Part shown: positions 1-64,000 of the stretch, piece by piece | Numbering within the stretch: the stretch's first letter is position 1 | Layout: every line of letters starts with the position of its first letter | Source: Luteimonas aquatica | GTDB lineage: Bacteria > Pseudomonadota > Gammaproteobacteria > Xanthomonadales > Xanthomonadaceae | Reading direction: 5' to 3' | Length of the DNA: 64,000 bases | NCBI RefSeq assembly: GCF_022662575.1 | Contig: NZ_JALBFU010000008.1 | Location: 1 to 64,000 of the forward strand | Notes under the pieces: model-generated | The model's input: only the letters and a program-made list of their open reading frames with translations | The model's database searches: none | What the model was told of the DNA's origin: nothing | Translations under genes and position numbers: made by a program

Positions 1-222
1 GCCCGGTCTTGCAGTCCTGCCTGCCAGAACCTCATGACCCCGCCCAGGCCGCCCCGACCGCACGGTCAAAACGGCCCGTCCAGGGTCCCTGTTGTCCGTA
101 TCAAGACACGCGACCGCGGCAAATCCGGAACATGGATTTCGCTTCCCCCTTCAACACGCGGAAAGTCCGGAATCCGCGGCTGCGCGTTCCCTTGCGCTGG
201 CGGCCGGCCCGCGATTTCGGGC
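1..222. other. non-coding stretch at the window edge
   Basis: This lies downstream of the hydroxyproline operon, whose last gene stops at 223 on the minus strand. The open frames here overlap one another on both strands and none carries a recognisable domain. I see no terminator with a clear T tract. The stretch may hold the end of a gene outside the window. Confidence 0.4.
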
Positions 223-1425
223 TCAGGAAAACGGCTGGTCGATGGCGGCCGAGGGCGGCGTGAACCATTGCGCACCGTCCTCGACGACATGGAAGTGGTC
301 TTCCAGGCGGACGCCGAAGCGCCCCGGCGCGACGATCATCGGTTCGTCGCTGAAGCACATGCCCGGCTGCAGCGCGGTGCGATCGCCGCGCACCAGATAG
401 GGCGCCTCGTGGATCGCCAGGCCGCAGCCGTGGCCGGTGCGGTGCGGCAGCCCGGGCAAGCGGTAGCCGGGGCCAAGGCCAGCCGCCTCCAACACCTTAC
501 GTGCGGCGCTGTCCACGTCCTCGCAGGGCACGCCCGGACGCACCGCGGCGAACGCCGCCGCCTGCGCCGCGCGCTCCAGCTCCCAGATGTGGCGCTGTTC
601 GTCGCTGGGCGCGCCGAAGACCCAGGTCCGGGTGATGTCGGAATGGTAGCCCTGCACCGTGCAGCCGGTGTCGATCAGCACCAGATCGCCTTCGCGCAGG
701 TATTGGACGCCGGGAATGCCGTGCGGAAACGCGGTCGCATGGCCGTATTGCACGATGCAGAAGGACGAGCCGTCGTCCGCGCCCAGCGCACGATGGGCAC
801 CGTCGATGAAACGCACCAGCTCGTCGGTGCCGATGCCTTCGCGGGCGATGCCGGCGGCCAGGCGCTGCACCTGCAGGGTCATGTCGCAGGCCTGCTGCAT
901 CAACGCCAGCTCGGCGGGCGACTTGCGTGCGCGGCAGCCGTCGATGACCGGCGTGGCGTCGGCGATCGCCTGCACGTCCAGATGCCGGCGCAGGCCGACA
1001 TGGACCGCGAAGGTGGCGCCGGGATTCAGCGCCAGCGTGCGCGCCCCGCGCTCGGCCATCGCCTGCGCCACCAGCGCGTAGGGATCCTCGTGCTCTTCCC
1101 ACAGGCGCTTGACGGCCGGGAACGCGAGCACCGCGTCTAGCGATCCTTCCTCGAACGCCGGACAAACCAGAAACGGATCGCCCTGGGCGGTCACCAGCAA
1201 CGCCACCAGGCGCTCGCTGGCGTTCCACGGCACACCGGCGAAGTAGCGCAACGAGGTGCCGGCCGTGACCAGCAGCGCATCCATGCCGTTCTCGCGCATC
1301 AGCGCGCGAGCCTTGTCGATGCGCTGCCCGTACTCGTCGGCATCGATCGCCGGCGCCCGCCGCGTCCAGGGCGCCAGCTGCGCGCTCGCCTCGGCGAGGT
1401 CGAGATGCCCGATCTGCGCGCTCAT
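223..1425 (-). CDS. M24 family Xaa-Pro peptidase (creatinase/prolidase-like)
   Basis: A 400-residue cytoplasmic metallopeptidase expected to cleave X-Pro or X-hydroxyproline bonds. The N-terminal creatinase-type domain covers roughly residues 1-165 and the pita-bread catalytic domain the rest. All five metal ligands are visible in order: the Asp of LIDTG, the Asp of HSDITRTW, the His of RTGHGCG, the Glu of SDEPM and the Glu of RLEDH. The start was chosen at the ATG at 1425 because it overlaps the stop of the upstream aldehyde dehydrogenase by 4 bp (ATGA), a sign of translational coupling. As last gene of a hydroxyproline operon it probably releases hydroxyproline or proline from dipeptides. 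Family assignment is firm; the exact substrate is inferred from context. No signal peptide is seen. Confidence 0.88.
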   Translation of the reverse strand: MSAQIGHLDLAEASAQLAPWTRRAPAIDADEYGQRIDKARALMRENGMDALLVTAGTSLRYFAGVPWNASERLVALLVTAQGDPFLVCPAFEEGSLDAVLAFPAVKRLWEEHEDPYALVAQAMAERGARTLALNPGATFAVHVGLRRHLDVQAIADATPVIDGCRARKSPAELALMQQACDMTLQVQRLAAGIAREGIGTDELVRFIDGAHRALGADDGSSFCIVQYGHATAFPHGIPGVQYLREGDLVLIDTGCTVQGYHSDITRTWVFGAPSDEQRHIWELERAAQAAAFAAVRPGVPCEDVDSAARKVLEAAGLGPGYRLPGLPHRTGHGCGLAIHEAPYLVRGDRTALQPGMCFSDEPMIVAPGRFGVRLEDHFHVVEDGAQWFTPPSAAIDQPFS

Positions 1426-3017
1426 GCCCGCACTTCCGGACCGGCGTCGCGCCAGTGGCCATCGACCATGCGCGCGATGCCCCGGGGATTGGCGTCGCGC
1501 AGTTCCATCGGCAACAACGCGTCGGGCACCGCGTCGTAGCTGTGCAACGCGGCGAAGCGGCGGATCGCCGCCGGCATGCCGACCGAGGTGAAGCCCGGAT
1601 GGCCCGTGCTCGGGAACGGGCCGCCGTGGTGCTGCGCCGGGCTCACCGCTACGCCGGTCGGCATCTTGCCGTTGATCAGGCGCCCGACGCGCGCGCGCAA
1701 CACCGGCGCGATCGCCTGCCATGCGGCATCGTCCGAGCCGTCGGCGGCGCGGTACAGCGTGCCGGTGAGGTTGCCTTCGAAGGCGCCGGCGATTCTCGCC
1801 ATGTCCGCCGGGCCGTCCGCGCGGACGAGCAGGCTGGCCGGTCCGAACACTTCCGCCTGCAGCGCGCGCGGCCGGGCGAGGAACGTTTCGCCCTCCACCG
1901 AGAGCAGCGTCGGCGCATAGCGGAACCCGCCCTCGCCCGCGCAACCGCCCGCCAGCAGCTCGGCGCCCGCCTCGCGCAGCGCCGCGATGCCTTGCGCGAG
2001 ATGATCGACGCCGGCCCGCGAGAACAGCGTCATCGGCGCAGCCGCCGCGAAATGGGCCGCGGCCGCGGCGACGAAGGCGTCGCCGTCCGCGCCGCGCGGC
2101 ACGACCACCACGCCCGGATTGGTGCAGAACTGCCCGCTGCCCAATGTGCAGGAAGCGAAGAACTCCTGCGCGATCGCTTCGCCGCGCTCGGCCAATGCGC
2201 CCGGCAGCAGGAACACCGGATTGACGCTGGACATCTCCCCGTAGAAGAGCACGCCCGCCCGCTCGGCCGCCGCTTTCAGCGCAAGGCCGCCAGCCCTGCT
2301 TCCGGTGAAGCCGATCGCGCCCAGGCGCGCGTCTCCCGCAAGCTTCAGGCCCATGGCGTTGTCGAAGTGGTACAGCATCTGCACCGCGGCCGCGGGCAGG
2401 CCGCTGTCCAGCAATGCCAGATGGGCCAGTTGCGCCAGTCGCCGGCTGGTGGCCGGGTGCAGCGGATGCGCCTTGGCGACGACCGGGTTGCGGGCGGCGA
2501 TCGCCGAGGCGAAATCGCTGCCGGCGACGGCGTTGAAGGCGAACGGAAAGTTGTTCGGGCCGAGCACCAGCACCGGCTTGGACAACGGCGCCAGGTGCGA
2601 GCGCAGGCCGGCGGCGGTGTCGATGACCGGGTGCGACCAGGTGTGTCCGCGCACGGCTTGCGCCGCCTGGCGCAGTTGATTGCTGGTGCGCGGCAGTTCG
2701 TTGCCGCGCAGGCGCGTGGGCGCCGGCAGCGCGGTCTCGATATGCGCGAGCGCGGCCAGCGTGTCGGCATCGGCGTCGATGGCGTCGGCGTAGGCTTCCA
2801 GGAACGCGGCGATGCGCTCGGGGGACGTGGCGGCGAGCTCCGCCGCGACGGCGCCGGCGGCGGTCAATGCGGCTTCGACGTCGGCCGCGCCGCTGATCGG
2901 AAAAGCGGATCCGACGGCATTGCCGGTCTCGGGATCGGTCGCGCGGAAGCTGCCCACCATCTCCAGGCTGGATTGCCAGCGCCCGCCGAGCAGGAGCGGC
3001 GAAACTTGTTCGTTCAT
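1422..3017 (-). CDS. lhpG: 2-oxoglutarate semialdehyde (2,5-dioxovalerate) dehydrogenase
   Basis: A 531-residue NAD(P)-dependent aldehyde dehydrogenase, the usual length for the type III ketoglutaric semialdehyde dehydrogenases. The catalytic Cys lies in GQFCTNPG near residue 299, and the general-base Glu in the GEMSSVNP segment is conserved. It oxidises 2-oxoglutarate semialdehyde to 2-oxoglutarate, the last step of hydroxyproline breakdown. It stands 77 bp after the deaminase gene, the only real gap in the operon, and its stop overlaps the start of the M24 peptidase. The same enzyme type also serves L-arabinose and glucarate pathways, but the neighbours fix the hydroxyproline role. No anomalies are seen. 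Confidence 0.9.
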   Translation of the reverse strand: MNEQVSPLLLGGRWQSSLEMVGSFRATDPETGNAVGSAFPISGAADVEAALTAAGAVAAELAATSPERIAAFLEAYADAIDADADTLAALAHIETALPAPTRLRGNELPRTSNQLRQAAQAVRGHTWSHPVIDTAAGLRSHLAPLSKPVLVLGPNNFPFAFNAVAGSDFASAIAARNPVVAKAHPLHPATSRRLAQLAHLALLDSGLPAAAVQMLYHFDNAMGLKLAGDARLGAIGFTGSRAGGLALKAAAERAGVLFYGEMSSVNPVFLLPGALAERGEAIAQEFFASCTLGSGQFCTNPGVVVVPRGADGDAFVAAAAAHFAAAAPMTLFSRAGVDHLAQGIAALREAGAELLAGGCAGEGGFRYAPTLLSVEGETFLARPRALQAEVFGPASLLVRADGPADMARIAGAFEGNLTGTLYRAADGSDDAAWQAIAPVLRARVGRLINGKMPTGVAVSPAQHHGGPFPSTGHPGFTSVGMPAAIRRFAALHSYDAVPDALLPMELRDANPRGIARMVDGHWRDAGPEVRA

Positions 3018-3094
3018 CTCAGGCTTTCCTCGTTGCTATTCCGTGGCCGGCCCATGCCCGTTCGACGTTCGCGCGAACCGCGGGCGTACCTGCA

Positions 3095-4000
3095 CTACAG
3101 CGCGGGCCGGGTGGCGATGGCCTGCTCGATCACCTTCAGCGCGGCCTGGCGCTCGGCGCCCTCGATCGCCAGGCGCGGTGCGCGCACGGCCTCGCCGCCC
3201 ATGCCGGCCTTGGCCTGGACCAGCTTGATCAGCTGCACGAACTTCGGCACGGTGTCCAGGCGCAGCAGCGGCAGGAACCAGTGGTACAGCGTCGCCGCCG
3301 CGGCGTAGCCGCCATCGCGCGCGAGTTCGAACAGCTTCACCGACTCGGCCGGATAGGCGTTGACCAGGCCGGCCACCCAGCCTTCGGCTCCCATGGCCAG
3401 GCCCTCGACGATCGCATCGTCCATTCCGACCAGCAGCACCAGGCGATCGCCCAGCAGCTCCTTGATCGCGGCGAAGCGACGGATCTCGCCCGAGGATTCC
3501 TTCACCGCCTGCATGTTCGGGAACTCGCCGGCCAGCTGCGCGATCTGGCTCGGCAGCAGATCGGTGCGATAGGCGATCGGATTGTTGTAGAGGATGCACG
3601 GCAGGTCGGTCGCACCGAGCACCGCGCGCGCATGGGCCGAGGCCTCCTGCCAATCCGAGGTATAGACGTAGACCGGCAGCACCATCAGCCCGCCCGCGCC
3701 GGCCGCCTGGGCCGCCTGCGCCAGCCTCACCGCTTCGGCGGTGGAGAGCGAGGCGATGCCCGGCACCACCGGCACCCGGTCGCCCACCGCTTCCACCAAT
3801 GTCTTGATGATCGCCACCTTCTCCTCGAAGGACAGCGTGGCCGCTTCGCCGAGAGAACCCAGCGGAATGATCGCGGTGCAGCCGGCGTCGACGAGCTGCT
3901 CGGCGTGCCTGGCCAGGAAAGCGTGGTCGACGCTGCCGTCGGCCTGGAACGGCGTGGTGATGGCGGGCAGGACGCCCTTCCAGAAGGAGGCATTGCTCAT
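3095..4000 (-). CDS. lhpC: 1-pyrroline-4-hydroxy-2-carboxylate deaminase (DapA/NAL family)
   Basis: A 301-residue TIM-barrel enzyme of the dihydrodipicolinate synthase/N-acetylneuraminate lyase superfamily. It begins with the usual GVLPAITTPF strand and has the Schiff-base lysine in QAVKESSG around residue 160. In this family and context the enzyme deaminates and dehydrates 1-pyrroline-4-hydroxy-2-carboxylate to 2-oxoglutarate semialdehyde. The start ATG at 4000 overlaps the stop of the upstream FAD oxidoreductase by 4 bp, which decides the start over a long upstream open extension. The alternative call, 4-hydroxy-tetrahydrodipicolinate synthase for lysine synthesis, is unlikely given the catabolic operon. 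Confidence 0.9.
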   Translation of the reverse strand: MSNASFWKGVLPAITTPFQADGSVDHAFLARHAEQLVDAGCTAIIPLGSLGEAATLSFEEKVAIIKTLVEAVGDRVPVVPGIASLSTAEAVRLAQAAQAAGAGGLMVLPVYVYTSDWQEASAHARAVLGATDLPCILYNNPIAYRTDLLPSQIAQLAGEFPNMQAVKESSGEIRRFAAIKELLGDRLVLLVGMDDAIVEGLAMGAEGWVAGLVNAYPAESVKLFELARDGGYAAAATLYHWFLPLLRLDTVPKFVQLIKLVQAKAGMGGEAVRAPRLAIEGAERQAALKVIEQAIATRPAL

Positions 4001-5307
4001 GATGGGATGTCTCGCGGATCGTGGAGAAAGGAACCGGCCAACGCGTCGAGGCGGACCGGGAACAGCGGCGGCCTGCGGCGGCCGTCGGAAAAGCGCTCGG
4101 CGCGCGCCAGGCCCAGCTCGGCCAGTGCCGTGCCGCAAACGCGGCCCTGGCAGGCGCCCATCCCGCAGCGCGAGGCGAGCTTGGCCTCGCGCGCGTTGGC
4201 CATGCCGAGCACCGCGCCCAGCGGCACGTCCTCGCAGCGACAGACCAGCACGTCCTCGCGCGCCGCGGCATGCACGGCCGGACGCAGCGCGAAGGCGCTG
4301 CGCAGCTGCTCGGCGAAAGCGCGCGCGCGACGGCGACGGCGGCGCAGCCTTTCGGCCATCGCTTCCGCGCCGACGGCCATGTAGCCGGCCATCGCGCCCT
4401 CGACCAGGGCGCAGTCGCGCCCGCCGATCCCCAGCGCCTCGCCCGCGGCGAACACGCCGTGGACGCTGGTGCGCAACATCGGATCGACCGCCACGCGCGG
4501 GTGCCGTCCCTCGTGTTCCAGCCGGCAACCGAGCAACTGCGCCAGCTCGGTATTGGCGACCAGGCCGTAGCCGACGGCCAGTTGGTCGCAGGCGATGCGG
4601 CGGCGTCCGTGCGGGCTTTCGATCTCGACCTCGCGCACGGCATCGTCGCCGTGCGCCGCGACCACGATGCTGTCGGTGCGGTAGCGCACGCCGAGCAGCC
4701 GCGTCCGCAGCGCCAGCGCCTGCGCGGCCTTTCCCGGCCAGCGCGGCAGCCGCAGCGCGAAAGCGCGCAGCGCGTGTGCGCTGGCCTGCTCGTGGATGCC
4801 GAGCACCTGCGCGCCGTGCGCGCGCAACGTCGCCGCGGACGCCAGCAGCAGCGGTCCGCTGCCGGCCACGACCACGCGCTTGCCGCGCAGCGGCCAGCCC
4901 AGCTTCGACAACGCCTGCGCGCCGCCGGCCCCGGTCACCCCGGGCAGCGTCCAGCCCGGAAACGGCAAAAGCAGCTCGCGCGCGCCGGTGGCCAGCACCA
5001 ACGCGCGGTAGTGCAGTTGGCGGGGGCCTTCGCGGCAATCGGCCAGCAGCCAGCCTGGCTGCGCCATCGTGACCTGCACCTGCGGCATCCAGGTCACGCC
5101 GAGGGTGTCGAGCACGCGCAGCGCGCGGCGCGCCGCCGCCGGCACGCCGCGCTCGAGATCGTGACGCCACACCTGGCCGCCGCCGCGAGGCTGCGCGTCG
5201 ACCACACCCACCCGCGCGCCGCTGGCCGCCGCCGCATGCGCCGCGGCCAGCCCGGCCGGGCCGGCGCCGACCACCAGCACGTCGTAACGCAAGCGCGGCT
5301 CACGCAT
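3997..5307 (-). CDS. lhpE: D-hydroxyproline dehydrogenase, FAD/BFD-type [2Fe-2S] subunit
   Basis: A 436-residue flavoprotein of the opine oxidase/HcnB type. The dinucleotide-binding motif VVGAGPAGLA sits near residue 10, and a C-terminal BFD-like cysteine cluster (CRCE, then CGMGACQGRVC, around residues 365-415) should hold a [2Fe-2S] centre. In Pseudomonas the equivalent LhpE forms a heteromeric D-hydroxyproline dehydrogenase with LhpB and LhpF. The ATG at 5307 overlaps the end of the small ferredoxin-like gene by 8 bp. It is preferred over upstream starts because the Rossmann motif then sits at the normal place. It passes electrons from the substrate-oxidising subunit towards the respiratory chain (inferred). 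Confidence 0.88.
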   Translation of the reverse strand: MREPRLRYDVLVVGAGPAGLAAAHAAAASGARVGVVDAQPRGGGQVWRHDLERGVPAAARRALRVLDTLGVTWMPQVQVTMAQPGWLLADCREGPRQLHYRALVLATGARELLLPFPGWTLPGVTGAGGAQALSKLGWPLRGKRVVVAGSGPLLLASAATLRAHGAQVLGIHEQASAHALRAFALRLPRWPGKAAQALALRTRLLGVRYRTDSIVVAAHGDDAVREVEIESPHGRRRIACDQLAVGYGLVANTELAQLLGCRLEHEGRHPRVAVDPMLRTSVHGVFAAGEALGIGGRDCALVEGAMAGYMAVGAEAMAERLRRRRRRARAFAEQLRSAFALRPAVHAAAREDVLVCRCEDVPLGAVLGMANAREAKLASRCGMGACQGRVCGTALAELGLARAERFSDGRRRPPLFPVRLDALAGSFLHDPRDIPS

Positions 5308-5545
5308 CGGTCTGCACCCGCATGCCCTCGCGCGCCGTCGCCATGCACGAGCGCTGCTGCGCCACGCCGTCGATGCGCACCCGGCATTCGAAGCACACGC
5401 CCATGCCGCACAGCGGCGCCCGCGGCTGGCCGCCGCACGAGCGCCGGAACGGGCGCCCCGCGCAGGCGATCGCCGCCGCCACACTCGCGCCGTCCGGCAC
5501 GCTCACCGGGGCTCCATCGACCGTCAATCGCACCCGTCCGCTCAC
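5300..5545 (-). CDS. lhpF: D-hydroxyproline dehydrogenase, small [2Fe-2S] subunit
   Basis: An 81-residue ferredoxin-like protein (Fer2_4 type). Cysteines at about residues 37, 46, 51, 54 and 67 (RRSCGG, PLCGMGVCFEC, QRSCM) supply the [2Fe-2S] ligands with one to spare. It lies between the two flavoprotein genes, as the gamma subunit of opine oxidases and of LhpBEF does. The start is a GTG at 5545 that overlaps the stop of lhpB as GTGA. No ATG is available in the frame before the conserved beta-grasp core, so the GTG is well supported. It is probably the electron relay between the two FAD subunits. Confidence 0.85.
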   Translation of the reverse strand: MSGRVRLTVDGAPVSVPDGASVAAAIACAGRPFRRSCGGQPRAPLCGMGVCFECRVRIDGVAQQRSCMATAREGMRVQTDA

Positions 5546-6654
5546 GATGCCGCACGCGCCAGCATGCGTGCCGGCAGGTACGGCGCCGGATCGATCGCCG
5601 TGCCGCGTCCAAGCAGGCCGTCGACGACCAGGCGCGCGCTGCCCAGCGCGGTGGTGATGCCCAGCCCCTCGTGGCCTGCCGCGACCCACACGTTGTGCCG
5701 GCCGAAGACCGGGCCGAGGTAGGGGCGCCCGTCCGGCGTCGCCGGGCGCAGCCCGGTCCAGATGCGGATCGCCTGCAGTTCGCGCAGCACCGGCAGGAAC
5801 GCGAAGGCGCGCTGCAGCATCTGCCGCAGCAGGGGCAGCGAGACCTCGCGGTCGGCCGCGCCGAATTCGCGCGAGGAACCGATCAGGATCTGTCCGGTCG
5901 GGCGCGGCTGCACGTTGAAGGCGACGCTGCTGTCGGCATCGCCGTGCGCCGAATCGGCATAGCCCAGCTCCAGCAACTGATGGCTTACCAGCCCCGGATA
6001 GCGGTCGGTGATCGCCAATTGTCCCTTGCGCGGACGCAGCGGCAGTTCGGGCAGCAGCTCGGGCAGGGCCACGCCGCTGGCGACCAGCACGGTCCCCCGC
6101 AGAGCCTGCCCGTCGTCCAGGCGCACGCCGTCCGCGATCAGCTCGATCGCGCGCCGCCCGGCATACAGCTGCGCGCCCATCGCGCCCGCCGCATCGACCA
6201 GATGGCGCGCCATGCGCGGTGGGTAGACCACCGCCTCGTCCGGCACGCACATGCCGCCGGCCAGGCCCGGCGCCAGATGCGGCTCGAGTTCGTACAGGCG
6301 TCCCGCCTCGACCGCCTCGGCGCGCACGCCGGCCGCCGCCAGCCGTGCGATCTTGCCCGGCACCGCCGTCATCTCGCGCGCGTCGCGCGCGATCCACAGG
6401 GTGCCGCAACGGCTGAACTCGGCGTCCGGCAATCGCGCATAGCGCTCCCACAGCCGCAGCGAATAGGCCGACAGCGCCAGCTCGGCGGGATCCTCGTCCA
6501 TCGCCACCAGATGCCCCATCGCCGCCGCGGTGCTGCCGCCGCCGACCGGGCCGGGTTCGACCATGGCGACCCGCAGCCCCTCGCTCGCCGCAGCCTCGGC
6601 GCAGGCCGCGCCGACGATGCCGGCGCCGACGACGATGAGGTCGTAGGCATTCAT
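5542..6654 (-). CDS. lhpB: D-hydroxyproline dehydrogenase, DAO-type FAD subunit
   Basis: A 370-residue member of the DAO (D-amino acid/glycine/sarcosine oxidase) family. It starts with the FAD-binding VVGAGIVGAACA motif and contains the family's GLRPATPDGRPYLGP and AAGHEGLGIT segments near the C terminus. It is expected to oxidise cis-4-hydroxy-D-proline to 1-pyrroline-4-hydroxy-2-carboxylate. The ATG at 6654 overlaps the epimerase stop by 4 bp. The adjacent small ferredoxin-like and BFD-flavoprotein genes point to a multi-subunit dehydrogenase rather than an oxygen-using oxidase. Substrate assignment is by context. Confidence 0.9.
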   Translation of the reverse strand: MNAYDLIVVGAGIVGAACAEAAASEGLRVAMVEPGPVGGGSTAAAMGHLVAMDEDPAELALSAYSLRLWERYARLPDAEFSRCGTLWIARDAREMTAVPGKIARLAAAGVRAEAVEAGRLYELEPHLAPGLAGGMCVPDEAVVYPPRMARHLVDAAGAMGAQLYAGRRAIELIADGVRLDDGQALRGTVLVASGVALPELLPELPLRPRKGQLAITDRYPGLVSHQLLELGYADSAHGDADSSVAFNVQPRPTGQILIGSSREFGAADREVSLPLLRQMLQRAFAFLPVLRELQAIRIWTGLRPATPDGRPYLGPVFGRHNVWVAAGHEGLGITTALGSARLVVDGLLGRGTAIDPAPYLPARMLARAAS

Positions 6655-7592
6655 CCGGCGCGGACACCCCAGGCGAAGGGATCGGCCGGGTCGACCAGCA
6701 ACCGCGATCGCGCGGTGACGAAGGCGCTGCCGGTGATGCGCGGCAGCACGCCGCGCGTGCCATGCCGATAGCTTGCTTCGAAAGCGCTGCCGAGGATTCC
6801 CTGCTGCACCCAGCGCTCGCCCTCGCCCAGCTTGCCGTCGGCGGCCAGGCAGGCGAGCTTGGCACTGGTGCCGGTCCCGCAGGGCGAGCGGTCGTAGGCC
6901 AGGCCGGGGCACAGCACGTAGTTGCGCGCATGGCCGGTGCCGTCGGGCGCCGGCCCATTGATTTCGATATGGTCGATCTCGCCGCCGTCGGCACCGGTGA
7001 TGCGCGCGGCTTCCAGCGCCTGCCGAATCGCTTCGGCATAGGCGGCCAGCGCGCGCTGGTGCGACAGATCGAGCGCGAACGGCGACTGCCCGGTGATGTA
7101 GAACCAGTTTCCGCCCCAGGCGATGTCGCCGCGGATCGTGCCGTATCCCGGCACCTGCACGGCCACGTCGCGCGCATGGCGATAGCTCTCGACGTTGTCG
7201 ATCGAGACCCGGCCATCCTCGGCCAGGTCGACGCCGACCGTGCCGACCGGCGTTTCGATGCGGTGCTGTCCCGGCCGGATGCGCCCCAGGTACTGCAACG
7301 CGCGCACGACGCCGATCGTGCCGTGGCCGCACATGCCCAGGTAGCCGACGTTGTTGAAGAAGATCACGCCTGTGCACGCTGCCGGATCGCATGCCGGCAG
7401 CAGCAGCGCGCCCACCATCGTGTCCGACCCGCGCGGCTCGCAGGCGATCGCGCTGCGCCAATGGTCGAATTCGGCACGAAATCGCTCGCGGCGCTGGGCC
7501 AGATCGGCCTCGCCCAGTTCCGGGAAGCCGGCGACGACCACGCGCGTCGGTTCCCCGGCGGTATGGGTATCGACAACCTCGATTTCGAACAT
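6651..7592 (-). CDS. lhpA: 4-hydroxyproline 2-epimerase
   Basis: A 313-residue enzyme of the proline racemase family. It inverts C-alpha of trans-4-hydroxy-L-proline to cis-4-hydroxy-D-proline, the entry step of the pathway. Both catalytic cysteines are present: one in GMCGHGTIG near residue 88 and one in DRSPCGTGT near residue 236. The Cys/Cys pair marks it as an epimerase/racemase rather than a trans-3-hydroxyproline dehydratase, where one position is Thr. The HTAGEP signature follows the start ATG at 7592 closely. It is the first gene of the operon and is transcribed away from the PAS-AraC regulator across a 159-bp gap. Confidence 0.93.
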   Translation of the reverse strand: MFEIEVVDTHTAGEPTRVVVAGFPELGEADLAQRRERFRAEFDHWRSAIACEPRGSDTMVGALLLPACDPAACTGVIFFNNVGYLGMCGHGTIGVVRALQYLGRIRPGQHRIETPVGTVGVDLAEDGRVSIDNVESYRHARDVAVQVPGYGTIRGDIAWGGNWFYITGQSPFALDLSHQRALAAYAEAIRQALEAARITGADGGEIDHIEINGPAPDGTGHARNYVLCPGLAYDRSPCGTGTSAKLACLAADGKLGEGERWVQQGILGSAFEASYRHGTRGVLPRITGSAFVTARSRLLVDPADPFAWGVRAG

Positions 7593-7751
7593 TGGGCCGG
7601 CCCGTGCGCGTGGTCTTCCATCATCCCAGCGCCCCCTGACCCGGCCTAGCGCGGTTTTCTCCGCCCGGATGCGGAAATCCGCACAATCCCCGGGGGCCGT
7701 CCGCGCGTAGCATGGGCCTCCACGACTCCTGCCCCTGCGTGCCCGGCCACC
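7593..7751. promoter_or_regulatory. divergent promoter region, hydroxyproline operon / PAS-AraC gene
   Basis: These 159 bp separate the two divergent transcription units and must hold both promoters and any site for the AraC-family regulator. I see no strong sigma-70 hexamer pair. The stretch contains a loose dyad around 7651-7680. The assignment rests on gene layout. Confidence 0.5.
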
Positions 7752-8477
7752 ATGAGCGAAGCGCTTGTCACCGACGAGATACAGACGCTGTTCAACGCGC
7801 TGCCGGACGTGGTGTTTTTCGTCAAGGATCGCGAAGGCAGATACACCCATTGCAATCTGACGCTGATCCGCCGCATCGGCCGCAAGCGCATCGGCGACGT
7901 GGTGGGGCGCTCCGCCGAGGATCTCTTCCCGGCGCCTTTGGGCACGCGATACCTGCAGCAGGACCGTCGCGTGCTGCGCGGCGAGGTGCTCGAGAACCAG
8001 CTCGAGGTGCATCTCTATCCGAATCGCCTTCCCGGCTGGTGCCTGACCTTCAAGCGCCCGATCCTCGCCGGCGGAAGCGTCGTCGGCGTACTGGGCATCT
8101 CCCGCGACCTCGGCCAGCCCGACAAGCGCCATTCCTCGTTCGCGCAGCTCGAACAGGTGGTCAGCCACATGTACGACCACTATGCGGAAGCCATCCGCGT
8201 GGCCGAGATGGCCAGGATCGCGGGAATCTCGGTGGCGCAGCTGGAGCGGCTGTTCCATCGCGTCTTCCAGCTCACGCCGCAGCAGTTCCTCACCAAGATC
8301 CGCATCGAGTCGGCGATGCGCCAGCTGCGCTCGAGCGCCACCATCGCCAGCATCGGACAAGCCTGCGGCTTCTGCGACCAAAGCGCATTCTCGCGCCAGT
8401 TCCGCGCTGTGGTCGGCGTCACCCCGCGCGACTACCGTACGCTGCGCCTGCGATCCCCCTCGAACCAGTCCGATTGA
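7752..8477 (+). CDS. PAS domain-containing AraC family regulator, probable hydroxyproline operon activator
   Basis: A 241-residue cytoplasmic regulator. Residues about 8-120 form a PAS-like fold (LFNALPDVVFFVKDREGRY, then SAEDLFP), and residues about 145-232 carry the double AraC/XylS helix-turn-helix (VAEMARIAGISVAQLERLF and IASIGQACGFCDQSAFSRQF, ending TPRDYR). It is transcribed away from the hydroxyproline operon, the standard layout of a local regulator. The effector is likely hydroxyproline or a pathway intermediate bound by the PAS fold; this is inferred. The same PAS-AraC architecture occurs beside proline racemase-type genes in other proteobacteria. Confidence 0.85.
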   Translation: MSEALVTDEIQTLFNALPDVVFFVKDREGRYTHCNLTLIRRIGRKRIGDVVGRSAEDLFPAPLGTRYLQQDRRVLRGEVLENQLEVHLYPNRLPGWCLTFKRPILAGGSVVGVLGISRDLGQPDKRHSSFAQLEQVVSHMYDHYAEAIRVAEMARIAGISVAQLERLFHRVFQLTPQQFLTKIRIESAMRQLRSSATIASIGQACGFCDQSAFSRQFRAVVGVTPRDYRTLRLRSPSNQSD

Positions 8478-8801
8478 TTCGTCGCCGCTGGCCGTGCACC
8501 GCGCAGCCGGCGTCTTTGCGCCTTGCGGCTTTCTTCGCACGTGCGATCGCAATCGGCCGTCTCGCGGGCCGAGGCGCGACCGGATCAATTCCGCGCCCGC
8601 TCGAGGCAAATAGCACAAGACCGTCCGTGCCGCCTGAATCCACTATCGCCTGGGCTCGGTAACGAGCCCTTCCCGGCGCGCATGCACACAGGAGATTCCG
8701 CACCGCCCAAGAAGCATGGGGTGCCGCCACGTCGGCCCGCTTGCTTGCCCGGGCTTCACGCGCCATTTCATCTTGCACACGACCATGTGGAGGCAAAAAC
8801 G
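8478..8801. other. intergenic stretch, no gene seen
   Basis: These 324 bp lie between the PAS-AraC gene and the secreted esterase, both on the plus strand. No frame shows a domain. It must carry the esterase promoter; a good ribosome-binding site (GGAGG at 8789-8793) precedes the chosen esterase start. Confidence 0.4.
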
Positions 8802-9689
8802 ATGCGTATCCCGATCCCCGGCCTGAAGATGCTCACGCTCCTGCTCCTCTCGTGCACTGCCTGCGGCGCGCTGGGCGCGCCGCCAAGCGGACAAATCTCC
8901 CGCACGTTCTCCAGCGACGCCGGCGACAAGCGCAGCTATTACGTCGCCCTGCCAAGCAACTACACCGCCAGCAAGTCCTATCGGCTCGTCCTGGTGTTCG
9001 CGGGCACCGACACCACCGGCAAGGAAATGCGGGAGTGGTTCGGCAAAGGCTGGCTGCCGCCCACCGTCACGGGCCTCGAATCGCATATGAGCGATACGAT
9101 CTTCGTCTACCCCGACCAGAAATGGAGCTGGTACGGGGACAAGGGCTGGGCGCTCGGACCCTATGCCGGCGATTACGGCGGCAACCACGACATCGTGTTC
9201 GTGAAGGAACTGCTCGCCGTCCTGCAAAGCACCTATTCGATCGACAAGAACCGCGTCTTCGCCACCGGCCACTCCTGGGGCGGCGACATGGCCGCCGTGG
9301 TGGGCTGCTTCCTGGGCGACAAGTTCAAGGCCATCGCCCCGGTCGCCGCGAACACGCCGTACTGGTTCGGCGCGCCGCCCAACCCCGCTCTCTGCGTCGG
9401 CAAGCCGGCGGTATGGACCTTCTTCGGCCTGGACGACGACTACTTCGGCGATTCCAGCCCGGACGGCCTGTTCGGGGAAGCGCAGAACGATTTCTGGATG
9501 CAGCGGCTGTCCTGCACCGGCGCCCACACGACCTCCGGCGAGACCCGACGCTACACCACCGGCTGCGCCGCCGACCTCAGGCTGACGCTCTATGCCGGCG
9601 GCCAGTATTCCGGCGGCGGCGGATATCTCGGACACCAGCCGCCCGATTATTTCCTCACTTCTGCATCGAACTGGTTTTCGTCGTTCTGA
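8802..9689 (+). CDS. secreted alpha/beta hydrolase, LpqC/PHB depolymerase-feruloyl esterase type
   Basis: A 295-residue exported hydrolase. The N terminus has a charged start and a hydrophobic run; a LLSC sequence near residue 18 could be a lipobox, so it may be a lipoprotein or a cleaved secreted protein. The nucleophile Ser lies in GHSWGGD near residue 154, an Asp in GLDDDY follows, and the His in GYLGHQ is near the C terminus, completing a triad. The family (PHB depolymerase/LpqC, CE1-like) cleaves ester bonds in short polyesters or feruloylated plant polysaccharides; the actual substrate cannot be read. The ATG at 8802 is chosen for its GGAGG box 8 bp upstream and because it exposes the signal sequence. 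Confidence 0.8.
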   Translation: MRIPIPGLKMLTLLLLSCTACGALGAPPSGQISRTFSSDAGDKRSYYVALPSNYTASKSYRLVLVFAGTDTTGKEMREWFGKGWLPPTVTGLESHMSDTIFVYPDQKWSWYGDKGWALGPYAGDYGGNHDIVFVKELLAVLQSTYSIDKNRVFATGHSWGGDMAAVVGCFLGDKFKAIAPVAANTPYWFGAPPNPALCVGKPAVWTFFGLDDDYFGDSSPDGLFGEAQNDFWMQRLSCTGAHTTSGETRRYTTGCAADLRLTLYAGGQYSGGGGYLGHQPPDYFLTSASNWFSSF

Positions 9690-9720
9690 CGATGCGCGCC
9701 GCGGCCTTGCCGCCGCAGGA

Positions 9721-9752
9721 CGAACAAGCCGGAGCGGTGCCCGGCTTGTTCG
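9721..9752 (+). terminator. hairpin downstream of the esterase, probable terminator
   Basis: A 12-bp perfect inverted repeat (CGAACAAGCCGG / CCGGCTTGTTCG) with an 8-nt loop lies 31 bp after the esterase stop. No T tract follows on the plus strand, so it may be a weak terminator or an mRNA 3'-end stabiliser. Confidence 0.5.
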
Positions 9753-9905
9753 CGGTGAACCTCCCGGAGCGCAATCTCGCTTCGTCCCGACGAGCGACAC
9801 AACACTGGGCCAGCACCGGTCGAGCCGGCGCCGGCTGCGAATGGATGACGGCCGCGGTCAGTGCAGCCGGCAACGGTTTCCTGCGAAATCATTCGCACTG
9901 AAACC

Positions 9906-9933
9906 TTGACACAGTCCTCACTTCAAATATTCA
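9906..9933 (+). promoter_or_regulatory. sigma-70-like promoter for the DUF11 protein gene
   Basis: A perfect -35 TTGACA (9906-9911) and a TATTCA -10 (9928-9933) are separated by 16 bp in a locally AT-rich stretch. The start of the exported DUF11 protein gene is about 170 bp downstream on the same strand. Confidence 0.4.
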
Positions 9934-10100
9934 ATCCTCTGTAAAGAAATGGGGATGCGCCGCTGAATTCGCCGGTCCGCAACCGGGACCGGCGCTCTGC
10001 GAGATACACATAAAAGGACAGGAGCAGGGATGCGGGGATCGGGATAACACCATTCATCGCATGACTCGATGGACGGCAAGTCATTTTTTGGGGAAATGAC

Positions 10101-11432
10101 ATGCAGTGCATATCAACGCCTTCAGCCTTACGAAAAGCCGCCTTACTAAAAGCCAGGGCATTCGCAATCGCGATGCTGCTGGCCCTCGCCTCGACGGTGG
10201 CCGTCGCGGCCCTGACCGGAACCTGGACGGGAAACGGCACCAGCTCCGCCACCACGTCGGTACTGGGAATCGCCGTCACCCACACCGGCACCTCCAGCGT
10301 CAACTACGCCAACGACACCTTCAACACCAGCAACTTCTGGAGCGATCCCTACGGCGACACCGTCGCCGGCGGGCCATCGCTGCTGCTGCAGATTCCCGCC
10401 GTCACCACCGCGATCACCCATACCGTCACCTTCAGCGAGCCGGTCAACAATCCCGTCCTGCATGTCGATCGGCTGGGCGGCACTTCCGGCAACTCGAACA
10501 GCGCGGCCTGGACGCTGTCTTCTAGCGTTTCCCAAGGCGGAACCGTCACCCTGACCAGGCTCGCCGGGAACAGCCAGTTCGTGCTCACCGGCAGCACCTT
10601 CAAGCGCCAGGAAGGCGTCGCCGGCACCTCGGGCACCGAATGCACCACCACGACCGCCGGCGCCGCTTGCGGCTCGATTCAATTCAACGGCACGGGCATC
10701 ACCAGCCTCACCTTCTCCGTGGTGATGGTCGGCGCCGCCGGCGCCGGAGACGGCCTGGAACTGCGCTGGAGCTTCGCCGGCTCCAGCGTGATCGTTCGCA
10801 AGCAGTCCAACGGCGGCACCGGCAGCTTCAGCTTCTCCGGCAGCAACGGCGTCGGCAGCTTCGTGCTCGACACCGCCGGCGCCAATCCCGCCAGTTCCGC
10901 GACCTTTCCGGTGTCCGACCACACCCAGCAGATCACGATCAACGAGACGCTGCTTCCGAACAACTTCACTCTCAACGGAGCGTCCTGCGTCGAACAGGGC
11001 AGCGGCGCGGCGATCGCATCCACGCTCGCGGGCACCAGCCTCAGCATCGCGCCGTCGGACTACGGCGGCAACCAGACGATCGTCTGCACCTTCGTCAACC
11101 GTCTGCGGCAGTCGAACCTGTCGGTGACGAAAACCAATTCCCCGGCCAATGGCCCGACCGATCAGACCGGCGACACGGTCCTGGCGGGCAGCACCGTCAA
11201 CTACCGGATCGTGGTCGCCAACGGCGGACCCGACGCCAGCGACGGCGCGGTATTGCGCGACCCGGCTCCCACCGGCCTGAACTGCACGGCGGCCAGTTGC
11301 GGCAGCCCAACGGGCGGCGCCGTCTGCCCGACCGTCACGGTCGCGGCGTTGCAATCCGCCTCGGGCGTGACGATCGCCACCCTTCCCGCCAACTCCTCGC
11401 TCGCCTTCACGCTGACCTGCACGGTGCAGTAG
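10101..11432 (+). CDS. exported protein with prealbumin-like and DUF11 domains
   Basis: A 443-residue protein with a signal peptide (hydrophobic run about residues 20-37 ending AVAAL). The N-terminal half (to about 235) is a Thr/Ser/Gly-rich beta-type domain I do not recognise. It is followed by a prealbumin-like beta-sandwich (about 238-335) and a C-terminal DUF11 repeat (LSVTKTNS..., about 340-443). DUF11 is typical of surface or extracellular proteins with repeated beta domains. No LPXTG-like or PEP-CTERM anchor is visible, so release to the periplasm or medium is likely. A GGGG-rich box precedes the start. Composition remains GC-rich, so there is no strong sign of recent transfer, though it borders an integrase relic. 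Confidence 0.72.
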   Translation: MQCISTPSALRKAALLKARAFAIAMLLALASTVAVAALTGTWTGNGTSSATTSVLGIAVTHTGTSSVNYANDTFNTSNFWSDPYGDTVAGGPSLLLQIPAVTTAITHTVTFSEPVNNPVLHVDRLGGTSGNSNSAAWTLSSSVSQGGTVTLTRLAGNSQFVLTGSTFKRQEGVAGTSGTECTTTTAGAACGSIQFNGTGITSLTFSVVMVGAAGAGDGLELRWSFAGSSVIVRKQSNGGTGSFSFSGSNGVGSFVLDTAGANPASSATFPVSDHTQQITINETLLPNNFTLNGASCVEQGSGAAIASTLAGTSLSIAPSDYGGNQTIVCTFVNRLRQSNLSVTKTNSPANGPTDQTGDTVLAGSTVNYRIVVANGGPDASDGAVLRDPAPTGLNCTAASCGSPTGGAVCPTVTVAALQSASGVTIATLPANSSLAFTLTCTVQ

Positions 11433-11831
11433 CCGTAACCGATCCTGGCAACTGGCGCCAGGAGAATGGCCGAGGCATCCGACCTCGCCACCGGAGCGGC
11501 GGGCAGGCTGCATGTCCGCCCGTCGACTGTGCATCGGGGCTCTTGGGACAAGCAATAAAAAACCCGCATCTCTGCGGGTTTTCTGAATTTTCTGGTAGCC
11601 GACTGAGAACAGGACGGAACAGGCATCGAGCCGGGTCGTCTGTGACGCACGACGGCACCGGGACGGCCAGCCCTGCCGCACCCTGGCCGAACCGGGCAAG
11701 CGCCGCTACAAGTGGCATGGTAGGACCAGCACCGGCCACGCACGGAAGCGGATAAGGCGCGAGCGCTGACGAACCTGCGGCAATATCGATACAACAATCC
11801 ATGAAACAGCGATGCAAATCCCGCGTTGGCG
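11433..11831. other. non-coding flank of the integrase relic
   Basis: These 399 bp follow the DUF11 gene and contain the left 31-bp repeat (11557-11587). The rest shows only overlapping frames without domains. Confidence 0.4.
11557..11587 (+). repeat. left copy of 31-bp direct repeat; intrinsic terminator of the DUF11 gene
   Basis: This copy is identical over 31 nt to 12823-12853. It holds the hairpin AAAACCCGCA / TGCGGGTTTT with a 4-nt loop, and runs of A and T on either side, so it can end transcription on both strands. Here it lies 125 bp after the DUF11 protein stop. As a duplicated sequence flanking a broken integrase it may also mark an old attachment site. Confidence 0.75.
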
Positions 11832-12026
11832 CTATGCCTTTTCGACGTAATACACAGAGACGACCAATTGCGGCGGATACCAGAAGGCACCCGACGAAAT
11901 GTCGTGCTTGATTTCTTTGATCTCAATGCCTGCGTTTGATTTGACCCAAGCATCAAAATCAATAGTGAATCTGCTTACATCAATTTTCGAGAAAACCGCC
12001 GAGTACGAGAATGTCTTAACGCGCAT
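11832..12026 (-). CDS. small orphan protein of unknown function (64 aa)
   Basis: I do not recognise this gene. It encodes 64 residues, MRVKTFSYSAVF... ending SVYYVEKA, with alternating hydrophobic and charged residues typical of a small beta-rich soluble protein. There are no cysteines, no membrane segment and no signal peptide. A strong Shine-Dalgarno (GGGGGAAG) sits just before the ATG at 12026 and decides that start over an upstream one. Base composition is clearly more AT-rich than neighbouring genes and codons such as AAA, ATT and TTT are frequent, unlike the host genes. This, with the broken integrase next to it, suggests foreign origin, for example surviving cargo of the lost element. 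Confidence 0.6.
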   Translation of the reverse strand: MRVKTFSYSAVFSKIDVSRFTIDFDAWVKSNAGIEIKEIKHDISSGAFWYPPQLVVSVYYVEKA

Positions 12027-12362
12027 TTCTTCCCCCTTGCAATGACTCAACGGTGATTGACAGCCTTTGCCACCCTGCAATGGCGAGATATCTACGCCAT
12101 TGATGATAAAAATTCAAGATTGCATGGGCCCAATACTGATTAGCTTCCCGCCGACCTTCGACTAGGCCCCTAGCACGAATTCATGCAACAACAGGCAAGG
12201 CGCGGCACGAGGTAAGCCAGCAACGGTTTCTGAGCTGTTGTCCGCCCGGAAAAAGCGGGTTCTTCCCGGGGCGGTATGCCCTGCGGCGGCCGAAACACCG
12301 CAACGATCGTGGTGTGCATGGCGTTTCAAATCCGACTTGTTGTTGCGCCAGCCCTGCGCTGC
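12027..12362. other. non-coding interior of the integrase relic
   Basis: These 336 bp between the small orphan gene and the integrase fragment have mixed composition and only short overlapping frames. I see no gene, repeat or RNA here. Confidence 0.4.
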
Positions 12363-12785
12363 CTATGCCTTCACGAAGTCCGGGGCTTTTTGATCCTTAC
12401 CGCGCACGCCTGGAAAGACATATTCACCGTGCCCGCTCTCGGCTATCGGCACGCTTCCGATGTACGGCCCCAGGTCTTTTTCGAGCAGGCGACGCTCACG
12501 GATCGCCGTACCGGCAGCAAGCTTCCCCGCCCGCTTCGCCATCAATTCGGTGGCGATGACCGCAAAGCTATTGGCCGCGCGCGCCTTGCCTGCGACCTTT
12601 TCGGCCTTGCGCTGGGTGCCTGGATCACCGCCAGCGGCCAGCAGCTTGCGCGCCTCGTCTCGCTTGGCGCGCGCCTGCGCCAACCCCCGACTCGGGATAG
12701 ACTCCGAGCGCCAGCCGCTTTTCCTTGCCGCCACAACGGTATTTCAGCCTCCACCAGTTGCCCCCATATTTGTCCCCAGATTGCA
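12363..12785 (-). pseudogene. broken P4-type tyrosine integrase
   Basis: Reading the minus strand from about 12785, one frame gives the N-terminal arm-binding domain (YGGNWWRLKYR, then GGKEKRLALGVYPE). A frameshift at about 12683-12695 moves into a second frame that continues GLAQARAKRDEARKLLAAG and LLEKDLGPYIGSVPIA. This then jumps directly to a catalytic-domain-like piece (SGHGEYVFPGVRG) and stops at 12363. The order matches P4-like integrases with one frameshift and an internal deletion that removes most of the core-binding and catalytic domain, including the active-site Arg and Tyr. It cannot be functional. It points away from tRNA-Pro. Confidence 0.8.
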
Positions 12786-12822
12786 AGAGACGGCATCAGA
12801 CATTCCCGGACACTGAGACAAC

Positions 12823-12853
12823 AAAAAACCCGCATCTCTGCGGGTTTTCTGAA
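12823..12853 (-). repeat. right copy of 31-bp direct repeat; intrinsic terminator of tRNA-Pro
   Basis: Identical to 11557-11587. On the minus strand it lies 28 bp past the tRNA-Pro 3' end and gives hairpin AAAACCCGCA / TGCGGGTTTT followed by a T run, so it is the natural terminator of the tRNA gene. This copy is probably the original of the duplicated pair. Confidence 0.75.
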
Positions 12854-12881
12854 CTTTCCAGGCCGTGATGGACGGCGAATT

Positions 12882-12958
12882 TGGTCGGGGTAGCCGGATT
12901 TGAACCGACGACCACTTGTCCCCCAGACAAGTGCGCTACCAGGCTGCGCTATACCCCG
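12882..12958 (-). tRNA. tRNA-Pro (anticodon GGG)
   Basis: A 77-nt cloverleaf with encoded CCA. The acceptor starts CGGGGTA and ends TACCCCG-A-CCA, the anticodon loop is CTGGGGG inside a CTTGT/ACAAG stem, and the T loop GGTTCAAATCC is standard. It lies downstream of ihfA and merR on the same strand, a conserved position in this group, and abuts an integrase relic. Confidence 0.95.
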
Positions 12959-12982
12959 GTGGTGGACGATTATACCCTCTGC

Positions 12983-13189
12983 TCAATCGTTCTTTGCAGC
13001 CCCCGCCCCGTGTTCGGGCGGCTGGGCGGCCGGCAAGGCCGGGATCGGCGGGGGCGGCAAGGGCCGGCGCGCGGCCTCCTCGGCCTGGCGGCGCTGCCGC
13101 ACCAGGATCCAGGCGACCGCGGCGATGGCCGCCACCGGGATGGCCACGCAGGCCAGGGCGACGAGCCAATGGAAGATGCTGAAGCGCAT
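12983..13189 (-). CDS. small single-pass membrane protein, proline-rich tail
   Basis: A 68-residue protein with one hydrophobic segment (about residues 8-30, WLVALACVAIPVAAIAAVAW) followed by an Arg/Gln-rich stretch and a proline/alanine-rich tail. I recognise no family. It starts 11 bp after the merR-like gene on the same strand and precedes tRNA-Pro, so it is probably the last gene of the ihfA-merR unit. The reading frame has a normal high third-position GC. Function unknown; an inner-membrane helper or simply a conserved small protein is all that can be said. Confidence 0.55.
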   Translation of the reverse strand: MRFSIFHWLVALACVAIPVAAIAAVAWILVRQRRQAEEAARRPLPPPPIPALPAAQPPEHGAGAAKND

Positions 13190-13200
13190 GCGCTGCCGCC

Positions 13201-13557
13201 TCAGCGGCGCAGCAGTTGCAGGACTTCCTCCAGCTCCATGCGCACCTGCTTGACGATCTGGCTGCTCAGGGCCGATTCCTGGCGGGCGGTCTCGCCCTCC
13301 AGGCGCAGCCGCGCGCCGCCGATGGTGTAGCCCTGTTCGTAGAGCAGGCCGCGAATCTGCCGCACCATCAGCACGTCGTGGCGCTGGTAGTAGCGGCGGT
13401 TGCCGCGGCGCTTGGCCGGGCTCAGGCTCGGAAATTCGGTTTCCCAGTAGCGCAGCACGTGCGGCTTGACGTCGCACAGCTCGCTGACCTCACCGATGGT
13501 GAAGTAGCGCTTGGCCGGAATCGGCGGAAGCTCGCGATTGCTGCCGGGATCAAGCAT
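13201..13557 (-). CDS. MerR family transcriptional regulator
   Basis: A 118-residue protein with an N-terminal MerR winged helix ([25 protein letters not shown], about residues 18-42, then [15 protein letters not shown]) and a short C-terminal helix. There is no cysteine-rich effector-binding tail, so it is not a metal sensor of the classical type. It overlaps ihfA by 8 bp. A MerR-like gene directly after ihfA is a common arrangement in gammaproteobacteria. Its target is unknown. Confidence 0.9.
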
Positions 13558-13855
13558 GGTCGCCGCCTGCGTAGGCTTCCACGCGTTCCTTCAGCTTCTG
13601 GCCGGGACGGAAGGTGACCACGGTGCGCGCGGAGATCGGAATCTCCTCGCCGGTCTTGGGGTTGCGCCCGGGGCGCTGGTTCTTGCGGCGCAGGTCGAAG
13701 TTGCCGAAGCCGGACAGCTTGACCTGCCGACCCTGCTGCAGCGCTTCGCGCAGCACGTCGAAAAACGCGTCGACGAACTCCTTCGCCTCGCGCTTGTTCA
13801 GGCCGACTTCCTCGTACAACCGCTCGGCCATTTCCGCTTTGGTCAGTGCCGCCAT
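13550..13855 (-). CDS. ihfA: integration host factor subunit alpha
   Basis: A 101-residue DNA-bending protein of the HU/IHF family, with the usual [14 protein letters not shown] start, the [10 protein letters not shown] segment and the beta-arm [14 protein letters not shown] containing the intercalating proline. It pairs with IHF-beta, encoded elsewhere, to bend DNA in recombination, replication and sigma-54 promoters. It is downstream of pheT with a 134-bp gap, the usual place. No anomalies. Confidence 0.97.
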
Positions 13856-13989
13856 GTCTGCTCCTTACCTGCCCACCCTGATGCCTTCCATGACGCAGCC
13901 CGCACTGCCTGCCTCGGACGTCCTGCCCTGCCGTCCATGACTGGGCGTTCACGGAGCGCGCGATGCCGGATGGCATCGGCGCAGCTCCT

Positions 13990-16413
13990 TCAGCTTCGAA
14001 TCCGCGCCCCATGCGCGGAGGTCAGCGCAGCCGTGACTTCGGCGACCACCGACTCCACGTCGCGGTCGGTCAGAGTGCGGGAATCTTCCTGCAGAATCAA
14101 GCCCATGGCGAGACTCTTGAAACCGGATTCAACCCCGCGTCCGACGTAGCGGTCGAACAGATGCAGCTCCCGCAACGGCGTCCCGGCGGCGGTACGCACG
14201 GTGGCGGCGATCGCCGACCATGCGACGCTTTCCGGGAAGATGAACGCGAGATCGCGCCGCACCGACGGAAATTTCGACAGGGCGCCCGAGCGCGGCAGCG
14301 CACGCTGCTGCAACGCCGCAAGATCCAGCTCGAAGGCGATCACGGGATGGTCGAGGTCCTGCGCCCGCTGCAGGCGCGGATGCAGCTCGCCGATCCAGCC
14401 GACCTGGACACCGTCGCGCAAGACGTCGGCCGAGCGGCCGGGATGCCCCCAGGGCGCTTGCGAGGGCCGGTAGTCGAGGCGTGCGTCGGCGAGCGCGGCC
14501 AGGCTGTCCAGGTCGCCCTTGAGGTCGTGGAAGTCGGCCGCGCGCGGCTTCTCGTCCCATTGCTCGGGCGCGGCGCTGCCGTAGACGGCCGCGGCGATGC
14601 GCGGCGTCTCGACCGGTGCCGGCCGGGTGTCGGCATCGCCGCCCTCGGCGGCGGCGAACACCTTGCCGATCTCGAACAGCCGCACCCGCGGCTGCTGCCG
14701 CGCGGCGTTGCGGGACAGCGACTCGACCAGCCCGGGCAGCAAGCGCGTGCGCATCACGCCGAGCTCGGCGCTGAGCGGATTGGCCAGCGCCACGCCGCCC
14801 GCCGCCGCGTCCCAGCGCTGCAGCAGCGCGGCATCGACGAAGGCGTAGTTCACCGTCTCGAGATAGTCGCGCGCGGTCATGCGGCGGCGCAGCTCGGCCT
14901 CGCCCAGGCGCGTTTCGCTCGGCGCGAGGATGCCCGACGTGCTTCCCGGCAGCGCCCCGGGAATCGCGTCGTAGCCATGGATGCGCGCCACCTCCTCGAT
15001 CAGATCTTCCTCGATGGCGATGTCGAAGCGGCGCGAAGGCGGAGTGACGCGCCAGCCTTCCGCGAGCACCTCCACGCCCAGGCCGAGCGCGCGCAGGATG
15101 CGCTCCACCTCGGCGTCGGGCACCGTCAGCCCGAGCACGCGGGCCAGGCGCTCGCGGCGCAGCGTCACCGGATGGCGCTGCGGCAGGTGCTCGGGCAGCA
15201 CCGCCTCGGTGACCGGGCCCGGCGTGCCGCCGGCGATCTCCACGATCAGGCGCGTGGCGATCTCGATCGCGGTACGCGGCAGTTCCGGATCGACGCCGCG
15301 CTCGAAGCGGTGGCCGGCGTCGGTGTGCAGCCCGAGCCTGCGGCCGCGGCCGATGATCGCGCTCGCGGCGAAGTGCGCCGCTTCCAGGAACACGTTGCGC
15401 GTGGCCTCGGTGACGCGGCTGTCGTAGCCACCCATGATGCCGCCCAGCGCGACCACCCGCTCGGCCTCGCCGCTGCCGTCGGTGATGGCCAGGAACTGGC
15501 CGTCCAGGGTCACCGTCTCGCCGTTGAGCAGCTTGGCGGTTTCGCCGGCGCGCGCATGGCGCACGCCCACCGGCCCGCGCAGCGTGTCGCGGTCGAAGGC
15601 GTGCATCGGCTGGCCGATCTCCAGCATCACGTACTGGGTGACGTCCACCAGCAGCGACACCGGGCGGATGCCGCTGCGGCGCAGCCGCTCGGACATCCAC
15701 AGCGGCGTCTTGCGCGCGGCGTCGACGCCCAGGATGACGCGGCCGCAATAGCGCGGCACGTCGGCGCCGGCGTGCAGCTCCACCGCCATCGCCGCATCGC
15801 TCAGCGCCGGCATCGGCGTGGCGTCCAGCGGCGCCACCTCGCTGCCGCAGGCCGCGGCCACGTCGTAGGCGATGCCGCGGATGCCGAAGCAGTCGGCGCG
15901 GTTGGGCGTGAGCTTGAGCTCGAAGCTGGCGTCCGGCAGGCCGAGCACCTGCGCCAGCGGCGCGCCGATCGGCGCGTCGTCGGGCAGTTCGAGCAGGCCC
16001 GAGGCGTCGGCGTCCACGCCCAGTTCCTTGGCCGAGCAGAGCATGCCGTTGGATTCCACGCCGCGCAGCTTGGCGGCCTTGATCACCAGGTCGCCGACCC
16101 GGGTGCCGATGGTGGCCAGCGGCGCGACCAGGCCCGGGCGCGCGTTCGGCGCGCCGCAGACGATCTGCAGCAGCGCACCCTGCCCGGCGTCCACCTGGCA
16201 GACCTGCAGGCGGTCGGCTTCCGGATGCCTGGCGCATTCGACGATCCGCGCCACCACCACGCCCTGCAGCGATTCGCCCAGCGGGGTGATGTCTTCCACT
16301 TCCAGGCCGATCGCGGTCAGGGTGTCGGCGAGCCGCTCGCGCGTCACGTAGCCGCTTTCGGCCGGACTTCCCAATGCGACGTGTTGGCGCAGCCAGTTTT
16401 CGGAGAATTTCAT
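13990..16413 (-). CDS. pheT: phenylalanyl-tRNA synthetase beta subunit
   Basis: An 807-residue subunit, slightly longer than the roughly 795 of E. coli. Domains in order are a tRNA-binding OB fold (about 40-150, with LQVCQVDAG), B3/4 editing domain (about 215-390), B5 (about 405-475), the catalytic-like core (about 490-690) and the C-terminal anticodon-binding FDX-ACB domain (about 710-805, ending near VTAALTSAHGA). It forms the alpha2-beta2 enzyme with PheS and edits mischarged Tyr-tRNA(Phe). It starts 75 bp after pheS on the same strand. Confidence 0.97.
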   Translation of the reverse strand: MKFSENWLRQHVALGSPAESGYVTRERLADTLTAIGLEVEDITPLGESLQGVVVARIVECARHPEADRLQVCQVDAGQGALLQIVCGAPNARPGLVAPLATIGTRVGDLVIKAAKLRGVESNGMLCSAKELGVDADASGLLELPDDAPIGAPLAQVLGLPDASFELKLTPNRADCFGIRGIAYDVAAACGSEVAPLDATPMPALSDAAMAVELHAGADVPRYCGRVILGVDAARKTPLWMSERLRRSGIRPVSLLVDVTQYVMLEIGQPMHAFDRDTLRGPVGVRHARAGETAKLLNGETVTLDGQFLAITDGSGEAERVVALGGIMGGYDSRVTEATRNVFLEAAHFAASAIIGRGRRLGLHTDAGHRFERGVDPELPRTAIEIATRLIVEIAGGTPGPVTEAVLPEHLPQRHPVTLRRERLARVLGLTVPDAEVERILRALGLGVEVLAEGWRVTPPSRRFDIAIEEDLIEEVARIHGYDAIPGALPGSTSGILAPSETRLGEAELRRRMTARDYLETVNYAFVDAALLQRWDAAAGGVALANPLSAELGVMRTRLLPGLVESLSRNAARQQPRVRLFEIGKVFAAAEGGDADTRPAPVETPRIAAAVYGSAAPEQWDEKPRAADFHDLKGDLDSLAALADARLDYRPSQAPWGHPGRSADVLRDGVQVGWIGELHPRLQRAQDLDHPVIAFELDLAALQQRALPRSGALSKFPSVRRDLAFIFPESVAWSAIAATVRTAAGTPLRELHLFDRYVGRGVESGFKSLAMGLILQEDSRTLTDRDVESVVAEVTAALTSAHGARIRS

Positions 16414-16488
16414 AGCGTTGAAAGAGCCAGTGCTGTGTGCCGTTGACGCGTCCCGGCGAGCGCGGGACGGACGATGTTCGCAAGCCGC

Positions 16489-18025
<1,537 letters not shown>

Positions 18026-18037
18026 GGTTCAGCCTCC

Positions 18038-18235
18038 TCAGAGATACGGCAGCATACGGTCCAGACGGCCGCTGTCCTCGGCGCGAACGTGGTTCGTCTG
18101 CCGGAGGTTGCGCTTCCGCTTGGTCGCTTTCTTGGTGAGGATGTGGCTGCGGTTGGCGTGGCCCGCCTTGTACTTGCCGGAAGCGGTCTTCCGGAAGCGC
18201 TTGGCCGCGCCCCGATGCGTCTTGATCTTGGGCAT
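18038..18235 (-). CDS. rpmI: 50S ribosomal protein L35
   Basis: A 65-residue basic protein, [14 protein letters not shown] to the C-terminal MLPYL, the exact family length. The ATG at 18235 is chosen over an upstream in-frame start because MPKIKTH is the invariant N terminus and an AAAGGAAA box precedes it. Normally it follows infC closely; here a gene on the opposite strand lies between them. Confidence 0.97.
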
Positions 18236-18645
18236 AGCGATTTCCTTTGGGATGTTCTTCGACTGGCCTGGGCGCCGTCGTTGGGTTGCGCGAGGCATCG
18301 CGCGACCCTGACGGGCTTTCCGTCCTGCCCTTGCCGGCTTATTAAGTCATTGATTCCAAAGGAATCGACGACAGGTCCAGAAATACTGCAAACAAAACCC
18401 CGGCGAACCGGGCCGAGCATTATGCCCTGCCCGGGATTCCCTTGCAAATCAGGGAGTTCGCTCCGCACGATCTCCCCGCCGCGCGGCATGCAACGCCTCG
18501 CCTGCCGGCATTCCTCCGGATCGATTTCGCGGCTTCGTGTCGAATTCGCCTCCGGTCGCGCGTCGTGATGGGAAGGCCGGCAAGACACGTGCCGGACCCA
18601 TCGATCCGCCCCGCTCCGGGGACGGACTGGAACGAGGAGACAGCG
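18236..18645. other. intergenic region upstream of rpmI and the RibD_C gene
   Basis: These 410 bp are the divergent gap between rpmI (minus) and the RibD_C-like gene (plus). An AT-richer patch at about 18340-18405 is the best place for the rpmI-rplT promoter. A short dyad (CCCCGG..CCGGG) at about 18396-18412 is present. No gene is seen. The gap separates rpmI from infC, so rpmI-rplT probably needs its own promoter here. Confidence 0.4.
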
Positions 18646-19263
18646 ATGAGAGAGTTGATCCTGGCGATGACCATGTCGCTCGACTGCTTCGTCAGCGGCC
18701 CGGGGGACGACGTCCAATGGATGTTCGACGGCGACCCGGAGGCCCTGGCCTGGAAGGTGGAGAACCTGTGGGACGCCGGCCTGCTGGCCATGGGCAGCCG
18801 CTCCTTCCGCAGCATGGCCGCCTACTGGCAGACGTCCACCACGGCGTTCGCGCCGCCGATGAACCGTATTCCCAAGGCGGTCTTCTCGAAGGAGGGGCCG
18901 GCGATCCTGAAGGCGGCCGCGGCCACCCAGGATGCCCAGGACGGCGCGCCGCAAATCGCCCCGCTGCAGCCCGGCGCGGAAAGCTGGGCGCAGGCCCACG
19001 TGGCCAGCGGCGATCTGGCGGAGGAAGTGGCCAGGCTGAAAGCCCAGGAAGGCAAGCCGATCATCGTCCTGGGAGGCGCCGCCCTGGCGCGCAGCCTCAT
19101 CGCCCGGAACCTGGTCGACGAATATCGCCTGCTGGTGCATCCGATCGTGCTGGGCAAGGGCGCGCCGATCTTCTCCGACCTGAGCGCGCCGACGAGGCTC
19201 ACGCTGGCCGGTTCGAGGACTTTTCCGCGCGGATCGGTATTGCAGATCTATCGGCCGGCCTGA
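18646..19263 (+). CDS. dihydrofolate reductase-like protein (RibD C-terminal domain family)
   Basis: A 205-residue single-domain protein of the RibD_C/DHFR-like family. Visible marks are the first strand ELILAMTMSLDCFVSG, the WDAGLLAMGSRSF segment, and the nucleotide-binding VLGGAALARSLI followed by DEYRLLVHPIVLGKG. Such stand-alone proteins are NADPH-binding reductases of unknown physiological substrate; they lack the deaminase domain of RibD and do not make riboflavin by themselves. A GAGGAG box lies 8 bp before the ATG at 18646. It sits on the plus strand between infC and rpmI, which are minus-strand genes of a normally unbroken operon, so it is a late insertion into that locus. Confidence 0.85.
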   Translation: MRELILAMTMSLDCFVSGPGDDVQWMFDGDPEALAWKVENLWDAGLLAMGSRSFRSMAAYWQTSTTAFAPPMNRIPKAVFSKEGPAILKAAAATQDAQDGAPQIAPLQPGAESWAQAHVASGDLAEEVARLKAQEGKPIIVLGGAALARSLIARNLVDEYRLLVHPIVLGKGAPIFSDLSAPTRLTLAGSRTFPRGSVLQIYRPA

Positions 19264-19290
19264 GCCGGCCAAGGCCGCGCTGTGCGCGGC
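19253..19290 (+). terminator. tandem hairpins at the end of the RibD_C gene
   Basis: Two consecutive perfect 7-bp GC stems (19253-19259/19264-19270, spanning the stop codon, and 19274-19280/19284-19290 with a 3-nt loop) follow one another without a T tract. They may slow transcription between the convergent RibD_C gene and infC. Confidence 0.35.
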
Positions 19291-19406
19291 TCCGGGGCGG
19301 GCGATGCGAAGGCCGAGAGAGGCGGCGTACGCCGCGGCGGCGCGCGCCCCTGGCCGACCCCGGCTTCCGCTCTCTCAGCAAGAGAGGGAAAGCCGGTGCC
19401 TCGCGC

Positions 19407-19928
19407 TCACTTCTTCTTGGGCGCGATCATCATCACCATCTGCCGCCCTTCCAGGCGCGGACGCGACTCGATGACGATATCCTCGCCGAGGTCGGCCTCG
19501 ATGCGCGCGGCCATCTCGCGGCCCAGTTCCTGGTGGCTCATCTCGCGGCCGCGGAAGCGGATGTTGATCTTGACCTTGTCGCCTTCTTCCAGGAAGCGGC
19601 GGATGTTGCGCATCTTGATCTGATAGTCGCCCTCGTCGGTGACCGGGCGGAACTTCAGTTCCTTGATCTCGACCTGCTTCTGCTTCTTCTTGGCCTCGTT
19701 GGCCTTCTTCTGCATCTCGAAGCGGAACTTGCCGAAATCCATGATCTTGCAGACCGGCGGATCGGCATTGGGCTGGATTTCCACCAGATCCAGGCCTTCG
19801 CTTTCGGCCATCTGCAGTGCTTCGTCGCGCGAAAGCACGCCGATCATTTCGCCATCGGAACCGATCACGCGCACGCGCGGGACGCGGATCTCGTTGTTGC
19901 GGCGATTTTGCTTTTCAGGAGTACTGAT
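19407..19928 (-). CDS. infC: translation initiation factor IF-3 (probable ATC start)
   Basis: A 173-residue IF-3: N-terminal domain ([20 protein letters not shown], about residues 11-75), a lysine-rich linker, and C-terminal domain (about 85-173, ending MIAPKKK). It prevents subunit joining and proofreads the initiation codon. The family N terminus in this group is [10 protein letters not shown] directly after the initiator; here the codon at that place is ATC (19926-19928), with a GGAG box 8 nt upstream. Rare initiators such as AUU on infC give autoregulation in E. coli, so ATC fits. The alternative is the in-frame ATG at 19952, 8 codons earlier, which has no comparable ribosome-binding site. 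Confidence 0.95.
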
Positions 19929-20018
19929 GTTGCGATCTCCAAAATGACTCATACCGGATGCGCACCGCACCCGGGCCTACTGCGCACGCCCGCGATATGG
20001 GCGCGCGCAGGCCACGCT

Positions 20019-21917
20019 TCAAGCTGCGTGCTCGCGCAGGCGCGCGGCGAAGTCTGCGACGGACATCGAGCCCAGATCTTCCCCCGTGCGCGAGCGCACC
20101 GCGATCGCCGCATTTTCCTTTTCGCGGTCGCCCGCGACGAGCAGATACGGCACGCGCTGCAGCGTATGCTCGCGAATCTTATAGCCGATCTTCTCGTTCC
20201 GCAAATCCGACTCGACCCGGAAGCCTTGATTTACAAGGGATTTCCGGACCTCCTCGACGTAGGAGGCCTGGCTGTCCGTGATGTTCATCACAACCGCCTG
20301 AACGGGGGCCAGCCAGGCCGGGAATGCACCAGCATGGTGCTCGATCAGGATGCCGATGAAGCGCTCCATCGAGCCCACGATGGCCCGGTGCAGCATGACC
20401 GGGGTCTGGCGCTGGCTCTGCTCGTCCACATATTCGGCCCCCAGGCGGCCGGGCATCATGAAATCGACCTGCATCGTGCCCAGCTGCCAGGTCCGGCCGA
20501 TGGCGTCCTTGAGGTGGTATTCGATCTTGGGCCCGTAGAAGGCCCCCTCCCCCGGCAGCTCCTGCCATTCCACCCCGCAGGCCGACAGGGCGCTGCGCAG
20601 GGCGGCCTCGGCCTTGTCCCAGGTGGCATCGTCGCCCAGGCGCGGCTCGGGGCGCAGGGCGATCTTGATCTGGATCTCGTCGAAGCCGAAGTGCCGGTAG
20701 ACGGCCAGGGCCTGCTGGTGGAAGGCGGTGACCTCGGCCTCGATCTGGTCCTCGCGGCAGAAGATGTGGCCGTCGTCCTGGGTGAAGCCGCGCACGCGCA
20801 GGATGCCGTGCAGCGCGCCCGAAGGCTCGTTGCGGTGGCAGGAGCCGAACTCGCCGTAGCGGATCGGCAGGTCGCGGTAGCTGTGCAGGCCCTGGTTGAA
20901 GACCTGCACGTGGCCGGGGCAGTTCATCGGCTTGACCGCGTAGGTGCGCTTCTCCGACTCGGTGAAGAACATGTTCTCCTTGTAGTTGTCCCAGTGGCCG
21001 GACTTCTGCCACAGCGACACGTCCAGGATCTGCGGGCAGCGCACCTCGCCGTAGCCGCTGTCGCGGTAGACGCCGCGCATGTACTGCTCCACCACCTGCC
21101 AGATCGACCAGCCCTTCGGGTGCCAGAACACCAGGCCCGGGGCCTCCTCCTGCAGGTGGAACAGGTCCTGCTGCTTGCCGATCTTGCGGTGGTCGCGCTT
21201 CTCGGCCTCCTCGATGCGCTGGATGTAGGCGGCCAGTTGCTTCTTGTCGGCCCAGGCGGTGCCGTAGATGCGCTGCAGCTGCTCGTTCTTCGAGTCGCCG
21301 CGCCAATAGGCGCCGGAGATGCGGGTCAGCTTGAAGGCCTTCAGGAAGCGCGTGTTCGGCACGTGCGGACCGCGGCACATGTCGACGTATTCCTGGTGGT
21401 AGTACAGGCCCATCTGCGTCTCGTCGGGCATATCCTCGACCAGGCGCAGCTTGTAGTCCTCGCCGCGCGACTTGAACACCTCCACCACTTCCGCGCGCGG
21501 CGTCATCTTCTTGACCACGTCGTAGTCCTGGTCGATCAGCTGCACCATGCGCTGCTCGATCGCGGCCAGGTCCTCGGGGGTGAACGGGCGCTCGAACCAG
21601 ATGTCGTAGTAGAAGCCCTCCTCGATCACCGGCCCGATCACCATCTTCGCGCCCGGATACAGCTGCTTGACCGCATGGCCGACCAGGTGCGCGGTGGAGT
21701 GGCGGATGATCTCCAGCCCCTCCTCGTCCTTGGGCGTGATGATCTGCAGGGTGGCGTCATGGTCGATGCGGTCGCTGGCATCGACCAGCCTGCCGTCGAC
21801 CTTGCCGGCCAGGGTGGCCTTGGCCAGGCCGGGGCCGATCGACTGGGCCACCTCCATGACAGAGACGGGGTGTTCGTATTCGCGGCGGCTGCCGTCGGGG
21901 AGCGTGATGTTGATCAT
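20019..21917 (-). CDS. thrS: threonyl-tRNA synthetase
   Basis: A 632-residue class II enzyme: TGS domain (about 1-62), editing domain with the zinc/catalytic HSTAHL and YC-like region (about 65-225), catalytic core (about 245-535; motif 2 [15 protein letters not shown], zinc ligands in MNCPGHV and the later His) and C-terminal anticodon-binding domain. It charges tRNA-Thr and edits Ser-tRNA(Thr). It heads the thrS-infC unit with a 90-bp gap to infC. No anomalies. Confidence 0.97.
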
Positions 21918-22158
21918 GGGCGTCTGGCGAAAGCGCGTCCCTACGGCCCCGATTGGCTTCGGAGGCGCAAGGCTCGGAATTGGATGGTCCGGCCGGGGAT
22001 GGCCGGGGTCTTGTAAGGACGGACGTGGCGCGCCGAAGCGCCGTTCTCGAGGCGCTTGGGAAGGGTCAGCGCTGCAGGGGCGTAGTGCTCATGTCGCACG
22101 CTCGGCCGGCGTTTCCGCGGGCCACCTTCGGCTCGGTCATGGCGGTATGCCATGATGC

Positions 22159-22965
22159 TTGGCAATAGTTGGGGATCGGGGCCGGCAAGTCAATGGCGGC
22201 CGCGCGCCCTCCATACCCGCACACGCCCATGTCCCTGTGTCCCTGATCCGGTTGCCGGCCTCGCTGCATGGCGCCTTCCGCCTGGTGGCGGGGGGCGGCA
22301 CCGTGTTCCTGTTCTACGTCAGCCTGGTGTACCTGCTCGAGCCGCGTCCGGACGAGGCCGCGCAGATCTACGACTTCGCGGTCCTCATCGGATTCGAATT
22401 CATCCTCAATCCGCTCAACCTGATGCTGCTGATGCTCTCGCGCAGCCTGCTGGGCAAGATCGGCGTGGTGGTCTTCTTCGCCGGTTTCGTGGTGTCTTTC
22501 GCCATGCTGATGATCGACGCGCAGGCGATCAAGTTCATCATCGCCTCGGTGCTGGTCGGCCACTTCCTGCCCTTCGTGCAGCGTAGCGACGAGGCCTCCA
22601 TGCAGGCCTCCGGGGCGATGGCGCTGCGGATCATGTGGTACTTCGTGGTGATGATGGGATGCGCGTTCGGCGGCGCGCTGCTGCCGAGGATGGGCCTGGA
22701 CGAGGCGTGGCTGCAGGCCTCCCGCTATGACGAGATACGCAGGCACGGCGGCTTGCTGCTGGAACAGCCGTACATCGCCGCCTGGATCGGCGCCATCTAC
22801 TACGGCGGCATCCTCGCCGGGCAGCTGTCGTGGCTTATGCTCGCGATCCCGCCCCTGCGCCGAGGCGCCGACCGCCTCGGGGCATGGGCGGAGACATCCG
22901 CCGCGCGCATGGAACAGGCCAAACAGCGGCGACGCACCCCCGATCCGCGCTGGCCCGATCCATGA
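22159..22965 (+). CDS. integral membrane protein of unknown function
   Basis: I do not recognise a family. The frame encodes up to 268 residues. Hydrophobic segments are seen around VAGGGTVFLFYVSLVYLL, LIGFEFILNPLNLMLLML, IGVVVFFAGFVVSFAML, FIIASVLVGHFLPF, IMWYFVVMMGCAFGGAL and AAWIGAIYYGGILAG, so about five or six membrane spans with a basic C-terminal tail. The first possible initiator is TTG at 22159; a GTG at 22237 would give 242 residues and a more natural N terminus, so the start is uncertain. Its stop overlaps the ATG of the LacI gene by 4 bp, hinting at co-expression with the sugar regulator. Confidence 0.6.
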   Translation: MAIVGDRGRQVNGGRAPSIPAHAHVPVSLIRLPASLHGAFRLVAGGGTVFLFYVSLVYLLEPRPDEAAQIYDFAVLIGFEFILNPLNLMLLMLSRSLLGKIGVVVFFAGFVVSFAMLMIDAQAIKFIIASVLVGHFLPFVQRSDEASMQASGAMALRIMWYFVVMMGCAFGGALLPRMGLDEAWLQASRYDEIRRHGGLLLEQPYIAAWIGAIYYGGILAGQLSWLMLAIPPLRRGADRLGAWAETSAARMEQAKQRRRTPDPRWPDP

Positions 22966-23990
22966 CCATCAAAGGCAAACCCACATCGCTGGACATCGCG
23001 CACCTGGCCGGGGTGTCCCAGCCGACGGTCTCGCGCGCCCTGAGCGGCAGCCCGATGGTCAGCGAGGAGACGCGTCGGCGCATCCTGGCCATCGCCGAGC
23101 AGCTGAACTACAAGGTCGACAAGAACGCCTCCAGCCTGCGCCGGCGGCATTCGGGGACCATCGCCCTGCTCTTCTTCGAGGACCCGACGCCCGACGATTC
23201 GCAGATCAACCCCTTCTTCCTGTCCATGCTCGGCTCGATCACCCGCGCCTGCGGCCGGCGCGGCTACGACCTGCTGATCTCGTTCCAGCAATTGTCCGAG
23301 GACTGGCAGGCCGAGTACGAGGACAGCCACAAGGCCGACGGCATCCTGCTGCTCGGCTACGGGGACTACCTGGAATCGCAGGCGCGGCTGCGGCAGATGG
23401 CCGAGCGCGGCACGCACTTCGTGCGCTGGGGCTCGGCCTCCAGGGACCAGCCCGGGGTGTCCATCGGCTGCGACAACGTGCAGGGCGGCCACGACATCAC
23501 CGCGCACCTGCTCTCGCGGGGCCGGCGGCGCATCGCCTTCCTCGGCCATGCCTCCGACCACTATCCGGAATTCCTGGAACGCTACCGCGGCCATGTCGCT
23601 GCGCTGCGCGCGGCCGGACTGGAGGCTTCGCCGGCCTTGCAGGCCGACGCCATCACCACCGAGCAGTCCGGCTACGAGGCCGCCTGCGCGCTGCTCGAGC
23701 GCGGCGAGCGCTTCGATGCCGTGTTCGGCGCCAGCGACCTGATCGCCATCGGCGCCCTGCGCGCGCTGGCCGAGCGCGGCCTGCGCGTGCCGTCGGACGT
23801 GGCCGTGGCCGGCTTCGACGACATCCCGATGGCCGGCCTGGTGACGCCGGGACTGTCGACGGTGCAGCAGGACACGCGGCTGGCCGGCACCCTGCTGGTG
23901 GACAGCCTGCTGCGGCTGATCGGCGGGGAGCGCGTGGAGAACCAGACCATACCGGCGAAGCTGGTGCTGCGCGCCTCCACCGGCGCCTAG
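22962..23990 (+). CDS. LacI family regulator of the maltodextrin locus
   Basis: A 342-residue LacI/GalR repressor. The helix-turn-helix is at residues about 7-28 (LDIAHLAGVSQPTVSRAL), followed by the hinge helix (NASSLRRRHSGTIALLF) and a periplasmic-binding-protein-like effector domain (GYEAACALLERGERFDAVF, then VAVAGFDDIP). It overlaps the upstream membrane gene by 4 bp and is convergent with the amylase gene 10 bp away. The two identical operator-like sites before the TonB receptor and the alpha-glucosidase are its probable targets, with maltose or a glucoside as inducer. This link is inferred from position and from the palindrome type. Confidence 0.88.
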   Translation: MTIKGKPTSLDIAHLAGVSQPTVSRALSGSPMVSEETRRRILAIAEQLNYKVDKNASSLRRRHSGTIALLFFEDPTPDDSQINPFFLSMLGSITRACGRRGYDLLISFQQLSEDWQAEYEDSHKADGILLLGYGDYLESQARLRQMAERGTHFVRWGSASRDQPGVSIGCDNVQGGHDITAHLLSRGRRRIAFLGHASDHYPEFLERYRGHVAALRAAGLEASPALQADAITTEQSGYEAACALLERGERFDAVFGASDLIAIGALRALAERGLRVPSDVAVAGFDDIPMAGLVTPGLSTVQQDTRLAGTLLVDSLLRLIGGERVENQTIPAKLVLRASTGA

Positions 23991-24000
23991 GCGCCTGGCC

Positions 24001-25695
24001 TCAATGCGGCTGGCGCGATTTTCGCGCCATCAGTTCCGCCAGCCGCGTGCGCAGGTCCTGGCGGGTGATCGGGCCGCCGTACAGGAATACGCGCACGCCA
24101 TGGGCCGGAACGTCCGCTTCCAATCTCCCCTCGACATTGGAATCGCCCAGGCCGAACGCATCCCGCCAGCTGCCCGGCTGCAGGTATTCGCTCACCGTCA
24201 TGCGCCGCGGCGCATCGCCCTTGTTGAGCATGACCAGCGCGATCTGGCGCTCGCCGCCGTGGGCGAGCACGCGGTAGAACACCGCCTCGTCGCCTTGCAG
24301 GCGCACGTTCAGCTGCAGGCCGCGCTGCAGCGCGGGCGTCGCCTGGCGCAACAGGGCGATGCGCGCGAGCGCCCTGCGGATCGGATGCGAGCGCGCCGCC
24401 TCGATCCGCGGCTGGCCGAAATAGTTGCGGTTGCCGGCGTGCTCGGCGCGCCCGCGCATGAACCCGACTTCGGAACCGTAATAGACCACCGGGATCCCGC
24501 GCGCGGTGAACAGCCAGTTGTGCGCATCGACGAACCCGGCATCCGTGGCGTCCAGGCGCGGCATGTCGTGGTTGTCGTAGAACGTCATCAGCTCGTAGGG
24601 ATTGGCGTACGGGCCGTTCTCCAGGTGCAGCGGTTCGCGCAACCGCTCGAATCCGGCGCGCTGGCCGCCGAACACCTCCGCGATCCCCGCCTTGAGCGGA
24701 AAATCGAGCACGCTGGTCTCGCCGTGCCCGCGCCAGGTGTGGTGGGCGATCTTGTCCGCGTCGTAGTCGAAGGCCTCGCCGAACATGAAGAAACCGGGAT
24801 GCCTGGCGCGGATGCGGCTGGTGAACTTCTGCCAGAAGGCATCCGGCATCCAGCCGATGGTGTCGATGCGGAAGGCGGCGGCGCCCTGCTCGATCCATTG
24901 CTCGTAGGCGCCGACCAGATAGTCGAGCACCGCCGGATTGTTCTCGTTGAAATCCGACAGCTCCGCCAGCCCGCCGCCGGTGTTGTAGAAGGCATGCAGC
25001 GGGTTGCGTGCGGGATCGAGCTTGGACGGCGGCAGATTCTGGTGGTCCGCCAGCAGCGTGCCGTCCTTGCCGAACACCTGCCCGAACATCGGCTGCGCTT
25101 CTACCATGGTGTAGGCCGGCGAGCCGTGGTTGCCGACGATGTCCAGCACCACCTTCAGGTTGTTCGAACGCATCGCCTGCGTGAAGCCGGCGAAGTCCAG
25201 GCCGGGACTCGGCAGATGCTCGTCGAGCCGGTAGAAGTTCACCCCCCAGTAGCCGTGGTAGCCGGCCTTGCCGCGGTCGGTGAGCGAGCTGCCCCATGTC
25301 ACCGGCTTGCCGCCGGTGAAGGCCTCGTCCGGATTGTCGACGATCGGCGTCACCCAGACCGCGTCGAATCCCATGCCGCGGATGTAGCCGGCGTTGTCGA
25401 CGATGCCCTTGAAGTCGCCGCCGAGGTAGCCGATGTTGTCGGTCTCGCCGTCCGGCCCCCGCACCGGAAGGTCGAAGGTGCGATGGGCGCCGCCCTGGTC
25501 GCGATGGTCGTTGCCCGGGTCGCCGTTGACGAAGCGGTCGGTGACCACGAAATACACCGCGTTGGCCGCGAAGGGCTCGAGCGTGCCGTAGTAGTCGGGG
25601 GCGCCGGCGGCGGCGTCCGCGCTCATCGCGGGGCCCGGGGACTGGCAGCCGGCCAGGGCCGCGAGCATCGCGAGCGGCAGCAGCGTCGTCTTCAT
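24001..25695 (-). CDS. GH13 alpha-amylase family lipoprotein (maltodextrin hydrolase)
   Basis: A 564-residue exported glycoside hydrolase. The signal sequence ends in a lipobox LAGC near residue 16, so it is probably anchored in the periplasm or outer membrane. GH13 regions are clear: I DIVGNH, II FRIDTIGW (nucleophile Asp), III FGEAFD (acid Glu) and IV FYDNHD. A short C-terminal beta domain follows. It should split maltodextrins or cyclodextrins imported through the neighbouring TonB receptor. It starts 5 bp after the MFS transporter stop, so they form one transcript. Precise specificity (amylase, cyclomaltodextrinase or neopullulanase-like) cannot be read. Confidence 0.88.
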   Translation of the reverse strand: MKTTLLPLAMLAALAGCQSPGPAMSADAAAGAPDYYGTLEPFAANAVYFVVTDRFVNGDPGNDHRDQGGAHRTFDLPVRGPDGETDNIGYLGGDFKGIVDNAGYIRGMGFDAVWVTPIVDNPDEAFTGGKPVTWGSSLTDRGKAGYHGYWGVNFYRLDEHLPSPGLDFAGFTQAMRSNNLKVVLDIVGNHGSPAYTMVEAQPMFGQVFGKDGTLLADHQNLPPSKLDPARNPLHAFYNTGGGLAELSDFNENNPAVLDYLVGAYEQWIEQGAAAFRIDTIGWMPDAFWQKFTSRIRARHPGFFMFGEAFDYDADKIAHHTWRGHGETSVLDFPLKAGIAEVFGGQRAGFERLREPLHLENGPYANPYELMTFYDNHDMPRLDATDAGFVDAHNWLFTARGIPVVYYGSEVGFMRGRAEHAGNRNYFGQPRIEAARSHPIRRALARIALLRQATPALQRGLQLNVRLQGDEAVFYRVLAHGGERQIALVMLNKGDAPRRMTVSEYLQPGSWRDAFGLGDSNVEGRLEADVPAHGVRVFLYGGPITRQDLRTRLAELMARKSRQPH

Positions 25696-25700
25696 CGTCC

Positions 25701-27191
25701 TCACCGCGCGGCCAAGGGATGCACGGACGGCGCCGGACGCGGTACCCGCAGCACGCACAGGCCCGCGACGATCAGGCTGATGCCGCCGATCGTCAGGGCA
25801 TGGATCGGCTGCGCGCCGAAGAAGGTCTTCAGCAGCACGCCCAGCACGCTGGCCGCCACCAGTTGGGGAATGACGATGAAGAAATTGAAGATGCCCATGT
25901 AGACGCCCATCTTCTGCGCGGGAACGCTGTCGGACAGCAATGCGTAGGGCAGCGACAGGATCGATGCCCAGGCGAAGCCGACGCCGAGCATCGACAGCAG
26001 CAGCCAATGCGGATCGCGGATCACCGCGATCGACAGCAGCCCGAGGCCGCCGAGCACCGCGTTGATCAGGTGGCTCGCGCGGATGCCCAGTGCTCGCACC
26101 ATCCACGGGATCGCGATCGCGGCCAGGGCCGCGAAACCGTTGTAGGCCGCGAACAGCACGCCGACCCAGTTGGCCCCTTCGTTGTAGGCCGCCGACGCCG
26201 GATCGGCGCTGCCGAAGTGCACCTGCGCGACCGCCGAGGTGGTGTAGATCCACATCGCGAACAGGGCGAACCAGGAGAAGAACTGCACCACGGCCAGGGT
26301 GCGCATCGCCGCCGGCATCTCCTGCATGTCGTCGACGATGCTGGCGAAGGCGCCGTCGCCGCGCATCCGCGTGCGCACGAGCAAGGCGAGGCCATAGAAG
26401 CCCATCAGGCCACCGAGAATGAACAGCTGCCTGTCCAGCCGCCAATACGTCACCGCGGCGATCCCCGCCGCACCGGCAAGCAGCCATGCCAGGGCCTGGC
26501 GGCGCAGGCGATGGCGATCGACGGCGCGCGCGGGCAGCGGCGGCGCTTCGTCCCAGGCCGCGAGGGTGTCGGGCGGATACTCGCGCGTGCGCAGCACCGT
26601 CCACAGGATCGCCAGGAACAGCACCGCGCCGCCGAAGTAGAACGCGTAGCGCACCGTATCCGGCACTTCCCCGGGCCCGGCCGTGTTGCCGACCCCGGCC
26701 TTGGCCAGCAGCCACGGCAGCAGGCTAGCCACCACCGAGCCGGCACCAATGAAGAAGCTCTGCATCAGATAGCCGCCCGGGCGCTGGCGCTGCGGGAGCT
26801 GGTCGCCGACGAAGGCCCGGAACGGCTCCATCGAGACGTTGATGGAAGCATCCAGGATCCACAGCAAGCCCGCCGCGACCCACAGGGCCGGCGAATTCGG
26901 CATCGCGAACAGGGCGAGCGTGGCGAACAGCGCGCCGACCATGAAATAGGGCCGGCGGCGCCCGAAGCGCGTCCAGGTGCGGTCGGAGCAATAGCCGACG
27001 ATCGGCTGCACCAGCAGCCCGGTCAGGGGCGCGGCGATCCACAGCAGCGGAATCTCGTCGACCTCGGCGCCGAGCGTCTGGAAGATGCGGCTGACGTTGG
27101 CGTTCTGCAGGGCGAAGCCGAACTGGATGCCCAGGAACCCGAAACACATGTTCCAGATCTGCCAGAACGACAGCTGCGGTTTACCGCTCAT
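25701..27191 (-). CDS. MFS sugar symporter, GPH/SUC-like
   Basis: A 496-residue membrane protein with about twelve hydrophobic segments. The start, LSFWQIWNMCFGFLGIQFGFALQNANVSRIF, and the loop DRTWTRFGRRRPYF are typical of the glycoside-pentoside-hexuronide or sucrose/maltose-type symporters of Xanthomonas and Caulobacter. It would carry maltose or glucosides from the periplasm into the cell by proton symport. It is placed between the TonB receptor and the amylase gene on the same strand. The ATG at 27191 was chosen because the MSGKPQLSFWQIWN start is conserved in the family. Confidence 0.88.
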   Translation of the reverse strand: MSGKPQLSFWQIWNMCFGFLGIQFGFALQNANVSRIFQTLGAEVDEIPLLWIAAPLTGLLVQPIVGYCSDRTWTRFGRRRPYFMVGALFATLALFAMPNSPALWVAAGLLWILDASINVSMEPFRAFVGDQLPQRQRPGGYLMQSFFIGAGSVVASLLPWLLAKAGVGNTAGPGEVPDTVRYAFYFGGAVLFLAILWTVLRTREYPPDTLAAWDEAPPLPARAVDRHRLRRQALAWLLAGAAGIAAVTYWRLDRQLFILGGLMGFYGLALLVRTRMRGDGAFASIVDDMQEMPAAMRTLAVVQFFSWFALFAMWIYTTSAVAQVHFGSADPASAAYNEGANWVGVLFAAYNGFAALAAIAIPWMVRALGIRASHLINAVLGGLGLLSIAVIRDPHWLLLSMLGVGFAWASILSLPYALLSDSVPAQKMGVYMGIFNFFIVIPQLVAASVLGVLLKTFFGAQPIHALTIGGISLIVAGLCVLRVPRPAPSVHPLAAR

Positions 27192-27233
27192 GCGCTCTAC
27201 CCGTCGGCGTTGCGGACAGCATACAGGCCAGGC

Positions 27234-27257
27234 GCGGGAGCGCTCGCACGCTCCCGC
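27234..27257 (-). terminator. hairpin between TonB receptor and MFS genes
   Basis: A 9-bp perfect inverted repeat (GCGGGAGCG / CGCTCCCGC) with a 6-nt loop lies 9 bp after the receptor stop on the minus strand. Without a T tract it probably stabilises the receptor mRNA or causes partial termination before the MFS-amylase pair. Confidence 0.45.
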
Positions 27258-27265
27258 TCCGCCGC

Positions 27266-30091
27266 TCAGAACTTGGCGCTGAAGCGCACGCCGTACATCC
27301 GCGGGGTGTTGAGATAGCGGATGTTGACCGAATTGTTGATGAAGCCCTTGCCGGAATAGACCTCGTCGGTCAGGTTTGAGACGAAGGCGTCCACGCGCAT
27401 GCTCTCCTCCTGGCCGAAGTTCAGGCCGGCCGACACGTTGACGGTGGTGAAGCCGTCGACGTCGTCGCGCATGGCGTTGCCGCTCAGGAACTCCGGACCG
27501 CCGAAGGCGTCGCGGTTGTTGCTGAATGCCATCTGCTCGAGCGGCACCCGCACCGGGCCGTTCGGGCCGGCCGCCCAGCCCTGGCTGTTGTAGGCGGTCA
27601 GGTAGTACTTGGAGCGGTAGGCCAGATTGACCGTCCAGTCGAACGAGCGGATGCCGCCCCACTCCACGTCCACGACCTGGGACAGGCTGAGGTTGACGTT
27701 GTACTTGGAGGTGAACGGCAAGCGGTTGCCGTCGATCGGCACGAACAGGAACGAACGGGTGTCGAGGATGGTCGAGTCCTTGAACTTCGCGTCCAGGTAC
27801 GTGAAGTTGTAGCCCAGGTCGATGCCGTGGGCGAAACCGAACTTGCCCTCCAGCTCCAGTCCCAGCAACTCGGCGTTCGCCGCGTTGTCGTTGTAGACCA
27901 GGCGCTTGGTGGCATTGGGGTTGCCGCCGTTCGGGTTCGGGACATCGATCATGTTCTGCAGCACCTTGTCCTTGTAGTCGTAGTAGAACAAGGCGGCGTT
28001 CATGCGCACCGGCACTTCGCCCCAATTCATGTCGCTCTTCAGGCCCACCTCGTACGAGGTCAGCTTTTCCGGCTTGAAGGTGGTCGAGAGCTTGGTGCCG
28101 TCGTCCAGGAAGAGCGATTTGTTGAGGCCGCCGGAACGGGTGCCGGTCGACACGGTGGCATAGAACATCGTGTCGTCGGTGATGTCGTACTCCACGCCCG
28201 CGCGCCAGTCGACGAAGCTGTTCTTGTAGACGTCCTTGTTCCTGCCTTCCGGGAAGTCGGAGGTGATGCGCACCTCAATCTGGTCGCGATAGGCCCGCAG
28301 GAAGTCGTCCCAGGTGTCGTTCGCGCCCCAGCTGGCGACGCCATCGAGGAAGTAGTCGACCGAATTCGGTCCGGGCGTGCACCCGCTGTTGCTGCAGACG
28401 CTCGGCGCCCCGAACGAGCGATCTCCCGGCGCCTTCAGTCGGAAGCCAGGAGAGCCGATGACCAGGTCGGAAGGCACGACGCCGAAATCGGCGAACAGCT
28501 CTTCCGGCACGACGAACTGGTACTGCGCATTGGTGTCCTTGGAGGTCTTCTTGTCGCGCGTGTAGCGGATGCCGCCGATCAGCCGCAGCTTGTCGGTGGC
28601 TGCAAAGCTCAGGTCGGCGTAGATGGCGTTGGACTCCACCTCGGAGCCGTCGCCGCGGTTCTCGCCGCCCAGGCCGTTCTGCCAACCGCAGATGGTGCCC
28701 GGGCGATACCAGTCGCAGTCGCCCCAATAGCCGTTGCCCACGTCCCACGACACGAAGTCGTACTTCTCGCCGTAGTTGAACAGGCCCGCCGACCAGATCA
28801 GGCGGCCGGTGTCGCCGAAGAAGCGCAGCTCGTTGACGCGCGAGCTGGACTTGTCGGCCTGGTAAAAGGTGTCGTACCACGGCAGGCGGTTCGGCGCGTG
28901 GTAGGCGTCGGCGTCGGAGCCCGGATACACCGGCCCCAGCTGCCATTCGCGCGAGGCGTTCTTGTTGTAGAAGTCGTAGGCGCGGTAGGAGGTATTGAAC
29001 TCCACCGACACCGCGTCGCTGAAGCGGTAGGTGAAGGTCCCCGCGGCGCCCTCGATGTCGTTGCTGGTATAGCCCGGCCGGCGGAAGTACTGCCGGAACG
29101 GATCGTCCAGATCCTTGATGTCGTATCCGGCCGCCAGGGCGCGCTCGGTGAACATGCCGGGATCGCCGGTGCCCTTCTCCTTGACCTTGTCCAGCATCAC
29201 GTAGGCGCTGAACTGGTCGGTTGGCTGCCACAGGAACGAGGCGCGCACGGCGGTGTTGTCGAACGCGCCGGGCCCTTCGTAGTCGTAGGGATAGCCGTTC
29301 TCGATGTAGGAATCGCGCTTCTCGTTGAACAGCGCAATGCGCGTGGCCAGCGTCTCGGTCAGCGGTACGTTGACCACGGCCTCGTACTGGCGGAAGTCGT
29401 AGTTGCCCAGGCCCATCTTGACGTTGCCGTTGAAGGCGCCGAGCTCGGGCTGGTTGGGGATGACGTTGATCGAGCCGGCGGCGGCGTTGCGGCCGCGCAC
29501 GGTGCCCTGCGGCCCCTTGTTCACCTCCACCCGCTCGACGTCGAAGAACATCGGACCGATCGAACGCGGCCGCGGCAGATAGATGCCGTTGTAGTACGTG
29601 GCCACGGCCGGGTCGGAGGAGAAGTCGGAATCGGAGGCGCCGATGCCGCGCAGGTACATCTCGTATTTGCCTTCCTGCTTGGTGATCTGCAGGGCCGGCA
29701 CCACCGCCGAGAGGTTGCGGATGTCGGTGTTCACGCCCAGCTTGTCGAGCTGCGTGCCGGTGAAGGACTGGATCGTGCCGGCGTACTTCTGGATCGACTG
29801 CACGCGGCGGTTGCCGGTGACCTGCACGGTATCGAGCGTGGCCGCTTCCGCGGCCGGCTGCGCCTGCGCCGGAGCGGACGCGGGTTCGGCCTGCTCCTGG
29901 GCGGCGACGGGCAGCGCGAAGCTCGCGCATGCGCACGCCAGCGCCGCGGCCAGCAGATCATGTCTGATGGAAGCGCGCTCGATGGAAGCACGCTCGATGG
30001 AAGCACGTTCGATGACAGCACGCCCGATGAAAGCATGCTTGGCCGAAGCCGATGGAATTGCAGTCGGCCGTTGACGGCTGGACTTGAACAT
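27266..30091 (-). CDS. TonB-dependent receptor, probable maltodextrin uptake
   Basis: A 941-residue outer-membrane receptor. After an unusually long leader (about 45 residues of N-region, then hydrophobic LLAAALACACASFALPVAAQ) come a TonB-box-like region (LDTVQVTG), the plug (about 90-230; RGIGASDSDF, VERVEVNKGPQG, GRNAAAGSINVI) and a 22-strand barrel ending with aromatic FSAKF. It would take maltodextrins across the outer membrane. The N-region contains three near-identical ERASI pentapeptides encoded by a 15-bp tandem repeat. No in-frame initiator is present after the repeats, so the leader must be translated. A LacI-type operator lies 139-157 bp upstream of the start. Confidence 0.9.
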   Translation of the reverse strand: MFKSSRQRPTAIPSASAKHAFIGRAVIERASIERASIERASIRHDLLAAALACACASFALPVAAQEQAEPASAPAQAQPAAEAATLDTVQVTGNRRVQSIQKYAGTIQSFTGTQLDKLGVNTDIRNLSAVVPALQITKQEGKYEMYLRGIGASDSDFSSDPAVATYYNGIYLPRPRSIGPMFFDVERVEVNKGPQGTVRGRNAAAGSINVIPNQPELGAFNGNVKMGLGNYDFRQYEAVVNVPLTETLATRIALFNEKRDSYIENGYPYDYEGPGAFDNTAVRASFLWQPTDQFSAYVMLDKVKEKGTGDPGMFTERALAAGYDIKDLDDPFRQYFRRPGYTSNDIEGAAGTFTYRFSDAVSVEFNTSYRAYDFYNKNASREWQLGPVYPGSDADAYHAPNRLPWYDTFYQADKSSSRVNELRFFGDTGRLIWSAGLFNYGEKYDFVSWDVGNGYWGDCDWYRPGTICGWQNGLGGENRGDGSEVESNAIYADLSFAATDKLRLIGGIRYTRDKKTSKDTNAQYQFVVPEELFADFGVVPSDLVIGSPGFRLKAPGDRSFGAPSVCSNSGCTPGPNSVDYFLDGVASWGANDTWDDFLRAYRDQIEVRITSDFPEGRNKDVYKNSFVDWRAGVEYDITDDTMFYATVSTGTRSGGLNKSLFLDDGTKLSTTFKPEKLTSYEVGLKSDMNWGEVPVRMNAALFYYDYKDKVLQNMIDVPNPNGGNPNATKRLVYNDNAANAELLGLELEGKFGFAHGIDLGYNFTYLDAKFKDSTILDTRSFLFVPIDGNRLPFTSKYNVNLSLSQVVDVEWGGIRSFDWTVNLAYRSKYYLTAYNSQGWAAGPNGPVRVPLEQMAFSNNRDAFGGPEFLSGNAMRDDVDGFTTVNVSAGLNFGQEESMRVDAFVSNLTDEVYSGKGFINNSVNIRYLNTPRMYGVRFSAKF
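29966..30040 (-). repeat. 15-bp tandem repeat (5 units) in the TonB receptor leader
   Basis: Five consecutive 15-bp units on the plus strand, starting at 29966, 29981, 29996, 30011 and 30026. The first three are nearly identical (GATGGAAGCxCGxTC) and the outer two diverged. They encode KHAFI-GRAVI-ERASI-ERASI-ERASI. The unit length is a multiple of three, so copy-number change would keep the frame. Confidence 0.9.
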
Positions 30092-30229
30092 CAGACGTAC
30101 CCCCTCCGGGTCGTTGATCTGGATTTTTTCGATTGCGCCTGCGATGCGGCGTCAATCGCGTGATGCGCAACAGCCGCCCCCTCGGCGCGTGGCCATGGTG
30201 TTACGCCGGAGTGACGGAAACAATTGGAT

Positions 30230-30248
30230 GCATACGTATTCATGGCGG
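30230..30248. promoter_or_regulatory. LacI-type operator upstream of the TonB receptor
   Basis: GCATACGTATTCATGGCGG, identical over 19 bp to 32033-32051. Its core TGCATACGTATTCA (30229-30242, counting the preceding T) is a near-perfect palindrome with a central CG, the form of LacI-family operators. It lies about 140 bp upstream of the receptor start. The LacI regulator at 22962 is the likely binder. Confidence 0.65.
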
Positions 30249-30344
30249 ATGAATCGCCATTGCGCCTGCACGGCCGGTCTCGCTGCGATGCAGCATTCGA
30301 CGAATGCGTTTGCAAATCCAAGATGCCGGGAACGGCCGCCGCGC

Positions 30345-31958
30345 CTACAGCCGCGCGAAAAGCGCCCCATGGGCGGGCAGGCGCAACGCGCCCGCGCTCC
30401 CGAGTTCGCCGGACGGCAATCCATGCCCCTCCAGGAGCGTGGCGCCCGCGACGGGGAGCACGAGGTCGACGGCGGCGCCGGACAGGTTGAATGCGGCCAG
30501 CACCCGCTCGCCATCGCCGCCGCGCTCGAACGCCAGCACCGGCTCGGGCGTTTCGAGCATACGGATCGCGCCGTCGCGCAGCACAGGATGCCCGGCGCGC
30601 CAGCGCAGGAACGTGCGGAAGGCCCGCAACACCGAATCCGGATCCTGCTCCTGCACGGCGACGGCACGGCCGCGGTGCGCTTCGGGGATCGGCAGCCAGG
30701 GGGAACCCCCGCTGAAGCCGCCGTCGGGTTCGTCGGTCCATGGCAACGGCGTGCGGCACCCGTCGCGGCCCTTGAAGTTCGGCCAGAAAGCGATGCCGTA
30801 AGGATCGCGCAACGCCTCGTAGGGGACGTCGGCTTCCGGCAGGCCCAGTTCCTCGCCCTGGTAGACGCAAACCGATCCGCGCAGCGAGCACAGCATCGCA
30901 TTGAGCAGCTTGGCCAGCGCCGGCGACGCCTCCGCGCCGCCCCAGCGGGTCGGCACGCGGCGCACGTCGTGGTTGGACAGCGCCCAGCACGGCCAGCCCT
31001 CGCCGAGCCCGGCCTCCAGGCGGGACACGGTCTCGCGCAGATAGCCGGCGCTGAAGTCGTCGGTCAGCAGTTCGAAGCTGTAGCCCATGTGCAGGCGGCC
31101 GGCGCGGGTGTATTCGGCGGTGGTGGCCAGCGAATCCTCGGACGAGATCTCGCCCAGCGCCGCCGTGCCCGGATAGCGGTCCATCAGCGCACGCAATTCC
31201 TCCAGGAAGGCGAGGTTTTCCGGCTGCGTGTTGTTGTAGAAGTGGTACTGGAACGCGTAGGGATTGTCGGGACTGAAGCCCCGCCCCACCCGCTTCTCGA
31301 TCGGCTTGGGCGGATTGTCGCGCAGCCTGGCGTCGTGGAAGCAGAAATTGATCGCGTCCAGGCGCAGGCCGTCGACGCCGCGTTCGAGCCAGAAGCGCAC
31401 GTTCTCCAGCGTCGCCGCGCGCACGTCGGGATGATGGAAGTTCAGATCGGGCTGGGACGACAGGAAATTGTGCAGGTAGTACTGGCCGCGGCGCGGCTCC
31501 CAGGTCCAGGCCACGCCGCCGAACAGCGACATCCAGTTGTTGGGCGGCGTGCCGTCTTCGTGCGCATCGGCCCAGACGTACCAGTCGGCCTTGGGGTTGT
31601 CGCGGCTCTGCCGGCTCTCCTTGAACCAGGCATGGTCGCTGGAGGTGTGGCTGAGCACCTGGTCGATCATCACCTTCAGGCCCAGCGCATGCGCCTTGTG
31701 CAGCAGGCGGTCGAAATCCTCCAGCGTGCCGAACAGCGGATCGACGGCGCGGTAGTCGGCGATGTCGTAGCCGAAATCGGCCATCGGCGACTTGAAGAAG
31801 GGCGAGATCCAGATCGCATCCACGCCGAGGCCGGCGATGTAGTCGAGCCGGTCGACGATGCCCGGCAGGTCGCCGACGCCATCGCCGTCGGTATCGAGGA
31901 AACTGCGCGGATAGACCTGGTAGATGACGGCGCCGCGCCACCACTGCGTATCGCTCAT
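30345..31958 (-). CDS. GH13 alpha-glucosidase
   Basis: A 537-residue cytoplasmic enzyme of the oligo-1,6/alpha-glucosidase branch of GH13. The usual WWRGAVIYQVYPRSF start follows the ATG. Conserved regions are DQVLSHTSSDH (I), GLRLDAINF (II, nucleophile Asp), ALGEISSED (III, acid Glu) and LSNHDVRR (IV). It hydrolyses maltose and short maltodextrins delivered by the MFS symporter to glucose. No signal peptide is seen. The ATG at 31958 matches the family start. A copy of the LacI-type operator lies 75-93 bp upstream. It precedes the TonB receptor on the same strand, with a 253-bp gap and a separate operator there. Confidence 0.92.
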   Translation of the reverse strand: MSDTQWWRGAVIYQVYPRSFLDTDGDGVGDLPGIVDRLDYIAGLGVDAIWISPFFKSPMADFGYDIADYRAVDPLFGTLEDFDRLLHKAHALGLKVMIDQVLSHTSSDHAWFKESRQSRDNPKADWYVWADAHEDGTPPNNWMSLFGGVAWTWEPRRGQYYLHNFLSSQPDLNFHHPDVRAATLENVRFWLERGVDGLRLDAINFCFHDARLRDNPPKPIEKRVGRGFSPDNPYAFQYHFYNNTQPENLAFLEELRALMDRYPGTAALGEISSEDSLATTAEYTRAGRLHMGYSFELLTDDFSAGYLRETVSRLEAGLGEGWPCWALSNHDVRRVPTRWGGAEASPALAKLLNAMLCSLRGSVCVYQGEELGLPEADVPYEALRDPYGIAFWPNFKGRDGCRTPLPWTDEPDGGFSGGSPWLPIPEAHRGRAVAVQEQDPDSVLRAFRTFLRWRAGHPVLRDGAIRMLETPEPVLAFERGGDGERVLAAFNLSGAAVDLVLPVAGATLLEGHGLPSGELGSAGALRLPAHGALFARL

Positions 31959-32032
31959 CGCCTGCCCGGATCGCCGAAGTTGTCGAGGGTGGAGCGAAGC
32001 ATAAGCCCGTCCGCCGGCGCGCCATCGGCCCC

Positions 32033-32051
32033 GCATACGTATTCATGGCGG
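32033..32051. promoter_or_regulatory. LacI-type operator upstream of the alpha-glucosidase
   Basis: GCATACGTATTCATGGCGG, the second exact copy of the sequence at 30230-30248. The half-site match is slightly weaker on the left (CGCATAC). It is 75 bp upstream of the alpha-glucosidase start, a normal distance for operator/promoter overlap. Confidence 0.65.
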
Positions 32052-32229
32052 CCGGTCCGGCATGCGGTGGATCGGCGCGAATGCGTGCGGCACACCTGCG
32101 ACGCGCGGACTTCCGGCGCTTCTCCGGCGGCGCGGCGTTCCGTCAACGCAGGAACCCGACGCCCGCGCCGGGCCATCGCAAGCGGCGAGGGCCCGGCATC
32201 GCGTCAGGCCGGCATCCGTCCGGCCCGGC

Positions 32230-33201
32230 TCAGAGGCGTCCGGCGAGGTCGGTCCGCAGCCCGGCGAGGTCCTTGGCGAAGGTCGCGATGCCGTCGCGCA
32301 GTTTCTCGGTGGCCATGGCGTCGGCGGCGAGATCGCGCTGGTACGCCTGCGCGTCGATCGGCGCGTCTTGCGTGGCGCCGTCCGAGGGCGGCGCCACGAG
32401 CTTGCGTTCCAGCGTTCCGGTTTCGTCCTCGAGCGCCTGCAGCAGGTCCGGCGAAATCGTCAGCCGGTCGCAGCCGGCCAGCGCTTCGATCTGCGCGGTG
32501 GAGCGGAACGAAGCGCCCATCACCACGGTGGCGGCGCCGCGGCGCTTGAACGTGTCGTAGACGCCACGCACGAAGCGCACGCCCGGGTCCTCGTCGATGC
32601 TGGCCGGCTTCTGTCCGTTCGCCACGTACCAGTCGAGGATGCGGCCGACGAAGGGTGAGATCAGGAACACGCCCGCCTCGGCGCAGGCCAGCGCCTGCGT
32701 CTTGTTGAAGATCAGCGTGAGATTGCAGTCGATGCCCTCGCGCTGCAGCCGCTCGGCGGCGCGGATGCCTTCCCAGGTGGCGGCGACCTTGATCAGCACG
32801 CGCTCGCGCGGCACGCCGATCTCGTCGTACATGGCGATGAAGCGGCGCGCCTTGGCGATGGTGGCCTCGGTGTCGTGGGACAGGTCGGCGTCGACCTCGG
32901 TGGACACGCGCCCCGGGATCAGCCCGGAGAGGCGCTTGCCGACGCCGACGGTGAGCCGGTCGGCCACGTCCGCCGCCACGCGCGCGCGATCGCCGGATTG
33001 CGCGCGGCCCCAGCCGAGCTGCTCCTCGATCAGGTCGGCGTAGACCGGCAGGTCCAGCGCCTTGCGCACGATGGTGGGATTGGTGGTGCAATCGACCGGG
33101 CGCAGGCGCTCGACCGCGGCGTAGTCGCCGGTATCGGCCACCACCACCGACATCTCGCGCAACTGCGCCAGCTTGGAAGGGGCATTCGAGGACGTGTTCA
33201 T
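32230..33201 (-). CDS. tal: transaldolase
   Basis: A 323-residue class I transaldolase of the TalA/TalB type: [13 protein letters not shown], the Schiff-base lysine in [12 protein letters not shown] near residue 135, and the [18 protein letters not shown] and [11 protein letters not shown] segments. It transfers a dihydroxyacetone unit in the non-oxidative pentose phosphate pathway. It lies upstream of the alpha-glucosidase on the same strand with a 271-bp gap that includes an operator, so it is probably a separate unit. No anomalies. Confidence 0.96.
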
Positions 33202-33338
33202 GCGGTTTCCTGGGGGATTTTCCCCAGTATCTCGCAACTGGCCGCGATCATCACGATTCCGGCCGGCGTTCGCCGGCATCGCGTCGCACGGCTCCGGCGA
33301 TCAGGCGCCCCGCCGTCGGCGCGAGCGCGCCGTGCCCA

Positions 33339-33956
33339 TCAGTCCTGCGTCTCTCCGGCCAGCGGCGTGGCGCGCATCGACGGCCGCGCCCGGAAGACGT
33401 CGAACCAGGCCGACAGCTTCGGACGGCCCGCACGAAAGCCGGGCAGCTCGCGGAATTCCAGCCAGTCGAGCGCGGTCGCGACGGCGATCTGCCCCACGTC
33501 CGGCGCCGCCCCGGTGTCGAGCTCGCGCTCGAGCCAGTCGTAGCCCGCGATCAGCTTCTCGGTATAGCCCTCGCGCAGCGGCGCGTACCGCAGCGCCTCC
33601 GGGCGCCGTACCGTTTCCCAGCGCACCGCGATTCCCGCATCGGCCAGGCCTTGCGCGACCGCCTGCACCTGCAACGCCTTCCAGCGCGCCTCGCCCGCCT
33701 GCGGAATCAGCCGCGGGCCGTCGTGCAGGGTGTCGAGGTAGGCGCAGATCACGTCCGAATCGAAGATCGGCGGCAGCCCGTCGCGCAGCAGCACCGGCAC
33801 CTTGCCGAGCGGATTCTGCGCGAACACCTCCTCGTTGCGGCGCGTGGGACTGGTTTCGTGATGGACCACCTCGATTCCGTCGGCGAGACCGGCCTCGTGG
33901 GCGAACACGAGCGCCTTGCGCGCATAGGGGGAGTGGGTCTGGTACAGCAGCTTCAT
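33339..33956 (-). CDS. glutathione S-transferase family protein
   Basis: A 205-residue GST. The N-terminal thioredoxin-like domain (about 1-80) shows KLLYQTHSPYARKALVFAHEAG, NPLGKVPVLL with cis-Pro, and FDSDVICAYLD; a helical domain follows. The SPYARK motif fits Ser/Tyr-type bacterial GSTs. The ATG at 33956 is chosen over a GTG three codons earlier because an AGGTGA box stands 5 bp upstream of it. The substrate is unknown; detoxification or dehalogenation-type reactions are possible. Confidence 0.9.
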   Translation of the reverse strand: MKLLYQTHSPYARKALVFAHEAGLADGIEVVHHETSPTRRNEEVFAQNPLGKVPVLLRDGLPPIFDSDVICAYLDTLHDGPRLIPQAGEARWKALQVQAVAQGLADAGIAVRWETVRRPEALRYAPLREGYTEKLIAGYDWLERELDTGAAPDVGQIAVATALDWLEFRELPGFRAGRPKLSAWFDVFRARPSMRATPLAGETQD

Positions 33957-34123
33957 GGACGTCACCTGGAGGGTCTCTTCCCGTCGCCACTATCGATCAA
34001 AACCCCGACCGGCGACCCGCGACGGCGGGAACACACCATTCCCCTTTTCGCCCCGATCGCCTCCCGCCTTACGGGCGCGCGCGACCGATACCGGCGCCCT
34101 CGCCTGCTTGTCGCGGCGCGGAT

Positions 34124-34519
34124 CTAGCGGAGGCTCTCCTCGACGCCCGCCAACGCGCGGTCCTTCCGGCAAACCGAAAGAGGCTGCGCCCTCGATGAGA
34201 AGATTTCCAGAACGTTCTTTTCCTCGGCATCGACCCGCACGGTGAGGCAGGCGCAGCCGTAGCCATGGCCGCCGGCATTCGTCCGCTGCCACTGTCCCTG
34301 CCGATATTTCGGCGGCCAGTCGCCCTTGGCCTGGTGGCCTCCCTGGACGGCGATGGTCCACTCGCCCTCCTTGTCGTGCAGGGAAGCGTTGCCCGGGCTG
34401 GGATTGTCGAACCAGCCGCAGCGCTGCTCGCCGCCGGAGCGCGGCGCGGCGGCAGAATCGATGCCGAGCCCGAACAGCAGCATGGCGGCGACGGCGACGA
34501 TGCGCGGATGGAGATTCAT
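34124..34519 (-). CDS. exported DUF4087 protein
   Basis: A 131-residue protein with a signal peptide (VAVAAMLLFGLGIDSAAA). The mature part starts RCGWFDNPSPGN and continues through DKEGEWTIAVQGG and GHGYGCACLTVRVD, the pattern of DUF4087. A few cysteines could form disulphides in the periplasm. The function of the family is unknown. It sits between a GST and another exported protein of unknown function, all on the minus strand. Confidence 0.75.
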   Translation of the reverse strand: MNLHPRIVAVAAMLLFGLGIDSAAAPRSGGEQRCGWFDNPSPGNASLHDKEGEWTIAVQGGHQAKGDWPPKYRQGQWQRTNAGGHGYGCACLTVRVDAEEKNVLEIFSSRAQPLSVCRKDRALAGVEESLR

Positions 34520-34580
34520 GCAAATCGATTCCTGTGTCGTCGGTCGCGGTTCTACGCGGCGGTCGCATCGACGTCGGCGC

Positions 34581-35177
34581 TCACGGGCCGTCCGAGTACA
34601 CCGCGGACAAGGTGCGCGTGGCGCTGCCCAGGGTCAAGGTCACCGCCACTTCCTGCTCGATGCCGATGCGCTCGCCTTCTTCCAGGTGTTCCCGGATCAC
34701 CCGTCCGGGTCGCACCTGCATCCGCAAGCCGTCGCCGGCGAAGGTTCCGGCCAGCAGCGGCGCGCCCTCGGCAGGTTCGGTGCCGACGCGGCGCAGCCGG
34801 TACGACTTTCCGCCCAGGGAAACCTCCAGCGGCTCCTCGAGCGATGCGCAGTGATCGGTCACGAACGGGATCGTGCGCAGATCCTTGGCCAATCCGCCGC
34901 AGCGCGCCCGATAGGCCGGCTGCACCTGCGCTTCGCACAGGCGGGCGTGGAGCAGGCGCATCCGCTGGTCGGGGACGACGCCGATGCTCGCATCCGCGGC
35001 GCAGTCGTCGCCGGAGACCTCGCTCGGCACCAGCCGGTCGTCGTCGACGGGAGCCGAGGCTCCTCGAACGGCCGTGTCCGCCTTCCGGTCCGGGGAACCG
35101 GGCCGCCCTTCCCTTGCGTGGCACGGGACGGCGACTGCCAATAACGTCAATACGACGATGTGCGCGACATGCTTCAT
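34581..35177 (-). CDS. exported protein of unknown function
   Basis: I do not recognise the family. The protein has 198 residues: a signal peptide (HIVVLTLLAVAVPCHA), an acidic linker to about residue 50, a cysteine-bearing helical part (LHARLCEAQVQPAYRARCGGL, then DHCASLEEPLE) and a C-terminal beta-rich part. Four cysteines of the mature part may pair. The ATG at 35177 is chosen because it gives a clean signal sequence and is preceded by AAGGGAAG. Probably periplasmic. Confidence 0.65.
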   Translation of the reverse strand: MKHVAHIVVLTLLAVAVPCHAREGRPGSPDRKADTAVRGASAPVDDDRLVPSEVSGDDCAADASIGVVPDQRMRLLHARLCEAQVQPAYRARCGGLAKDLRTIPFVTDHCASLEEPLEVSLGGKSYRLRRVGTEPAEGAPLLAGTFAGDGLRMQVRPGRVIREHLEEGERIGIEQEVAVTLTLGSATRTLSAVYSDGP

Positions 35178-35341
35178 CGGTGCTTCCCTTCGCTGCGGCC
35201 TATGACAGCATGGATTCGCGCCGAGCACCAGGGGATCGCCGTCCCGGGGATTTGCCTGGAAGACATCGGCCTGGAGCGCGCCGGTCGGCTATGCTGCGAT
35301 CCGACAGGATGGAAAGCGCGGTTCGGACAGCGGGGACGCCC

Positions 35342-36010
35342 ATGGCTTTGCGCGGAACGGATGCTTACGATTGGCATGTCTACACGGCGAAGGCCGTGCA
35401 CCCGCTTGAAAGCGCGAAGCGCCAGCAAGGATCGCTCATCAAGGGAGGCCTGTTCGGCCTGCGCCGGGCGGGTTCGAAAAAAGGCGTCTATCGCCTGATC
35501 CTGAAGGAACTCGGCCCCACGGCAGTCTTCTCGCTGACCGAGGAGGAGGCGCGACTGCTGCTGAAACGCAGCACGCCGCTGGCGGAGGGGCCTCCCGCAG
35601 CCGATGCCAGGACGAGGGCGCTCGCTTCGCGGCTCGAGCGCACGGACCCGAAGGATTTCTGGGCCGTCGTGCATGCGTTGAACTGGCCCAGGCACCACAA
35701 GGATCCGGCCTATGCCGAACAGGCCAGGGCGACCCTGCGCGAATGCTATGGCCTGCAGAACGTCAGGCGCCTGTGGCGGATGGCCATCGGCCACAGGCGC
35801 CGGCTGCAGGCCGCGGTGCTCAAGGCCGAGAAGCAGGCGAAGCGACAGCTTTTCCTGGGCGGAGACGACAGCTTCTACGACGCGGTCGCCCATGCGGTAT
35901 CCACCGGCCGGGAAAGCTACGACCGCTACCTGCAAAGGCCCGAGACATTCGTCAGGACATTCAATCGAATGCGGATCGAGTCGCACAACTTCGAGGCCTG
36001 CTTCGACTGA
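35342..36010 (+). CDS. protein of unknown function (222 aa)
   Basis: I do not recognise this gene with confidence. The protein is soluble, basic and has no signal peptide or membrane segment. A first part (about 1-75, ending EEEARLLLKRSTPL) is followed by an FWAVVHALNWPRHHKDP segment and a C-terminal DDSFYDAVAHAVSTGRESYDRYLQRPE segment. The latter resembles the DUF4240 pattern of a phenylalanine-containing domain followed by a GRExYxxxLxxP helix, but the match is partial. A GGGGA box precedes the ATG at 35342. It is followed, 94 bp later on the same strand, by the glutaredoxin-rhodanese fusion. Confidence 0.6.
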   Translation: MALRGTDAYDWHVYTAKAVHPLESAKRQQGSLIKGGLFGLRRAGSKKGVYRLILKELGPTAVFSLTEEEARLLLKRSTPLAEGPPAADARTRALASRLERTDPKDFWAVVHALNWPRHHKDPAYAEQARATLRECYGLQNVRRLWRMAIGHRRRLQAAVLKAEKQAKRQLFLGGDDSFYDAVAHAVSTGRESYDRYLQRPETFVRTFNRMRIESHNFEACFD

Positions 36011-36104
36011 TGCGACGCCGATTTGCCGAAGCATTTGGAACACACTCGCCAAAACGCCGTGCCCCGGCGCTCCGCACCGAACATTCCCATTGCCGCCGAC
36101 CGCC

Positions 36105-37037
36105 ATGACACTGTCCGCCGAAGCCCGCCAGCGCATCGAAACCCTGCTGCGCGCCGATCGACTCGTCGTTTTCATGAACGGGGCGCCCGATACGCCCGAG
36201 CGTTTCTTCTCGCATAAGATCTGCCGTCTGCTCGACGACCTGGGACTGGATTATGCGCACGTCGATGTATCGTCGGATTCGAGGCTCCGCGAACACATCA
36301 AGATCTATGGCGGGCTGCATGCCATCCCGCAGTTGTATCTCGACGGGAAACTCGTAGGTGACAGCGATGCCGTCGAGCGGATGGCCAACGCTGACGAACT
36401 GCATGCCGCGCTGGGGCTGTCCGCGCCCGACCGCACGCCGCCCACGGTGCGATTGACCCCGGCCGCCGCCCGGTTCCTGCGTGACGTCGTCGACGGCACA
36501 GGCAACGTCGTGGTCGTGGACATCGCGATCGACTCGCAGTTCCGCACCAGTCTGCACTTTCGTGCGCGCAGGAAACACACCATCGCGACCGAGGTGGACG
36601 GCGTCCCGCTGCAGTTCGACTTGGCCAGCGCGCGCCGCGCCGACGGCCTGTCGATCGACTGGCAAGACGTCGAGCGCGGCCCCAGCCTGCTGATCCACCA
36701 TCCCAGGGCGCCCGTGCCCGAGCCGGTGCGCTGGATGTCTCCCGCCGACGCGGATGCCCGCGTCCGCGCCGGGACGCTGACCATCGTCGACATCCGCCGC
36801 AAGGAAGAGCGCGCCCTGGCGCGGCTTTCCTTGCCGTTCCTGTTCATGGACGAAGGCACGCACGAAATCCGCAACCTGGCCCCGGAAGTGCCGCTGGCGG
36901 TGCTCTGCCATCGCGGCGACCGCAGTTGGCATGCCGCCGAATACTTTCTCATGCTGGGCCATCGCGACGTCTACGCGATCGAAGGCGGCATCGATGCATG
37001 GGCGGCGACTGTGGATGGGTCGATTCCGCGGTACTGA
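36105..37037 (+). CDS. degenerate glutaredoxin / A-type carrier / rhodanese fusion
   Basis: A 310-residue cytoplasmic protein with three parts. Residues about 8-103 follow monothiol glutaredoxin (LVVFMNGAPDTP, then HAIPQLYLDGKLVG with cis-Pro), but the CGFS active site reads RFFS at 33-36, so the redox cysteine is gone. Residues about 108-205 resemble an A-type Fe-S carrier (VRLTPAAARFLRDVV, LSIDWQDVERGPSLLIHHP) that lacks the three cluster cysteines. Residues about 210-310 are a rhodanese domain whose active Cys is kept (VLCHRGDRSW). Only the sulfurtransferase activity looks possible; the other parts may bind glutathione or partners. A normal CGFS grxD is at 55844. Confidence 0.82.
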   Translation: MTLSAEARQRIETLLRADRLVVFMNGAPDTPERFFSHKICRLLDDLGLDYAHVDVSSDSRLREHIKIYGGLHAIPQLYLDGKLVGDSDAVERMANADELHAALGLSAPDRTPPTVRLTPAAARFLRDVVDGTGNVVVVDIAIDSQFRTSLHFRARRKHTIATEVDGVPLQFDLASARRADGLSIDWQDVERGPSLLIHHPRAPVPEPVRWMSPADADARVRAGTLTIVDIRRKEERALARLSLPFLFMDEGTHEIRNLAPEVPLAVLCHRGDRSWHAAEYFLMLGHRDVYAIEGGIDAWAATVDGSIPRY

Positions 37038-37240
37038 AGCCGGCAGCGGAAGACGACGGCGCCGCGGCAACGCGCGCTTGCGCCAAGCTCGACAAGGAGA
37101 AGGTGCGCAAGGCGCTAGACGCCTGGATGACGGATCTGGCGAAGGATGTGCTCGCGCTTAGCGGAGTCGGTGCGGGGCAGTCGCCCGCAAATCCAGATCG
37201 AAGATTCCACCGAAACCCGCCACGAATCATGGGGTTAAGG

Positions 37241-37315
37241 TGGTGGGCGGTACAGGGTTCGAACCTGTGACCCCTACCATGTCAAGGTAGTGCTCTACCG
37301 CTGAGCTAACCGCCC
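37241..37315 (-). tRNA. tRNA-Val (anticodon GAC)
   Basis: A 75-nt cloverleaf with encoded CCA: acceptor GGGCGGT/ACCGCCC, anticodon stem CTACC/GGTAG with loop TTGACAT, T arm ACAGGTTCGAACCTGT. It stands alone between the rhodanese fusion and uvrB. Confidence 0.95.
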
Positions 37316-37407
37316 GAAAGGACGCGGATTCTAGCCCACCAGGCGGCTCGCGGACAAGCGAATCCCGGTTCGGCGGCCCCGGGGCGCCGCCGAGGCCCGG
37401 TCCCGCC

Positions 37408-39441
37408 CTAGCCCGCCAGCGAGGCCTCCTTGACCCGGCGGATCTGGTCGCGGATCCGCGCCGCCTCCTCGAACTCCAGGTCGCGGGCGTGCTGGTACAT
37501 CTGCTGCTCCAGCGCCTTGAGCCGGCTGGCGAGCTGGGCCGGATCGAGCGCGGCGTATTCGGCCGTCTCCTCGGCCACGCGGCGGGCCTGGCCGCGGGCG
37601 CGCTTCTCGGCGGCGGGCTCGCTGCGCGCGCCCTCCATGATGTCGACCACCGGCTTGGCCACCGACTTGGGCACGATGCCGTGCTCGGCGTTGTACTCGA
37701 GCTGCTTCTGGCGGCGGCGGTCGGTCTCCTCGAGCGCGGCCTGCATCGAGCGCGTCACCCGGTCCGCGTACAGGATCGCCTTGCCGCGCAGGTTGCGGGC
37801 GGCGCGGCCGATGGTCTGGATCAGCGAGCCGGAGGAGCGCAGGAAGCCCTCCTTGTCGGCGTCCAGGATCGCCACCAGAGACACCTCGGGCATGTCCAGG
37901 CCCTCGCGCAGCAGGTTGATGCCCACCAGCACGTCGAACTTGCCCAGGCGCAGGTCGCGGATGATCTCCACGCGCTCGACCGTGTCCACGTCCGAGTGCA
38001 GGTAGCGCACGCGCACGCCGTGCTCGCCCAGGTATTCGGTGAGGTTCTCGGCCATGCGCTTGGTCAGCGTGGTCACCAGCACGCGGTCGCCCAGGGCCAC
38101 GCGCTCGTGGATCTCGCCCAGCAGGTCGTCGACCTGGGTCGCCACCGGGCGGATCTCCACCTCGGGATCGATCAGGCCCGTCGGCCGGACCACCAGTTCG
38201 ACCACCTGCCCCTCGGTCTTCTCCATCTCGTACTTGCCGGGCGTGGCCGAGACGTAGACGCTGCGCGGCGAGCGCGCCTCCCACTCCTCGAAGCGCAGCG
38301 GCCGGTTGTCCAGCGCCGAGGGCAGGCGGAAGCCGAACTCCACCAGCGTCTCCTTGCGCGAACGGTCGCCCTTGTACATCGCGCCGATCTGCGGGACGGT
38401 GACGTGCGACTCGTCCACCACCAGCAGCGCGTCCGGCGGCAGGTAGTCGAACAGGCACGGCGGCGCCTCGCCCGGCATGCGGCCGGTGAGGTGGCGCGAA
38501 TAGTTCTCGATGCCGTTGCAGTAGCCGACCTCGGCCATCATCTCCAGGTCGAACTGCGTGCGCTGCTGCAGGCGCTGCGCCTCCACCAGCTTGCCCTCGG
38601 CGTAGAACTGCTCCAGGCGCTGCGGCAGCTCCTGCTTGATCGCCTCGATCGCGTCGAGCGTGGTGCGCCGCGTGGTGACGTAATGCGACTTCGGGTAGAT
38701 CGTGTAGCGCGACAGCGTGCGCATGGTCTCGCCGGTGAGCGGATCGAACAGCGTGAGCTTCTCGATCTCGCCGTCGAACAGCTCGATGCGCAGCGCCTCG
38801 GCGTCGGACTCGGCCGGGTGCACGTCGATCACTTCGCCGCGCACGCGGTACGTGGCGCGGCGCAGCTCGGTGTCGTTGCGCGAATACTGCATCTCGGTCA
38901 GGCGCCGGATCAGCTCGCGCTGGTCGATGCGCTCGCCCTTGACCATGTGCAGCACCATCTTGAAGTACTCGGTGGGATCGCCCAGGCCGTAGATCGCCGA
39001 GACGGTGCACACGATGATCGCATCGCGCCGCTCCAGCAGCGCCTTGGTCGCCGACAGCCGCATCTGCTCGATGTGCTCGTTCACCGAGCTGTCCTTCTCG
39101 ATGTACGTGTCCGAGGACGGCACGTAGGCTTCCGGCTGGTAGTAGTCGTAGTAGCTGACGAAATATTCCACCGCGTTGTGCGGGAAGAAGGCCTTGAACT
39201 CGCCGTACAGCTGCGCGGCCAGGGTCTTGTTGGGCGCCATCACCAGCGCCGGCTTCTGGATCGCCTGGATCAGGTTGGCGATCGTGTAGGTCTTGCCGGA
39301 GCCGGTCACGCCGAGCAGCGTCTGCCGCGCCAGGCCGGACTCGAAGCCGTCGACCAGGCGCTCGATCGCCTGCGGCTGGTCGCCGGCAGGCCGGTAGGGC
39401 GCGATCAGTTCGAATCCTGCTGGGTGGGAAGCGTCGTTCAT
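37408..39441 (-). CDS. uvrB: excinuclease ABC subunit B
   Basis: A 677-residue nucleotide excision repair helicase. Walker A is [12 protein letters not shown] near residue 40, the beta-hairpin [12 protein letters not shown] follows, then DESH, the helicase motifs ([41 protein letters not shown]) and a C-terminal UVR domain ([30 protein letters not shown]) that contacts UvrC. The start ATG at 39441 (MNDASHP) is the nearest to the conserved [14 protein letters not shown]. No SOS box is obvious upstream. No anomalies. Confidence 0.97.
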
Positions 39442-39641
39442 GTGTGCGTCGAAAGGGCGATTGGCTAGTTTACGGCGATCGTGCCGGCGATGCCGTGCGC
39501 GGGATCGCGGCCGACCCGGGCGCGGGAACGTCGCCGACACATCCGGACAGGATATCCCTACCCTTCTCACCGGCTGATACCGATCGCCGGTCCGCGGCCC
39601 GCTGCCGAGAATGTTCCACGGATCGAAACGGAGCAGCGGGG

Positions 39642-40208
39642 ATGCGGCGTCAGTTGGGATTCACATTGATCGAGATGGTCGTCACCGTCGCCGTCATGGC
39701 GATCGGCCTCGGCGTGGCGATGCCCGCCGTCGCGCGACTGGTGACTAGCGGCCGCGTCATCACCGGCATGCATCTGATGAGCGCGTCGCTGGCATCGGCA
39801 CGCATGGCGGCGATCTCCCTGCCGGCGCCGACGGTCGTGTGCCCGATCACGCCGCCCCGGCTGCGCTGCCGCCGCGACGGCGTCTGGGATCGCGGCTGGA
39901 TGGTCTTCCGCGACCCGCGGCACATGGGTCAGCCGGAGGGCCGCGCCGACATTCTCCAGGTGGTGGAACGCGCCCCGAGTCCGCTCCGGCTGCGCAGCAG
40001 CGTCGCGCGCCGCCTGATCCGCTTCCAGCCGGACGGCCGCGCCGCCGGCAGCAATGTGGTGATCCGCCTGTGCACCGGCGGGGAGCTGAACGCCGTCGTC
40101 GCCGTCAACAATGTCGGCCGGGTGCGGTCGTCGCGTGCCGCCGGGAGGTCGGATTGCGCGGCGGCGATCGCCGCATCACGCCGGGAACAGGACCCGGAGA
40201 CTCCGTAA
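39642..40208 (+). CDS. GspH/FimT-type pseudopilin
   Basis: A 188-residue prepilin-like protein. The class III leader MRRQLG is cleaved before [16 protein letters not shown] (Glu at +5), and the rest is a beta-rich GspH/FimT globular domain with cysteines near [10 protein letters not shown] and near the C terminus. It starts after a GGGG-rich box. It stands alone between uvrB and tRNA-Asn, 200 bp from each strand's next start, so it is a second FimT-like protein in addition to the one heading the pil operon. It may be a minor pilin for DNA uptake or adhesion. Confidence 0.85.
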
Positions 40209-40225
40209 GTCCTTGATCCTGAAAA

Positions 40226-40302
40226 TGGCGCCCGAAGTTGGACTCGAACCAACGACCCCCTGATTAACAGTCAAGTGCTCTAACCGGCTGAGCTATTCGG
40301 GC
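40226..40302 (-). tRNA. tRNA-Asn (anticodon GTT)
   Basis: A 77-nt cloverleaf with encoded CCA: acceptor GCCCGAA/TTCGGGC, discriminator G, anticodon loop CTGTTAA in a CTTGA/TCAGG stem, T arm TTGGTTCGAGTCCAA. It lies between the stand-alone pseudopilin and the end of the pil operon. Confidence 0.95.
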
Positions 40303-40414
40303 GGGGGATGCGAATATTAAAGGCGAGGTACCTCGGCCGCAAGCCGCGAGACGCTCGAGCCCGCCCAGCGGCGATCGCCGGGACGGGAATCCCTCGGCGG
40401 GCGGGCCCGCCGCG

Positions 40415-40834
40415 CTACCAGCATTCGGGCGGGCTGTCCGGCGTTTTCACGCCGGCCTGGTTCATCGTCAGGGTGCCGCAGCGGTCGTCCGCCTGCTGCC
40501 TCTGCGGCGTGGCGGTGATCGTGAAGCTGTTGGCATCGTCCACCGCGACCCCGATCTGATATTGCTCGGTGTCCGCGGCCGCCTCGCGCGGGGAGCGCTC
40601 GAAAGGCGCCGCGAACCCTTCGTAGGTGTTCTCCACGGTATGCCAGCGCTCCAGCAGCTGCGCCAGTTCCACCATGTCCGCCTTGGCCTGGGCACGGCGC
40701 GACTTGCGGACGTGGTCGACGTAGGAAGGATAGGCGAAGGCCACGATGACCGCGATCACGGCGACCACGATCATCAGCTCGATCAGGGTGAATCCCCTGG
40801 ACCTGCGCGCCGCGGCAATGGGTAGAAGGATCAT
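40415..40834 (-). CDS. pilE: type IV minor pilin PilE
   Basis: A 139-residue type IV pilin. The leader ends ARRSRG and the mature protein begins FTLIELMIVVAVIAVIVAFAYPSY. The C-terminal disulphide region is DDRCGTLT to PPECW. It matches the PilE-type minor pilin that closes the fimT-pilVWXY1E operon. The ATG at 40834 is preferred over one two codons earlier because the AGGTGG box is then at proper spacing. It begins 11 bp after pilY1. Minor pilins prime pilus assembly with PilY1 at the tip. Confidence 0.92.
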   Translation of the reverse strand: MILLPIAAARRSRGFTLIELMIVVAVIAVIVAFAYPSYVDHVRKSRRAQAKADMVELAQLLERWHTVENTYEGFAAPFERSPREAAADTEQYQIGVAVDDANSFTITATPQRQQADDRCGTLTMNQAGVKTPDSPPECW

Positions 40835-40845
40835 GGACATGCCAC

Positions 40846-43800
40846 CTATCGGACTTGTCGCCAGGACTGGCGGCCGCATGGACGCGGCAGGAAGAGCGGA
40901 TCGGCGCCCGGCGCGCGCAGCACGAAGGTGCACTCCTTGGCGTCGAGGCGCTTCTGCAGGCAGGTCGGGTCGGTCGCGATGTTGCACAGGCCGTTGAGCT
41001 CCTCGAGCGTCGGCGGCGGCGGCACGAAGACATTGGTGTCCTTCACCGGCGGCATGTTCTTGCCTTCCTTGTTCAAGGAAATGGCGCCGCAGTCGCCCGT
41101 GCAGACCGGATTGCCGCCGCGCGTGTTCGAGACGCCCGACATGCCGCCCGCTCCGCTCAACAGGTTCAGCGCGTACAGCCAGTTGTTGCCGCCGCCGGCC
41201 GAGCAGGTCGCGTCGATGCCTTCGTAGGTGGTGAAGATCACCTTGCCGTTCTGCACCCTGGGCGTGCCGATGAAGCGCTCGCCCTTGGCGGCGTCATCCA
41301 CCTTCAGGTCGATGTACCAGCCGCGCTTGGTGCCGTAGCTGACCAGGTTGTTGGAGACGTCCCGGGTGGTGTAGCCGTTGGAGAGCGCCACGTTGGAAAT
41401 GGTCTGCTCGACCAGCTCGTCGCGGCCGGCGATGCGGACCGCCCCGAGGTTGTCGAGGATGCCGTAGAGGCTCTGCACCGGCGGATCGGCGCTGATCTGG
41501 TTGTCGCCGACCACGAAATAGCGGCCGGTGCCGAAGAAGATATTGACGCCGCCGCCCTGTCCGGTGGCCACCTCGATGCCGCCGGTGATCGGCTGGGCGA
41601 CGTCGCCGATCTTCGCCGTGAACAGCGGTTGCTCGCTGTAGGCGATGGTCCAGTCCTCGGGGTTTTCGTCGGACAGGTCGAACTTCCAGACATTGCCCTG
41701 CAGGTCGCCGCCGTAGACGGTGTCGACGATGCCGTCGTTGTTGGACAGCGCCACCGGCGCGATGCTCATCAGGCCGTTGCGGACGGCGTAGTCCGTCTCG
41801 GAAGGCTTCAGGCGGGCCAGCACGGTCCCGTCCTTGGCATCGACCACGAACAGCACGGGTGCGCCGGAGTCGGAATTGACGCCGTTGCCGAAGATGGCCA
41901 CCCAGCGCGGCTTGCCGCCGGTGCTCTTGACCGGCACCACCACGGGCTTGCCCATCACCATGCCGAGTTCGTTGACCGTCTTGCCGCTGAGTTCCCAGAG
42001 CACGTCGTCGTCGTCGAAGGCGCCCGGCGTGGAAACGTCCAGGCCGAACACCGACTTGCCGCCCGCGCCCTGGGTGCCGACCAGCACGGTGTGCCAGTCG
42101 CCCTCGGCGCTGAACGGCACGTCCGATGTGGTGACCGGACCGTCCAGGTAGTAGCGGTGCAGCAGGTTCGGGTCGGCCAGGCTGGCCAGGTGGTCGAGCG
42201 AGCCTGAGGGAATGAAGGCGAACAGCTCTTCGCCGCCGCTCGCGTCGTTCTTGGCGCTGAAGCCGTGCAGCATGCCGTCGTTGGCGCCCACGTAGATCAC
42301 CGGCGTGCGCGTGGCCTTGGTGGTGAGGTAGGTGCCGTAGCTTCCGCCCAGCTTGCGCTTCCATTCCACGGTGCTGAAGCTCGCCCAGTTCGCGTAGCCG
42401 AAATCGTCGCGCGGCGAGGCGATTTCCGGGGTGGAATTGATGATGTCGCCGAGCGCGGAGCTGCGGTTGCGCAAGGTCTTCTGGCTGTCGGCCCCCTTGC
42501 CGCGTTCGTTGGAATGATCGCCCTTGATGTAGGACACCAGCGTGTTCACGCTGTAGGTACTGCGGAACCAGGTCGGGATCGCGGGCATGCCCATCGATGC
42601 CAGCTTGGCCTCGCGCGTGGTGCCGGGGATGTTGTTGCCCGTGAACGAGGCCGCCGAGGCTTCATCGCTGACCGTGCCGTCGGCGCGGATCCTGGTGGGT
42701 TCGGTCACCATGAAGATCTTGTTGCGGCTGCTCGCGGTCGGCAGCTTGGCCTCCGCGTTCCAGATTTCGTTGCCGGCCGAGCCGTCCTGCTTGACCTGCA
42801 CGCCGCGGACGTTGCCGATCCAGTCGTTGACCGTGCCGTCCTTCAGCTCGTAGGTGGCTTCGAGCGTGAACGAGTTGCCGGTGATGCGCGCGCCGCCGCC
42901 GGCGCCGCCGGTGGGCGCCTTGCTGCCGGCCGCCTCGGCGAAGATGCGGTCCAGCTCGGTCTTCAGCTTCGACGGATCGCGGGCCAGGAAGTAGTTGTCG
43001 GGCGTCCCGGGCTGGCGCGTGCTCCATTCGCTGGCCAGGTCCGGCAGGTTGTTGCCGTTGCTGTCCTTGAAGCCGCCATACTTGGCCGCATACCAGAGCG
43101 GGCTCTCCAGCAGCTTGGCATTGCTGGTACCGAGGGTGAATTTGAGTACCTTCGGCTTGAACCAGTTGGTCGGCGGATCGGCCTGCGTGGTCAGGATCGA
43201 ATTGTCGGAGCTGCCGGGCCGCAGCGCCAGGCGCTTGACGCCGTCGTCGTTGCTGCCGGTCACGGTAAAACCGGTCATCATCGCATTGCCCGCATAGGCG
43301 GACATGTTCTCGATGCGGACAAGGACCTCGTTGGCGCCGACCGACGGCGAGCCGTTTGCGCCGCAGACGGGCGAATCCGAGCGCCAGCAGATGTCCTTGC
43401 CGTTGTAGCTGGTGTTGCGCGGATTGGTGTTCGCATTGCAGGCGGAACCGACGCAATAGGTCATCATCGACACCACGTCGTTGTCGTGGTCGTTGCCCCA
43501 TAGCGAGTCTTCCCAGACCAGGGAAAAGCTTCCCGCGCTGCCGTCGCTTTCCAGGTCGCGGCCATAGACATGGTACGGGGACACTCGGGACTCCTTCTTC
43601 CCGACCCCGACCGACCCCAGGAAGCAGGTGCGCCAGTTCTTGTCCTCGCTGCCGCCGTTGATCTTGGCGGTGCCGGACTTGTTCGCCTGGCACAGGGGCG
43701 ACAATGTGATCTTGCCGTTGCCCACCGGAATATCGAATTTCGGCAGGTTCTCGGCCATCGCCACTGCGTAGGTCGTCACCGTGTTCTTGTAGCCCGCCGG

Positions 43801-45501
43801 CTTGCCCTGCAGACCAGGCCGCATGTCGGTGATCCTGGCCTGATGGGCCAGGCCGGACATCAGATAGCTGCCTTCCATGGACGGCACGTCCGGACACAGG
43901 CCGCGCGCCCTGGACAGCGCCGCTCCAAGCGATTTTCCGGTACAGATGTCCTCGTGCGTGTTGACCGAATTGCCGACGGCCAGTTCGGCCTGGTTGGCGA
44001 CCACGCGGCCGACCATGTAGCTACCGGACAGACCCTCGCCCGTACCGACATTGTCCGTCGCCGTCGCCGCGGCGGCGATAGGCTGAACGGTCGGCACTTC
44101 GTCGCTATCGAAGGAAGGCAGCCCCGAGGACATCACCAGGATGTTGCAGGTCGCACAGAACGAATTGCCGCCCCTCTCCGGAGCACGGTAGGGGTCCGAC
44201 CAGGTCGGCACCGGCATTCCTAACAGGTCGGTACCACCGGCGAAGGCGCTCGTTGCCGTGGTCTGTCCGGCAACGTAGCGCAGCGCTTCCGCGTACATTT
44301 CCGCCAAAGGATTGCCCCAGGCGTTGCAGTCGTTGGTGCCCGTACCCGGATTGTTGAGCGAGCCGTTGCCCGCGTCGCTGAAGCCCTGGCGATTGAGGTA
44401 GCCCCACGTATTGCAGTCGTTCCAGACGTGGGAGTAGTTCCATTGCGTCAGCTTCAAGCGCGACAGGGTATTGATGATGCCTTCGGTGCCGTCCGTCTGA
44501 TTGCAGAAACGACCGTTGCTCAGATCGACCTCGTCGCCTGCGGTGCATCCGGTGGCGGTGCCGCTATTCCCCGCCAGGCGGCCGATATTGCGGCGCAGCA
44601 CGCCGCCACTGCGCGGCTTGGAAAAGGTGCCGCTGACCATGCCGAAACGCAGGCGGCCGGCTTCGCCGTAGGTCTGCAGCAGGCCGACCGGCTTGAAACT
44701 GTCGGTCGTGCCACTGCTGTACTTCTGGCAGAAGCTCTCGCGGTTGGCGGCACTGGCGCGCGGATCGCAGACCTCCACGCGCACGGTGATGTCGGTAATC
44801 GTGCCGGATGGCCGATCATCGTCGCCGCTGGAAACCTCTCCTCGCTTGGCGCACTGCCGCACCGCCGTCGCCGCCCATTCCGACCAATTTCCGGACGCGA
44901 CGCGCATCAGGGGATCGCTGTTGATGCCGGTACTGGTGTTGCAGAACGTTTGGGGCCCCGAGAGCGGCGTATAGCTGCCGATGTCGGAACCGCTGTAGAC
45001 CTTCACCCAGGCATGCAGATCGCTGGGGATATTGGCTCGCTCGAGCACCGTGGTGGCGTTGTCTGTGCTGCGCTGCCCGCCGTAGAGCACGAACCGCAGG
45101 ATGTCGAGACGGCTCATCGTGACCCAATTCAGGAAATTGCCGCTCCACTGATTCGAGCACTTGTGGCCATTTGCCTGACCGGCCGCCTTGAACTTGCCGT
45201 TGTTGTAGGCATAGCACAGCTTCGGATCGAAATAGCCCGCGTAGTCGAAACGATCCTGATAAGTGGTATCGAGCTTTCCATCCTCGTTCAGGTCGGTGTA
45301 GTCCGGGTACGCCTTGTTGAACAGCTGCTCGTCGCGCGACATGACCAGCATCATCAGCGGCGGATCCGACTGCCCGGAGAACAGCGGCACCTGCGAGACG
45401 TCGTAGTCGTTGTTGCCGGCCGTCAGGTCGACGCTGCGGGTGACCAGAAGCGTCACCATGAGGACGATCGCGGAAAGGCGGAACCAGGCTGGGATGGTCA
45501 T
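40846..45501 (-). CDS. pilY1: type IV pilus tip adhesin/assembly factor PilY1
   Basis: A 1551-residue exported protein. A signal peptide (AIVLMVTLLVTRSVDLTAG) is followed by an N-terminal region with an EF-hand-like loop DLNEDGKLD near residue 70. The C-terminal third is a PilC/PilY1 beta-propeller (PVIYVGANDGMLHGF, GMVMGKPVVVPVKS, VYGGDLQGNVWKFDL) with a second calcium-type loop (NNDGIVD). A proline-rich VPPPP segment precedes the C-terminal tail. In related bacteria PilY1 caps the pilus, counteracts retraction and acts as calcium-dependent adhesin. A clear von Willebrand A domain is not seen. It lies between pilX and pilE with gaps of 18 and 11 bp. Confidence 0.93.
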   Translation of the reverse strand: MTIPAWFRLSAIVLMVTLLVTRSVDLTAGNNDYDVSQVPLFSGQSDPPLMMLVMSRDEQLFNKAYPDYTDLNEDGKLDTTYQDRFDYAGYFDPKLCYAYNNGKFKAAGQANGHKCSNQWSGNFLNWVTMSRLDILRFVLYGGQRSTDNATTVLERANIPSDLHAWVKVYSGSDIGSYTPLSGPQTFCNTSTGINSDPLMRVASGNWSEWAATAVRQCAKRGEVSSGDDDRPSGTITDITVRVEVCDPRASAANRESFCQKYSSGTTDSFKPVGLLQTYGEAGRLRFGMVSGTFSKPRSGGVLRRNIGRLAGNSGTATGCTAGDEVDLSNGRFCNQTDGTEGIINTLSRLKLTQWNYSHVWNDCNTWGYLNRQGFSDAGNGSLNNPGTGTNDCNAWGNPLAEMYAEALRYVAGQTTATSAFAGGTDLLGMPVPTWSDPYRAPERGGNSFCATCNILVMSSGLPSFDSDEVPTVQPIAAAATATDNVGTGEGLSGSYMVGRVVANQAELAVGNSVNTHEDICTGKSLGAALSRARGLCPDVPSMEGSYLMSGLAHQARITDMRPGLQGKPAGYKNTVTTYAVAMAENLPKFDIPVGNGKITLSPLCQANKSGTAKINGGSEDKNWRTCFLGSVGVGKKESRVSPYHVYGRDLESDGSAGSFSLVWEDSLWGNDHDNDVVSMMTYCVGSACNANTNPRNTSYNGKDICWRSDSPVCGANGSPSVGANEVLVRIENMSAYAGNAMMTGFTVTGSNDDGVKRLALRPGSSDNSILTTQADPPTNWFKPKVLKFTLGTSNAKLLESPLWYAAKYGGFKDSNGNNLPDLASEWSTRQPGTPDNYFLARDPSKLKTELDRIFAEAAGSKAPTGGAGGGARITGNSFTLEATYELKDGTVNDWIGNVRGVQVKQDGSAGNEIWNAEAKLPTASSRNKIFMVTEPTRIRADGTVSDEASAASFTGNNIPGTTREAKLASMGMPAIPTWFRSTYSVNTLVSYIKGDHSNERGKGADSQKTLRNRSSALGDIINSTPEIASPRDDFGYANWASFSTVEWKRKLGGSYGTYLTTKATRTPVIYVGANDGMLHGFSAKNDASGGEELFAFIPSGSLDHLASLADPNLLHRYYLDGPVTTSDVPFSAEGDWHTVLVGTQGAGGKSVFGLDVSTPGAFDDDDVLWELSGKTVNELGMVMGKPVVVPVKSTGGKPRWVAIFGNGVNSDSGAPVLFVVDAKDGTVLARLKPSETDYAVRNGLMSIAPVALSNNDGIVDTVYGGDLQGNVWKFDLSDENPEDWTIAYSEQPLFTAKIGDVAQPITGGIEVATGQGGGVNIFFGTGRYFVVGDNQISADPPVQSLYGILDNLGAVRIAGRDELVEQTISNVALSNGYTTRDVSNNLVSYGTKRGWYIDLKVDDAAKGERFIGTPRVQNGKVIFTTYEGIDATCSAGGGNNWLYALNLLSGAGGMSGVSNTRGGNPVCTGDCGAISLNKEGKNMPPVKDTNVFVPPPPTLEELNGLCNIATDPTCLQKRLDAKECTFVLRAPGADPLFLPRPCGRQSWRQVR

Positions 45502-45519
45502 AACGGTCTCCGCGGTCGA

Positions 45520-46026
45520 TCAGGGGATGAAAACGGTGTCGATGACCGCACTGGAACTGGGGTTGTCTTCGGCATCGCTCGCCAATGCCGTGATTTCGTA
45601 GATGTTGCCGGTCTCTTCGTTCTGCTTGTTGCCGACGCGCCGGCTGGATGCGGCGAAGCAGCGGTCCACGCGACGGATGTAGGTATCCTCGTTGACGTCG
45701 CCGATCGGCCGGGTCGTGTCCTTGCCGTCGGCCCAGCTGGCCGGATCGAAACTCGGCGAGCACACTTCCTGGTCGGCGGCGAAGGTGCCGGCGGCGCTGG
45801 TGAGCGCGCGGCTGATGTTGGCCTCCGAGTCTCGGGCCGAACGCTCGGCGTTCTGGAAGGCCAGGTTGGCGCCGCGGTAATTGGACGACATGCGCTCCTG
45901 CATGCTGATCACGCGCATGCCCGCGATGCCGATCAGGGCCATCAGGATCAGCAGGACCAGGGCCACGTACAGCACCGCGCCGCGCTGGCGAGCAGGCGTT
46001 GCGGACGGGGAATTTCGACCGGTCAT
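45520..46026 (-). CDS. pilX: type IV pilus minor pilin PilX
   Basis: A 168-residue PilX-type protein. The N terminus reads ARQRGAVLYVALVLLILMALIGIAGM; as usual in PilX the prepilin site is G followed by AVL rather than FTL. A helical spine (QERMSSNYRGANLAFQNAE) and a beta domain with two or three cysteines follow. It overlaps no gene but is 14 bp after pilW and 18 bp before pilY1. It is part of the tip/priming complex of the pilus. Confidence 0.9.
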   Translation of the reverse strand: MTGRNSPSATPARQRGAVLYVALVLLILMALIGIAGMRVISMQERMSSNYRGANLAFQNAERSARDSEANISRALTSAAGTFAADQEVCSPSFDPASWADGKDTTRPIGDVNEDTYIRRVDRCFAASSRRVGNKQNEETGNIYEITALASDAEDNPSSSAVIDTVFIP

Positions 46027-46040
46027 GGCGGACTCCAGCG

Positions 46041-47237
46041 TCAGTTGCCGTACAGCCGGTTGCGCAGCGCAACCGTGGTTTCGTAGACGGTGCGGTAGCG
46101 TCCGTCGTCGGGCAGCGCGAACCCCACGCCCAGCGAGGTCGGAGGCCGCTGCGTGGCCTGCTCGGACGCGGTGCGGTCGTTGCTGGCGATCAGCACGCCG
46201 ACCTGCACCAGGCCGACGCGGCGCCAGGCATCGGCGGCGTTCGGTACCGAGGTGTTCACCGCCCCTGCCGTGCCGACGCGATCGACGAAGCCGGTGGGCG
46301 ATGCCGACGCGCTCAGTTCGCGATCCTGGCCGTAGAGCAATTGCAGGTTTTCCACGCCTTCCACCAGTTCCTGCGGATCGGAGGCTTCGACCTCGCCTCC
46401 CGGCGCCGCCTGGAAACGCACGCGGTACAGCGCGGGCCGCCAGCTGCCGTCGGGGATCCGCTTGCGGCCAACGTAGTAGACGACGCTCTCGGCGCGATAC
46501 AGCATGGCCTGCCCGGCGGTGAACACCTTGCTGAAGTCGCCATCGTTCGCCGGCGCGTCGGCGTCCACGACGATCTCGCCGCCGGCCCCGTCGCTGTCGT
46601 TCCCCGCCTCGAACACGGTCGCGCCGGTGCAGTCGGCCACGCCGAACAGGCCGGGATCGTCGACGCCGCTGCGCAGCACGTCCCAGCGTTCGGCATCGAA
46701 ACTGAAGCTCGGCTCTCCCGCCGATCCGGCGATGACCGCCACGGGCACGCCTTCGGGCGCCAGGTAGCGCAAGGCAATGATGTCGCTGCCGGCAATCCGG
46801 TTGGGGGTGGCCTCTTCGATGTCGTCGGGCAGTGCCGGGGTATAGGCGGTACTGCCGGCGCCCGGGCTCTCCTCCACCGCGACGCCGGTGGCGCTGGGCG
46901 CGGTGCCCGTCGCCTCGTAGCCGCGGATCGAGATGTCGAAGCGCAGGCCTTCCTCGGCGCCGGCACCGAAGGTCGTGTCCAATCCGTTCGGGTTCTGCTG
47001 GGCGTGCGCCTGGTCGTTGACGCAGCCGAAATGGCCGGCCATGCGGATGTCGCGCTGCAGATAGTCGAGCGCGAAGCGCCCGTTCTCCTGGGTGCGGCTC
47101 AGGCCTTCCGAGAGCTGGTAGGAGGCGCGCGAGGCGCTGAAGACCTGCAGCAGGCCGAGCATGAGGATCGTGCCGATCAGCAGCGCGATCATGAGCTCGA
47201 TCAGGGACAGGCCGTATTGGTTGCGCCGTGGTTTCAT
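46041..47237 (-). CDS. pilW: type IV pilus minor pilin PilW
   Basis: A 398-residue prepilin-like protein: leader MKPRRNQYG, mature start LSLIELMIALLIGTILMLGLLQVF, then GRFALDYLQRDIRMAGHFGC typical of PilW and a large beta-rich domain. The ATG at 47237 overlaps the pilV stop by 4 bp. The cleavage-site residue after G is Leu rather than Phe, as in other PilW proteins. It works with PilV, PilX, FimT, PilE and PilY1. Confidence 0.92.
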   Translation of the reverse strand: MKPRRNQYGLSLIELMIALLIGTILMLGLLQVFSASRASYQLSEGLSRTQENGRFALDYLQRDIRMAGHFGCVNDQAHAQQNPNGLDTTFGAGAEEGLRFDISIRGYEATGTAPSATGVAVEESPGAGSTAYTPALPDDIEEATPNRIAGSDIIALRYLAPEGVPVAVIAGSAGEPSFSFDAERWDVLRSGVDDPGLFGVADCTGATVFEAGNDSDGAGGEIVVDADAPANDGDFSKVFTAGQAMLYRAESVVYYVGRKRIPDGSWRPALYRVRFQAAPGGEVEASDPQELVEGVENLQLLYGQDRELSASASPTGFVDRVGTAGAVNTSVPNAADAWRRVGLVQVGVLIASNDRTASEQATQRPPTSLGVGFALPDDGRYRTVYETTVALRNRLYGN

Positions 47238-47707
47238 AGCCGGGTCGTCGCCTCCAGGCTCTGCGTGCCGGAATCGGCGTTCCAGCGCTCGTCGCCCCAG
47301 TTGATGGTGACCGTGACTTCGTCGTCCGCGCCGATCGCGACATTCGCCGTGGCGTCGTCGCCCAACGTCCTGCCCAGGCGGCATCGCCAGGCGGCCATGT
47401 ACCGCGCCGTGGTCAGATTGGCGCCCGTGGCCGGCGCGCAATCGTCGCCGCCGGCGGTAGCCCGGTAGGTGCCTTCGTAGGAGGCCAGGTTGACGCGGTT
47501 GACGCGGATCTGGTCGAGCAGCTCGTAGGCCAGGTTGGTGGTCTGCGTGCGGTAGTTCGCGCTTTCGGCGAAGCGCACGCTCATCGTCTGCAGCATCGCC
47601 AGGCCCAGCAGTCCGAACGACAGCACCAGGATGGCGATCAGGACTTCGATCAGGCTGAAGCCGCGCATGCCGCGCGGCGCGTGTCTTGGTCTTGCCTTCA
47701 TGTGCAT
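47234..47707 (-). CDS. pilV: type IV pilus minor pilin PilV
   Basis: A 157-residue minor pilin. The leader ends APRGMRG and the mature start is FSLIEVLIAILVLSFGLLGLA. The RFAESANYRTQTTNLAYELLDQIRVNR helix is characteristic of PilV, and two cysteines lie in the C-terminal part. Two ATGs are possible (47707 and 47701); the first is given. It overlaps fimT by 10 bp and pilW by 4 bp. Confidence 0.92.
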   Translation of the reverse strand: MHMKARPRHAPRGMRGFSLIEVLIAILVLSFGLLGLAMLQTMSVRFAESANYRTQTTNLAYELLDQIRVNRVNLASYEGTYRATAGGDDCAPATGANLTTARYMAAWRCRLGRTLGDDATANVAIGADDEVTVTINWGDERWNADSGTQSLEATTRL

Positions 47708-48216
47708 GATTGCCTCTCGCTGACGTCGGCGCGGCCGGTTGGCGATACCGCCAAGGTGATCTGCAGATTGTCGCCGTTGCAGTCCTTGGCCTTGAGCACC
47801 ACGGCCTGGGCATCGTTGCCGGCGCGCCGGCCGCGGCCGTCGAAGGTGATCACGCCCCCTTCCGGACCGGCGACGCTCATCTTGGCGTTGGCCTTGGAGA
47901 AGCGCACGATCCGCTCCTCGTCGTCGATCTCGCCGTTGCCGTCCGCGTCGTCCCAAACCAGCCAGCCGCCTTCCCAGTCGTCGCTGCAGGCGCTGCCGTC
48001 GTCGCTGCCGCAGATGCTGGCCGGATGGGCGCTGCGGATGGCCTCGCTGCGCGCGAGCGAGAGCGAGGCGATCATCTCGTTGGTGGTGGTGGCCAGGCGG
48101 TTGGAGCGCATCACGCCTTCGAAGCTCGGGAACGCGATGGCGCACACGATGGCCAGGACGGCCACGGTGATCATCAATTCCACGAGCGTGAAGCCGCGCA
48201 CCGGACCCGGTCGCAT
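47698..48216 (-). CDS. fimT: type IV pilus pseudopilin FimT (first gene of pil operon)
   Basis: A 172-residue GspH/FimT protein: leader MRPGPVRG, then FTLVELMITVAVLAIVCAIAFPSF, a helix SNRLATTTNEMIASLSLARSEAIR and a beta domain with cysteines in SICGSDDGSACSDDW. A strong GGGAGGGGG box precedes the ATG at 48216. It heads the fimT-pilV-pilW-pilX-pilY1-pilE operon and is divergent from the AlgZ-type kinase, with 119 bp between them. Confidence 0.92.
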   Translation of the reverse strand: MRPGPVRGFTLVELMITVAVLAIVCAIAFPSFEGVMRSNRLATTTNEMIASLSLARSEAIRSAHPASICGSDDGSACSDDWEGGWLVWDDADGNGEIDDEERIVRFSKANAKMSVAGPEGGVITFDGRGRRAGNDAQAVVLKAKDCNGDNLQITLAVSPTGRADVSERQSCT

Positions 48217-48335
48217 ATGTACCCCCTCCCCTTGATATGCCAAGGTTAGCGGCCCGCGATTGCCGGGCAAGCGGAATCGGGACAGGCGGTCAGATGGCCC
48301 GACGGACGCATCGCCGGCCCCTATCATGTGACGCA

Positions 48336-49376
48336 ATGCCCATTTCGCCCCCCAAGCACAGTCCGCTCGACACCCTGTGGCAGGCGCCGGCGATCGCCTG
48401 GATGCTGTTCGCCGGCGAAGCGCTGGCGCTGGTCCTGGCGCTGGCGCCGGGCAGCGAAGAACACCGCCTGCGCTACTTCGGCCTGGTGTCGATCGCCATC
48501 CAGTGGACGCTGCTGTGGACGCTGGCGGTGACCTACCTGATCCGCAAGCCGCTGCGTCCGCTGCCGCCGCACCGCATCGCCTACGTCGTGCTGGCGATCC
48601 TGCTGTTCAATACCTGGGGCATCACCGAACTGATCGGGTTCGTGTTCCGCGACAGCTGGCGGATCGCGCGCGGGGAATGGGCGTGGACGCAGTGGCGGGC
48701 GCTCGGCATCGTCACCACGGTGGGCATCTTCGGCCTCGCCGCGTTCCAGAACCAGTGGCGCACGCGACAGATGGCGCTGCGCGCCAAGCAGTCCGAGCTG
48801 GAAGCGCTGCAGGCGCGCATCCGCCCGCATTTCCTCTTCAACACCTTGAACACCGGCGCGGCGCTGGTGCACCAGCAGCCCGAGGCGGCCGAGCGCGTGC
48901 TGCTGGATCTGGCCGACCTGTTCCGCGCGGCGCTGGCCGGTCCGCGCGAGATCTCGCTCGAGGACGAACTGTTCCTGGTCCGGCGCTACCTGGAGATCGA
49001 GGCGTTCCGGCTCGGCGACCGGCTCCAGGTCCACTGGCACCTGCCGCAGGCGCTCCCCGCGGCGAACGTGCCTTCGCTCTCGATCCAGCCATTGGTGGAA
49101 AACGCCATCCGCCACGGCATCGAACGGCTGCCCGGCGGCGGCGACATCGACATCGCGGTCACGGTCACGTCCAACGCGGTGACCGTGCGCATCAGCAATC
49201 CGGTGCCGCCCGCCGGCAAGCAGGCGCATGGCCACCAGGTGGGCCTGAGCGCGTCGCAGGTGCGCATCGAGGCGCTGACCGGCGGCCGCGGCAGCGTCCG
49301 CATCCAGAGCGACGGCCTGCGCTTCTACGCCACCGTCAACCTGCCGCTGGGCGTCGACGACGCTGGCGCCCCCTAG
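48336..49376 (+). CDS. algZ: LytS/AlgZ-type sensor histidine kinase
   Basis: A 346-residue membrane kinase. Four hydrophobic segments cover about residues 15-145 (AIAWMLFAGEALALVLAL, FGLVSIAIQWTLLWTLAV, AYVVLAILLFNTWGI, ALGIVTTVGIFGLAAF). The His_kinase domain has the phospho-acceptor RPHFLFNTLN near residue 170, and a degenerate ATP-binding part keeps LVENAIRHGIE. AlgZ/FimS with AlgR controls type IV pili and the fimU-pilVWXY1Y2E operon in Pseudomonas, and here it is divergent from exactly that operon. The response regulator gene algR, which normally follows, is absent: the next gene is ppnN on the other strand 18 bp away. Confidence 0.88.
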   Translation: MPISPPKHSPLDTLWQAPAIAWMLFAGEALALVLALAPGSEEHRLRYFGLVSIAIQWTLLWTLAVTYLIRKPLRPLPPHRIAYVVLAILLFNTWGITELIGFVFRDSWRIARGEWAWTQWRALGIVTTVGIFGLAAFQNQWRTRQMALRAKQSELEALQARIRPHFLFNTLNTGAALVHQQPEAAERVLLDLADLFRAALAGPREISLEDELFLVRRYLEIEAFRLGDRLQVHWHLPQALPAANVPSLSIQPLVENAIRHGIERLPGGGDIDIAVTVTSNAVTVRISNPVPPAGKQAHGHQVGLSASQVRIEALTGGRGSVRIQSDGLRFYATVNLPLGVDDAGAP

Positions 49377-49394
49377 CCCGCCGGCGCTCGCGGC

Positions 49395-50789
49395 TCAGGC
49401 CAGCACTTCGTAGCAGGGCCGGTATTCGCCGGCGATCTTCATGCGGCGCTGCTCGACGAAGGCGCGCAGCAGCGCATCCAGGGCCTGCATCATGTCGGTG
49501 TCGCCGTGGATCTGGAACGGCCCGTACTGCTCGATGCGGCGCATGCCGTCCTCCTTGACGTTGCCGGCGACGATGCCGGAGAACGCGCGGCGCAGGTCGG
49601 CGGCCAGCTCGTGCGGCTTGCGCCCGTGGTGCAGGTCGAGCGCGGCCATGGCCTCGTGCGTGGGCGCGAAGGGCTGCTGGAATTCCAGCGGAATGGTCAA
49701 TGCCCAGTTGAAGTAGAACGAATCCTTCTGCGCGATGCGGTACTCGCGCACCTTGGCGATGCCGGCGCTCATGCGCTTGGCGACCGCGGCCGGGTCGCCG
49801 ACGATGATCTGGTAGCGGCTGGTGGCGGCATCGCCCAGGGTCAGGCGGATGAACTTGTCGATCTGCTCGAAGTACGGCGCCGCGGCCACCGGGCCGGTGA
49901 GGATCAGCGGGAACGGCAGTTGCGCGTTTTCCTCGCGCAGCAGGATGCCGAGCAGGTAGAGGATCTCCTCCGCGGTGCCGACGCCGCCAGGGAAGACGAT
50001 GATGCCGTGGCCGAGGCGGACGAAGGCCTCGAGCCGCTTCTCGATGTCCGGCATGATCACCAGGTGGTTGACGATCGGGTTCGGCGATTCGGCGGCGATG
50101 ATGCCCGGCTCGGTGATGCCGATGTAGCGCGTGCGGCGCTTGCGCTGCTTGGCGTGGGCGATGGTCGCGCCCTTCATCGGTCCCTTCATGGCGCCGGGGC
50201 CGCAGCCGGTGCAGATGTCCAGGCCGCGCAGGCCGAGCTCGTAGCCGACGTCCTTGGTGTACTCGTACTCGTCGCGGCCGATCGAGTGGCCGCCCCAGCA
50301 CACCACCAGGTTGGGCTCGGACGGCTGCAGGATGCGCGCGTTGCGCAGCAGGCCGAACACCGCGTTGGTCAGGCCGGAGGAGGATTCCAGGTCGGCCGCG
50401 TACTCCGGGCCCAGCTCGATGGCGGTATACGCCAGGTCGCGGACCACGGCGAACAGCAGTTCGGCGACGCCGCGGATGATCTCGCCGTCCACGAACGCCA
50501 TCGCCGGCGCGTTGGCCAGGTCGATGCGCACGCCGCGGTCCTGCTGCAGCACCTGGATGTCGAAGTCCGGATATAGCTCCTGCGCCGCGCGCGGATCGTC
50601 CGAGGCGCTGCCGCTGGTCAGCACCGCCAGGGCGCAGCGCCGCAGCAGCTCGTGCATGCCGCCGCCGGAGGCGTCCTTCAGCCGCGCCACTTCGTCGCGG
50701 GACAGCACGTCCAGGCCGCCCTTGGGGTAGATCCTCGCGTCCACCACCGGCAGCGCCTTCGCCGCCGTACTCGTATCGGTCATTTTCAT
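49395..50789 (-). CDS. ppnN: nucleotide 5'-monophosphate nucleosidase PpnN (LOG family)
   Basis: A 464-residue protein of the YgdH/PpnN type. The Rossmann-like LOG domain has TGCGPGAMKGPMKGA and FPGGVGTAEEILYLLG (the PGGxGT motif), flanked by the longer N- and C-terminal extensions that separate PpnN from short LOG proteins. PpnN splits purine and pyrimidine mononucleotides to base and ribose 5-phosphate and is stimulated by (p)ppGpp. The ATG at 50789 is used rather than the GTG immediately before it, because the AAGAGA box fits either and ATG is more usual. An intrinsic terminator of the upstream unit lies before it. Confidence 0.9.
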   Translation of the reverse strand: MKMTDTSTAAKALPVVDARIYPKGGLDVLSRDEVARLKDASGGGMHELLRRCALAVLTSGSASDDPRAAQELYPDFDIQVLQQDRGVRIDLANAPAMAFVDGEIIRGVAELLFAVVRDLAYTAIELGPEYAADLESSSGLTNAVFGLLRNARILQPSEPNLVVCWGGHSIGRDEYEYTKDVGYELGLRGLDICTGCGPGAMKGPMKGATIAHAKQRKRRTRYIGITEPGIIAAESPNPIVNHLVIMPDIEKRLEAFVRLGHGIIVFPGGVGTAEEILYLLGILLREENAQLPFPLILTGPVAAAPYFEQIDKFIRLTLGDAATSRYQIIVGDPAAVAKRMSAGIAKVREYRIAQKDSFYFNWALTIPLEFQQPFAPTHEAMAALDLHHGRKPHELAADLRRAFSGIVAGNVKEDGMRRIEQYGPFQIHGDTDMMQALDALLRAFVEQRRMKIAGEYRPCYEVLA

Positions 50790-50840
50790 CACAATTTCTC
50801 TTGTTGGAGCGGGACTTTAGCTCACTCTCCCCCCAAAAAG

Positions 50841-50867
50841 AAAACGGCCGGGAGACCCGGCCGTTTT
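50841..50867. terminator. bidirectional intrinsic terminator after the Oar-like gene
   Basis: A perfect 12-bp stem (AAAACGGCCGGG / CCCGGCCGTTTT) with a 3-nt loop, flanked by A and T runs. It is 23 bp past the stop of the Oar-like receptor on the minus strand and separates it from ppnN. Confidence 0.9.
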
Positions 50868-50890
50868 CCAAGCTCGCACCCGAACCGGAA

Positions 50891-53800
50891 TCAGAACTGG
50901 TAGCGGAAACCCACCTGCACCGACCACTGCGAGACGCCCACGTTGAAGCCGTCGGCATCGGCGTTCGCGGGCGTGGAAGCCTCGGCGCCGGTGAAGTTGT
51001 AGACGTACTTGCCGCCGACGATGCTGGGAGCGTTCAGCACGGTCTTGTCGGCGAAGAAGCCGTAGTCGTAGATGTGGCCCCAGTCCTTGTTGATCAGGTT
51101 GCCCACGTTCTGGATGTCCAGCCAGATCTCGGCCTTGTTGTCCTTGAAGAAGCCGGGCAGTTCCTGGCTGATGCGCACGTCGAAGGTGTTCACCCAGCTG
51201 GCGCGGCCGGAGTTGGCCGGCGCGTAGCCGCCGCGGTAGCGGGCCAGCTCCGGGTGCTTGCCCAGCCACTCGAAGAAGGCCTTTTCCTTCGCCGGATCGG
51301 CGGTGAAGACGCCATTGCGGTAGGTGCCGAACAGCACGTCGCCGGGACCGTTGGGGACGTAGAACAGGTCGTTGTTGCGGCCGTCGCCGTTCACGTCGTT
51401 CGAGAACAGGTAGCTGTACGGACGGCCGCTGCGGCCTTCGTAGAACAGGCCGATCTCGGTCTTGTAGTCGCCGAAGAAGTTGTGCTTCCAGCTCAGCGCG
51501 CCGGTGATGCGGTGCTCGATCTCGTAGCGGGCGGTGGTGGCCTCGTCGGCGTTGTCCTGGAAGACGTAGTTGTAGTTCCAGCCCGAGGTCGCGGTGGAGC
51601 TGGTCAGGCCGCTGACTTCTTCCGCATTGGTATGCGTGTAGGCCAGGCTCCAGGACCAGTCGCTGCCGGGCGTCCAGGGCTTCTCAAGGCCGACCGTGAA
51701 CTGCTGGCTGCTGCCCTTGTGCGTGGTGTCGAGCAGCATGACCTGGTCGAAGCGCTTGTCGCGCTGCGAGCGGGCATTGCCCGACGCCCAGTCGGACGGC
51801 TTGTTCGGATCCCAGTACAGCAGGCGTCCGTCCTGCGCGATGCCGGTGGCCGTGCCCAGGTTGAGGTTGCGGTAGAACAGCGCGTTCTTGACCTTCGTCA
51901 GCAGCAGCTCGGCCGAGAACACGATGTTGTTCCAGGGCAGCTCGTGGTCGATCGCGAGGTTCGCCTTCCAGGTGGAGGGCTGCTCGAAGTCGGGGCTGAC
52001 GAAGTTGACGTTCTGGCGCTGGCTGGCCGGGTTGCCCGGCACCGGCTGGTTGTTGCCGTTGCCGTTGAACGGCAGGTCCTCCCAGTTCTCGCCCGAGTTG
52101 TGGAACTGGGTGTACTGGATGTAGTTCAGGCCGGTGGTGGAATAGGCATTGCTCAGCCACACCTGCGGCGAATCGCCCTGGAACAGGCCGACGCCGCCGC
52201 GCAGCTGGGTCGGACGCTCGCTGTTGAAGGTGTAGTTGAAGCCGAAGCGCGGCTGCCACAGGATGTCGCCGCTGAGCACCTTGCTGTTGTCGTAGCCGAA
52301 CACCTGCTGCGCAAGCGCGTTGTGCTCGGGGTTGACGTTGACGTCCGACTTGTCGCCGCGCAGGCCGAAGGTCAGGGTCAGGCGATCGTTGACGAACCAC
52401 TGGTCCTGCACGAACAGGCCGTAGTTCTTGTACTTGAACACGGCCGCGATGGAGTCGACGTCCTGGCCGGCGCGCGGCGTGCGCAGGTCGTAGCGGCTCC
52501 ACTCGCCGGCGGCGAAGCGGTCCATGCCGTAGAACTGGTAGACGCCGTAGACCTGCGGCCCGAACAGGTTGTAGATCTCGTTGTTCGAGTAGTCGAAGCC
52601 GAACTTCACGTCATGGTCGCCGGCGTGCCAGGTGGCCGCGCCGAACGCGTTCCAGGTCTTGGTCTCCAGCACGTTGGCCTGGGAGTTGGTCTCGGTGCCC
52701 AGGAAGATCGAGGCGCCGCTCGGGGCGACGTCGGGGTTCGAATAGTCGCCGTCCTCGGCGAAGAGGATCTCCACGCTCGGCGCATTGGTCGGGATGTTGC
52801 GCACCGCTGTGTAGTCGCGGTAGGAGACCTTGAACTCGGTCGAGAGCTTGTCGCTCCAGTCGCTGAACAGCTGCGCGACGTAGCTTTCGACCTTCTTGTC
52901 GTGCTGGTACCAGTACGAGCTGAGCGAGACCGCGCCGTCGTCGCCGGCGAAGAAGCCGTTCAGGCGCAGCTTGCTCTGGTCGATCTTGCTGTAGCGGAAG
53001 CTGGCGCGATGGTCGTCGTTGATGTTCCAGTCCAGCTTCACCGCGTACTCTTCCACGTCGGTGTCGGAGTTGGAGGCCAGGCTGCCGGCGGCAATGCCGA
53101 AGCCCTGCGCGATCTGCTGCGCGCGCGTGATGTCGGCGTCGGTCAGCGTGCCCTCGCCCAGCGGGCCGCTGGTGACGTCGGCGCCCGGGGCGGCCTGCTT
53201 GAACTTGTCGTAGTTGACGAAGAAGAACAGCTTGTCCTTGATCAGCGGACCGCCCAGCGTGAAGCCGTAGTTCTCTTCCTTCTTGAAGCCGGCGAATTCG
53301 TTGCGGCGGCCGCTGGCGTCCGGCGGATCGTCGCCGACCATGCTGTCGTCGCGGTAGGTGCCGTACACCGAGCCGTGGAAATCGTTGGTGCCCGACTTGG
53401 TCACGGCGTCGACCACCGCGCCGGTGGCGCCGGTGATGGTGACGTCGTAGTTGGCCAGGTCGATGTTGATCGCCTCGATCGCTTCCATCGCCACCGGCTG
53501 GCGGCGGGTCGGCATGTTGTTGCCTTCCAGGCCGAAGGTGTCGCTGGCGGAGACGCCGTCGATGCGGATGGCGTTGTAGCGCGGGTTCTGGCCGCCGGCG
53601 CTGATGCTGCCCGAGGCGCGGTCGATGAAGGCCACGCGCGGATCGGTGCGCATGTAGTCCTGGATGTTGCCGCCGATCGAGGGCAGCGCCTCGATCGTCT
53701 CGCGGGTCACGTTGGTGCCGGTGCCCATCTTGGTGGCGCTGAAGATTTCCGAGCCGCCGGCGGCGACCGCCTGCACGGTGCCCAGGGTGGTGACGTCGTT

Positions 53801-54142
53801 CTTCAGCTGCGCGTCGACGGTGCTGATCTGGCTCAGGCCGAGGTAGACGTTCTCCTCGGTGTCCGTACCGGAACCGGCCTTGTTGACCGTGATGCTGTAC
53901 GGACCGCCCACGCGCAGGCCGCGCGCGGTGTAGCGGCCGTTGGCGTCGGTGGTGGCGCGGCTGACCGTGCCCGACTCGACGTGGGTGATGGTGACTTCGG
54001 CACCCGCGACCGGCTGCCCGTCGGCGCCGGTGACCGTACCGCCGACGCCGGCGGAGGTGTTTTGTGCGAAGGCGGGCGCTGCGGCGAGCGCGGCGATCAG
54101 ACCGAGCGACAGCTTGGAGAGTCGGACGCGGTTATGTTTCAT
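50891..54142 (-). CDS. Oar-like TonB-dependent receptor with carboxypeptidase-regulatory domain
   Basis: A 1083-residue outer-membrane protein. The signal peptide (LSLGLIAALAAAPAFAQ) is followed by a CarboxypepD_reg-like beta-sandwich (about 28-115; GGTVTGADGQPVAGAEVTI, DANGRYTARGL), the plug (about 130-270) and a large barrel ending VGFRYQF. This architecture is that of Oar proteins of myxobacteria and Xanthomonadales, implicated in uptake of large substrates or in protein export to the surface. The ATG at 54142 is chosen for its clean signal sequence. A direct repeat of GTTAACA lies about 115 bp upstream. The substrate is unknown. Confidence 0.9.
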   Translation of the reverse strand: MKHNRVRLSKLSLGLIAALAAAPAFAQNTSAGVGGTVTGADGQPVAGAEVTITHVESGTVSRATTDANGRYTARGLRVGGPYSITVNKAGSGTDTEENVYLGLSQISTVDAQLKNDVTTLGTVQAVAAGGSEIFSATKMGTGTNVTRETIEALPSIGGNIQDYMRTDPRVAFIDRASGSISAGGQNPRYNAIRIDGVSASDTFGLEGNNMPTRRQPVAMEAIEAINIDLANYDVTITGATGAVVDAVTKSGTNDFHGSVYGTYRDDSMVGDDPPDASGRRNEFAGFKKEENYGFTLGGPLIKDKLFFFVNYDKFKQAAPGADVTSGPLGEGTLTDADITRAQQIAQGFGIAAGSLASNSDTDVEEYAVKLDWNINDDHRASFRYSKIDQSKLRLNGFFAGDDGAVSLSSYWYQHDKKVESYVAQLFSDWSDKLSTEFKVSYRDYTAVRNIPTNAPSVEILFAEDGDYSNPDVAPSGASIFLGTETNSQANVLETKTWNAFGAATWHAGDHDVKFGFDYSNNEIYNLFGPQVYGVYQFYGMDRFAAGEWSRYDLRTPRAGQDVDSIAAVFKYKNYGLFVQDQWFVNDRLTLTFGLRGDKSDVNVNPEHNALAQQVFGYDNSKVLSGDILWQPRFGFNYTFNSERPTQLRGGVGLFQGDSPQVWLSNAYSTTGLNYIQYTQFHNSGENWEDLPFNGNGNNQPVPGNPASQRQNVNFVSPDFEQPSTWKANLAIDHELPWNNIVFSAELLLTKVKNALFYRNLNLGTATGIAQDGRLLYWDPNKPSDWASGNARSQRDKRFDQVMLLDTTHKGSSQQFTVGLEKPWTPGSDWSWSLAYTHTNAEEVSGLTSSTATSGWNYNYVFQDNADEATTARYEIEHRITGALSWKHNFFGDYKTEIGLFYEGRSGRPYSYLFSNDVNGDGRNNDLFYVPNGPGDVLFGTYRNGVFTADPAKEKAFFEWLGKHPELARYRGGYAPANSGRASWVNTFDVRISQELPGFFKDNKAEIWLDIQNVGNLINKDWGHIYDYGFFADKTVLNAPSIVGGKYVYNFTGAEASTPANADADGFNVGVSQWSVQVGFRYQF

Positions 54143-54469
54143 CGATGATGGCCTCGGAACAGATTTAGACGGATGACACGCGCGTGATCGCGCGATCGAA
54201 ATGATGTTCTGTGAGGGATTTCCCCAACCCCTCGGCTGCACGTGGCACTCACGCGGGGTTAACAACAGGTTAACACGGTAGCCCGCCCGGATGACAGTGA
54301 AATGACGGTTTTTCGCCGAAGGCGATCACGGCCTTGCAGCGCAACGGGAATCGGCTCGAGCCCTGACTCTAAAATGTCATCCCGGCCTGCCGCGGAGGCG
54401 ATCTAGCGGCACTGTCTGCCGGCCTGCCTCAGCAATCCCGGCTAAGTGGCTGAGGCCCGGTCGGGCCGA
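54143..54469. promoter_or_regulatory. upstream region of the Oar-like gene with GTTAACA repeats
   Basis: These 327 bp hold no gene. Two direct GTTAACA copies (54258-54264 and 54269-54275) are 11 bp apart, about one helical turn, in a comparatively AT-rich patch upstream of the Oar-like gene. They could be a tandem regulator site or part of a promoter. The other side ends at the marC stop. Confidence 0.4.
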
Positions 54470-55069
54470 TCAGGGGGTGGCGCCCAGGCCCAGGTAGGCG
54501 CTGATGCCGTCCAGGAACATCTGCACCGAGATCGCCACCAGCAGCATGCCCATCAGCCGCTCGATGGCGGTCAGGACGCGGCCGCCGAGAACCTTGTAGA
54601 GCATGGTGGCCGAGAGCAGGATCACCGCCGTCGCCCCCCAGGCGATCAGCAGGGCCAGGCTCCAGTCGCCCAGGCGCGCCGGGTCGTTGCTGCCCATCAG
54701 CATCACCGCGGCCATGCCCGAGGGCCCGGCGATCATCGGGATCGCCACCGGCACGATGAAGGGCTCCCCGCCCGGCAGCTCGCCCATCAGGCCTTCCGGC
54801 GGCGGGAAGATCATGCGGATGCCGATCAGGAACAGCACGATGCCGCCGGCGATCGACACCGATTCCTGCCGCAGGTGCATCAGTTCCAGCGCGTACTTGC
54901 CGAACCACAGGAACAGCAGCAGCACCGCCAGCGCGATCACAAGCTCGCGGATCAGCACCATGCGCTGGCGCTTGGGCGTGAGCGGACGCAACAGGCTGAG
55001 CACCACCGGCACGTTGCCCAGCGGATCGAGGATGATGAACAGCAGCAGCGCGGCCGAGGCGATCGACAT
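54470..55069 (-). CDS. MarC family integral membrane protein
   Basis: A 199-residue inner-membrane protein with six hydrophobic segments, the usual size of the MarC/UPF0056 family. Family marks are FIILDPLGNVPVVLSLL at the start, GGIVLFLIGIRMIF and the PVAIPMIAGPSGMAAVML segment. The family has no settled function; the old link to multiple antibiotic resistance was withdrawn. The ATG at 55069 is 4 bp after the SDR stop, so it belongs to the grxD-SDR-marC unit. Confidence 0.9.
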   Translation of the reverse strand: MSIASAALLLFIILDPLGNVPVVLSLLRPLTPKRQRMVLIRELVIALAVLLLFLWFGKYALELMHLRQESVSIAGGIVLFLIGIRMIFPPPEGLMGELPGGEPFIVPVAIPMIAGPSGMAAVMLMGSNDPARLGDWSLALLIAWGATAVILLSATMLYKVLGGRVLTAIERLMGMLLVAISVQMFLDGISAYLGLGATP

Positions 55070-55073
55070 GGCG

Positions 55074-55847
55074 TTACGCGCGCGGCGCCCAGATCGCGCC
55101 GCGATGCTCGGCGCCGGCCGGGGAGAGCAGCCGCACGCAGGCCTCGGCATAGGCGGCCGGATCGCGGGCCTGCCGGTCGTCTTCCTCCACGTAGGCCTTC
55201 GAGCGCAGCACGGTGCGCATCGGCCCCGGCTGCAGGCCGCTCACACGCACCGGCGTGCTGGCCAGCTCGGCCTGCAGCATGCCGACCAGGCCCGCGCCAC
55301 CATGCTGCGCCAGGCCGTAGCCGCCCCAGTAGGCGGCGCCGGTGCGCGCCGGATCGTCGAGCGCGAACACGATGGCGCCGTCCTCGGCGCGCTTGAGCAG
55401 CGGCAGGCAGGCCTGCGTCAGCCACCAACGCGCCGTCAGGTTGACGTGCACCGCGCGCGCGAAGTCGGCCGGATCGGTGCGCTCCATCGACGCCAGGCCC
55501 TTGAACTCGGCGGCGCAATGCAGCAGCCCGTCGAGGCGGCCGAGGCCCGACTCCAGGCGCGCGGCCAGTTCGGCGTAGTCGTCGGGCGAGGCGCCCTCCA
55601 GATCGAGCGGATAGTTGGCCGGCTCCGCGGCCGTCGTCTCCTGGCGGATCGCGTCGTAGACGCGATTGAGCCTGGGCACCTTGCGGCCGAGCAGCACCAG
55701 CGTGGCCCCCGCGCGCGCGCAGGCGAGCGCGGCGGCGCGGCCGAGGCCGCCGTAGGCACCGCTCACCAGGATCACCCGGCCCGCGAGCGCGGAACCGGCC
55801 TGCGGATCCCGCGTCGCGGCCGCGTCGTCGGCCCGCACCGCGCTCAC
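55074..55847 (-). CDS. YciK-like short-chain dehydrogenase with altered active site
   Basis: A 257-residue SDR. The cofactor motif is VSGAYGGLGRAAAL near residue 28 and LLHCAAEF replaces the NNAG motif. The catalytic tetrad is damaged: where YciK has Ser in SSSVG this protein has LDDP, and the YxxxK reads YGLAQ, so Lys is replaced by Gln. The Tyr is kept. Redox activity is therefore doubtful; it may only bind nucleotide. The start is a GTG at 55847 that overlaps the grxD stop as GTGA, so the genes are translationally coupled. An SDR next to grxD is unusual enough to suggest a joint role that I cannot name. Confidence 0.85.
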   Translation of the reverse strand: MSAVRADDAAATRDPQAGSALAGRVILVSGAYGGLGRAAALACARAGATLVLLGRKVPRLNRVYDAIRQETTAAEPANYPLDLEGASPDDYAELAARLESGLGRLDGLLHCAAEFKGLASMERTDPADFARAVHVNLTARWWLTQACLPLLKRAEDGAIVFALDDPARTGAAYWGGYGLAQHGGAGLVGMLQAELASTPVRVSGLQPGPMRTVLRSKAYVEEDDRQARDPAAYAEACVRLLSPAGAEHRGAIWAPRA

Positions 55848-56164
55848 GCCTTCTGCACTTCCGAGATCATGCGCGCCAGCTCGCCGGACTCGTACAGCTC
55901 CAGCGTGATGTCGCAGCCGCCGATCAGCTCACCGTGGATGAACAGCTGCGGGAACGTCGGCCAGTTGGAATAGCGCGGCAGGTTGGCGCGGATCTCCGGC
56001 TCCTCGAGCACGTTGATGGTGTGCAGCTCGCCCGCGCCGGCGGCCTTCAGGGCCTGCACGGTACGGCTGGAGAAGCCGCACATGGGGAACTGCGGCGTGC
56101 CCTTCATGAAGAGGACGATGGGGTGGCCTTCGACTTCGGCCTGGATGCGCTCGAGGACGGGCAT
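55844..56164 (-). CDS. grxD: monothiol glutaredoxin Grx4
   Basis: A 106-residue monothiol glutaredoxin with the intact FPMCGFS active site near residue 30, WPTFPQLF with cis-Pro, and GGCDITLEL. These proteins bind a glutathione-ligated [2Fe-2S] cluster and pass it to acceptors. A GGAG box precedes the ATG at 56164. The gene is divergent from the SOD-like gene, with 139 bp between, and coupled to the downstream SDR. Confidence 0.96.
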   Translation of the reverse strand: MPVLERIQAEVEGHPIVLFMKGTPQFPMCGFSSRTVQALKAAGAGELHTINVLEEPEIRANLPRYSNWPTFPQLFIHGELIGGCDITLELYESGELARMISEVQKA

Positions 56165-56303
56165 TGCGGAAAACTCCTGCGCGGCACGGGCTGCGGCGAT
56201 GCGCCGGAAGCCGTGGGTCGTGCTTGTGGGGTGGGAATTGCATATTGTAAGCCCCGGAGCCCGCAGCGGCGGCGCTCCACGCCCCTTTTCCCCCGAACGG
56301 CAC

Positions 56304-56888
56304 ATGAGCATCGAACCTTCCCCCCTGCCCTACGACCGCAGCGCCCTGGAACCGCACCTGTCCGCCGATACGGTGGAAGCCCATCACGGCCGGCAGCAGG
56401 CCCTGATCGAGCAGGTCAACGCCGCCGTGGCCGGGACCGAACTGGCCGAGCTGCCGCTGCAGGAGATCGTGCGCCGGGCGCAGGGTGCGCTGTTCAACCA
56501 CGCCTCGCAGGCCTGGAACGATGCCTTCTACTGGGAAGGCCTGCGGCCCTCCGCCGGCGGCGGTGGCGGCGAGCCGGAAGGACGCCTGGCCGAGGCCATC
56601 AACAGGACCTTCGGCGATTTCGCGCGCTTCAAGGCGCAATTCGCCGGCGTCGCCGAGCGCCTGTTCGGTTCGGGCTGGCTGTGGCTGCTGCAGCGCGGAG
56701 ACGGCGCGCTGGCCGTGGCCGCCACCGCCAACGCGGCTTCGCCGCTCACCGGCGAGGACACGCCGCTGCTGGCCTGCTGCCTGTGGGAGCACGCCTACTA
56801 CCTCGACTACCGCCACGCGCGCGGCAAATACCTCGAGGCGTTCTGGAACATCGTGGATTGGCGCGCGGTGGACGCGCGCATGAAGTAA
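56304..56888 (+). CDS. superoxide dismutase homologue with altered metal ligands
   Basis: A 194-residue protein alignable end to end with Fe-SOD SodB (PHLSADTVEAHHG, FNHASQAWNDAFYW, WEHAYYLDY). Of the four ligands of SodB, His26 and His160 correspond to His27 and His163, but His73 is Asp73 (WNDAFYW) and Asp156 is Cys159 (ACCLWEH). The second-shell Tyr34 and His30 equivalents are Ile35 and Gln31. The nucleotide reading is unambiguous (AAC GAT GCC; TGC TGC CTG). The fold should be kept, but ordinary Fe/Mn dismutation is unlikely. It may bind another metal or act without one. It is divergent from grxD. Confidence 0.9.
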   Translation: MSIEPSPLPYDRSALEPHLSADTVEAHHGRQQALIEQVNAAVAGTELAELPLQEIVRRAQGALFNHASQAWNDAFYWEGLRPSAGGGGGEPEGRLAEAINRTFGDFARFKAQFAGVAERLFGSGWLWLLQRGDGALAVAATANAASPLTGEDTPLLACCLWEHAYYLDYRHARGKYLEAFWNIVDWRAVDARMK

Positions 56889-56988
56889 GCGGTGCCTTCG
56901 CCGGCTCCGCCGCCCGGCGGATGGCCCGGATGCCGATCATGCCCGCCGCCCTCTCCCGCGTCACGGGAGAAGGCGTCGTGGAAGGCAC

Positions 56989-57972
56989 TTAGAGCAGATG
57001 CGCCACGCCGGCGCGCTCTTCCTCGAGCTCGGCCAGCGTCTTGTCCATGCGCTCGCGGCTGAAGGCGTCGACCTCGAGGCCTTCCACGCGGGTGTACTCG
57101 CCGTTGGCGGTGGTCACCGGCACGCCGTAGATCACGCCCTCCGGGATGCCATAGCTGCCGTCGGACGGCACGCCCATCGTCACCCACTTGCCGTTGCTGC
57201 CCAGCACCCAGTCGCGCACGTGGTCGATGGCGGCGTTGGCGGCCGAGGCGGCCGAGGACAGGCCGCGTGCCTCGATGATCGCCGCGCCGCGCTTGCCGAC
57301 CTGTGGGATGAAGGTGTCGCTGTTCCACGCCGCGTCGTTGATCCTGTCCTTCAGCGAGGCGCCGCCGGCGGTGGCGAAGCGGTAGTCGGGATACATGGTC
57401 GGGCTGTGGTTGCCCCACACGATCAGCTTCTCGATGTCGCCCACGGCCACGCCGGCCTTGCCGGCGAGCTGGCTCAGCGCGCGGTTGTGGTCCAGGCGCA
57501 GCATCGCGGTGAAGTTCTTCGCCGGCAGGTCCGGCGCCGACTTCATGGCGATGTAGGCATTGGTGTTGGCCGGATTGCCGACCACCAGCACCTTGACGTT
57601 GCGGCTGGCGACTTCGTTCAGCGCCTTGCCCTGCTCGGTGAAGATCTTGGCGTTCTCCAGCAGCAGGTCCTTGCGCTCCATGCCCGGGCCGCGCGGCTTG
57701 GCGCCGACCAGCAGGGCGACGTCGGCGTCCTTGAACGCGACCTTCGGGTCGTCGGTGCCGATCACGCCGGCCAGCAACGGGAACGCGCAGTCTTCCAGTT
57801 CCATGATCACGCCCTTGAGCGCGGCCTGGGCCTTGTCGATCGGCAGCTCCAGCAGCTGCAGGATGACGGGCTGGTCCTTGCCGAGCATTTCGCCGGAGGC
57901 GATGCGGAACAGCAGGGCGTAGCCGATCTGGCCGGCGGCGCCGGTGACGGCAACACGAACGGGGGTTTTCAT
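56989..57972 (-). CDS. mdh: malate dehydrogenase
   Basis: A 327-residue NAD-dependent malate dehydrogenase of the cytosolic-like type. It has the [13 protein letters not shown] cofactor motif, the mobile loop Arg in [18 protein letters not shown] and the catalytic His in [11 protein letters not shown] near residue 188. It interconverts malate and oxaloacetate in the TCA cycle. The ATG at 57972 is chosen over a TTG two codons earlier because CGGAG stands 7 bp before it. It is separated by 83 bp from the aminotransferase gene on the same strand. Confidence 0.96.
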
Positions 57973-58055
57973 GGGCAACTCCGAAGTTTCAGTGGGGACA
58001 GGACGTCAGGCGCGAAGACGCGGAGCATTCGCCCCGCGCGTCCGGGCCCGGCGCC

Positions 58056-59258
58056 TTATTTGAGTTCCGCGAAGAATTCCTGGAACCGCTGCAGTCCCGG
58101 CGCCAGCTGCGGCGTCGGGCAGGTGTAGCTGATGCGCAGCGCGCGCGGCTCGCCGAAGGCCGAGCCCGGCACGCAGGCCACGCCCTTGCTTTCCAGCAGT
58201 GCGTTGCAGAAGTCGAAATCGTTGTCGATCTTCCGGCCGTCGTGCGACTTGCCGAAGGCGACGCTGATGTCCGGAAAGGCGTAGAACGCGCCCTGCGGCT
58301 TCGGGCAGACCACGCCGGGAATCGCGGCGAGCGCGGCAAGCACCTGGTCGCGCTTGGCCTGGAACTCGGCGTTCTTCTGCGTGGGCACGTCCTGCGGGCC
58401 GGTCAGCGCCGCGACCGCGGCGGCGGTGACGATTTCCGGGATGTTGGTGATGTGGTTGGAGTTGAGCGTGGTGATCGCCTTGGCGATGGACTCCGGCCCG
58501 ACCATGAAGCCGACGCGCCAGCCCGGCATGCCGTAGGTCTTGGACAGCGAGTCCATGAAGATCAGGCGGTCGCGCAGTTCCGGGCGGAAATGCAGGAAGT
58601 TGTGGTAGCCGATGCCGTCGAACACCATGCGGTTGTAGATGTCGTCGGTGAGGATCCAGGTGTCCGGATACTTGGCCAGCACGTCGGCCAGCGCGGCGAT
58701 CTCTTCCTTGCCGTACACCATGCCCGTCGGGTTGGACGGGTTGTTGAACAGGAAGAGCTTGGGCTTCTTCGCCAGCGCGGCGTCGAGCTGCGCCGGGGTG
58801 AGCTTGTAGTCCTGCTCCGGCGGGCACGGCAGCAGCTGGATGTCGGCGTTGAGGATCTCGGCGATGTCGAGGTAGCTGGTCCAGTACGGCGTCGGGAACG
58901 CGAAGCCGTCGCCCTCGTCGAGGATCGCGTCGCAGATGTTGTACAGCACGTGCTTGGCGCCGATGCCGGTGGCGCAGTTGGCGCGGGTGTAGCCGCTCAG
59001 GCCGATCTGCTCGATGTGCTTGAGGAAGGCGTCCAGCAGCGCGTCGGCGCCGCGGTTGCTGCCGTACTGGCCGGAATCCTTGTCCAGCGCGGCGCGCGCG
59101 GCTTCGTACACGTGCGGGCCGGGAAGGAAATTGGGGACGCCGATGGAGAAGCTGATGATGTCGCGGCCTTCGGCCTTGAGCTGCTTGGCCTTTTCGGCCA
59201 CCTGCATGATCGCGCTGGGCTTGGCGCGGCCGATGCGCCGGGAAAGTGCGGGGGGCAT
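58056..59258 (-). CDS. class I/II pyridoxal-phosphate aminotransferase
   Basis: A 400-residue fold-type I aminotransferase. The PLP Lys is in SLSKTYGMPGWRVGF near residue 237, the Asn/Asp pair in FNNPSNPTGMVY and LTDDIYNRM is conserved, and the C-terminal Arg lies in ALRISYTCP. It resembles aspartate/alanine aminotransferases of the 1-beta group. The ATG at 59258 starts MPPALSRRIGRAKPSAIM, the right distance from the conserved N-terminal helix. Substrate cannot be fixed; aspartate next to malate dehydrogenase would be plausible. Confidence 0.9.
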   Translation of the reverse strand: MPPALSRRIGRAKPSAIMQVAEKAKQLKAEGRDIISFSIGVPNFLPGPHVYEAARAALDKDSGQYGSNRGADALLDAFLKHIEQIGLSGYTRANCATGIGAKHVLYNICDAILDEGDGFAFPTPYWTSYLDIAEILNADIQLLPCPPEQDYKLTPAQLDAALAKKPKLFLFNNPSNPTGMVYGKEEIAALADVLAKYPDTWILTDDIYNRMVFDGIGYHNFLHFRPELRDRLIFMDSLSKTYGMPGWRVGFMVGPESIAKAITTLNSNHITNIPEIVTAAAVAALTGPQDVPTQKNAEFQAKRDQVLAALAAIPGVVCPKPQGAFYAFPDISVAFGKSHDGRKIDNDFDFCNALLESKGVACVPGSAFGEPRALRISYTCPTPQLAPGLQRFQEFFAELK

Positions 59259-59377
59259 GGAGCATGGACCTGGTGGGGACCCCGATATTGTAGCCGCGCC
59301 GCGCCCAGCGAGGGGCCATTCCAGGCACATCCGGGCGGTGATTTCCGGCAGATCGCCCGTCCGGACGGGCGAAGCGC

Positions 59378-62119
59378 CTAGCGGCGCGCGGCCACGCTCG
59401 CCGCGCGGCCCGGCTTGCGCAGCACCTCGACCTGCGCCAGCACGCCGCCGAGTTCGCGCCGCCGAGCCTGCCGGTCGAGCGCATCGGCGCGCGCGGCGGC
59501 GGCTTCGCGCGGGCCCAGTGCGGCCAGCACGCGCAGCTCGCTCATGCCGATGGCGAGCGCGTCGAGCGTGTCGGGATCGCGCCCGGCGAAAGCCACCGCA
59601 CTGGCCAGCGCCGCGCGCGCCTCGCCGTCGCGGCGCAGCGCCGCCAGGGCTTCGGCGCGCAGGCCGTCGACGACCGCCAGTTCCGACGCCGCGTCGTTGT
59701 TTTTCAGCACCGGCACCACGCCCTGCAGGCGCCGCAGGGTTTCTTCTGGCTTGTTCTCGCGCAGCGCCAGTTCGGCCAGTTCGGTGTCGGCGCCGGCCGC
59801 GCCGTAGTCGAGCTTGTCGCGGCGCGAAAGCGCCAGCGACGCTTCCAGGCGCGCGCGGCCGCCGGCCAGATCGCCGCTGTCGCGCAGCACCTGCCCCAGG
59901 CGCAGCAGCGCCTCGGCCTCGCCGCGGCGGTTGTTGAGGCGGGTCTCCACCGCCAGCGATTGCTCGGCCAGCGCGCGCGCCTGCGCGTACTCGCCGCGCA
60001 GGCGCAGCAGGTCGGCCATCTCGCGCCTGGTCCAGGCGGCCTGGCCCTCCAGGCCGTTGCGCTCGCACAGCGCGATCACGTCGCGATAGCTGGCCAGCGC
60101 CGCGGCGGTCTGGCCCATGTCCGCCTGCACGGTGCCGAGCGCGCTGAGCGTCCAGGTCTCGCGCTCGGGATCGCCGAGTTCGCGGCCGAGCTGCAGCACC
60201 GTCTCCAGCAAGTTCTTGACCTCGCCGCGCTTGTCCTGCGACCAGGCGATGTTGGCCAGGTTGGAAAGCGCGGCGATCTGCTGCGTTTTCAGGCCGGCGG
60301 CCTCGAACAGCACCAGCGCGCGCCGGTACAGAGGCTCGGCGCGCGAGAAATCGCCGTGGTCGAAGTAATAGCTGCCCAGTTCGTTGTCGGTGCTCGCCTG
60401 CCCCAGCGGATCCTTCAGCTCCCGGTACAGGCGCGCCGCTTCGCCGTAGTCGGCCAGGGCGCCGGCATCGTTGCCCAGGCTGTCGCGCGCCCAGGCGCGG
60501 TTGCGCAGCGCCAGCGCGATCAGGTGCGGCGCCTGCAGGGAGCGCGCGCTCTTGAGCGCGCGCTCGCTCGCCGCCAGCAGGGCCGGATAGTCGCCGCGCG
60601 CCTCGGCCAGATCGGCCGCGCACAGGTCCACGCGCGGATCGTCGCCGCCGCCGTTGCGGCGCAGCGCCGCCAGCGTGGCCAGGGCCTGGTTGAGGCTGTC
60701 GCCCTTGCCCTGCGCGCGCGCCAGTCCCAGTCCGTACTCGATCTCCTCCGGATAGAAGCGGTACAGCGCCTGGTAGGTCTCGATGGCCTGCGGCCAGGAT
60801 TTTTCCGCCTCGTACATCTGCGCTTCCAGCGCCAGGCGCAGTTCGCGCGGCGCGCCGCCGGCACGGGCCAGCGCGGCGCGCGCCGTCTCGGCCGAACGCT
60901 GGCCGAAGCCCTGTTCCTGCAGAGTCCGCGCCAGCGCCAATTGCGCCGGCAGGAATTGCGGCGCGCGCGCCACCGCTGCGCTCAACCGGTTGCGCGCGGC
61001 GTTGCCGTCGCCGCGGCGCGCGGCGAGCATGCCCTCGGCATAGTCCTCCAGCACCACGTTGTCGTCGCTGGAGGTGCTGCCGCGCGTGGCGGCGAAGGCG
61101 GTGGTCAGGCGCTGCAATCCGAGATCATCGCGCAGGCGCTCGCCGGCCGCGCCGGCCAGCTCGCCCAGGCGAGCGCGTTCGCCCTCGACCTGCACGGTGC
61201 GTAGCAGCGCGCCGCTGGCGGCATCGAACACGCGCAGCTCCAGCGCGAGATCGCCCCTGCCGCGGCCGGGCACGGCGCGGTACCGGCCCGTCATCGCCAG
61301 GCCGACGCCGAGCTGCCGGTGCAGGCGCTGCAGCAAGGCGCGATCCGGCGCCTGGCCGGCGCGCAACGGCGCCAGTTCCGCCAGGCGCCGTCCTGAGACG
61401 ACCTGCAGGCTTTCGTTCAAGGACAGCTCGCGATCCAGCAATTCGGACAGGGCCGCGCCCAGCCAGGCCGTCCGGGTATCGCCGTTGCCGGTGTCCGCCT
61501 CGCCGTCGGCACCGATGTCGAACAGCGCGACCAGGCCGGACCCGGCGATCGCGACCGCTGGCAATTCCGCGCCCGCAGGCGGCGTGCGCAGCCACCACCA
61601 GGCCCCGCCCGCGGCGGCGACGGCGGCCGCCAGCGCCGCGGCCAGCAGCGGCCATCGCCAGCCGGCGCGACGCCGCGCCGTCTCCTCGGTCCGCATCCGC
61701 GCGGCGGGCACATCCCCTGCATGCCCGGTCGCCGCCGACGGCACGGGCGAGGCTTCGGCGCGCAGAGGAATGGTCGCCGCCGGCGTGTCTTCCTCCTCCA
61801 CCCGCCGCACCGGCGCAATGAAGCGGTAGCCCTGCTTGGGCACCGTCTGGATATACGCCTCTTCGCCCTCGCCCTGCCCCAGCGCGCGCCGCACCTGCCA
61901 GATGTGGCGGCCGAGGCTGGCGTCGGTGACGACCGTGTTCGGCCACAGCGTGGCGAAGAACACGTCGCGCCCGACCAGTTCGCCGGCGTGGCGCAGCAGC
62001 AACAGCAGGGTGTCGAAGACCTTCGGCGGCAGCTCGACGATCCGGTCTTCGCGCCATAGCCGGCGCTGGTCGGCTTCCAGCAGGAAGTCGCCGAATCGAT
62101 ATGCCTCTTTCGCGGCCAT
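59378..62119 (-). CDS. winged-helix, single-TM, TPR signalling protein (CadC/HilA-like)
   Basis: A 913-residue protein. An OmpR/CadC-type winged helix (about residues 8-105; YRFGDFLLEADQRRLWR, ELPPKVFDTLLLLL, GYRFIAPVRRV) is followed by a linker, one membrane segment (about 152-176, PLLAAALAAAVAAAGG) and a large C-terminal part. This has a TolB-N/adenylate-cyclase-like region (about 185-340), then roughly ten TPR-type helical hairpins to the end. The DNA-binding domain would be cytoplasmic and the TPR part periplasmic, so it may sense periplasmic proteins or peptides and act on DNA directly. No partner gene is nearby. The ATG at 62119 is chosen because it starts right at the winged helix. Confidence 0.8.
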   Translation of the reverse strand: MAAKEAYRFGDFLLEADQRRLWREDRIVELPPKVFDTLLLLLRHAGELVGRDVFFATLWPNTVVTDASLGRHIWQVRRALGQGEGEEAYIQTVPKQGYRFIAPVRRVEEEDTPAATIPLRAEASPVPSAATGHAGDVPAARMRTEETARRRAGWRWPLLAAALAAAVAAAGGAWWWLRTPPAGAELPAVAIAGSGLVALFDIGADGEADTGNGDTRTAWLGAALSELLDRELSLNESLQVVSGRRLAELAPLRAGQAPDRALLQRLHRQLGVGLAMTGRYRAVPGRGRGDLALELRVFDAASGALLRTVQVEGERARLGELAGAAGERLRDDLGLQRLTTAFAATRGSTSSDDNVVLEDYAEGMLAARRGDGNAARNRLSAAVARAPQFLPAQLALARTLQEQGFGQRSAETARAALARAGGAPRELRLALEAQMYEAEKSWPQAIETYQALYRFYPEEIEYGLGLARAQGKGDSLNQALATLAALRRNGGGDDPRVDLCAADLAEARGDYPALLAASERALKSARSLQAPHLIALALRNRAWARDSLGNDAGALADYGEAARLYRELKDPLGQASTDNELGSYYFDHGDFSRAEPLYRRALVLFEAAGLKTQQIAALSNLANIAWSQDKRGEVKNLLETVLQLGRELGDPERETWTLSALGTVQADMGQTAAALASYRDVIALCERNGLEGQAAWTRREMADLLRLRGEYAQARALAEQSLAVETRLNNRRGEAEALLRLGQVLRDSGDLAGGRARLEASLALSRRDKLDYGAAGADTELAELALRENKPEETLRRLQGVVPVLKNNDAASELAVVDGLRAEALAALRRDGEARAALASAVAFAGRDPDTLDALAIGMSELRVLAALGPREAAAARADALDRQARRRELGGVLAQVEVLRKPGRAASVAARR

Positions 62120-62323
62120 GCCCGTCCCGAAACGTGAAGCCGGTCGCCCCTGTGCGCGCATTTTCCGCGATGGCGAAAGAAAAATCACAAAGAAAGGAAT
62201 TTTTCTTCCGGGCCGGAAGCGGATGCGCGCCCTACGTTGGCGCACCTCGGCGAGCACCGCCGCATTCAGCGGATTCCGGACAACTGTCCAGACATCCGCC
62301 CGCCTTTCCTCTCGGAGACGTCC

Positions 62324-62905
62324 ATGACCGGCATTGCCCATTCCGCCTTCCTCCTGATGCTAGCCGCCGTCGCCGGCGCGGGCTGCAGCCGGCAGGAGGC
62401 GTCGGACGCCGACGCGCCCGCGAAGCAGTCCCCGGCAGCGGCCACCGCCGGCGCGGCTAAGACCCGGCTCAAGGCCGGGCTTTGGCGCGTCGAGGGGCCG
62501 GAGTTCGAAGCGCTGGCCGAACACGGCAAGGTCTACCTGTGTATCGACCCCGCCAGCGCGGCGCTGATCGATCCGCCGCCGCCGGCGGACGCCAAGTGCA
62601 GCGTCGACGGCGGCACGCCCAAGCCCGGCCTCTACCTCGGCACGATGGAGTGCCGCTACCCCGACCGCAGCGTCGGCGCGCGCGTGCGCATCGACAGCAA
62701 CGACCTCTACTTCCGCGACGTGGTCACGCGCCGGGACGGCGACCCGGACGGCGGCGGCGAGAAGCTCAGCCACTTCGCCGAGTGGGTCGGTCCTTGCCGG
62801 CAGGACCAGCAGCCGGGCCATGCCTACACGCAGGCCTATGGCGAGGACGCGATGCATCCGGCCGAACTGCCGGAAGCGCTGCGGCGCGCCGCCGGTGGCC
62901 GCTGA
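62324..62905 (+). CDS. lipoprotein of unknown function, DUF3617-like
   Basis: A 193-residue protein with a lipoprotein signal (lipobox AGAGC, Cys near residue 21). After an Ala-rich linker, the body (KAGLWRVEGPEFEAL, VYLCIDPASAALIDP, KCSVDGGTPKPGLYLGTMECRYPDRS) resembles periplasmic DUF3617-type proteins with conserved cysteines, but I am not sure of the family. A CGGAGA box precedes the ATG at 62324. It is 4 bp from the next gene on the same strand, so the two are probably made together. Confidence 0.65.
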   Translation: MTGIAHSAFLLMLAAVAGAGCSRQEASDADAPAKQSPAAATAGAAKTRLKAGLWRVEGPEFEALAEHGKVYLCIDPASAALIDPPPPADAKCSVDGGTPKPGLYLGTMECRYPDRSVGARVRIDSNDLYFRDVVTRRDGDPDGGGEKLSHFAEWVGPCRQDQQPGHAYTQAYGEDAMHPAELPEALRRAAGGR

Positions 62906-62909
62906 CGCC

Positions 62910-64000
62910 ATGGGCCGCCGCATGCACGCCTCGCGCGCCGCGCGACTGGCCGGCCGGATGCTGTGCGCTCTTGCGATCGCGGGCGTCGCGCTCGCGCACG
63001 CCCAGGACGCGGGCGGCGACGGCGGCGATGCCGCGAACGGCTTCGAGTCCCGCGACGTCGTCATCTATCTCGAAGCGGTGCCCGGCAATCTGCCGCTGGG
63101 ACAGCCATGGACGCCGCCGATCCCGGGCAAGCCCTACACCACCGCCATGGGCAAGCCCGTCAAGTTGCGCGGCGTCGCGGCGCTGGCGCTGGCCGGGAAG
63201 ACGCTCTCGATCACGGTCACCTCGCGACAGGCCAAGGAACCGCCCGGCCCGCCCGACCAGGGCTGCCCTGCGGGCACCCGGGAGCTGGACACCGGCGCAC
63301 AGACCATGAGCGACCAGACGCGTCCGCAGCCGCCGACCACGCTGCAGGCCAGGATCGCCAATTCCGGCACCTTCGAAACCGTCTACACCCCGATCGTCAC
63401 CGGAACGCACAGCGTGGTCGCCACGCTCGGAGCCGACCGGGGCAAGACCGAATTCGACGTCGCCGAGCCGCCGGGCAGCCTCTGCGAACCGCTTTCGCCG
63501 ACCGAGATCGCGCAGGACGCCAAGCAGGTCGCCGAGACGGCCTACCAGGCCCTGGATCTGGTGGAACAGCGCATCGCCACGCTGCCCGACTCGCCGGCCA
63601 AGGACGAGTTCAAGCGCAAGCTCGGCACGCTGCGCAAGACCATGGAATCCGCGCAGCCGCGCGGCCAGGCGCCGGGCTGGGTCAAGTCGATCGAACCGTT
63701 CAACCGCTTGCGCAGCCTCAGCCCGCGCATCCGCAAAGCCGCCGAGCCGCTGGGCCGGCAACTGCGCGAATGGCAGGCGAAGGCCAAGCAGTCCAATGGG
63801 CAGGCCAGGCAGGCGCTGGCCAGGCTGCAGCATGGCAACGTGGTCTGCGACCAGCTCGACGTGGTCATCAATGCGCTGAAGTTCGTCGACTTCAGCATGG
63901 GCCTGCTCGCCACGCCGGCGGAGCTGATAAAGGGCTGGCTGGTGGAGAACGTTCCGACCAAGCTGGTCGGCCAGGCGATGGGCACGGGCCGGATGCCGCC
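62910..64000 (+). CDS. secreted protein of unknown function, cut by the window end
   Basis: The frame is open from the ATG at 62910 to the last base, 363 codons, so the gene continues beyond the window. The N terminus has a basic start and a hydrophobic run (MLCALAIAGVALAHAQ), a signal peptide. Then come a Gly/Asp-rich linker, a beta-rich part (about 45-195; VVIYLEAVPGNLPLGQPW, TPIVTGTHSVVATLG) and a mostly helical, charged part (about 200-320, coiled-coil-like, AKQVAETAYQALDLVEQRI), then more hydrophobic helices. I recognise no family. It follows the lipoprotein gene by 4 bp. Confidence 0.65.
   Translation, partial: MGRRMHASRAARLAGRMLCALAIAGVALAHAQDAGGDGGDAANGFESRDVVIYLEAVPGNLPLGQPWTPPIPGKPYTTAMGKPVKLRGVAALALAGKTLSITVTSRQAKEPPGPPDQGCPAGTRELDTGAQTMSDQTRPQPPTTLQARIANSGTFETVYTPIVTGTHSVVATLGADRGKTEFDVAEPPGSLCEPLSPTEIAQDAKQVAETAYQALDLVEQRIATLPDSPAKDEFKRKLGTLRKTMESAQPRGQAPGWVKSIEPFNRLRSLSPRIRKAAEPLGRQLREWQAKAKQSNGQARQALARLQHGNVVCDQLDVVINALKFVDFSMGLLATPAELIKGWLVENVPTKLVGQAMGTGRMP

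Follow-up and report, generated by a model that had tools for sequence, protein, structure and literature searches.

We analysed a window of 64,000 nucleotides at the start of a contig from Luteimonas aquatica, whose genome assembly comprises 3,825,884 bases in 52 contigs. The gene of interest is a forward-strand reading frame that opens with ATG, encodes 194 amino acids and contains no internal stop (Table 1), so the intact frame and proper start described in the initial annotation stand. It lies head to head with grxD, with 139 bp between the two starts; some of our grxD searches used 55844-56167, which reaches one codon beyond the likely start of that gene. Apart from the three tRNA genes in Table 1, no Rfam family scored above threshold within the window.

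Table 1. Features of the window, with the codons that correspond to the iron site of E. coli SodB.
Feature	Coordinates	Strand	Basis
sodB orthologue (pseudo-SodB, 194-residue SOD-fold protein whose iron site is incomplete)	56304..56888	+	ORF, Pfam, alignment, model
H27 codon, iron ligand His26, kept	56382..56384	+	Alignment to E. coli SodB
R30/Q31, site of one-residue deletion in helix 1	56391..56396	+	Alignments
D73 codon, iron ligand His73, replaced	56520..56522	+	Alignment
C159 codon, iron ligand Asp156, replaced	56778..56780	+	Alignment
H163 codon, iron ligand His160, kept	56790..56792	+	Alignment
grxD, Grx4-family monothiol glutaredoxin, divergent neighbour	55844..56164	-	TIGR00365, 141.6 bits (cut-off 117.1)
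SDR-family oxidoreductase, conserved neighbour, next after grxD	55074..55847	-	Pfam, neighbourhood comparison
MarC-family membrane protein, conserved neighbour, after the SDR gene	54470..55150	-	Profile matches, neighbourhood comparison
tRNA Pro (ggg)	12882-12958	-	Rfam
tRNA Val (gac)	37241-37315	-	Rfam
tRNA Asn (gtt)	40226-40302	-	Rfam

The protein has the two-domain superoxide dismutase (SOD) fold over its full length, as judged from Pfam and from the predicted model. Both Pfam domains scored above their curated cut-offs (Sod_Fe_N, 62.5 bits; Sod_Fe_C, 121.2 bits), and a sequence search of the PDB returned SODs as the best matches, with Fe-SODs on top. The AlphaFold2 model has a mean pLDDT of 96.1, and its best Foldseek match was the E. 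coli FeSOD 1isa, with an rmsd of 0.9 Å, a TM score of 0.95 and 49% identity across 193 columns, which agrees with the earlier reading that the whole SodB fold can be aligned. The NCBIfam equivalog for iron SOD (PRK10543) gave 230.9 bits against a cut-off of 348, a shortfall that says little. We presume that the E. coli enzyme belongs to the subfamily named SodFM2 in the nomenclature of PMC10172142.

We compared the active site with E. coli K-12 SodB and the structures 1isa and 1dt0, counting residues of the window protein from Met as 1 and numbering ligands as in mature E. coli SodB. The iron ligands, which we take to be His26, His73, Asp156 and His160 in agreement with the aligned letters, are represented in the window protein by H, D, C and H. 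Thus two His ligands remain as H27 and H163, while D73 stands in place of His73 and C159 in place of Asp156, exactly as first proposed. Gln69 is kept, as in E. coli SodB. A Cys just before position 156 is usual in ligand-intact relatives (58/65 rows, 4 not scored) and, since Asp156 itself has become Cys, the window protein carries a Cys-Cys pair, C158-C159.

The gateway formed by Tyr34 and His30 is also missing. The deletion in helix 1 preserves neither Tyr34 nor the His30/His31 register, and because of it the residue calls in this stretch depend on gap placement: HMMER sets the gap opposite E. coli His31, so that Q31 corresponds to His30, whereas MAFFT sets it opposite His30, so that Q31 corresponds to His31. 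Of the Ile and Gln originally assigned to Tyr34 and His30, the Gln holds under the first placement only and the Ile under neither, as Tyr34 pairs with Leu34 in both alignments. Overall, the window protein resembles E. coli FeSOD in its fold, its place near grxD, its two His ligands and Gln69, but differs from it in the replacement of His73 by Asp, Asp156 by Cys and Tyr34 by Leu, and in the shortened helix 1. Judged from these residues, the protein would no longer bind catalytic iron and, given the known chemistry of Fe/Mn-SODs, loss of the iron site makes it very probable that dismutase activity has gone as well.

The gene is orthologous to sodB; it still occupies the ancestral locus and has been inherited vertically. 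A divergent grxD stands beside sodB in 93 of the 94 distinct Xanthomonadaceae loci with enough flanking sequence, at canonical and eroded copies alike, and in E. coli K-12 the gene order is grxD-mepH-sodB. The possibility of a new paralogue or an acquired gene was rejected on these grounds, the locus being identical to that of canonical sodB. The position opposite grxD had been taken to suggest a link to iron-sulphur or redox homeostasis; because canonical sodB occupies the same place across the family, it is no evidence for an iron-sulphur link of this variant. The nearest named relative that we found belongs to Luteimonas panaciterrae (L033, whose contig is apparently that of L004), at 77% identity. 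This copy carries the identical Asp and Cys, which makes sequencing error an unlikely source of D73 and C159.

To place the substitutions in the genus, we searched 52 Luteimonas genomes and read 49 sodB orthologues. At least one metal ligand is missing in 47 of the 49, the exceptions being L005 and the doubtful L010. The latter (G038:C46:5389-5973), counted among the 49 despite the doubt, keeps its ligands, groups with other genera and is the sole locus of the 94 not adjacent to grxD; it may possibly sit on a contaminant contig, the G038 assembly having about 570 contigs. With the decayed L131 set aside, 46 ligand-lost sequences entered the joint residue count, in which the residues at positions 73 and 156 are Asn/Ser in 14, Thr/Cys in 9, Leu/Ser in 6, Glu/Cys in 5, Asp/Cys in 4 and Thr/Ser in 3, with five pairs seen once each. 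His73 has given way to Asn, Thr, Leu, Asp, Glu, Gln or Cys, and Asp156 mostly to Ser or Cys. The other two ligands, His26 and His160, are both retained in 43/46 sequences, and His26 is also gone in 3/46.

By this count the iron site is lost across the genus, with no single new site in common. The initial annotation had asked whether a clade shares D73 and C159 and had proposed that two His, one Asp and one Cys could bind another metal. Relatives do have ligand loss, but the exact pair recurs in just 4/46 sequences (Glu/Cys in 5/46) and the others carry different residues, so that a D73/C156 site was rejected as a shared rule; in the window protein alone, a site of two His, Asp and Cys may exist. 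The combination of an acidic residue at 73 with Cys156 occurs in two separate groups, one comprising the window protein and L. panaciterrae and the other seven rows of another clade.

Outside Luteimonas the ligands are nearly always intact. All four are kept in 76/76 SODs of a wider alignment (75 loci and E. coli), a set found with patterns from the window query and not a random sample, and in 60/61 sodB copies from other Xanthomonadaceae genera, these 61 genomes being a subset of 241 outside the genus. The sole loss among the 61 is L149 (G177:C32:30854-31405, genus code g25), which has Gln26, Leu73, Asn156 and His160 at the four positions and whose genome also carries an intact SodA-type SOD. 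In addition, several other genera have a half-way sodB in which Tyr34, His30 or Gln69 is replaced and the ligands are kept; L175, for example, has Cys30 and Glu34 with all four ligands in place.

The number of losses depends on which tree is read. In a quick SodB tree built without the active-site columns, the 46 lost Luteimonas rows form one clade (SH-aLRT 95), so that one loss in Luteimonas and one in L149 are needed; this tree omitted L001, L003, L033, L038, L051, L131, L132, L148, L154, L177 and L200. In the tree of the neighbouring genes, the ligand-intact L005 is instead sister to the window gene and L. panaciterrae (support 98), a placement that would call for two or more losses within Luteimonas unless ligands were regained. 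Holding 28 lost rows together cost 29 log units on the neighbour genes (AU p 0.094), a group that was named after the tree had been seen; a single Luteimonas clade is thus disfavoured without being rejected, and the SodB data are indifferent to the alternative topology (0.81 log units, p 0.48). The neighbour-gene test left out L034, L036, L138, L139, L144, L148, L179 and L193, and the SodB test L130, L149, L153 and L155. Likewise, whether there are two separate eroded lineages varies with the tree, with two in the neighbour-gene tree and one in the SodB tree; the latter does not show separate erosion, because the eroded other genera and the lost Luteimonas rows join in one clade (98). We regard two or more losses within Luteimonas as likelier than one.

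A second SOD is present in 50/52 Luteimonas genomes and, going by its residues, we take it to be of the Mn type (SodA); the L. aquatica genome itself has one with an intact site (L001). SodA presence was assigned by hand and then compared with a hand-copied version of the search list; one SOD match came from G038 and none from G034. Ligands and Tyr34 are intact in all 55 Mn-type sequences from the 50 genomes. The relation between the two genes was examined in the 61 Xanthomonadaceae genomes outside the genus that have a sodB and whose SodA status is established, counting as altered any change at a ligand, His30, Tyr34 or Gln69. An altered sodB occurs in 17/23 genomes with SodA versus 0/38 without (Fisher p 1.9e-10, ignoring relatedness), and SodA and an unaltered sodB stand together in 6 genomes. 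The link is phylogenetically clustered: supported branches yield 3 independent pairs, and over 200 pairings the sodB change went in the expected direction 2.6 times on average and never in the opposite one (sign test median p 0.25, three pairs only). The contig-cut L148 was wrongly coded as lost in the tree used for this link, and the 5 changes on that tree are one too many; the tallies exclude its genome, G275, and G242 gave no sodB match. The co-occurrence suggests that SodA took over dismutation.

Two of the 38 genomes without SodA, G059 and G071, have a different, more distant second SOD beside a canonical sodB. L229 (G059:C4:227915-228517) has intact ligands, but its Tyr34 is replaced by Ala and its residue 69 is Ser; L231 of G071 has Phe34.

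Selection on the ligand-lost gene was measured in 15 close, non-overlapping pairs, hand-picked as close relatives and not all supported as sister pairs in the SodB tree. Their dN/dS (NG86) is 0.04-0.36 with a median of 0.13, the highest value belonging to the window gene and L. panaciterrae; the median is 0.08 for sodA of the same pairs and 0.05 for grxD in the 10 pairs available. Values for distant pairs, which reach at least 1.06, were not used because saturated dS inflates them. When the same nucleotide differences were redistributed neutrally, each of 500 draws gave more amino-acid changes than were observed, and this held in 15/15 pairs. Relative to neighbouring proteins, SodB evolves at a rate of 1.47 in lost rows (28), 2.04 in half-way rows (18) and 0.60 in canonical rows (45), so that ligand-lost SodB is about 2.4 times faster than canonical SodB. 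On these sequence comparisons constraint is relaxed, not gone, and the window gene combines lost catalytic residues with a coding sequence under selection, as a pseudoenzyme does. The view that the substitutions are not random decay is thus upheld by the intact frame, the relatives with ligand loss and purifying selection. Absence of such relatives together with relaxed selection had been named as counting against it, and here the answer is mixed: relatives exist, and selection, although relaxed, is clearly present.

Retention is not complete. No sodB stands beside grxD in G002, G043 and G034, and G029 has a strongly diverged, decayed copy; the frame beside grxD in G043 now resembles what we take to be purK. 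Internal stops are found in none of the listed SOD matches from Luteimonas genomes. In G002, away from grxD, there is a distant SOD-like stretch (L132, G002:C22:288703-289038; 38% identity over 111 residues) within a frame of 411 codons.

Thirty-six positions that are fixed in canonical SodB vary in the lost rows. They include ligands 73 and 156, the gateway position 34, and positions 64, 65, 118, 120, 159 and 163, which we take to be at the dimer interface. As the 36 are scattered over the protein, we dropped the idea of a drift focused on the active site and the dimer interface. Across the 46 lost rows, conservation reaches 95% or more at 39 positions, including Trp71, 77, 122, 124, 158, 178 and 183; only positions 59, 70, 107 and 157 are fixed to a different but similar residue, and seven (92, 93, 95, 114, 151, 176 and 189) are slightly more constrained than before. 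To us this pattern speaks of a fold that has been kept, not of a site built anew.

We consider it fairly probable that sodB in Luteimonas encodes a SOD pseudoenzyme that was kept for a role other than catalysis once SodA had taken over dismutation. Under this model, ancestral SodB would have had a second, non-catalytic role before any ligand was lost. Once SodA covered dismutation, only that role would have been selected, and the active site and other parts of the protein could drift while the fold stayed. Selection and retention together suggest that such a role keeps the protein; its kind is a guess, a protein-binding scaffold in the cytosol seeming most likely. Eroded SodB has been kept both in Luteimonas and in a group of other SodA-carrying genera, which favours a second role of long standing over one that arose repeatedly, insofar as these are separate lineages, a point on which the trees differ. 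Against this model count the absence or decay of the gene in four genomes, its faster evolution, the 36 newly variable positions, the phylogenetic clustering of the link with SodA and the six genomes that combine SodA with an unaltered sodB. No partner protein was found, and the joint retention of His26 and His160 might reflect continued binding of some kind.

Another course of events would be slow decay, in which redundant SodB has no function left and the open frames are remnants on their way out. The three genomes without sodB and the fourth with a decayed copy would fit such decay, as would the faster evolution than in canonical lineages, the highly varied residues at the dead site and the dN/dS of 0.36 that gives the window pair the top value of the 15. 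Yet we think it rather unlikely, as it sits poorly with amino-acid changes below neutral expectation in every close pair, with the lack of internal stops in the listed matches and with the 39 strongly conserved positions. If instead the site had been remodelled, His27, His163, Asp73 and Cys159, perhaps with Cys158, might hold a metal (zinc, copper or iron) or act as a thiol switch, and the persistence of both His ligands, the acidic residue and Cys156 in 9/46 sequences and a Cys-Cys pair at the positions equivalent to 155-156 in 15/46 (4 rows not scored) could be accounted for in this way. However, 36/46 sequences carry Asn, Thr, Leu, Gln or Cys at position 73 and 25/46 carry Ser at 156, which leaves no common ligand set, and His26 itself is sometimes lost; a remodelled site thus appears improbable.

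A narrower variant would have at least two losses in Luteimonas, each removing His73 and Asp156 together, with some lineages left holding an acidic residue at 73, Cys156 and two His; there the dead pocket might serve as a thiol- or zinc-based sensor of redox or metal state for a partner while SodA dismutates. This we offer as speculation with a small chance of being right. Smaller still is the chance that the protein is a weak or unusual SOD that works with its remaining ligands. In its favour, the predicted fold persists, as do two His ligands, Gln69 and the Trp residues that surround the site, but the protein lacks the Tyr34 gateway and two of its four first-shell ligands, and an intact Mn-type SOD is at hand in nearly every genome of the genus.

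Fe/Mn-SODs are usually seen as a family with invariant ligands and an evolving second sphere. The yeast mitoribosomal proteins mS42 and mS43 (Mrp1/Rsm26) are known as SOD-fold structural proteins without metal sites, to which the proposed pseudoenzyme may be likened, although they differ in being eukaryotic ribosomal subunits. In published accounts mS42/mS43 form a heterodimer (PMC8998825) and stabilise rRNA (PMC9892005); the word superoxide is absent from the main texts of both papers. The proteins PAP9 and PAP4, associated with the plastid RNA polymerase, likewise have an FeSOD fold (Foldseek matches 8qma_L and 7bjk_A) and are part of a large complex, but PAP9 is a superoxide dismutase by the title of PMC8278866, unlike a ligand-free pseudoenzyme.

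One related case is in the same family. According to passages of PMC6322740, the Xanthomonas citri FeSOD Xac3/XAC2677 has Cys for His31 and Glu for Tyr35 (numbering of that paper), its catalytic activity was judged unlikely with these two active-site changes, deletion of sodM could not be achieved, and the authors took the probable inactivity of FeSOD as specific to Xanthomonas. Thus Xac3/XAC2677 shares with our protein a Xanthomonadaceae host and an eroded SodB alongside an active MnSOD. Its changes match the Cys30 and Glu34 of L175, which keeps all four metal ligands, whereas Luteimonas has lost the ligands themselves; a milder form of the erosion was, going by those passages, already suspected in X. 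citri, and ligand loss is what Luteimonas adds. Among the matches listed, this paper is the sole near precedent for a ligand-free SodB. The passages of PMC10172142 concern metal preference, and Xanthomon, inactive and pseudo are absent from its main text. Independent support for such a role comes from Stenotrophomonas maltophilia, for which PMC6479884 reports that cells without SodB are hardly less viable under the conditions assayed, suggests a further function for SodB and states that its metal ligands are conserved. That suggestion of a second role becomes testable here.

Ligand loss in Luteimonas, the half-way genera and SodA as a predictor together make a natural series from enzyme to pseudoenzyme. 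Such sodB copies, if annotated as superoxide dismutases from their domains alone, probably are not.

Elsewhere in the window, a 1124-residue reading frame on the reverse strand (50801-54265) is almost wholly overlapped by an 1115-residue frame on the forward strand, which high G+C content probably explains.
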